The notes under the pieces are model-generated. The model was given only the letters and a program-made list of their open reading frames with translations, had not been told where the DNA came from and searched no databases. From the NCBI GenBank assembly GCA_008933055.1, contig WBXK01000009.1, positions 1 to 32,809 of the forward strand: a stretch of 32,809 nucleotides of DNA, read 5' to 3'. This stretch comes from Verrucomicrobiota bacterium (GTDB lineage Bacteria > Verrucomicrobiota > Verrucomicrobiia > Limisphaerales > JADLHS01). Positions 1 through 32,809 of this stretch are shown piece by piece (position 1 is the first letter of the stretch; each line of letters opens with the position of its first letter). A program made the position numbers and the translations under genes.

Positions 1-93
1 GGTCAGCAAAGCCAGCAACAAGGACGCGAACGTCGACACCATCACGATCATTGTCAGTTTGCCCCGTATGGAATAATTGCTGATTTCCTTCAT
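1..93 (-). CDS. N-terminus of a membrane sensor protein, probably a histidine kinase (partial)
   Basis: An ATG at 93 on the minus strand opens a frame of 31 codons that runs off the left edge. It begins MKEISNYSIRGKLTMIVM and continues into a hydrophobic stretch (VSTFASLLLALL). A short N-terminus with the motif S-I-R-x-K-L-T followed directly by a membrane helix is typical of sensor histidine kinases with a periplasmic CHASE8-type domain. The start is preceded by a purine-rich GGGGGCGAG that can act as ribosome binding site. Only the first helix is visible, so a methyl-accepting or diguanylate cyclase sensor is also possible. Confidence 0.5.
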   Translation of the reverse strand, partial: MKEISNYSIRGKLTMIVMVSTFASLLLALLT

Positions 94-335
94 CTCGCCC
101 CCGTCTCTGATTTCCCCACAATTAATTCGGTTTCAGCGCAAAACTTTCCTTCGACAAAGGCGTTAAATTCCTCCATTGACAGAATCAAAGACAAGCACCT
201 CGAGAGCATGTTCGGAAAATGGTCATACGTCGGCTTCCAAAGGTTCATTCAACCCATGTTTAGCAGTTTCCAAACCACAAACCGAGGATTCACGAAAGAT
301 CATCTAGCGAGGCAACTGATCGCACTTCTACAAAA

Positions 336-370
336 GCTAAAAAGGCGCTCCAGTTTCCTGAAGCGCCTTT
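336..370 (-). terminator. Rho-independent terminator of the rpoBC operon
   Basis: On the minus strand, 19 bases after the rpoC stop codon, AAAGGCGCT (370-362) pairs perfectly with AGCGCCTTT (349-341) across a 12-base loop and is followed by a T-rich run. This closes the long operon. The remaining bases between 94 and 335 hold no gene I can support. Confidence 0.85.
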
Positions 371-389
371 CATGAATTCTATCTGCCGA

Positions 390-3300
390 TCACGCGATAA
401 GCGGATTGGCCTCCTCGTCGGATTCTTCCGCCACGGGTTCTTCTTTATCAATCTCCACAAGCGCATCAATCTCAACCTTGCGGTAATGATCGAAGCCAGA
501 TCCTGCGGGGATGATGTGCCCCATGATTACGTTCTCCTTGAAGCCACGAAGCGAATCAATCTTCGAACGAGTTGCGGCTTCTGTGAGGACGCGGGTGGTG
601 TCTTGGAAGCTCGCAGCACTGAGGAACGACTCCGTTTCGAGTGACGCCTTCGTGATACCGAGCAATACAGGAGAAGCTTCGGCGGGTTTGCCACCCATCT
701 TCTCGACGCGTTCATTCTCGCCTTCGAATTCCAGCTTCTCGACCTGTTCGCCCCAGAGGAACTGGGTGTCGCCGGGTTCAGTGATGCGAACCTTGCGAAG
801 CATCTGACGCACGATGATCTCAATGTGCTTGTCGTTGATCGTCACACCTTGCAGACGATAAACTTCCTGCACTTCGTTGACCAAGTGTTCCTGCAATTCC
901 TGCGGTCCGCAAACATCGAGGATTTCGTGTGGGTCCATCGGACCTTCGGTCAATTGTTGACCTTTTTTCACGAAATCGCCCTTGAAGACGATGACGTGCT
1001 TACCAATCGCGATTAGATGTTCCTCTTCGAGTTGAGTTACCGGGTCCTTGATGAGAATGCAACGCTTGCCGCGCACACTCGCGCCGAAGTCCACCGCTCC
1101 GTCAATCTTGGAGATCTCAGACGCGTCTTTCGGGCGACGCGCTTCAAACAACTCAGCCACACGCGGCAGACCGCCGGTGATGTCTTTCGTCTTCGATTGC
1201 TTACGCGGCGTCTTGGCCATCAATGTTCCAGCGACAATCTTATCGCCGGAGTTCACAACGATGTGAGCGCCGGACGGAATTGGATAGCTGGCGATCGGCT
1301 CACCCTTGTCATCGCTGATGATGATCTGCGGGTGCAAGTCCTCCTTGTGGTCAATGATGACCATGGCTTCCTGCTGGGTCGCATCGTCCACTTCCTGCTT
1401 CATCGTCACGCCTTCGATGATGTCGTGGAACTTCACATGTCCGGCTTTCTCAGAGAGAATCGGCACGTTATACGGATCCCATTGGATGAAGGTTTCGCCC
1501 TTCTTAACCTTGCCGTTCTCGGACACAGTGATGACCGCGCCGATGACTACGGTATGATTTTCAAGTTCGCGACCGTCGTCTCCATGAATGGAGACGTTAC
1601 CGTTCTTGTTTAGAACGATGTTGCTGCCATCTTCCAGCTTTACGAGACGTAGGTCGTTGTAACGAATCGTGCCATCGAACTTTGCCTTGATCTGCGGAAT
1701 CTTGAATTGCGCAGCAGCAGTGCCCCCGATGTGGAACGTACGCATCGTGAGCTGCGTTCCGGGTTCACCGATGGACTGAGCCGCGATGATGCCGACGGCT
1801 TCACCAAGCTTAACCGAGCCGCCCGTGGCAAGATTACGACCATAGCAAACTGCACAGCAACCCTGCTTGGATTCGCAAGTGAGCACGGACCGAATCTTGA
1901 CCTTCTCAATGCCAGTGGCATTGAGCGCTTTGGATTTGAGTTCGTCGAATTCTTCGTTCGCGCGGATGACGAATGCCTTCGGATTGGACGGGTCGTGGAT
2001 ATCTTCGCATGAGCAACGACCATCAACGCGGTCACCGACTTTGACGACTTCGTCTTCGCCTTCGTAAATCGCCTGCACCCAGATGCCGTTGGTGGTGCCG
2101 CAATCCGCCTCGCGGATGATCACGTCTTGAGCCACGTCAACGAGCTTGCGGGTCATGTAACCGGAGTCCGCAGTCTTGAGCGCCGTATCGGCCAGCCCTT
2201 TACGCGCACCGTGCGTCGAGATGAAATATTCCAAAACCGTGAGACCTTCACGGAAGTTTGCGAGAATCGGCTTCTCGATGATGTCGCCGGAGGGCTTGGC
2301 CATAAGACCACGCACACCTGCGAGCTGACGAACCTGTTGGCGGTTACCACGAGCCCCAGAGTCCACCATGAGATAAACTGGGTTGAACTCTTTCTTGCCC
2401 TGGTTCGTTTCCAGAGTCTTGAACATGACGTTTGAAATCATGTCGGTAGCGTGAGTCCAGATATCAATGATCTTATTGTAGCGCTCGCCGGATGTGATGA
2501 TTCCCTTGCGATGTTGCTTCTCGACTTCCTTGATCTGCTCGAAGGCAAGATTGATTTCGTAATCCTTCTCCTTGGGAATGATCATATCGTCAATTCCGAT
2601 GGAGCAACCAGACCTGGTCGCTTCACGGAAGCCAAGTTCTTTCAACTTATCGAGCATGATGACGGTCTTCTCGTGACCCGCGTTCTTGTAACAACGCCAG
2701 ATTAGATCGCCGAGCTGAGTCTTGCCGGCGGCCTTGTTGAACAAACCAAGCTCGTCGGGCCAGATTTCGCTGAAGATGACACGACCGACAGTCGTGACGA
2801 TGACCTTGCTGGTCGCGTCGCCATACACGGTCTTGCGACCGATGTCAGGATTTGCGTAACGAATCCTGTCGTGCGTCTTGATCGCGCCATCGTCATGCGC
2901 AAAAACGACTTCCGATTTGGATCCAAACAACGGCAATTCTTTGAGGTCAGCGGGCAACGCTTTGCGCGGCTCGGCTGTTAGATAATAACAACCCAACGTG
3001 ATGTCCTGCGTGGGCGTGATGATCGGCTTGCCGGATGAGGGCGAGAAGATGTTATTCGTCGCCATCATGAGCAGACGAGCTTCCATCTGCGCTTCAACCG
3101 ACAGCGGAACGTGAACGGCCATCTGGTCACCGTCGAAGTCGGCATTGTAAGCAGTACAAACTAACGGATGAATGCGAATTGCTTCGCCTTCGATCAGCAT
3201 CGGCTCGAACGCTTGCACAGACAAGCGATGCAGCGTCGGGGCGCGGTTCAGGAGAACCGGATGACCCTTCGTGACTTCTTCGAGAATATCCCAAACCTCA

Positions 3301-4529
3301 GGGGTCTGGCGCTCAATCATCTTCTTAGCACTGCGGACAGTGTGCACGTAGCCAAGTTCTTTAAGGCGGCGGATAATGAATGGCTCGAACAAGACGAGCG
3401 CCATTTTCTTAGGCAGACCGCATTGGTTGAGCTTAAGTTCTGGTCCGATGACAATGACGGAACGACCCGAATAATCGACGCGTTTACCGAGCAAGTTCTG
3501 ACGGAAGCGACCGCTCTTGCCCTTGAGCATATCGCTCAAAGATTTCAAAGCGCGATTTCCCGCACCCGTGACAGCACGACCATGACGACCGTTGTCGAAC
3601 AACGCGTCCACGGCTTCCTGCAACATGCGCTTTTCGTTGCGGATGATGACTTCAGGCGTTTTGAGTGCGAGTAAGTTTTTGAGACGGTTATTTCGGTTTA
3701 TGACCCGGCGATAAAGGTCGTTTAAGTCAGACGTCGCAAAGCGTCCACCTTCGAGCGGCACCAACGGACGCAAGTCCGGCGGGATAACCGGCAGCACAGT
3801 GAGAATCATCCACTCCGGACGGCTCTTCGATGAATGCAGCCCTTGAAGCAGCTTGATGCGTTTGGCGATTTTCTTGCGAATTTGCTTGCTCTTGGTTTCA
3901 GTCATGCCGATCTGCAAATCTTCCACCTGCTTCATCAGGTCGACTTTGGAGAGCGCTTCACGCACAGCTTCCGCACCCATCTTGGCGACGAATGCCTCTG
4001 CGCCATAAGTTTCCTTAGCTTCGCGACATTCATGTTCGCTCAACAACTGATTCAATTTCAGCGGCGTGTTACCCGGATCGATCACGAGATAATCCTCGTA
4101 ATAAATTACGCGTTCCAAATGGCGTGCGGTCATGTCAAGACCAAGACCAATGCGGGACGGCATGCACTTGAAGAACCAAATGTGGCACGTTGGCACAGCG
4201 AGTTCGATGTGCCCCATGCGCTCGCGACGAACGCGAGCGAGAGTCACTTCAACGCCGCAACGATCGCAGACTACGCCACGATGTTTGATGCGTTTATACT
4301 TGCCGCACGAACACTCCCAGTCCTTGACAGGACCGAAGATGCGTTCGCAGAACAAGCCTCCTTTTTCGGGCTTGAACGTTCGGTAGTTAATAGTTTCAGG
4401 GTTCTTGACTTCGCCCTTGGACCAGGAGCGGATCGCGTCGGGTGATGCCACAGTGATCCCGATGTAGTCAACTTGGTTGACTTTTTCGAGGCCGAGCAAC
4501 TCGCGGGCGTTTTCTTTGGAATGAGTCAT
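390..4529 (-). CDS. rpoC: DNA-directed RNA polymerase subunit beta'
   Basis: The largest subunit of RNA polymerase, carrying the catalytic magnesium. The ATG at 4529 gives 1379 residues; the open frame continues upstream into rpoB, but that extension is not conserved, and [16 protein letters not shown] is a typical RpoC start. The N-terminal zinc site is visible as C73, C75, C88 and C91. The catalytic loop NADFDGDQM lies at 462-470 with D464, D466 and D468. Further on come the second cysteine cluster (CxxC motifs around [11 protein letters not shown]) and the bridge-helix/trigger-loop region with [20 protein letters not shown]. The gene follows rpoB after 31 bases and precedes the operon terminator. 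Confidence 0.98.
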
Positions 4530-4560
4530 AGGCTTTTCAGCAATTCGTTGAATGGTTGAG

Positions 4561-7500
4561 TTAGACGGCAGCCAGAACAGCTGTCGCATTTTCCGCCGGT
4601 TGATCCACAGGATTGGAGTAGCCGACTTTAACATCAAGGCAAAGGGATTGCATTTCCTTGACCAAGACGTTGAACGATTCGGGGATGCCCGCTTCCAGAG
4701 AATTATCACCTTTGACAATGCTCTCGTAGATGCGCGTGCGGCCTTGAACGTCGTCGGATTTCACGGTCAGGAGTTCCTGCAACGTGTAAGCCGCTCCGTA
4801 GGCTTCCATCGCCCACACTTCCATTTCGCCGAAGCGCTGACCGCCGTACTGCGCTTTGCCTCCAAGCGGTTGCTGGGTGACGAGCGAGTAGGGTCCGACT
4901 GCGCGGGCGTGAATTTTGTCCGCAACCAAATGTCCCAGTTTCATCATGTAGATGTAACCGACGACGATTTCCTGATCGAACTTCTCGCCAGTGCGGCCGT
5001 CGAAGAGATGCGTCTTTCCGTTCTCGCCCACGAGAACCACTTCGCCTGCATCCGTCTGAACTTTGCCTGCTTCTTCCAGATACTTGCGGATCGCCTTCTC
5101 TTTGATGCCGTCGAATACCGGGGTCGCATACTTGAGTCCGAGAATCTTCGCCGCCCAGCCCAAGTGAGTTTCCAACACCTGACCGACATTCATACGTGAA
5201 GGCACGCCAAGCGGATTCAAAACGATGTCCACAGGAGTTCCATCCGCGAGATGCGGCATATCTTCCTCGGCAACGATTTTGGCGACCACGCCCTTGTTAC
5301 CGTGACGCCCGGCCATCTTGTCACCGACCGAAAGCTTGCGCTTTGAGGCCACAAAGACTTTGACGGACTTGACGATGCCGCTGTCCGTGCCTTCTCCGGC
5401 TTCGGCGCGTTCGGCTTCTTCGTCAAACTGCATCTGGATGTCATCGAACTTTTTCTTAAACTGTCCGATGATTTCGTTGATCTTGTTGCGAATCGGTGAC
5501 GGATCAATCTCGATCCGATCATAAACTTCAGCGAGCTTCCGCAACAATGTCTTAGTGATCTTGCGATTGGCCGGGATGATGATCTCGCCAGTTTCGCTAT
5601 TTACCACGTCGAGCGGAATTTTTTCGCCAAGCAAGATATTGCTCAACGCTTCCGTCAATTGATCACGCAGTTCTTCGGTCTTTTTCTTGTGATCTTCTTC
5701 GATTGCTTTGAGCTGACGCTTGCCTTCGGTGGCTGTCTCTTTCCGTTCGCCGTCCTTCTTGGCGGACACTTTGACATCCATAACGATGCCGTAGGTGCCG
5801 GAAGGAACTTTAAGTGAGGTGTCCTTCACGTCCGCCGCCTTTTCACCAAAGATGGCTCGGAGCAAACGCTCTTCCGGCGCGAGTTCGGTTTCAGATTTGG
5901 GCGTGATTTTGCCGACAAGAATGTCGCCGGGCTTGACTTCTGCGCCTATGCGAATGACGCCGTCGGCGCTGAGGTTCTTCAAGGCTTCTTCGCCGAGGTT
6001 CGGGATGTCGCGAGTGATTTCTTCAGGTCCGAGCTTCGTGTCGCGTGCGGCAACCTCAAACTCGTCAATGTGAATGCTCGTGAAGATGTCATCTTTGACA
6101 ATCTTACGGCTGATGAGTATCGCGTCCTCGAAGTTGTAACCGTTCCAAGGCATGAAAGCGACAAGCGCATTGCGACCGAGCGCAAGCTCGCCGTTCTGAG
6201 TGCAAGGACCGTCAGCGATCACTTGCCCCTTCTTGATACTCTCACCTTTGTGGACGAGAATTTTCTGGTTGATGCAAGTCGCCGCATTTGAACGCATGAA
6301 CTTACGGATCTCGTAAACCCAGACGCCCTTCTCCGGCTCATGTTTGATCTTCTTCTTCGTCTCCGGTAGTTTTCCGTCTTCAGTGATGATGACGTGGCTG
6401 CCGGTGATGGAAGCAACTTTGCCCGCTTCTTCGGCTACGACTACAGCACGAGAGTCGCGTGCGACTCGATCTTCAATGCCAGTGGCCACAAACGGCGCTT
6501 CGGTGACGAGCAACGGCACTGCTTGGCGTTGCATGTTAGAACCCATCAACGCTCGGTTCGCGTCGTCGTGTTCCAGGAACGGAATCAGCGAGGCAGCAAT
6601 CGAGACGAGCTGCTTAGGCGAAACATCCATGTAATCAACCTTCTTGGGTTCGACGTCCAAGAAGTCTCCACGGCAACGGCAAGAAACTCGATCACTCGTG
6701 AAATGACCTTTGTCGTCAATCGTCGCATTCGCCTGAGCTACGATGTATTGCTCTTCGCGATCCGCCGTGAGGTAATCAAGATGATTCGTCACGCGACCAT
6801 TTTCGCACTTGCGATACGGGGTTTCTAGGAATCCGAAGTCGTTGATGCGTGCAAATGTAGCAAGCGACGCGATCAGGCCGATGTTTGGCCCTTCCGGTGT
6901 TTCCACCGGACAGATACGACCATAATGCGAAGGATGAACGTCACGAACTTCAAATCCTGCGCGATCTCGTGAAAGACCGCCCGGTCCGAGAGCAGACAGG
7001 CGACGCTTGTGCGTCAACTCTGCCAACGGATTGATTTGGTCCATGAACTGACTCAGCTGTGAACGACCAAAGAAGTCGCGGATCACGGCCGAGAGCGCCT
7101 TCGGATTGATGAGCTTTTGCGGCGTCATCTGTTCGACGGATTGATCGAACAGCGTCATCCGTTCTTTGACGAGACGTTCCGTACGAGCAAGACCGACGCG
7201 GCATTGGTTGGCGAGCAATTCTCCCACAGTACGGATGCGGCGGCTGCCCAAGTGATCAATATCGTCCAGAGAACCTTCACCCTTCTTCAGCTTGAGCAAG
7301 TACTTCGTCGCCTCGACCAAGTCTTCCTTTGTGAGAATGCGGGACTCGTTTTTGTTCGGGAGCGATAGTTTCTGGTTGATCTTGTAACGACCGACGCGAC
7401 CTAGATCATAACGCTTGGCATCAAAGAACAAACGTTTGATGAGTGCCTTGGCGTTTGCTGCTGTGGGGGGATCCCCAGGCCGGAGGCGGCGATAAATATC

Positions 7501-8457
7501 TTTCAAAGCCTCCTCTTCGTTCTTGGCCGGATCCTTCTTCATGCACTTGATGATGATTCCATCATCAACAGTGGTATCAACGACCTTGATATGCTTAACG
7601 CCGAGTTCGGCGATCTGCTTGATCACAGCCTTGGACAACGGCTCGAACGCGCGCGCGACGACGAGTCCTTTCTCTTCGTCCGTGGCGTCCTGGATCAAAA
7701 CTTTGTTCTGCAAATCCTCGAGTTTCTCAGCTTCTTTGATCGTGAGCTCTTCCACGCCGTAGAACAGCTTCAAGATTTCCTCGTCGCTGCCGCGATGTTT
7801 GTCAGCATCCTTCTTGGACTTCTCTCCGTCGCCTTCGAGGAAAGCCAGAGCGCGGAACAGAGTGGTTGTCAGAAATTTGCGTCGGCGTTTTTTGCGGTCG
7901 AGATAGACGTAGAGCAAATCGCTCGTGTCGAACTGTGCTTCATACCATGAGCCACGATCCGGGATGACACGGAAGCTATGGAGCGTTTTGCCATTCGGAT
8001 GCTGGGTGGCCTCAAAGGCGATGCCAGGGGAGCGATGCAATTGCGAAACAATGACGCGCTCCGCACCGTTGATGCAGAACGTTCCTTGCGGCGTCATGAG
8101 CGGAAGTTCGCCCATGAAAACTTTTTCTTCCTTGCTGCCTTTCTCGTCTTTGAGAAGGAAGGTTACGTAAAGCGGCGCCCCATAGGTCAGGCCTTCGCGC
8201 AAGCATTCGAGCCAGTCAATTTTGGGTTCGCCGATTTCATAGGAGTGGAAATCCAGAACGACCTTACCATCATAGCTTTCGATTGGGAACACCTCAGTGA
8301 AAACGGCTTGCATGCCGGTGTTCTTGCGCTTGGATTGCGGCATGTCCGCTTGGAGGAATTCCTTATACGACGTGGTTTGGAGTTCGATCAGGTTCGGCGG
8401 TGCGATGATCTCCTTAATCTTGCCGAAGTTGATACGTTCAGTGGCTCGGGATGGCAT
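4561..8457 (-). CDS. rpoB: DNA-directed RNA polymerase subunit beta
   Basis: The second-largest subunit of RNA polymerase, 1298 residues, full length for the family. The rifampicin pocket is recognisable at 463-490 ([12 protein letters not shown], then THKRRLSAL), with D473, H483 and S488 matching the residues of sensitive enzymes. Residue 475 is Ile where E. coli has Asn. The motifs [11 protein letters not shown] and the C-terminal [19 protein letters not shown] are present. A charged, coiled-coil-like stretch ([11 protein letters not shown]-like, DNA about 5650-5720) occupies a variable insertion site. The ATG at 8457 lies 19 bases from a hairpin and 212 bases after rplL, a long spacer that carries regulatory RNA structures. 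Confidence 0.98.
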
Positions 8458-8475
8458 TTGGACCTTTTTCTACTT

Positions 8476-8495
8476 GTCCGATCTCAGGATCGGAC
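8476..8495 (-). promoter_or_regulatory. Hairpin in the rpoB leader
   Basis: GTCCGATC and GATCGGAC form a perfect 8-bp stem with a 4-base loop, ending 19 bases before the rpoB start codon. On the minus strand it is followed by CAAGTAGAAAAAGG, not by a T-run, so it is not a terminator for this operon. The T-run lies on the plus-strand side. It may shape translation initiation or stabilise the rpoB message. Confidence 0.55.
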
Positions 8496-8625
8496 GGTTT
8501 TTTCTAAAAACGACACAAGGCAAGTGCGCGACGTTCAATCGCAAACTTGCCATACTGACGGATTCCGGGGTTTGTCGGAATCCTGCTTTGAAACGACTTG
8601 AAACAAATCTGGATATGGCGAAAGC

Positions 8626-8653
8626 GGGGCGACATCTTTTCAGACGTCGCCCC
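8626..8653 (-). promoter_or_regulatory. Long hairpin between rplL and rpoB (candidate attenuator or RNase III site)
   Basis: Seventeen bases after the rplL stop, the minus-strand RNA can fold GGGGCGACGTCT against AGATGTCGCCCC, a 12-bp stem with one G-T pair closed by a GAAA loop. No T-run follows. In E. coli the same junction carries an attenuator and an RNase III site that set the ratio of L7/L12 to RNA polymerase; a similar role here is inferred from position. Confidence 0.65.
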
Positions 8654-8669
8654 GAAATATCGGTACGGG

Positions 8670-9053
8670 TTACTTGACTTCAACTTTTGCGCCAGCTTCT
8701 TCAAGTTTCTTCTTGGCGGCTTCGGAATCGGCCTTGTTCGCACCTTCCAAGAGGGACTTGGGAGCTCCTTCAACCAAAGCCTTGGCTTCAGCGAGGCCGA
8801 GACCGGCCTTCACTTCACGCACGGCCTTGATGACGGCAATCTTCTTATCCGCAGGAACTGAAGCGATGATCACGTCGAACGTGTCCTTCACTTCAGCAGG
8901 AGCAGCGGCACCAGCACCACCAACGGCGGCAGCTGCGGCAGCAGGAGCGGCGGCAGTCACGCCCCACTTCTCTTCCAGTTTCTTGACCAGGTCAGCGGCT
9001 TCGATGATGGTCAATTTGCTCAATTCTTCTACAATGTTTGCGATGTCTGCCAT
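8670..9053 (-). CDS. rplL: 50S ribosomal protein L7/L12
   Basis: The stalk protein that recruits translation factors to the ribosome. The ATG at 9053 gives 127 residues, the usual length. It shows the N-terminal dimerisation domain ([19 protein letters not shown]), an Ala/Gly-rich hinge at about 34-52 and the conserved C-terminal domain ending [14 protein letters not shown], with the factor-binding helix around [17 protein letters not shown] 15-codon upstream extension to another start is possible but not conserved. It lies 141 bases after rplJ, a spacer with its own hairpin, and 212 bases before rpoB. Confidence 0.97.
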
Positions 9054-9109
9054 AACTTTACTTTGCTTTCTATTCGTCTCGTCGTCATCCGTAGCCACCG
9101 ATGTTTTGA

Positions 9110-9127
9110 CCCCGAAAGCATTCGGGG
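9110..9127 (-). promoter_or_regulatory. Hairpin between rplJ and rplL
   Basis: CCCCGAA and TTCGGGG form a perfect 7-bp stem with a 4-base loop in the 141-base rplJ-rplL spacer, about 57 bases before rplL. The adjoining 12-mer TTCGGGGCGACG (9121-9132, plus strand) recurs in opposite orientation in the rplL-rpoB hairpin. This suggests a shared element, or paired processing sites flanking rplL. Confidence 0.5.
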
Positions 9128-9194
9128 CGACGATTTACTGTTGTTGTTTGTTAAATCCCGCCGATGGCTAACCGTCGGGTAATTGTTTTGTGTC

Positions 9195-9707
9195 TTACGC
9201 GGGCAACTCAGACTTCGCCTTGATCACGCGGGCGAGTTGTGACGCCGGAGTATTGAGCAAGACAGCCAGCTTGGTAGCCGGCGCGTTGATGACGCCTAGG
9301 ATTTTGCTACGCAGAACTTCGATGCTCGGCAGATCTGCTAGCGTCATAAGGTCGGCCTTTTCCATCCGGTTATTGTTCAGATAACCGAATTTTATTTTGA
9401 GCTTGTCGTTGTCGGCGGCGAAGCTTTTTAGAGACTTCGCAGCGGCAGAAACATCCTTCTGGCCGGTGACAACTGCGATTTGTCCGGTCAGCGTGTCAGC
9501 CAGATCTGCGACGCCCGCCTCTTTCGCGGCAACGCGGAAAATGGAGTTTTTAACGACGTGCACTTCTGCGCCAGTCTTATTCAGACTTTTGCGAAGCGTC
9601 GTGAAATGATCAACCTTCAGTCCGGTGTAGCCGACGACGATAAAGAACGGTGATGCGTTCAGGCGACCGATGTATTCCTTAGTGAGAATCTGTTTTTCTA
9701 CGCGCAT
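9195..9707 (-). CDS. rplJ: 50S ribosomal protein L10
   Basis: The base of the ribosomal stalk, binding 23S rRNA and holding the L7/L12 dimers. It is 170 residues, typical length, starting MRVEKQILTKEYIGRL and carrying the conserved GLKVDHFTTLRKSLNKTGAEV and VKNSIFRVAAKE segments. The C-terminal helix that binds L7/L12 is present (TPASQLARVIKAK). It follows rplA after only 21 bases, so there is no room for a separate L10 leader outside rplA; any L10 autoregulatory site would have to lie inside the rplA gene. Confidence 0.97.
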   Translation of the reverse strand: MRVEKQILTKEYIGRLNASPFFIVVGYTGLKVDHFTTLRKSLNKTGAEVHVVKNSIFRVAAKEAGVADLADTLTGQIAVVTGQKDVSAAAKSLKSFAADNDKLKIKFGYLNNNRMEKADLMTLADLPSIEVLRSKILGVINAPATKLAVLLNTPASQLARVIKAKSELPA

Positions 9708-9728
9708 GAGTCAAATAGGTTGAAAGTT

Positions 9729-10418
9729 TTAGTTGGCGAATTCGCGAATATCCACGCGGACACCGGGACTCATCGTCGCGGAGATCGTGCAGCTCTTCAT
9801 GTACGAACCCTTGAGACTGATCGGCTTCGCTTTTGCGACGGCGTCAATGACAGCACGGGCATTCTCTTCGATTTGATTAGGCTGGAATGAAATCTTACCC
9901 ACAGCAACATGGATGTTTCCCGCCTTGTCGACTTTGAATTCAACGCGACCTGCTTTGACTTCCTTAACGGCCTTTGCAGTGTCGTCAGTCACCGTTCCAG
10001 TCTTGGGATTCGGCATGAGTCCCCGCGGTCCGAGGACCTTACCTAGCTTCCGGACTTCCACCATGGCCTCGGGCGTAGCCACGGCGACATCGAATTCTGA
10101 CCAACCGCTGACGCACTTGGCAATCATGTCTTCAAAGCCCACGAACTCAGCTCCGGCTGCTTTTGCTGAATCAGCCGCCGCACCTTTGGCAAAAACGAGA
10201 ACGCGAACAACCTTACCGCTGCCGTGCGGCAAGGGAACTGTTCCGCGAACCATCTGGTCGGATTGCTTCGGGTCCACTCCGAGGCGGAATGCCAAGTCAA
10301 TGCTTTCGTTGAACTTAGCTTTAGGAAACTTTGCGAGAACGCCCACGGCGTCCTTGAGCGCATACGCCTTGGATGCGTCCACTACTTCGAGTGCTTTTTT
10401 GAATCGTTTGCTTGACAT
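9729..10418 (-). CDS. rplA: 50S ribosomal protein L1
   Basis: The L1 stalk protein, which contacts 23S rRNA near the E site. The length of 229 residues is normal. Recognisable segments include MSSKRFKKALEVVDASKAY, VRGTVPLPHGSGKVVRVLVFA, the signature KLGKVLGPRGLMPNPKTGTV and the C-terminal KGSYMKSCTISATMSPGVRV. It lies 60 bases downstream of rplK; the gap holds a small hairpin (CTCGC/GCGAG, near 10443-10456). In many bacteria L1 represses rplK-rplA by binding its own leader. Confidence 0.98.
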   Translation of the reverse strand: MSSKRFKKALEVVDASKAYALKDAVGVLAKFPKAKFNESIDLAFRLGVDPKQSDQMVRGTVPLPHGSGKVVRVLVFAKGAAADSAKAAGAEFVGFEDMIAKCVSGWSEFDVAVATPEAMVEVRKLGKVLGPRGLMPNPKTGTVTDDTAKAVKEVKAGRVEFKVDKAGNIHVAVGKISFQPNQIEENARAVIDAVAKAKPISLKGSYMKSCTISATMSPGVRVDIREFAN

Positions 10419-10478
10419 GTTTATAAGCGGTTCATACGAGCCTCGCTACGGCGAGACTCTCCCACGTTTGTTTATTGA

Positions 10479-10904
10479 TTAACCGACAACTTCAATGCCC
10501 ATGCTGCGGGCCGTACCAGAGACAACGCGGAACGCTGCTTCGTCATTTGTGGCGTTCATGTCGCTCTTCTTCATTTTCACAATGTCCATCACCTGCTTGC
10601 GCGTCACCTTGCCAACCTTTTCTTTGTTAGGCACTTTTGAACCAGCTGTAATCCCTGCGGCTTTTTTGAGCAGCACTGACGCTGGAGGCGACTTGGTGAT
10701 GAAAGTAAATGACTTGTCCTGATATACCGTGATTACCACGGGAATGATGAGACCCGCGTCACCTTTGGTGGCTGCGTTAAATTCTTTGCAGAATCCCATT
10801 ATGTTCACGCCGTGCTGGCCGAGCGCCGGACCGACGGGCGGCGCAGGGTTGGCCTGACCAGCGGGAATCTGCAACTTGATGATGCCTGTTACTTTCTTTG
10901 CCAT
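10479..10904 (-). CDS. rplK: 50S ribosomal protein L11
   Basis: Ribosomal protein of the GTPase-associated centre and the target region for thiostrepton. It is 141 residues, exactly the common length. It shows the N-terminal proline-rich segment ([20 protein letters not shown]), the motif [11 protein letters not shown] and the RNA-binding C-terminal domain ([18 protein letters not shown], then [10 protein letters not shown]). An ATG at 10904 follows an A-rich leader. The 90-base gap from nusG carries interlocked inverted repeats. Confidence 0.98.
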
Positions 10905-10920
10905 AATAAAAATCTTTTAA

Positions 10921-10986
10921 ACCACTAATCTTCGCTCATTGACGCTAATCACTTTTTATCAGCGAAGACCAGTGCTGATTAGCGGT
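10921..10986 (-). promoter_or_regulatory. Interlocked inverted repeats in the rplK leader
   Basis: Three pairings can be read in the nusG-rplK gap. The outer stem is 10921-10930 with 10977-10986 (9 of 10 bases). An inner stem is CTTCGCT/AGCGAAG, 10930-10936 with 10961-10967. The third is CGCTAATCA/TGATTAGCG, 10943-10951 with 10976-10984. The third overlaps the outer stem and crosses the inner one, so it would be either an alternative fold or a pseudoknot. The position matches the L1 feedback site of other bacteria, but I could not match an L1-site consensus. It may also be a copy of a short genomic repeat. Confidence 0.5.
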
Positions 10987-10994
10987 TAAAAATT

Positions 10995-11543
10995 CTAACC
11001 CTTCTCAACTTGCCAATATTCCAGCTCAACCGGAGTATTGCGTCCAAAAATGTTAACCGTCACCTTGAGCTTGCCACGATCTGGATCTACCTCCTCGATC
11101 ACGCCGCTAAAATTCAAGAACGGCCCGTTGTTGATTTTCACTGTCTCGCCGATATTGAAGGCCACCTTCGGACGTTCAGTTTCTTCCGATGCAGACACAA
11201 CTGCCTTGATAACTTGCATCTCCTCGTCCGTAGCCATGTGGGGATGCTCCCCGCCGACGAAACCAATCGCACCCTGCGTTTCCTTGACGAAATAAAAAGG
11301 TTTGGGCAAAACGCGGTTGTTTTCATCCAGCAACTCCATGTGAATATAGACGTATCCCGGATGCAGCTTGCGGTTCGTGACCGTCTTTTTTTGGCTGCGA
11401 ACCTCGACAACCTTCTCCATGGGGACCAGCACTTCTTGGATAAAGTCCTGCATCTCCTCAGTCTTAATGCGTTTCTCGATGCTGTCTTTGACTTTCTGCT
11501 CTTGGCCAGAAAGGGTATGGATGACGAACCACTTCGGTTTCAT
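10995..11543 (-). CDS. nusG: Transcription termination/antitermination factor NusG
   Basis: Binds RNA polymerase at the clamp and couples it to Rho or the ribosome. The 182 residues match the family. The N-terminal NGN domain begins MKPKWFVIHTLSGQEQKV and includes RKLHPGYVYIHMEL; the C-terminal KOW domain contains FNIGETVKINNGPFLNFSG and ends EYWQVEKG. It follows secE after 6 bases, so the two are almost certainly cotranscribed. Confidence 0.97.
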   Translation of the reverse strand: MKPKWFVIHTLSGQEQKVKDSIEKRIKTEEMQDFIQEVLVPMEKVVEVRSQKKTVTNRKLHPGYVYIHMELLDENNRVLPKPFYFVKETQGAIGFVGGEHPHMATDEEMQVIKAVVSASEETERPKVAFNIGETVKINNGPFLNFSGVIEEVDPDRGKLKVTVNIFGRNTPVELEYWQVEKG

Positions 11544-11549
11544 GTTTGC

Positions 11550-11813
11550 TTAAATTAGGTTGAACAATGCAAACATCACCCTATCCACCACAAAGGTGAA
11601 CAGGCCGAGCAGCGCAATTGACACCATAACCAAGACGGTTGAACCCTTGAGCTCATCCCATGTTGGCCATGTGCATTTCTTAAGCTCTTCCACCGTCTGA
11701 TGCCAATACGCAGACAGGCGTTGTATCTGACCTTTCCACCAAAGCACGCCGAAAACGGCGGCCAGCACACCAACCCAAAACAAGGTTTTCATTTGTTCAA
11801 AATTTTCCGCCAC
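11550..11813 (-). CDS. secE: Preprotein translocase subunit SecE
   Basis: Small membrane subunit of the SecYEG channel. With the GTG start at 11813 it has 87 residues; the ATG at 11792 would give 80 and begin MKTLFWVGVL. Two hydrophobic segments are visible (LFWVGVLAAVFGVLWW and STVLVMVSIALLGLFTFVV), with the conserved amphipathic stretch between them (YWHQTVEELKKCTWPTWDEL), the hallmark of SecE. The extra N-terminal helix resembles longer SecE forms. It lies next to nusG, and a hairpin and a G-rich repeat sit just upstream. Confidence 0.93.
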   Translation of the reverse strand: MAENFEQMKTLFWVGVLAAVFGVLWWKGQIQRLSAYWHQTVEELKKCTWPTWDELKGSTVLVMVSIALLGLFTFVVDRVMFALFNLI

Positions 11814-11816
11814 CTT

Positions 11817-11832
11817 CCAAGCTCATGCTTGG
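11817..11832 (-). promoter_or_regulatory. Small hairpin at the secE start
   Basis: CCAAGC and GCTTGG form a perfect 6-bp stem with a 4-base loop just ahead of the GTG start of secE, and the stem adjoins a GGAAGG that could serve as ribosome binding site. It may influence secE initiation. Confidence 0.35.
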
Positions 11833-11857
11833 CACGTTAGGTACCGCATTACACCTA

Positions 11858-11882
11858 CCCCCGCCCCGCCCCGCCCCGCCCC
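11858..11882 (-). repeat. GGGGC tandem repeat, potential RNA G-quadruplex upstream of secE
   Basis: On the transcribed (minus-sense) RNA there are five G-runs of 4, 4, 4, 4 and 5 bases, each separated by a single C. This meets the pattern for a very stable G-quadruplex. It sits between tRNA-Ser and secE, in RNA left after tRNA processing. Repeat number could vary by slippage. Confidence 0.8.
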
Positions 11883-11896
11883 AACCTCTAGAGATG

Positions 11897-11986
11897 TGGC
11901 GGAGAGGGAGGGATTCGAACCCCCGTTAGGCTTTCGCCTAAAGCGGTTTTCAAGACCGCCGCGATAGACCACTCTGCCACCTCTCC
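11897..11986 (-). tRNA. tRNA-Ser (anticodon UGA)
   Basis: A 90-base minus-strand tRNA with encoded CCA. The acceptor GGAGAGG pairs with CCTCTCC, followed by discriminator G. The anticodon loop is CTTGAAA with anticodon TGA in a GCGGT/ACCGC stem. A long variable arm (TTAGGC...GCCTAA), diagnostic of serine tRNAs, and a T loop GTTCGAATC are present. It lies 8 bases from the tRNA-Trp gene. Confidence 0.95.
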
Positions 11987-11994
11987 GCAATTTT

Positions 11995-12070
11995 TGGCAG
12001 GGCGTGAAGGACTTGAACCTTCAACCAACGGTTTTGGAGACCGCTACTCTACCAATTGAGCTAACGCCCT
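11995..12070 (-). tRNA. tRNA-Trp (anticodon CCA)
   Basis: A 76-base minus-strand tRNA with encoded CCA. The acceptor AGGGCGT pairs with ACGCCCT plus discriminator G. The anticodon loop is CTCCAAA, giving anticodon CCA for UGG codons. The T loop reads GTTCAAGTC. A tRNA-Trp between tuf and secE is a widespread bacterial arrangement. Confidence 0.96.
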
Positions 12071-12101
12071 ACGCTAAATTTTTCGGCCCCTCAACTGGAC
12101 T

Positions 12102-12134
12102 AAAACGGAGGCGACGGATTTTACCGCCGCCTCC
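12102..12134 (-). terminator. Terminator-like hairpin after tuf
   Basis: Twenty bases after the tuf stop, GGAGGCGGCGG pairs with CCGTCGCCTCC (11 bp, one G-T) across a 6-base loop, followed by GTTTTAG. The stem is strong but the T-run short, which fits a partial terminator that lets some transcription continue into tRNA-Trp, tRNA-Ser and secE. I see no clear promoter between it and the tRNAs. Confidence 0.7.
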
Positions 12135-12153
12135 GAATGAATATCAAAACAAA

Positions 12154-13341
12154 TTAAGCCAAGACTTCCGTAACGATGCCCGATCCAATAGTCCGACCAC
12201 CTTCGCGGATCGCAAACTTCAAACCCTTATCCATCGCCACCGTCTTCTGCAATTCGATGTCCACAGAGACGTTGTCACCTGGCATCACCATTTCAACCCC
12301 AGCGGGCAGATTCAACGTTCCCGTCACGTCGGAAGTGCGGAAATAGAACTGGGGACGGTAATTGGTAAAGAAGGGAGTATGACGACCACCTTCATCTTTG
12401 GTCAAAACATAAACCTCCGCCTTAAACTTCGTGTGCGGCTTGATCGTGCCAGGCTTGGCAAGAACCATGCCACGCTCAACCTCTTCCTTCTTAGTGCCGC
12501 GCAGCAAAACGCCGACGTTGTCGCCAGCATTCGCAAACTCGCACAACTTACGGAACATTTCGATGTCTGTTGCGGTGGTCTTGCGAGTGTCTTTCAAGCC
12601 GACAATTTCAACTTCATCCATCTTCTTGAGAACACCCCGCTCCACACGCCCAGTGACAACTGTGCCACGACCTTCAATGTTGAACACGTCCTCAACGCAC
12701 ATGAGGAAGGGCTTGTCCACTTCGCGCAACGGGTCAGGAATAAAGGTATCCAAAGCTTCAAGCAAGTCAGTAATCGCCTTCTCTCCTTCAGGCTTGCCAG
12801 CCATCGCAGCCGTTGCAGAACCACGGATGATCGGAGTCGTGTCACCAGGGAAACCATACTTCGTCAGCAGGTCACGAATTTCCATTTCGATGAGCTCGAG
12901 CAAGTCAGCATCAGCCAGGTCAACCTTGTTCAAGAAAACAACCATACTCGGCACGCCGACCTGACGGGCGAGCAAGATGTGCTCACGAGTCTGAGGCATT
13001 GGGCCGTCCGCAGCACTGACAACAAGAATTGCGCCATCCATCTGCGCGGCGCCCGTGATCATGTTCTTCACATAGTCAGCATGACCAGGGCAGTCAACGT
13101 GGGCATAGTGACGCTTCGGACTTTCATACTCCACATGGGAAACAGCGATGGTCACAGTCTTAGTATCATCACGCACGGTACCACCCTTTGTGATATCGGC
13201 ATAGGAAATCGCAGGAGCAAGACCCTTCCGGTTCTGCACCGCGACGATGGAGGCGGTCAGGGTGGACTTGCCGTGGTCAACGTGGCCAATGGTGCCGACG
13301 TTCACATGCGGTTTCGTTCTTTGAAATGCTTCTTTTGCCAT
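12154..13341 (-). CDS. tuf: Translation elongation factor Tu
   Basis: GTPase that delivers aminoacyl-tRNA to the ribosome; 395 residues, normal length. G1 is GHVDHGKS (19-26), G3 is DCPGH (83-87) and G4 is NKVD. The domain 2-3 motifs [21 protein letters not shown] and [13 protein letters not shown] are intact. Switch I is odd: between about 46 and 66 it reads [20 protein letters not shown] where most EF-Tu proteins have a DxxPEEKxRGITI pattern. The magnesium-coordinating Thr appears conserved as T64, but the preceding Arg-Gly is Lys-Thr. The gene lies between tRNA-Thr and tRNA-Trp and is driven by a strong promoter. Confidence 0.97.
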
Positions 13342-13401
13342 ATTGTTCTGCGTTCAGTTGTTGTCGTTAACTTTTTATTTTATCCGTCTCTTAAATTTGT
13401 C

Positions 13402-13477
13402 TGGAGCCCATGATCAGGATTGAACTGATGACCTCGTCCTTACCAAGGACGTGCTCTACCAACTGAGCTACATGGGC
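13402..13477 (-). tRNA. tRNA-Thr (anticodon GGU)
   Basis: A 76-base minus-strand tRNA with encoded CCA. The acceptor GCCCATG pairs with CATGGGC plus discriminator T. The anticodon loop TTGGTAA sits in a CGTCC/GGACG stem and gives anticodon GGT. It is the first gene after the promoter and directly precedes tuf, as thrT precedes tufB in E. coli. Confidence 0.96.
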
Positions 13478-13595
13478 GTCCCGAACACTTCGTCATCCTG
13501 ATGCGCAAAACGACAAGAGGCCTTCCCCACACCTTTTCCTTCGAAAACCTGAGTGTTTGGTCGGATTGTCTTTTTTACGGCTCTAAGACTTTGGA

Positions 13596-13624
13596 AAAAT
13601 AGGAAACCCAACGAAAGGTGTCAA
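13596..13624 (-). promoter_or_regulatory. Sigma-70-type promoter with UP-like element for tRNA-Thr-tuf
   Basis: On the minus strand a perfect TTGACA (13624-13619) is followed after 17 bases by TATTTT (13601-13596). Just upstream is an A/T-rich stretch (about 13625-13650) like an UP element. Transcription would begin near 13588, about 110 bases before tRNA-Thr. This is the only strong promoter I see for the block down to rpoC. Confidence 0.8.
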
Positions 13625-13717
13625 CATTGGTTTTATTTTTTTTGATTTTATAATGCCCATCTCATCAAAGAAACGTAAGAGTTCGCTCGCAGTGAATATT
13701 GAGAGCCTTCAATTTTA

Positions 13718-13736
13718 CCCCCCCCCGGGGGGGGGG
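13718..13736. repeat. C9-G10 homopolymer palindrome
   Basis: Nine C followed immediately by ten G, a loopless palindrome in the gene-free stretch 13625-13942 upstream of the tuf promoter. No gene is seen in that stretch. The tract could be a slippage-prone site or an assembly artefact. Confidence 0.85.
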
Positions 13737-13942
13737 ATCAAAACCCCAAATACACCGTCTCAAACAAGACGGAACTCATGATTTGAGTCATTAATTCAAT
13801 GTTTATATCGCCGGGTGTGGTGCTTAACTTCTTCTATCGGGGGTCGGGGATAAATGCGCCGCGATGCTTATCATCAGCGCTAAGCCGTCGAACACGAGCA
13901 TTTAAGTCGAGCTTGCCGACTTCGCGTCAACTAGTCCTTCGC

Positions 13943-14460
13943 CTAAAACATCGCGACCAGGACGCAGCAGCGGAAGTTTTCGATCTCGCCCGCTTGCGCC
14001 GAGATGTCCAGCTTGGGCATGCCATCGAACGCGTACGCAGCGCTGAACGCGCCTTGTGGATTTAGCGCAGAGCGGTAGGCGGCAGACTCGCGAAGTCCAA
14101 TCTCAAGACAGCTTCATCCAACTTGCATTTTTGTGCTGGTCTTTGATCGCATGACAGGATTGGAAGGGTAGCCGAATAAATTTCGTCGGCTGATCAGGTA
14201 AAAGTCGCCCAAAATCGGCACACCTGCGCGATTCGAAGCAGGGACGGCGATGTGGCGGTAAAACTCGTCGAAACATTTGAGCATCACAATTTTGCCCAAG
14301 TGATATTGGCGCTGCTCGTAAAGCTCGCGTTTGATGGCCGCAAGTTTCGCTTGAACCTAGTAGGTGACGGAGGTCGCCACAGTGGCAACGCTTGAGACGA
14401 CCGATGTTTTGACAAATTCGCGGTGTTTTATTTTGATCGCGCCAGTGGCTGTTGCTCGGT
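13943..14460 (-). pseudogene. Decayed coding remnant with internal stop codons
   Basis: One minus-strand frame stays protein-like for about 165 codons but is cut by TAG at 14357-14359 and TGA at 14114-14116, ending at TAG 13943-13945. Readable segments include AIKIKHREFVKTSVVSSVAT, ELYEQRQYHLGKIVMLKCFD, RAGVPILGDFYLISRRN and NPQGAFSAAYAFDGMPKLDI. The amphipathic spacing and codon use look coding. I do not recognise the family and cannot name a function. The remnant follows the frameshifted gene at 14428-15320, overlapping its 3' end slightly in another frame. Confidence 0.4.
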
Positions 14461-15320
14461 AGCTGCCACGGCTTTTAGGAGGCTATCATCCGATGGCATT
14501 ACTTTTATCCCGTGCCAAGCTAGCAAAGTCTCCATGGCATAGAGCACTTCGACTTTCGTCAGTTCAGTTTGCGTGATCAGGTAAATATAATTGGGCGTGC
14601 CGCGTGGTAGAGATGCGCTTCGATCCAGCTTTTACCGTAAATTTCGGCGTAAATCGGCAACGCTTGTTCCACGCTAGCTCCTTCAAAGTGAATCGCCCCC
14701 TTGGGCAAGACATCTGTTCTCGAAACGTTCGTGCTAAACTGCGGAATGGCTGACGATTTTGGTTCAAGGGAAGATGCCTGATCTTTGTTGGCTAGCAGGA
14801 CAAACTTTTCACCGTCCAGAACAACTCTGATTCGCTGTTCGGCGAGTGCCTTTTCGATCAAGCGAATGGTTTCAGACTGATTTGTTGTTGAGCTCTTCAG
14901 ACCTAGATTCACATTAGGCAGCTCAGGGTATTTGAGAACGGTACGTTTGGATAACTCACCATATAGCTTCAAAACAGTTTCCAAGTTGGCGTTTTCAAGT
15001 GCAATTCTCTTGGGTGAGAAAGAAGCTGATGCTTCATGGTTCTTGAGGCTGATTGTTGTTATAGCGCCGCCTGAAACTAAAACTTTTACAGCCCCTTCTT
15101 CTGGAAGGATTTTAATGAGTTGCAATCCAAAGTCGCTTTGGCCCTCTTTCAAAATCACTTGCCGCCGCCTTGTAATGGAAGCGGTCGGCACTACTTCGTT
15201 CGCTTCCAATACCGCGACGTCATTGTTCACAAAACCAATGAGCCTCGGAGGTTCAGGATCACCCTTTGCCAACGAAAAAATTGCCGACACGGCCAGAATT
15301 ATGGGAAGGAGTCTTTTCAA
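14428..15320 (-). pseudogene. Exported secretin-N-like repeat protein, frameshifted near its C-terminus
   Basis: The intact first part (14577-15320, 247 residues, TTG start) begins with a signal peptide (MKRLLPIILAVSAIFSLAKG). It then carries a repeat unit of the kind seen in secretin N-domains: residues around IALENANLETVLKLYGELSK followed by LIEKALAEQRIRVVLDGEKF. A second unit starts at AIHFEGASVEQALPIYAEIY and is interrupted by a frame change near 14620, after which the matching half continues in another frame (NYIYLITQTELTKVEVLYAM, LLAWHGIKVMPSDD) to a stop at 14428-14430. The second half clearly completes the repeat, so this is either a recent frameshift or a sequencing error. No secretin pore domain is encoded. 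It lies 21 bases after the beta-propeller-like gene. Confidence 0.65.
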
Positions 15321-15341
15321 TTGGCAGGTGGTTGGAAATCC

Positions 15342-16451
15342 CTATTCGGCGATGTTCACCAACCGCAGCGCGCCGATGCCACCGGGATTCCAGTTGGTGA
15401 ACAGGATGTAAACTTCCTGATCCTTGCCCTTGCCGGTGACGTACCATGCCGCGTCGTGCATGTGTTGCGCGTCTTCATAACCGAGATCCTCCTTAGGCTT
15501 GATCGTAGAGACAATGGAACGTGTCTTGAGGTTGACGACGTAAAGCGGGCCGGGCGTGCCCTTCGCACCATCGAGGCAGGCGCAGAGTGCGTAGTCACCC
15601 CACAAGTCCACGTCGCACAAGAGCGTGCCCTTGGGCAGGGCAAGGATTTCAGTGAGCAAGCGATCCGCGCGGTTAACGCGTTTGAGCAAACCTTCTGGTC
15701 GCGCCGAAATCAGCAAATCACCGTGTGCTTTGTCATAGGTGATGCCGTGCATGGTCTGGGAGAAACGCTCGCGGCTTCCATAATGCTCTTGTCGCCACTT
15801 GAGTGGGCTGACATCAGCAGCCATGAAACGCTGTTGGGCATAGCCATCCACCACCCACAGTTCTTTAGTTGAGGTGAACGCCACATCCGTAGGCGCAAAA
15901 CCTTTGTTAGTCGTATATGAGCCGAAATCGGGTTTCACAAGTGTTTCTAGATTTTGAAATCCCGTGTCGGTCAGGTAAATCTTCCCGGTGTTGTTGTCGG
16001 CAGCGGCGATGAGGGGAGCTTTTTTCCCGCGCGGCAGAATGTCCGCGCCGTGAATGTTGCCTTTCGCGAACTCAGGGTTTCCCGCCACCACCCAGGAATC
16101 GCGGATACGATTGCTGAACGCCACCCATCCCACTCCTTGCAATCCCCAGTAAACAGTGTCAGCAGCCTTGTCCACGATGATGGTGCCGTGGGCTTGTTTC
16201 ACCGACGGAACGGATGTGGGAACATGAACGCGGTCGCGAGCGGCCACGAACTTCCAGAATCCCTGGCCGCTGACTTTCAGATCGGGCGTGGCCTTGAGCG
16301 GAGCTGGAGCGCGCACAGGGCCTTTGGTCTCAACGACGAATGGAAGCACGGTGATGTTAGTGGTGGCGTATTCGTTATCAGGAACGTAGTGAGCGAAAAC
16401 GTTCATGCTGACGAGTGCGGCGAAAAGAATCTGCAGGGGTCTCTTATTCAT
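15342..16451 (-). CDS. Exported beta-propeller-like protein of unknown function
   Basis: The ATG at 16451 gives 369 residues beginning MNKRPLQILFAALVSMNVFA, a signal peptide. The rest consists of repeated strands with Asp/Gly turns such as GKIYLTDTGFQNLETLVKP, ELWVVDGYAQQRF, GDLLISARPEGLLKRVN, GPLYVVNLKTRSIVSTI and QEVYILFTNWNPGGIGALRL. That pattern suggests an NHL- or SMP-30-type propeller in the periplasm or outside the cell. No catalytic residues can be assigned. A start further upstream at 16493 is possible but would hide the signal peptide. It lies 110 bases after the sugar kinase gene and 21 bases before the secretin-N-like gene, so the three may be cotranscribed. Confidence 0.8.
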   Translation of the reverse strand: MNKRPLQILFAALVSMNVFAHYVPDNEYATTNITVLPFVVETKGPVRAPAPLKATPDLKVSGQGFWKFVAARDRVHVPTSVPSVKQAHGTIIVDKAADTVYWGLQGVGWVAFSNRIRDSWVVAGNPEFAKGNIHGADILPRGKKAPLIAAADNNTGKIYLTDTGFQNLETLVKPDFGSYTTNKGFAPTDVAFTSTKELWVVDGYAQQRFMAADVSPLKWRQEHYGSRERFSQTMHGITYDKAHGDLLISARPEGLLKRVNRADRLLTEILALPKGTLLCDVDLWGDYALCACLDGAKGTPGPLYVVNLKTRSIVSTIKPKEDLGYEDAQHMHDAAWYVTGKGKDQEVYILFTNWNPGGIGALRLVNIAE

Positions 16452-16561
16452 GGTGATTGGAGTTTGCCGAAGGCGACACGTTTGGGAAGTCATTTTTCGA
16501 TATCACTCTCGCCCCGACCAGATTAATTTTATTTCACTCGAGCGACGCAGAGTTCGTCCGC

Positions 16562-17461
16562 TTAAAACCTGGTCCACTGTTTCAACTCTTTCACGCGTTG
16601 TTTCACGTGAGCGAGTGTGACCTTCGTGGTGCGGTTCAAACCGAAGCCTTCGCAGCAGAACGATGCCACCACACTGCCATGGATCATCGCGCGCCGGATG
16701 TTGGCATCAATCGAACCCTTCGCACTCGCGAGATAACCCATCATGCCGCCGACGAACGAGTCACCTGCGCCTGTGGGATCAACCACCGATTGCAAGGGAT
16801 ATGCCGGGCAGATGAAGAAACCTTTCGGGCTGCTGAGAATCGAGCCGTGAGAACCTTTCTTGATGATGACGTATTTCGGCCCAATTTTGTGGATCTTCTT
16901 CAACGCAGTAAAAATATTATCCTCGCCAGTCAACTGTTGCGCCTCGCTGTCGTTCAACACAAAGCCATCCACGCGCTTGATCAACTTGATGAGATCCGGC
17001 AGCGCGATGTTGAGCCACAAGTCCATCGTGTCCGCCACTACGAATTTCGGGCGCTGCATCTGATTCAACACATGCTCCTGAAGTGCAGGCGCGATATTGG
17101 CGAGTAACACGAACGGCGACGATTGATAAGCCTTCGGCAACTCCGGGGAGAACGTCTCGAACACGCCCAACTCCGTGAGTAGGGTGCGGCGATTGTTCAT
17201 GTTCACTTCGTATTCACCCGACCAGTGAAAAGTTTTGCCCGGCTTGATTTGCAAGCCCGCGAGGTCGATATCGTGCTTCTTGTAAAGCTGCACATACTTC
17301 TTGGGAAAATCTTCACCGACGACGCCGACCATCTTCACCGGGCCAAAGAAGCTCGCCGCCACCGCAGCATGGCTTGCTGAACCGCCGAGCAGTTTCGGGT
17401 TTTCTTGCGTGGGAGTTTTGATGGAATCCAGTGCGGTCGAACCGACAATCAATACGCTCAT
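16562..17461 (-). CDS. PfkB-family carbohydrate or nucleoside kinase
   Basis: A ribokinase-fold kinase of 299 residues that phosphorylates a sugar or nucleoside using ATP. The N-terminal substrate region carries the GGSASHAAVAASFFG motif (26-40) and the C-terminal signature DPTGAGDSFVGGM (228-240) holds the catalytic base D234 and the anion hole. VLNDSEAQQLTGE (about 168-180) is the conserved N-x-x-E region. The substrate cannot be told; related kinases act on ribose, adenosine or fructose. The ATG at 17461 is the first available start. It is the first gene of a possible three-gene unit. Confidence 0.9.
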   Translation of the reverse strand: MSVLIVGSTALDSIKTPTQENPKLLGGSASHAAVAASFFGPVKMVGVVGEDFPKKYVQLYKKHDIDLAGLQIKPGKTFHWSGEYEVNMNNRRTLLTELGVFETFSPELPKAYQSSPFVLLANIAPALQEHVLNQMQRPKFVVADTMDLWLNIALPDLIKLIKRVDGFVLNDSEAQQLTGEDNIFTALKKIHKIGPKYVIIKKGSHGSILSSPKGFFICPAYPLQSVVDPTGAGDSFVGGMMGYLASAKGSIDANIRRAMIHGSVVASFCCEGFGLNRTTKVTLAHVKQRVKELKQWTRF

Positions 17462-17544
17462 AATCTAGTTGTTAATCAGGTTGTAAATTGTGCCGAACGG
17501 TAGGCAAACGAACACGCACAGGCAAGCTTCGGTGCGTCGCTATT

Positions 17545-17882
17545 TTAATTTCCGCTCACGACAGCCACTTCACTCCACTGGGGGTTTATCGAAAACCATC
17601 GCGCGACCTTATCCAGCCCCACACCGAAGATCACGCGCACTGCAACCGTCACGACCACAAATCGCGCCGTGACCAGCCTCTCGAATACAGCCGTATACCG
17701 TGTGAGTAATATCCCCACTCCCTCGCAAATACGAACGGCAACCGAAAGATATCGCACGACACGGCAGCAAGCAGTCCGGCCAACATCCTGATCCGCACCA
17801 CTCGCCAGACATGTCCACTGTCAAGAACTCGGTCAAGCGCAGCAAGGACGCACAGTGCGACGAACGGGGTGAGGAAACTCAT
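17545..17882 (-). pseudogene. Frameshifted small membrane protein remnant
   Basis: From the ATG at 17882 one frame reads MSFLTPFVALCVLAAL and then MLAGLLAAVSCDIFRLPFVF and becomes incoherent after about residue 57. A second frame picks up near 17710 with ILLTRYTAVFERLVTARFVV and VRVIFGVGLDKVA, ending at 17545. Joined, the two give about 110 residues with three hydrophobic segments. I do not recognise the family. The rest of the 17462-18134 gap holds no other gene I can support. Confidence 0.4.
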
Positions 17883-18134
17883 GGGGCAAAGCTTCTAAAA
17901 ATCCGCCAACAGACAAGCGATTGAGGAAGCTTCCAAAACAAAGGCGATCAAGCGACTGCCGCCAGTCCACACCTTGCGAGCATTTTGGAATTCTGTTCGA
18001 TAAGCCATATCGGTGAAGCGACCTTGATCGAGGCGGTGAATTATTCAAAACGAAAAACTGGCCGTAGTCTCAGTTATCACTCAATTCCCGTTGCGCCAGT
18101 CGTTTCGTCTCTTTAGTCTCAACCGACAATTCTA

Positions 18135-19562
18135 ATGAAGCGCGCGAAGCTTGGAACCAAAAGCAAAAAGGCTGCACTAGCCCGCAAGATCGCTTCTCCA
18201 CGCTCGCGCTCCCGCGCGAAAACAAAAAGCGCCAATGTCAAAGAAGACACAGCGCCAAAAACCAAACCCCACCTAGAAGCGAAGCACAAGAAAGTTCCCG
18301 CTCAGGTCAAACTTCCGGCCAAAAAGTCAGCCCCCGGCGTGCTCGCCCCCTCGGGCGCAGTAACGCGGAAAGCCAAAGTTGCTGGAAAAATTCGCACGCC
18401 ACGCAAATCTAAAGTCACTGCGCCCGTTGCTAAGCGCACTCCGCCGAAGCCTCTCAACAAACTTAAGGCCGCCCCAAAACGAAAACCCGCGCTCCCCGCT
18501 TTCCTTCTCGAAGGCGACGAACCCAGTTTCCTCACCGAATCTGGCGCTGCGGAAAAGTTTTCCCTCGGCCCGACTGCTCCACCCGACCACTTCGACGAAG
18601 GCAACGCTCCCCTACCCTCCTCTTACGGCACGGGGAAATTATTCCTCACCGCGCGCGATCCTCATTGGCTCTACGCGCACTGGGATTTCACGCATAAGGA
18701 ACAATTCCACCACAATGCCAAGTCCATTGACCGCCACTTGATCTTGCGATTGCACGACAAAGCGAAACCACAGAAATACATCGCAGAGGTCCACGTTCAC
18801 CCGGAGTCCAAACACTGGTTCATCCACGTCGAGGAAGCCGGAAGAAATTATTCCACCGAACTCGGCTACTACCGCGCGGGTCGCAAATGGAAATCCCTAG
18901 CCACCTCCGCAGCGCAGCGCACCCCGCCGGATAATATCTCCACTGATTCCACCGTCGAGTTCGCCACCATCCCCACGGAGCTGTCGTTCGAGACGATGCT
19001 GTGTTTGCTGGAAGAAAACTGCGGTGATGACGCCACGCAAAAAAAACCCCTCGCCCGCGCCATCGAAAACATCCGACACCGGACGCGCCAACATTTCCCC
19101 GAATCGATGCACATCGCAGACTGGACACTAGGGCAAGAACAGTTGCTCGCTGAAATTCTCGCCGCAGATAGTGCGGGGAGCGCCATGCCGAGTTCGCAAG
19201 ATTCAGCCAGTATCGAAGATCAGCTCGGCGGTGATTCGTCATTTATCGAATCGCCTTCGTCCTGCGTCTCCTCATTCTTTGGCTGTGTTGGCGAACAGAA
19301 TTTCCGGCACAATATGAACGCTGAATTGATACCCCTCGGCGCTACCAAACCGGAGTCTAACATCCCTGTCGCAGGAAAACAAAGCCCACCGTGCGAAGAC
19401 GGCTCATTCCGACTTCCATTCGCCCTGCCTGACGGAAAATTTGAGATGCCCATCATTGCTGTCTCTGCCGACAGAACGGATGGACGCGCTGTCGAACTTA
19501 ACCTTTCCCGCGCCACAGAAATTCAAGGCAGCGCAGGCTCGCAGCTACAATACCCGGAATGA
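18135..19562 (+). CDS. DUF4912 protein with a histone-like Lys/Ala/Pro-rich N-terminus
   Basis: A 475-residue protein of unknown function. Residues 1-120 are very rich in Lys, Ala, Pro and Arg with almost no acidic residues, resembling the tails of H1-like proteins. The DUF4912 core starts near 160 (LPSSYGTGKLFLTARDPHWL, then YAHWDFT) and runs to about 260. A Ser-rich linker (about 345-385) leads to a C-terminal piece (NMNAELIPLGATKPESNIPV, RLPFALPDGKFEMPIIAVSA) also typical of DUF4912 proteins. The gene is followed after 87 bases by a GH57 branching enzyme on the same strand, which suggests a link to alpha-glucan. Cytoplasmic by lack of a signal peptide. A stretch at 18339-18367 resembles one arm of the palindrome at 23241. 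Confidence 0.85.
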   Translation: MKRAKLGTKSKKAALARKIASPRSRSRAKTKSANVKEDTAPKTKPHLEAKHKKVPAQVKLPAKKSAPGVLAPSGAVTRKAKVAGKIRTPRKSKVTAPVAKRTPPKPLNKLKAAPKRKPALPAFLLEGDEPSFLTESGAAEKFSLGPTAPPDHFDEGNAPLPSSYGTGKLFLTARDPHWLYAHWDFTHKEQFHHNAKSIDRHLILRLHDKAKPQKYIAEVHVHPESKHWFIHVEEAGRNYSTELGYYRAGRKWKSLATSAAQRTPPDNISTDSTVEFATIPTELSFETMLCLLEENCGDDATQKKPLARAIENIRHRTRQHFPESMHIADWTLGQEQLLAEILAADSAGSAMPSSQDSASIEDQLGGDSSFIESPSSCVSSFFGCVGEQNFRHNMNAELIPLGATKPESNIPVAGKQSPPCEDGSFRLPFALPDGKFEMPIIAVSADRTDGRAVELNLSRATEIQGSAGSQLQYPE

Positions 19563-19649
19563 AACCAGCCCCAACTCAAGAATGATTGATGCCCGGAGAG
19601 TTTGTCAGCCCGTATTTTCAATTTGTAATTTTTGATTTTTAATTCAGCC

Positions 19650-21224
19650 ATGCCCGGTTACCTCGCCATAATACTCCACGCGCATCTGCCCTTCGTGCGA
19701 CATCCCGAACACGATAAATTTCTGGAAGAAAGCTGGCTCTTCGAGGCCATCACCGAGACCTACCTGCCGGTGCTTCAAGTCATAAACGGCTGGCAGCGCG
19801 ATAACATGGACGCGCGCATCACCATGACGCTGTCTCCAACGCTCTGCGCAATGTTGCGCGATCCGTTGCTGCAATCTCGCTACGCGAGTCACCTCGATGA
19901 ACTCATCACTCTCGCCGACAAAGAAATCAGCCGCACGCATTGGGACATGGAGTTTCAAGAGTTGGCCAAGATGTATCACACGCGTCTCACGGAAGCACGA
20001 GAGTTGTATCAACAACTTGGAGGCGATCTCATCGGTAAGTTCCGTCGCCTGCAAGATTTTGGATTGCTAGAAATCATCACCACGGGGGCGACGCACGGTT
20101 TGCTGCCGTTGATGGCCAATCATCCGCCATCTGTCCGCGCCCAAATCCTCGTAGCACGCGATTATTACCGCGATTGCTTCGGCTGCGATCCACGCGGCAT
20201 TTGGCTGCCTGAGTGCGCTTACTTCGACGGCGTGGAAGCCTATTTGCAGGAGGCGAATATCCGTTGGTTCATCGTAGATTCGCACGGTTTGCTTCATGCC
20301 AATCCGCGCCCGCGTTACGGCGTGTTTGCGCCCGTGTTCACGCCCAACGGCATCGCGGTGTTCGGTCGCGACATGGAATCGTCGCGCCAAGTCTGGAGTC
20401 GCACCGAAGGTTATCCCGGCGACGCACGCTATCGGGATTTCTACCGCGACATCGGATTCGATCTCGATTTCGATTATGTGAAGCCACACCTACCATCGCC
20501 GGACAATCGGGGTTTCACCGGCATCAAATATCACCGCATCACTGGCGGCAACGCACCCAAGCAACCGTATCAACCCGCCGCAGCTCACCAAGCTGTAGAT
20601 GCTCACGCAAGGCACTTCCTGAAATCTCGCGTCGAACAAATCACCGAACTCGGCACTGTTCTAGATCGTCCACCGCTCGTCATTTCACCTTACGACGCAG
20701 AGCTGTTTGGTCATTGGTGGTATGAAGGCCCGGAATTTCTCGATCTGTTCGTGCGCAAGGCTTACTTCGATCAAAAGACGTTCGAGTTGATCACGCCGGA
20801 ACAATATCTGCGCCGCCACCCGACGAATCAGATCGCCACGCCCGCTGCGTCCAGTTGGGGAGAGGAAGGTTACTACCGCGTCTGGTTGAACGAGAAGAAC
20901 GAGTGGATTTATCGTCACCTGCAAGTCGCGCAGGAACGCATGACTGAACTTGTGCTAAAATTCACCAAACCGACTGCGCTGCAAAATCGCGCCTTGAAAC
21001 AAGCCGCCCGAGAACTACTGCTTGCGCAATCGAGTGATTGGCCATTCATCCTCCGCACGAACACCAGCCCCGACTACGCCAAGAAACGCGTCAAAGCTCA
21101 CCTGCTCCGCTTCAACGGAATCTACACTCAACTCACCACTAAGAAAGTCGATGGCAAGTGGCTTGCAGAGATAGAGACGCGAGATAATCTGTTTCCAGAA
21201 ATCAACGTCAGCTATTGGTCTTAA
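19650..21224 (+). CDS. GH57-family 1,4-alpha-glucan branching enzyme
   Basis: A glycoside hydrolase family 57 enzyme of 524 residues that transfers alpha-1,4-glucan segments to make alpha-1,6 branches in glycogen-like polymers. Conserved regions appear in order: HAHLPF (10-15), GATHGLLPL (146-154), GIWLPECAY with nucleophile E188, SPYDAELFGHWWYEGP with acid D349, and SSWGEEGYYRVWLNEKNEW (401-419). The ATG at 19650 was chosen because MPGYLAIILHAHLP is the family start; an upstream ATG at 19632 adds six residues. The length matches single-domain GH57 branching enzymes with a C-terminal helical domain. It overlaps the convergent tcdA by 4 bases. Amylase activity cannot be excluded. Confidence 0.9.
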   Translation: MPGYLAIILHAHLPFVRHPEHDKFLEESWLFEAITETYLPVLQVINGWQRDNMDARITMTLSPTLCAMLRDPLLQSRYASHLDELITLADKEISRTHWDMEFQELAKMYHTRLTEARELYQQLGGDLIGKFRRLQDFGLLEIITTGATHGLLPLMANHPPSVRAQILVARDYYRDCFGCDPRGIWLPECAYFDGVEAYLQEANIRWFIVDSHGLLHANPRPRYGVFAPVFTPNGIAVFGRDMESSRQVWSRTEGYPGDARYRDFYRDIGFDLDFDYVKPHLPSPDNRGFTGIKYHRITGGNAPKQPYQPAAAHQAVDAHARHFLKSRVEQITELGTVLDRPPLVISPYDAELFGHWWYEGPEFLDLFVRKAYFDQKTFELITPEQYLRRHPTNQIATPAASSWGEEGYYRVWLNEKNEWIYRHLQVAQERMTELVLKFTKPTALQNRALKQAARELLLAQSSDWPFILRTNTSPDYAKKRVKAHLLRFNGIYTQLTTKKVDGKWLAEIETRDNLFPEINVSYWS

Positions 21225-22012
21225 CTTCCCTTGGCACTATTGTCAGCCGTGATACGTCTCACCACTTGCGCTGCCGCTGCGAAGCCAAACGCACCTGTCA
21301 CGAAAGACGCCGTACCGTAGCCGGTGGCACAATCCAATCGCAACCGCTCGCCCGGCGGCTTCACATCACACACCGTTCCATCTCCCGCCGGATACACCTG
21401 CGGCTCTGGGGAGAAAACGCAATCCACGCCGAACGGTTGCTGCGGATCGCGCGGGAAATTGTGCTCAGCACGCAGCAACCGTCGCAAGTTCACCAAGAGT
21501 CCGCAGTGTGTCGCCTGCGCCAGATCCGCCACACGCAACGCCGTCGGATCACGCCGCCCACCCGCACCGCCCGTGGTCACGATGGAAATGTTTTTTGCAC
21601 GACACATTGCGATGAGCAATCCCTTCATCTCCCGTGCATCAATCGCGTCCAAGACCGCATCGTAGCCGGGCGCGAGCAATTGCTCCGCAGTAGTCGCCGT
21701 GAAGAAAATCTGTTCCGCGCGCACTTCGCAATCTGGATTGATGATCCGCACGCGTTCCGCCATCACTTCAACTTTGGGCTTTCCGAAAGTGCCGGTCGCG
21801 GCGTGAATTTGGCGATTCACATTGCTGATGCACACATCATCCAAGTCCACCAGCGTCAGTTTCCCGACGCCAGACCGTGCTAACGCCTCCACCGCCCACG
21901 AGCCGACGCCCCCGATGCCGATCACGCAAACATGAGCGCGGCGCAGCCGTTCCTGCGCAGCCGCGCCGTACAATCTGAGTATCCCCCCGAATCGTGCTTC
22001 GTGATTTGTCAT
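21221..22012 (-). CDS. tcdA: tRNA threonylcarbamoyladenosine dehydratase (ThiF/E1-like)
   Basis: An ATP-dependent E1-like enzyme that dehydrates t6A37 of ANN-decoding tRNAs to the cyclic form ct6A. The 263 residues match TcdA. The nucleotide-binding loop is IGIGGVGSWAVEALARSG (31-48). LVDLDDVCISNVNRQIHA follows with the Arg that contacts ATP, then DAVLDAIDAREMKGLLI. The C-terminal half has TTGGAGGRRDPTALRVAD and the segment ATGYGTASFVTGAFGFAAA typical of this subgroup. It stands alone and divergent from the oxidoreductase gene, sharing a 193-base intergenic region in which I see no clear motif. Confidence 0.9.
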   Translation of the reverse strand: MTNHEARFGGILRLYGAAAQERLRRAHVCVIGIGGVGSWAVEALARSGVGKLTLVDLDDVCISNVNRQIHAATGTFGKPKVEVMAERVRIINPDCEVRAEQIFFTATTAEQLLAPGYDAVLDAIDAREMKGLLIAMCRAKNISIVTTGGAGGRRDPTALRVADLAQATHCGLLVNLRRLLRAEHNFPRDPQQPFGVDCVFSPEPQVYPAGDGTVCDVKPPGERLRLDCATGYGTASFVTGAFGFAAAAQVVRRITADNSAKGS

Positions 22013-22205
22013 CCGCAGAATGGTGATAACAGCACGGAGAAAATTCTCAAGCCAAGACGTTCATATCTGGCCAGCTGTTTGCTATTTCTCTGGTTTAACC
22101 TCAGCCTGCTTGCTACCAAATTTTTTTGCTCAACACCGCATTTTGCTTTGACAACACATCGCTCTCCTTGTGGCATGTAGTGGCAATAATTCATTTTTCA
22201 AACTC

Positions 22206-23228
22206 ATGAAAAAATACAACGTCGGTATCATCGGTTACGGCTGGGTCGCCACCGCGCACATTCCCGCTATCAACGCCTCACCGCTCGCGCAAGTCACGGC
22301 CATCTATTCCTCGCGCCCGCTCGATTCCGCAGAGTTGAGCGCCAAGCATGGCAGGGCCATCACCGCGTACGATGACCTAGACAAAATGCTCGCCAATCCC
22401 GACATACACGTTGTCTCGATTTGCAGCTATCCGTATCAACACAAGGCGCAGCTTCTCAAAGCCGCCCGCGCTGGCAAACACATCATCATCGAGAAACCAC
22501 TCTGCCTCAGTCTGAAGGACCTGCGCGAGATGGAAGCCGCCATCAAGAAGGCCAAGGTCAAAACCTGCGTCTGCTTCGAGTGCCGTTACTCCAGCCAATT
22601 CCTCGCCACTAAAGCTGCGATTGATCAAGGCCTGCTCGGCACCTTGCACTACGGAGAAGTGGATTATTATCACGGCATCGGACCTTGGTATGGACAATTC
22701 CGCTGGAACACCCGCAAAGACGCGGGCGGCAGCGCCCTGCTCACTGCCGGTTGCCACGCGCTCGACGCCCTCCTGCTCTGCATGGGCAGCGACGTCGCTG
22801 AAGTCACCAGCTACGACACCAAGTCCAAAAGCAAAATCTTTGCGCCCTATGAATACAACACCAGCAGCGTCACACTCCTGAAGTTCAAGAACGGTAGCAT
22901 CGGCAAATGCGCCGCCGTCGTGGATTGTCTCCAGCCATATTATTTCCACACGCACCTCGTCGGCAGCGAAGGCAGTCTGCTCGACAACAAATTCCACTCG
23001 CAAAAACTCAAGACGAACAAGAGCCAGTGGAGTGAACTCTCGATGAAGATGCTGGATTCCGGCGACGTATCGGATCACCCCTACACCACTCAATTCGAGG
23101 CGTTCTTCACCGCGTTGGAAGCCGGCAAAGAAATGCCCCTCACCAGTTTCGCCGACGCCGCGCGCACGCATGAAATCATGTTTGCTGCCGACAAATCAGC
23201 GACGACGGGCAAGCCGGTGAAGTTGTGA
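22206..23228 (+). CDS. Gfo/Idh/MocA-family NAD(P)-dependent oxidoreductase
   Basis: A 340-residue dehydrogenase of the glucose-fructose oxidoreductase/inositol dehydrogenase family. The Rossmann loop is at the N-terminus ([17 protein letters not shown]), the conserved EKP motif at 96-98 ([11 protein letters not shown]) carries the catalytic-site Lys, and the [17 protein letters not shown] segment contains the usual His. There is no signal peptide. The substrate is unknown; the family oxidises or epimerises sugars, inositols and their derivatives. The ATG at 22206 was preferred to 22170 because the extension is not conserved. No partner gene is adjacent downstream; a repeat element and a dead transposase follow. 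Confidence 0.92.
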
Positions 23229-23240
23229 TTACACGACCCA

Positions 23241-23347
23241 GAGTGCGCCCGTCCTCGGGCGCAGCAACGTGACTGCGCCAAAAGTCTTGAAAAAAACCGA
23301 GCGCGCCGAATTGTTGAATGTTGCTGTTCCCAAGGACGGGCAAACTC
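23241..23347. repeat. Palindromic REP/MITE-like element next to a RAYT remnant
   Basis: The two ends form an inverted repeat: 23241-23270 against the complement of 23318-23347, 24 of 30 bases identical. The left arm itself folds as TGCGCCCG/CGGGCGCA with a TCCT loop (23244-23263). The element begins 12 bases after the oxidoreductase gene and ends 50 bases before the RAYT pseudogene, the setting expected of a repeat mobilised by such transposases. Confidence 0.75.
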
Positions 23348-23396
23348 CGTGGGTTTAGCACTTGTCAGAGGCTAGGTTTCGAGAAAAATCACTTTT

Positions 23397-23897
23397 GTGA
23401 ACCGCAAACGCCTCCGCGGTGCACCCCATAATCCAGGCGTGCGGAATTTGGTTCAGGCCAAATGTGCATGGTCACGAGCACTCGCTCGGGAGAAAGTGGA
23501 GAGCGGTTTTCTTGGCTGGCACGGGAGCGGTTACCTGCCGCACCAAGATGAACCGGGCTTAGTTGAGTTCGTGACTTTTCGACTGACCGATGCGTTCCCG
23601 GAAGAATTCCGTCCCGAATAGAAAACACTCTTGAAGATCCAAAACAGCCGCAAAGGGCGTACCGAATGAGAGGCTTACCTCGACTAAGGCGGAGGCAAGT
23701 GTCATGACCGACGAGGAAAATTCTGGCAGGACGGTTATTGGTACACGTTCATGCGCGACGAGGAACACCAGGAGCGGACGCAGCGTTATGTGGAAGCCAA
23801 CCCATAGAAAGCCAGGCTGGTGGCGCTCCGGAAAGACTGACCTTGGGGCAGCGGGCGATTCCGGGACTACCAAGAGCGGCTATGTTTGCCCGACTGA
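23397..23897 (+). pseudogene. REP-associated tyrosine transposase (RAYT, Y1_Tnp/IS200-like) remnant
   Basis: One reading frame from the GTG at 23397 to the TGA at 23895-23897 retains both ends of a RAYT. The N-terminal signature is GWHGSGYLPHQDEPGLVEFV then TFRL; next come LLKIQNSRKGRTE and EAYLD; the C-terminal part reads FWQDGYWYTFMRDEEHQERT, RYVEANP, KARLVALRKD and GRFRDYQERL. The frame is broken by at least five internal stops, each at a place where family members have a sense codon (for instance KD-stop-PW where W is expected). The middle, which normally holds the His-hydrophobic-His metal site and the catalytic Tyr, is missing without changing the frame. The protein is certainly inactive. 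Confidence 0.85.
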
Positions 23898-24002
23898 CGG
23901 AGCTTGGTCTTTGTGGGTAACCCCTCTACAACCATGTCGCACCTATGGTGCTAAACCACGCATGTCGGATCGTTGTAGACACGCATGGTTTGATCAAGAA
24001 GC

Positions 24003-24668
24003 TTGAAAACAAAAACCCATCTCAACACGACAGATCGCCTCCAATTCGAGCAAGAACTCTGGTTACGCAAATTCACGCTCGTCGCGGGCGTGGATGAAGC
24101 CGGGCGTGGACCATTGGCCGGACCGGTTGTGGCGGCGGCGGTCATTCTGCCGTCGACTTGGGCGAACAGCGGTCTGGACTCGCGGTTGGTTGACTTGAAC
24201 GACTCCAAGCAACTCACCGAAACCCAGCGCGAAAACTTTTTCCAGATTCTCACCACGCATCCCGACCTGCTTTACTCCATAGCCATCGTGGATGCGGCGA
24301 CGATTGACCGCATCAACATCCTACAAGCCACGCACTGCGCCATGAAGGAGGCACTCGCCCAATTGCAGCCGCAACCGCAGCAAGTCCTCGTGGACGGTCG
24401 CCCGGTGAAAAGCATGACGCTCCCGCAGACCGCATTGGTGAAAGGTGATTCCCGAAGCTATTCCATCGCCGCTGCCAGCGTGCTCGCCAAAGTCACCCGC
24501 GACCGCATGATGCTGGAATATGAAGTGAAGTTTCCCGGCTACGGCTTTGCCGTCCACAAAGGCTATGGCGTGCCGCAACATCTGGCCGCGATTGAAAAAC
24601 TCGGCCCATGCCCGATCCACCGGATGAGCTTTGCTCCTTTGAAATCAAAACAAACAGAACTGTTGTAA
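24003..24668 (+). CDS. rnhB: Ribonuclease HII
   Basis: Cleaves RNA in RNA-DNA hybrids and starts removal of misincorporated ribonucleotides. It is 221 residues. The signature VAGVDEAGRGPLAGPVVAAA holds the catalytic D31 and E32; further conserved parts are LNDSKQLTETQRE, VDAATIDRINILQATHCAM and KGDSRSYSIAAASVLAKVTR. The only start ahead of the conserved region is a TTG at 24003, because an in-frame TGA lies at 23991-23993. The gene follows the RAYT remnant and is convergent with the HPr gene; the 62-base gap between them holds a CGCGAA-rich stretch but no clear terminator. Confidence 0.95.
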   Translation: MKTKTHLNTTDRLQFEQELWLRKFTLVAGVDEAGRGPLAGPVVAAAVILPSTWANSGLDSRLVDLNDSKQLTETQRENFFQILTTHPDLLYSIAIVDAATIDRINILQATHCAMKEALAQLQPQPQQVLVDGRPVKSMTLPQTALVKGDSRSYSIAAASVLAKVTRDRMMLEYEVKFPGYGFAVHKGYGVPQHLAAIEKLGPCPIHRMSFAPLKSKQTELL

Positions 24669-24730
24669 CCGCGAAATACGACGGATACGCGAACGGGAAA
24701 ACCAACAGCGATGAGGTTGTATTGAGAAAA

Positions 24731-25030
24731 CTATTCCTCGTCAAACTTGCGTTGGAGCAGCGCCTCGATCTCAGCCACAGCGGCGTGGGCGTCCTTGCCA
24801 TCGGCATGGACGGTGAGTTTGCAGCCAGGGCCGGCGGCCAGCATCATCAAGCCCATGATGCTTTTGCCGTTCACCTTCTCGCCATCCTTCTCGACGAAGA
24901 TATCGCAGGTGAACCTGTTTGCAGTCTTGACGAACATGGCGGCGGGCCGGGCGTGGATGCCCAACTTGTTCACGACGGTGAGTTCCTTGGTCAAGGCTCC
25001 GTCTGCATCAGAAAGTCTCTTTGCGCTCAT
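24731..25030 (-). CDS. HPr-family phosphocarrier protein
   Basis: A 99-residue HPr-like protein with about ten extra N-terminal residues compared with E. coli HPr. The phosphorylatable His is H26 in LGIHARPAAMF (equivalent to His15) and the regulatory Ser is S57 in NGKSIMGLMMLAAGPG (equivalent to Ser46), so both sites are kept. The ATG at 25030 is favoured over a TTG one codon upstream. It is directly downstream of the HPr kinase gene (46-base gap). No EI or EII gene is nearby, so its role may be regulatory rather than sugar transport. Confidence 0.93.
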   Translation of the reverse strand: MSAKRLSDADGALTKELTVVNKLGIHARPAAMFVKTANRFTCDIFVEKDGEKVNGKSIMGLMMLAAGPGCKLTVHADGKDAHAAVAEIEALLQRKFDEE

Positions 25031-25076
25031 CAAATCGGCTCATTGTATTAGATTGTTCATGGACGACGCCATGCAA

Positions 25077-26030
25077 TTATTTCTGCCGAGAGGAATTGGC
25101 AGCAATCTGTGCGAGCAATCGTTCATTCAACTCCTGTGCCGGATTGTAGCCTGTGATCGTCAGTTTAGTGTGCATGGCGGCGACTTCAATGAGTCTGGCA
25201 ATGTCCCGTCCCGGTTTGATAGGGATGATCATGTGCGGAATCTTTAAGCCGAGAATCTCGATGAACTGTTGTTCGAGACCAAGACGATCCACGTCCGGCA
25301 CGTCTTGCCAGGGCTTGAGAGATATCACGAGGTCGACGCGTTTGTTGGAGCGGATGCTCTTGATGCCGAACATGGCTGCCACATTTATGATGCCAATGCC
25401 GCGAACTTCCATGCGGTCGCGCGTGAGCGGCGAGCTCGTGCCGATGACGTTCTTGCCATCTTCGAGGTGAACTTTCACGATGTCATCCGCCACGAGGCTG
25501 TAACCGCGTTCGATGAGAGCGAGCACGCTTTCACTTTTGCCCACCCCACTTTCGCCCTTGATGATGACGCCAACGCCGAGGATGTCCACCATGCTGCCCA
25601 TCTCGCTGCCACGCGGCGCAAAGATGGTTTCCAAAGCAATCGTCGCTTGGTTGATGAAATTCATAGTGAGCAATGGCGTGCGAAAGACAGGAATTTGAGC
25701 CTGCTCTGCCGCCTCCAGCATCTGTTCATCCGCTTTCAAGTTACGACTATAAACCAAGCACGGAATCTTGAACGCGAAGAGTTGCCGATAACAACTAACG
25801 CGCTCCGCTGCAGTAAGCGACCGGAGAAAAAACACATCGGCGTTGCCGAGCGCCTGAACGCGCTTGTAGGCAAAATATTTCGTGAACCCCGCCAGCACTA
25901 GTCCGGGGCGATTGATCGTCGGCTCGATGATTTCGCGGCTCAAACCACCTTTGCCGGCCAACAGTTCCAGCTTTAACTCGTCTTTGTGTTCGGCAAAAAC
26001 CTTTTCAACAGTGATCTGTTTGGATTTCAT
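25077..26030 (-). CDS. hprK: HPr kinase/phosphorylase
   Basis: Bifunctional enzyme that phosphorylates and dephosphorylates the regulatory Ser of HPr. It is 317 residues from the ATG at 26030. The N-terminal domain (about 1-130) is followed by the Walker A loop GESGVGKS (159-166), the ADD motif (181-183) and the family signature VRGIGIINVAAMFG (209-222). The C-terminal IKPGRDIARLIEVAAM fits the helix that contacts HPr. A GTG at 26075 would add 15 unlikely residues. It lies between lptB and HPr, in the position where proteobacteria often have rpoN, ptsN and rapZ after lptB. Confidence 0.96.
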   Translation of the reverse strand: MKSKQITVEKVFAEHKDELKLELLAGKGGLSREIIEPTINRPGLVLAGFTKYFAYKRVQALGNADVFFLRSLTAAERVSCYRQLFAFKIPCLVYSRNLKADEQMLEAAEQAQIPVFRTPLLTMNFINQATIALETIFAPRGSEMGSMVDILGVGVIIKGESGVGKSESVLALIERGYSLVADDIVKVHLEDGKNVIGTSSPLTRDRMEVRGIGIINVAAMFGIKSIRSNKRVDLVISLKPWQDVPDVDRLGLEQQFIEILGLKIPHMIIPIKPGRDIARLIEVAAMHTKLTITGYNPAQELNERLLAQIAANSSRQK

Positions 26031-26071
26031 GGTTTTGTGTTCGGAATGTTTGGATATCGCGTTGGATCCGC

Positions 26072-26866
26072 TCACAGATTGAACTCTGTACCGAGATAAA
26101 TCTCCCGAGCCTTGGGATCGTTCGCCAAAAATTCCGCGCTTCCTTCGATCAAAACCTGGCCCTTCACGATAATGTAGCCGCGATCAATCAGCTTGAGCAT
26201 CTCGCGCGCGCTGTGATCTGTAATGAGCAATCCAAGCCCACGATCACGCAGTCGCCGCAGGATTTTTTGCACCTCATACACCGCGATCGGATCAATGCCT
26301 GCGAACGGTTCGTCAAGCAAGAGCAGCTTAGGACTAGTGACCAGTGCGCGCGTGATTTCCAACCGGCGCTTCTCACCACCGCTCAATGTGTATGCCTTGC
26401 TCTTTGCCAGCGGCGTTAGATCAAGTTCTTCGAGAAGATACTTCAGCCGTATCTTGCGTTCGTCGCGGCTCATCTCGCACGTTTCGAGAATGGCGAGAAT
26501 GTTTTCCTCCACGGTCAGCTTGCGGAACACCGAAGGCTCCTGTGTGAGATAACCCACGCCTAACCGCGCGCGATCGTGCATCGCGAGCTTGGAGATGTCG
26601 CGCCCCATGTAATTGACCTCGCCCTCATCAGGCCGCACCACACCCACAACCATGTTGAACGTCGTCGTCTTGCCGGCACCATTCGGGCCAAGCAAGCCCA
26701 CGATTTCGCCCGCGCCGACCTCGATGCTCACGCCGTTGACCACACGGCGATGTTTGTATTCCTTCACTAACTTGCCGGTCTGTAATAATTTCTGTCCCTT
26801 TGCCGTGGCGACAAGCGCAGCGGCGTGCGGACGGGCGGTTTCAGGTTGGCTTGGCACGTAATTCAT
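26072..26866 (-). CDS. lptB: LPS export system ATP-binding protein LptB
   Basis: The cytoplasmic ATPase that powers lipopolysaccharide extraction from the inner membrane by LptFG. It is 264 residues, about 25 longer than E. coli LptB at the N-terminus. The Walker A is GPNGAGKTTTFNMV, the Q-loop is in GYLTQEPSVFRKL, the signature is LSGGEKRRLEITRAL, the Walker B is LLLLDEPFAGIDPIAV and the switch His is in LLITDHSAREML; the GIDPIAV stretch is diagnostic for LptB. Its start overlaps the end of the LptA-like gene by 26 bases, implying translational coupling. Confidence 0.96.
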   Translation of the reverse strand: MNYVPSQPETARPHAAALVATAKGQKLLQTGKLVKEYKHRRVVNGVSIEVGAGEIVGLLGPNGAGKTTTFNMVVGVVRPDEGEVNYMGRDISKLAMHDRARLGVGYLTQEPSVFRKLTVEENILAILETCEMSRDERKIRLKYLLEELDLTPLAKSKAYTLSGGEKRRLEITRALVTSPKLLLLDEPFAGIDPIAVYEVQKILRRLRDRGLGLLITDHSAREMLKLIDRGYIIVKGQVLIEGSAEFLANDPKAREIYLGTEFNL

Positions 26867-28781
26867 GTTTCTTCAGTTTCAGAGAATCTTCGGCATTCTT
26901 CAAGGTTTCCGGGCTCACCGTGATTTTGTAGCCACTTCCCACCGCTGTCTCTCGAGCAACATCCCAAATAAGCTCTCGTTCCGAGCTAAACGTCGCACCC
27001 GATGCCTTGATTTGGGGATTGCCGAATAATTTCAGCATTTTGTCACCATTGGTAAAAATTGCGCGATCACCAGTCGCGATTCTGTCTGCCCGCGTCAGGC
27101 GCACGCCGCCGCCTGCATATACCTCAGCAAGCTTGTTCGTCGCGTTGCCGGCGGTCGCGGTAAGGGTCTGTGACGTCATTTTTACATGGGTGTTTGGGCC
27201 ATTGGTCACGCCCACGATGCCTTTTTCATAAACCACATCCCGGCGTGCCTGTAACGACTCGGCGTGACGCTTATCCGTCGCGAGGCGTACCTCCAGCTCC
27301 GACGTAAGCAACCGGCTTTCTCCTCCCGTGTGAGGTAATTCGCGCACCTCCACACCGCCGGAAAACTTCCCAAGCCGATCCCGGAGTCGAAAGTTTTGAG
27401 CGACAATCTGCGCGCGTTCCGATGTGGAATTGGTGTTTGCTCCGGGAAATATCCCAAGCAACGACCCGCTGCCAGCCGAAAACGGAAATGCGACTTCCAC
27501 GTCGTTTTCAGCAAGCACTTCTTTTGTCAGAGTCCACATCGTCACACGCGTCGCCTTACCTTGAATCTCACCCTTGACGAAGCGTGGGTTGCCAGTGAAT
27601 ACCACTTTGTTGTCCAGCTTGGTATAATCAGCGCGATCTGATTTGATTGTCGCCCCGCTGTTCTCGAGAGTCACGTTGCCCGTGGCAGTCGAGAATCCTT
27701 CTGGCGAATCCTGCGCGGGCTGCTTGCCTTCCAATTTATCACACGTGAGTTGGTTCGTCTCGTAGTTGATGCGCACCTTTCCCTCGGCCAATAGTTGGTC
27801 ACCACGTTTGATGAAACGATCGGCAAAAAGTGTCACGATGTTTGTGTCGATGAATTTTGAGGATGTATTCGTGGCGCTCAACAGTCCACCCGCCGCCCCC
27901 AGTGCACTTTGAGGCATCTGCAACCTCACTTCACCTGTGGCATCAATGTTGGTGTTGCTCAACCAGACTGTCATCCGCTCTGCATTTCCAGAGTAGCCGT
28001 TGAAACTCCACCCAGCATCTCCCACCAGATCCACGCGCTGTTCCGCTTGCCGGAATGACCCGCGTCGAGCGGATGCATGTCCAGTTTTTGATTTGCCGTC
28101 GACCTTAAGACCGCCCTCCGCTTCGATCAGATCAAATAAATTGGTATTGCTGCCGGAGCTCAATGACCGCGTGCCCCGAGTAGCGTTCGTCCGGGCGGTC
28201 ACGGTCAGCACGCCGCACGTGAACACCTGATCTGCATCCTCACCACGAACATTTCCGTGAAAAACTCCGCGCTCCATGGTGTCGTTGTATTCAAACCAGC
28301 GAGACGTGATGACCAGCGGTGAAGTTCTGTTCGCCGGGTTTTCGATCACAGCATGAACATTGTTTGAGATGATCAGAAGGTTTTCCTTTTGCTGAAAGCT
28401 AAAGCCATCGCCTTCGATACGGGATCGCCCATCCCCCGTCTTCACCATCACATGCTGCTGAGAATTCAACAGACGCGCGGGTTCATTGTACAGGCAATAC
28501 GTAGACTCGATCTCAACTTGTTTGACTCCTTGCTTGGTGAACGTCGTAAGATGCGGCTGCATGACTTGATATTGTTTGCCAGGCAACTCAACAGCCTCTT
28601 TGCTCGTCAGCTTCATTTCCATCTGGGCGAAGTGCGGCGCCGGATAATATTTACTGCCATTGAAACCTCTTATGACCGCCGGTGACGGCGTTTGCGAGAA
28701 AGAAGCAGCAGGCATCAACCAAAGTAAAACAACAAACAACCCACATTCAACACTCATCATCCAATCACGCCTGACGCGCAT
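26841..28781 (-). CDS. Large periplasmic LptC/LptA (OstA)-like protein
   Basis: About 646 residues with a signal peptide (MRVRRDWMMSVECGLFVVLL then PAASFSQ). The first 200 residues (FAQMEMKLTSKEAVELPGKQ, VIENPANRTSPLVITSRWFE) resemble an LptC-type beta-taco. They are followed by several OstA-type repeats with the D/N-G and A-x-R/D-x-A-x-Y/F rhythm, for example FADRFIKRGDQLLAEGKVRI, ATGNVTLENSGATIKSDRAD then YTKLDNKVVFTGNPRF, and the last repeat YAGGGVRLTRADRIATGDRA. Known LptA and LptC are about 190 residues each, so this appears to be a fusion or expansion forming the periplasmic bridge. The start is uncertain: 28793 and 28832 are alternatives, the latter lying in a repeat. It overlaps lptB by 26 bases. 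Confidence 0.8.
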   Translation of the reverse strand: MRVRRDWMMSVECGLFVVLLWLMPAASFSQTPSPAVIRGFNGSKYYPAPHFAQMEMKLTSKEAVELPGKQYQVMQPHLTTFTKQGVKQVEIESTYCLYNEPARLLNSQQHVMVKTGDGRSRIEGDGFSFQQKENLLIISNNVHAVIENPANRTSPLVITSRWFEYNDTMERGVFHGNVRGEDADQVFTCGVLTVTARTNATRGTRSLSSGSNTNLFDLIEAEGGLKVDGKSKTGHASARRGSFRQAEQRVDLVGDAGWSFNGYSGNAERMTVWLSNTNIDATGEVRLQMPQSALGAAGGLLSATNTSSKFIDTNIVTLFADRFIKRGDQLLAEGKVRINYETNQLTCDKLEGKQPAQDSPEGFSTATGNVTLENSGATIKSDRADYTKLDNKVVFTGNPRFVKGEIQGKATRVTMWTLTKEVLAENDVEVAFPFSAGSGSLLGIFPGANTNSTSERAQIVAQNFRLRDRLGKFSGGVEVRELPHTGGESRLLTSELEVRLATDKRHAESLQARRDVVYEKGIVGVTNGPNTHVKMTSQTLTATAGNATNKLAEVYAGGGVRLTRADRIATGDRAIFTNGDKMLKLFGNPQIKASGATFSSERELIWDVARETAVGSGYKITVSPETLKNAEDSLKLKKHELRAKPT

Positions 28782-28835
28782 GCCTTGATGCATTGAGCCT
28801 TGGATATTGAATGTTGGATGTTGATTGTTCATAAC
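28735..28835. repeat. Imperfect inverted repeat of CAACATTCAA-type at the start of the LptA-like gene
   Basis: On the plus strand 28735-28768 reads as CCCACATTCAACACTCATCATCCA; the complementary strand of 28803-28835 reads CAACATCCAACATTCAATAT. The two arms are therefore related, inverted copies of the same CCAACATTCAA word, separated by about 35 bases. They cover the candidate start codons and the signal-peptide region of the gene. Confidence 0.4.
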
Positions 28836-28850
28836 GCCTGACGGACTTAA

Positions 28851-29666
<816 letters not shown>

Positions 29667-29672
29667 GTCGCG

Positions 29673-29792
29673 TTGTAGCAGTCAGCCGCGCGAAAGTAAA
29701 TCGCGGCGAGGGCTTCAGAGTGCGGCTTATCTGGAAAACCAACCACAGCGTGTGGCAGTTCGGAAGCTGTCGAGCAACGTCAAACGCTGTGG
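29673..29792. repeat. Structured intergenic repeat-like region between the HAD gene and kdsA
   Basis: The 159-base gap holds GCCGCG (29685-29690) paired with CGCGGC (29702-29707), and CCACAGCG (29743-29750) paired with CGCTGTGG (29785-29792). The left end begins TTGTAGC, like the palindrome at 31393. No gene is visible. It may be a decayed palindromic element or a regulatory leader of kdsA. Confidence 0.4.
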
Positions 29793-29825
29793 CTCATCTC
29801 CGCGACACATCCGTGCTCCAGCATC

Positions 29826-30440
29826 TCAAACCACCCCAAGCTTCTCCAGAGCCATCCGCGACTTCGCAGGATCAGACTGCAAGATCGTCTGCCAGCCGCG
29901 CGCGGCGCCGGCTGCAATGTTCTCAGGTCGGTCGTCGAGATAGACGATGTCTGCACCGCGTTTGCCGGATATTTTTTCTAACGCTTCGTAAATCTTGGCT
30001 GCGGGTTTCATCGCGCCGACCTCATGGCTGTAGATGTAGCCATCGAAGTTCGCGAAGAACGGAAACGCCCGCTGGATGTGTTCGACGGCGAGATCGTTCG
30101 TGTTCGAGAAGATGTAAGTCGGAAACCCGTTGCGCCGGATCGCAGCGTGAAGCGCGGTCATCTCCGGCATCTCGGTGAAAATGTCCGCGAAGAATCCACT
30201 GAACTCCACGATACCGCCGTGATAACCAGTATGTTTGCGCACCGTCTCAAAAAATTCCTGCCGCGTCATCAGCCCCGTTTCGTAGCGAAACAACAGCGGC
30301 GTTTGATCGAGAAACTTTTGCACCTCGGCAGCTGGCAACGTTGACTTCGCTGCGAGTCGTCGCCCGGCGATGGAGTAATCAAAGTCCACGAGCACTTTGC
30401 CGAGATCGAAGACGACGATGGAAGGAGTGGTCGAAGGCAT
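29826..30440 (-). CDS. HAD-superfamily hydrolase, YihX-like
   Basis: A 204-residue haloacid-dehalogenase-fold phosphatase. Motif I is FDLGKVLVDFD with nucleophile D12 and Gly at the position (14) where most HAD phosphatases have the acid-base Asp. Motif II is SNTND, motif III the Lys in GAMKPAAKIYE, and motif IV YLDDRPENI. The DxG form with these other motifs matches the YihX subgroup, whose E. coli member acts on alpha-glucose-1-phosphate. The ATG at 30440 was chosen; the frame extends 22 codons upstream into the preceding gene. It follows the small membrane protein after 4 bases. Confidence 0.88.
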   Translation of the reverse strand: MPSTTPSIVVFDLGKVLVDFDYSIAGRRLAAKSTLPAAEVQKFLDQTPLLFRYETGLMTRQEFFETVRKHTGYHGGIVEFSGFFADIFTEMPEMTALHAAIRRNGFPTYIFSNTNDLAVEHIQRAFPFFANFDGYIYSHEVGAMKPAAKIYEALEKISGKRGADIVYLDDRPENIAAGAARGWQTILQSDPAKSRMALEKLGVV

Positions 30441-30444
30441 TTTA

Positions 30445-30783
30445 TTAAGGTAGAGATTTCTTGGATTTCTGGCAGTACAAATAGAAGCAAAGAACAGAGA
30501 GAACAATAAGTGGCAGCAACCAGAAAATCACCACGACTTGAACTGCGTCTCTGGTAGCTAGAGCACCTTTGATCCATTCATCGCCCGGAGTCTGTCCGAG
30601 GCTTACCATTTTTCCCTCAGCCATTCTGTGTGGTGCTAAACTTCCTGCCAAAGCCAACAACGAACACACAAACGAAAACACCAAGCAAGAGGCAACTCGA
30701 AGACCCAAGTTAATCTTTCTGACAAACAATCCCAAGAGAACAACTGTGGCGAACAACAGTGGGATGAGTAGTCGAGTGTTCAT
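30445..30783 (-). CDS. Small hypothetical membrane protein
   Basis: A 112-residue protein with three hydrophobic segments (LLIPLLFATVVLLGLFV, VASCLVFSFVCSLLALAGSL and VVVIFWLLPLIVLSVLCFYL) and a basic C-terminal end (CQKSKKSLP). Between segments 2 and 3 is a soluble stretch around MVSLGQTPGDEWIKGAL. I do not recognise the family. It is packed between recR (7-base gap) and the HAD gene (4-base gap), which supports it being a real gene of the same operon. Confidence 0.65.
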   Translation of the reverse strand: MNTRLLIPLLFATVVLLGLFVRKINLGLRVASCLVFSFVCSLLALAGSLAPHRMAEGKMVSLGQTPGDEWIKGALATRDAVQVVVIFWLLPLIVLSVLCFYLYCQKSKKSLP

Positions 30784-30790
30784 CGGGCGT

Positions 30791-31387
30791 TCAGTGCATC
30801 TCTCGCCGACCTTCCATCGCGCGACTTAATGTGAGTTCGTCGGCGTATTCAAGCCCACTGCCCGCGGGCAGTCCGTAGGCGATGCGGGAAACTTTCAGGC
30901 CGGCACGCGCGAGCCGCTTCGCGAGATAATTGCTCGTGGCATCGCCCTCCACATCCGTGCCAAGTGCGATGACGATCTCCTTGATCGGCTCGACCGTGAG
31001 CCGCTTTTCCAATTCTGCGATCTGCAAATCTTCCGGCTCGATGCCGTCGAGCGGAGAAATCTTGCCGCCAAGAACGTGGAACTTGCCGTGATAGGTGCCG
31101 GACTTCTCGATGCTCAAGATGTCCACCGCGCGTTCGACCACGCAGATCAGCGAACCATCGCGTCGCGCGTCATCGCAGATGGAGCAAGGAGATTTTTCCG
31201 TCAACGCACCGCAAGTGGTGCAGAACTGGATGCGTTCGCGCGCCGTGACGATGGCGTCGGCGAGATGCTTCACCATGCCGGACTCCGCCTGCACGATGTG
31301 CAACGCCACGCGCTCCGCCGAGCGCGGCCCGATGCCCGGCAACTTGGCAAGCGCGGCGATCAGTGTGGTGATGGAGTTGGGGAGCAT
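30791..31387 (-). CDS. recR: Recombination protein RecR
   Basis: Works with RecO (and RecF) to load RecA at gaps. It is 198 residues, normal length. The N-terminal helix-hairpin-helix is LAKLPGIGPRSAERVALHI, the four-cysteine zinc site is CTTCGALTEKSPCSIC and the Toprim domain starts ICVVERAVDILSIEKSG. The final third, ALGTDVEGDATSNYLAKRL, carries the Toprim acidic motif, followed by KVSRIAYGLPAGSGLEYADE. It lies downstream of dnaX and ybaB in the classic order; a palindrome fills the 67-base gap to ybaB. Confidence 0.97.
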   Translation of the reverse strand: MLPNSITTLIAALAKLPGIGPRSAERVALHIVQAESGMVKHLADAIVTARERIQFCTTCGALTEKSPCSICDDARRDGSLICVVERAVDILSIEKSGTYHGKFHVLGGKISPLDGIEPEDLQIAELEKRLTVEPIKEIVIALGTDVEGDATSNYLAKRLARAGLKVSRIAYGLPAGSGLEYADELTLSRAMEGRREMH

Positions 31388-31392
31388 GTTGG

Positions 31393-31453
31393 TTGTAGCG
31401 GCGGTCTATGACCGTCGCGTAATTATTCCGGCGCTCACAGAGCGCCGCTACAA
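31393..31453. repeat. Cloverleaf-like palindromic element between ybaB and recR
   Basis: The ends TTGTAGCGGCG (31393-31403) and CGCCGCTACAA (31443-31453) are perfect inverted copies. Extended over 27 bases the arms match at 21 positions around a TAATTAT centre. Each arm also folds alone: CGGTC-TAT-GACCG on the left and GGCGCTC-ACA-GAGCGCC on the right. The whole can form a three-way junction. The form fits a REP-type mobile palindrome. Confidence 0.75.
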
Positions 31454-31454
31454 A

Positions 31455-31766
31455 TCAGCCAAACCCCGGCAAGCTCATGCCCGCTGTCACTTTGCCCATC
31501 TCGGCGTGGGAGATTTCCTTGGCTTGAGCGAGTGCTTGGTTCGTTGCGGTGAGAATCATGTCCTCGACGATTTGCGCGTCGCCGGGATTGAGCGCCTGCG
31601 GATCAATCTTGATCGCGGCGAGCGAGCCATCGCACTTGGCGGTGACGCGCACCGCCCCGCCGCCGCTCGTGGCCTCCACGGTGCGGACGGCGAGTTGCGC
31701 CTGGATTTCCTTCATTTGCTGCTCCATTCGTGCAGCCTGCTTTTTGATTTGAGCGATGTTGAACAT
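31455..31766 (-). CDS. ybaB: YbaB/EbfC-family nucleoid-associated protein
   Basis: A small DNA-binding dimer, 103 residues, usual length. It begins MFNIAQIKKQAARMEQQMKE with the conserved amphipathic helix, followed by EATSGGGAVRVTAKCDGSLA and IKIDPQALNPGDAQIVEDMI, the family core. The C-terminal helix is AQAKEISHAEMGKVTAGM. It lies between dnaX and recR as in many bacteria, though a lipoprotein gene separates it from dnaX here. Confidence 0.95.
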   Translation of the reverse strand: MFNIAQIKKQAARMEQQMKEIQAQLAVRTVEATSGGGAVRVTAKCDGSLAAIKIDPQALNPGDAQIVEDMILTATNQALAQAKEISHAEMGKVTAGMSLPGFG

Positions 31767-31855
31767 GGGAAGTGGTATTTGCGTTTAACGGTCAAACTGG
31801 ACAGTAGGAAACTGTCGCAGCCGTGTAGTTTGTTTCACGATTTTTCCTATAATCT

Positions 31856-32350
31856 TCACGGCTTCGCCAACTTTTCTAAATACTCTTTTCTAGCGACCCC
31901 AAACGACGTGAACTGTTTGCCATCGCCAGTAAGACACCAGCTATAAGTCAAACCAGCACCTAATTGTTCTACCTCATACCACGCTTGGATGGACTTTGAT
32001 TTGCCGATTGTGTTGGTAGCAATTTGATTTGTGAGCTTGCCGAAGGCTGTAGTTAGGTACGATTGAAGTTGATTGAAGCAATCCCCCTCAACATAAACAG
32101 AGAGAGTGTCAGCATTTTGCTTGTATCGCCAAGTGGACATCAACTGCGGCAAGTCATTCGTTTGTTGAAAGCGAATCCCCAGCTTGGGTGTGTGCTGAAG
32201 AATAAATGCGCCTAAGTTTCCTGTCTCTTGTGTGTAGTCGCGGAAGAAATTTTTCGGCTTTGAACATCCAAGAAACCCAAGAACAAAAGTTAGGAACGCC
32301 AACGTGGGAACTAAGCGTGGTCGGCGTTTGATGGCTAAATGAAACCTCAT
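31856..32350 (-). CDS. Hypothetical lipoprotein
   Basis: A protein of 164 residues beginning MRFHLAIKRRPRLVPTLAFL, with a hydrophobic stretch to TFVLGFLGC, where C29 fits a lipobox (F-L-G-C, slightly off consensus). The mature part (for example YTQETGNLGAFILQHTPKLG, LPQLMSTWRYKQNADTLSVY and IQAWYEVEQLGAGLTYSWCL) is not a family I recognise. A GTG two codons upstream overlaps the dnaX stop. The tight link with dnaX suggests cotranscription, yet such a lipoprotein is not a usual member of the dnaX-ybaB-recR group. Confidence 0.75.
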   Translation of the reverse strand: MRFHLAIKRRPRLVPTLAFLTFVLGFLGCSKPKNFFRDYTQETGNLGAFILQHTPKLGIRFQQTNDLPQLMSTWRYKQNADTLSVYVEGDCFNQLQSYLTTAFGKLTNQIATNTIGKSKSIQAWYEVEQLGAGLTYSWCLTGDGKQFTSFGVARKEYLEKLAKP

Positions 32351-32352
32351 TT

Positions 32353-32809
32353 TCACGCCCTCACATCCACAATCGTTCCCTTAAAAACTTCCAGTGCTTT
32401 TTGGATCAGCGGATCGTTCTTGAAATCATCCTTGTTGAAAGGCACGGGCGCAGACGGCTTTTCCTTGGCTGCGGGTGCGACAGGTTTTGCGGCGGATGCG
32501 TTCGCTATTTTTGGCGTGGCGGCTGGCGCGGCAGTCGGGACAACTGTGGGCGCAAGCCGCGTGCGACCAGCGGGTGCGGCGGCTTTGATAAATTTGATCT
32601 GCGAGTTCGGATATCCAAGTTCCGTCAACTTGGTTTGGATGATGGCGTGGTTCTTCGAGTTATCCACAAGGCCGCGATGGTCATCAAACTCAGGATCAAA
32701 CCCGATGATGAACACGCCTTTCTCAAACGACACCGGATGCGCTTCGAGCAGATAGGTGCGCATGAACGGACTCACGCGCCCGGCGGCATCCACGAGTTGC
32801 GACCAGAGA
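32353..32809 (-). CDS. dnaX: DNA polymerase III subunit gamma/tau, C-terminal part (partial)
   Basis: The 3' end of a gene that enters from the right edge, 151 residues plus the stop. The visible frame reads LWSQLVDAAGRVSPFMRTYL then LEAHPVSF and KGVFIIGFDPEFDDHRGLVD, which is like the C-terminal clamp-loader/tau domain of DnaX. After an Ala/Pro/Lys-rich linker come residues around KNDPLIQKALEVFKGTIVDV, the usual DnaX tail. The link to ybaB-recR downstream strongly supports the name. The ATPase domain is outside the window. Confidence 0.85.
   Translation of the reverse strand, partial: LWSQLVDAAGRVSPFMRTYLLEAHPVSFEKGVFIIGFDPEFDDHRGLVDNSKNHAIIQTKLTELGYPNSQIKFIKAAAPAGRTRLAPTVVPTAAPAATPKIANASAAKPVAPAAKEKPSAPVPFNKDDFKNDPLIQKALEVFKGTIVDVRA

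Follow-up and report, generated by a model that had tools for sequence, protein, structure and literature searches.

Whether a perfect GGGGC repeat between a tRNA-Ser gene and secE is a conserved, regulatory RNA quadruplex or a simple tandem repeat in a permissive spacer is the question raised by a short array in a 32,809-nucleotide stretch of contig WBXK01000009.1 (positions 1 to 32,809, forward strand), from the Verrucomicrobiota bacterium assembly GCA_008933055.1. This whole stretch is referred to here as the window. The genome to which it belongs (G000) is a draft assembly of 2,513,622 bases in 199 contigs and is 78% complete. The array and its neighbours are all on the minus strand, as follows.

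10995..11543, minus strand: nusG (Pfam PF02357 and PF00467)
11550..11792, minus strand: secE (Pfam PF00584, E 1e-15), with its likeliest ATG start at 11792 in an ORF that opens at GTG 11813
11793..11896, minus strand: spacer of 104 nt from the CCA of tRNA-Ser to the secE ATG, with no further copy in its own assembly beyond short chance matches
11817..11832, minus strand: hairpin CCAAGC-ATGA-GCTTGG between the array and secE, matched by 13 of 200 shuffles and not conserved
11858..11882, minus strand: GGGGC pentanucleotide array, a putative G-quadruplex motif (sequence, Tandem Repeats Finder, G4Hunter 3.2)
11897..11986, minus strand: tRNA-Ser(TGA) with encoded CCA (ARAGORN; Rfam RF00005)
11995..12070, minus strand: tRNA-Trp (CCA anticodon) (ARAGORN; Rfam RF00005)
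12154..13341, minus strand: tuf, encoding EF-Tu (Pfam)

Ribosomal protein L11 was also confirmed in the window with Pfam, and ARAGORN and Rfam together identified three tRNAs, tRNA-Ser(TGA), tRNA-Trp and tRNA-Thr. At the gathering threshold Rfam returned these three tRNAs and no RNA family match to the secE leader.

Regarding the array itself, the minus strand reads four copies of GGGGC followed by GGGGG from 11882 to 11858, and the plus strand at 11858-11882 is the complement of GGGGCGGGGCGGGGCGGGGCGGGGG. The sequence-only reading had described five G-runs of four to five bases separated by single C residues, and this is exact on the minus strand, the run lengths being 4, 4, 4, 4 and 5; Tandem Repeats Finder independently reported positions 11859-11882 with a period of 5, 4.8 copies and 100% matches, that is, a simple sequence repeat consisting of perfect tandem copies of a unit of 1-6 nt. 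A regular-expression search and G4Hunter also place the array among putative quadruplexes (at least four G-runs of at least three bases, with loops of 1-7 nt), and the description of an ideal G-quadruplex motif between tRNA-Ser and secE likewise holds, the motif being on the sense strand, the same strand as secE. With a G4Hunter score of 3.2, about twice the maximum of 1.56 found anywhere else, it is the strongest G-quadruplex motif of the window. Its 5' edge lies 14 nt (11896-11883) downstream of the encoded CCA of tRNA-Ser(TGA) and its 3' edge 65 nt (11857-11793) upstream of the likely secE ATG. None of the five G-runs carries a substitution, which is compatible either with a recent origin or with constraint. 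A coding explanation was rejected, as the longest secE frame does not include the array and the reading frames that cross or follow it are all very short.

The array is best explained as a lineage-specific GGGGC microsatellite that arose by slippage in a tolerant tRNA-Ser–secE spacer, any effect on secE being incidental and not an evolved, conserved control, and to this reading we assign a probability of about 0.85. The microsatellite class is assigned on repeat structure in one genome of the species, and the slippage origin and the near-neutrality of the array are probable. In the mechanism proposed here a short G-rich seed, which is possible, would have expanded by the 5-nt unit GGGGC, probably via replication slippage, and the spacer, having no conserved sequence in this order (Limisphaerales, Verrucomicrobiota), would have accommodated the expansion. 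Transcription continuing from the tRNAs would include the array, whose RNA is predicted to fold into a four-layer quadruplex. About 14 nt would separate this structure from the tRNA 3' end and 65 nt from the start codon; the effect on secE, if any, would be a by-product in one lineage.

The array clearly exceeds the expectation from base composition. When the window was shuffled 100 times with dinucleotides preserved, no match to four tandem copies of GGGGC arose, even with up to three mismatches allowed, and under Markov models of order 1-4 trained on the window the expected number of copies of the 24-mer is below 1e-6 per 2.5 Mb. For a tandem repeat, though, base composition is an inappropriate null model, because slippage creates such arrays, and variation in copy number is a hallmark of that process. 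The array shares with the pentanucleotide microsatellites and other simple sequence repeats of bacteria its perfect head-to-tail 5-nt units, its intergenic position and its sporadic occurrence among relatives, but differs in its few copies (4.8). Bacterial short tandem repeats are hotspots of insertion and deletion, according to PMC12699852.

Arrays of this type with at least four runs (pattern GGGGCGGGGCGGGGCGGGG) are scattered sporadically through the order and were detected in 21 of 320 genomes. Apart from the array in the window there are 21 of them, in 20 genomes and at unrelated places; no tRNA gene was detected in the fetched loci (up to 3 kb) around these 21 arrays, and the GC content of those loci is 54-71%. 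The local GC content around the array in the window is about 52%.

The junction between tRNA-Ser and secE was compared across 112 loci around nusG, including that of the window (L003), of which 105 are distinct; five genomes (G012, G015, G021, G030 and G035) were left out because they gave no locus despite matches. Five of the distinct loci were dropped as no tRNA-Ser was found before secE, four of them (L041, L049, L100 and L113) having no tRNA in a short upstream stretch and one (L060) having tRNA-Trp only, and 100 remain. In all 100, which include the window, the tRNA gene closest upstream of secE is tRNA-Ser(TGA) with its CCA encoded, and it is preceded by tRNA-Trp in 95; the gene order tRNA-Trp–tRNA-Ser–secE–nusG is widely conserved in relatives. 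The distance from the tRNA to a conserved SecE motif is shorter than 165 nt in 77 of these 100 loci and longer in 23; judged from the motif distance, the shorter class has its secE start no more than about 45 nt from the CCA. The 23 long gaps are largely dissimilar in sequence. By sequence comparison, the tRNA-Ser–secE gap of the Limisphaerales changes fast, has no conserved sequence and tolerates changes in length.

Regarding the motif, a G3 pattern (loops of 1-7 or 1-12 nt), a G4 pattern or tandem GGGGC was detected in one of the 100 gaps, that of the window itself, and not even two tandem GGGGC units are present in the other 99. Looser G2 motifs are found in nine gaps including the window, with differing sequences, and a GGGCGGG seed in three, again including the window. 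A conserved secE leader element would keep its motif or structure at the orthologous junction, and neither is kept there. In the last 60 nt of the 23 long gaps hairpin scores averaged 10.9 vs 11.0 for shuffles, with no excess, and a conserved hairpin before secE was accordingly rejected as a candidate. Good hairpins directly after the CCA are present in some gaps (L115, L107, L011 and L075); the window has none. A separate observation is a GCTTCGGCyCGGCCAGC-like stretch, after which come an A/T-rich run and TTGTGA, just before secE in L004, L011, L075, L082 and L086.

Within the genus the array is absent from all five other genomes, both at the junction and anywhere in the genome. The start codon lies about 8, 8, 8, 83 and 87 nt from the tRNA in these five and 104 nt from it in the window. 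The nearest relative (genome G003, locus L004), with a NusG that is 98% identical, has a gap of about 87 nt and no array. Both tRNAs and most of secE align closely between L004 and the window, but the gap does not: the alignment score for the whole gap was reached by 392 of 1000 shuffles. The best local alignment, 25 columns, pairs the array with TTGGAGCGAATCGAGAGCGGGCGGG of L004, and for the first 50 nt the score was reached by 191 of 1000 shuffles; an ancestral G-rich seed in L004 is thus not supported, its match being no better than shuffles, while the GGGCGGG found in three gaps makes a seed possible. Since the flanks align and the gap does so no better than shuffled sequence, the junction is a fast-changing one and the array is private among the genomes examined. 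The long variable arm of tRNA-Ser (11897-11986) also differs between the two, with TTTAGGCGAAAGCCTAACG in the window and TTTGGCCTCACGGTCAACG in L004, the remainder of the gene being identical.

The alternative that survives best, though improbable, is that of a functional RNA quadruplex in the secE leader, which would fold after removal of tRNA-Ser, block exonucleases or hold ribosomes, and so set the expression of secE-nusG. A simple promoter scan of 11500-13800, which is weak evidence, placed promoter-like sites upstream of the tRNAs only; no secE promoter was detected by it within the gap, and a promoter there was rejected on that basis. As the array is on the sense strand and no promoter-like site lies between it and the tRNAs, read-through transcription is expected, and a read-through transcript would carry the array 14 nt downstream of the 3' end of the tRNA, in agreement with the suggestion of the sequence-only reading that it would lie near the new 5' end after tRNA maturation. 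The ideal sense-strand motif with its G4Hunter score of 3.2 favours a functional quadruplex, as does folding with ViennaRNA of the leader plus about 30 coding bases, which gave -89.7 kcal/mol with quadruplexes vs -34.6 kcal/mol without, the quadruplex energies being approximate; by this model the array RNA should form a four-layer quadruplex.

In PMC11087576, translation in a T7/E. coli in vitro system rose about fivefold when a quadruplex lay in the 5'UTR 43 bp ahead of the ribosome-binding site, and a pattern of enhancement appeared in E. coli cells as well; this geometry is not far from the 65 nt that separate the array from the ATG. As such reporters, in which the quadruplex lies upstream of the start codon as the array does, show that translation can be shifted, an incidental effect of the array on secE is plausible by analogy. 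Sites detected by rG4-seq are known in E. coli and P. aeruginosa, as PMC6974567 states. The quadruplexes described in these two sources share with the array sense-strand G-runs in a transcript; they come from reporters or rG4-seq, whereas the array is characterized by sequence and prediction and its motif is not conserved.

Against a functional quadruplex, none of the five congeneric genomes has the motif, 99 of 100 distinct gaps lack it, and in 77 of 100 no more than about 45 nt lie between the tRNA and the secE start, leaving little or no room for it; a conserved companion structure nearby was not found. A conserved role, be it the protection of the message or the control of secE that had been proposed from the sequence, is not supported by these counts (1/100 distinct gaps, the window; 0/5 other genomes of the genus), and the absence of the G-runs from relatives, which that proposal had itself named beforehand as speaking against it, is what was found. 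In the 77 short-gap loci the secE start is often 5-20 nt from the CCA of tRNA-Ser, and so short a gap would leave the secE message almost without a leader after tRNA maturation.

A version confined to one species, in which the new array is a folded quadruplex that would protect the 5' end of the processed secE-nusG message and set the output of SecE and NusG in a manner tunable by slippage, seems a shade less probable still. An isolated perfect array in a motif-poor genome, at a place with about 52% GC, could reflect selection in one lineage. If copy number varied by strain and tracked secE expression, the array would exemplify a rare form of control, tunable by slippage, at the junction of a tRNA and an mRNA. 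As things stand, the array counts as an ordinary microsatellite of one lineage and cautions that an ideal quadruplex motif in the leader of an essential operon is not necessarily a conserved element. A literature search on bacterial RNA quadruplexes, tRNA-mRNA junctions at secE/nusG, Verrucomicrobia and G-quadruplex repeats found no report of the array.

A further reading, with as slim a chance as the single-species version, is that the array belongs to a mobile or dispersed repeat that entered the gap between tRNA-Ser and secE, an event that has apparently occurred in some relatives. The long gap of L011 (G008, C47:131531-131632) contains 24 nt (query 24-47) that recur as near-copies elsewhere in G008 and in the congener G011, and many near-copies of the hairpin at the end of this gap are present in G003; a small dispersed repeat may use the junction of L011; the gap of the window is also about 95 nt longer than in three congeners. 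The spacer of the window has, however, no other copy in its own assembly: a 108-nt region searched against it gave matches of 14-19 nt only, with E values of 0.44 or worse, which are short chance matches, and a dispersed-repeat origin was rejected on this ground. Neither a second GGGGC array nor any other GGGGC triple was detected in the 2.51 Mb assembled, nor was any other period-5 G3 quadruplex pattern (GGGNNGGGNNGGGNNGGG), and one array per 2.51 Mb is not the many genomic copies of a dispersed quadruplex repeat family; the gap of L004, likewise, is not repeated in full elsewhere in its genome. According to PMC4692102, the quadruplex-forming GGGNATC-type repeats of Xanthomonas and Nostoc resemble the array in being G-rich, tandem, of about four units, non-coding and capable of forming quadruplexes, but have 7-nt units in many copies dispersed genome-wide, whereas the array has a 5-nt unit and is single in the assembly.

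An assembly or sequencing artefact, with the repeat collapsed or expanded in a draft metagenome contig, is very improbable: short G-rich tandem repeats are prone to error and an assembly error within the repeat is possible in a 78%-complete draft of 199 contigs, but the 25-nt array is shorter than one short read and its flanks run unbroken into tRNA-Ser and an intact secE frame.

Elsewhere around the junction, a 12-pair hairpin followed by TTTTA (window 12106-12135, minus strand), located between tuf and tRNA-Trp, is conserved in L004; it may mark the end or attenuation of tuf transcription ahead of the tRNA-secE unit. Near the secE start, TTTTGTGA is present in 17 of the 100 distinct loci; the window has TTTTGAACAAATG there (11790-11803), and its secE start therefore seems to have shifted to the downstream ATG.
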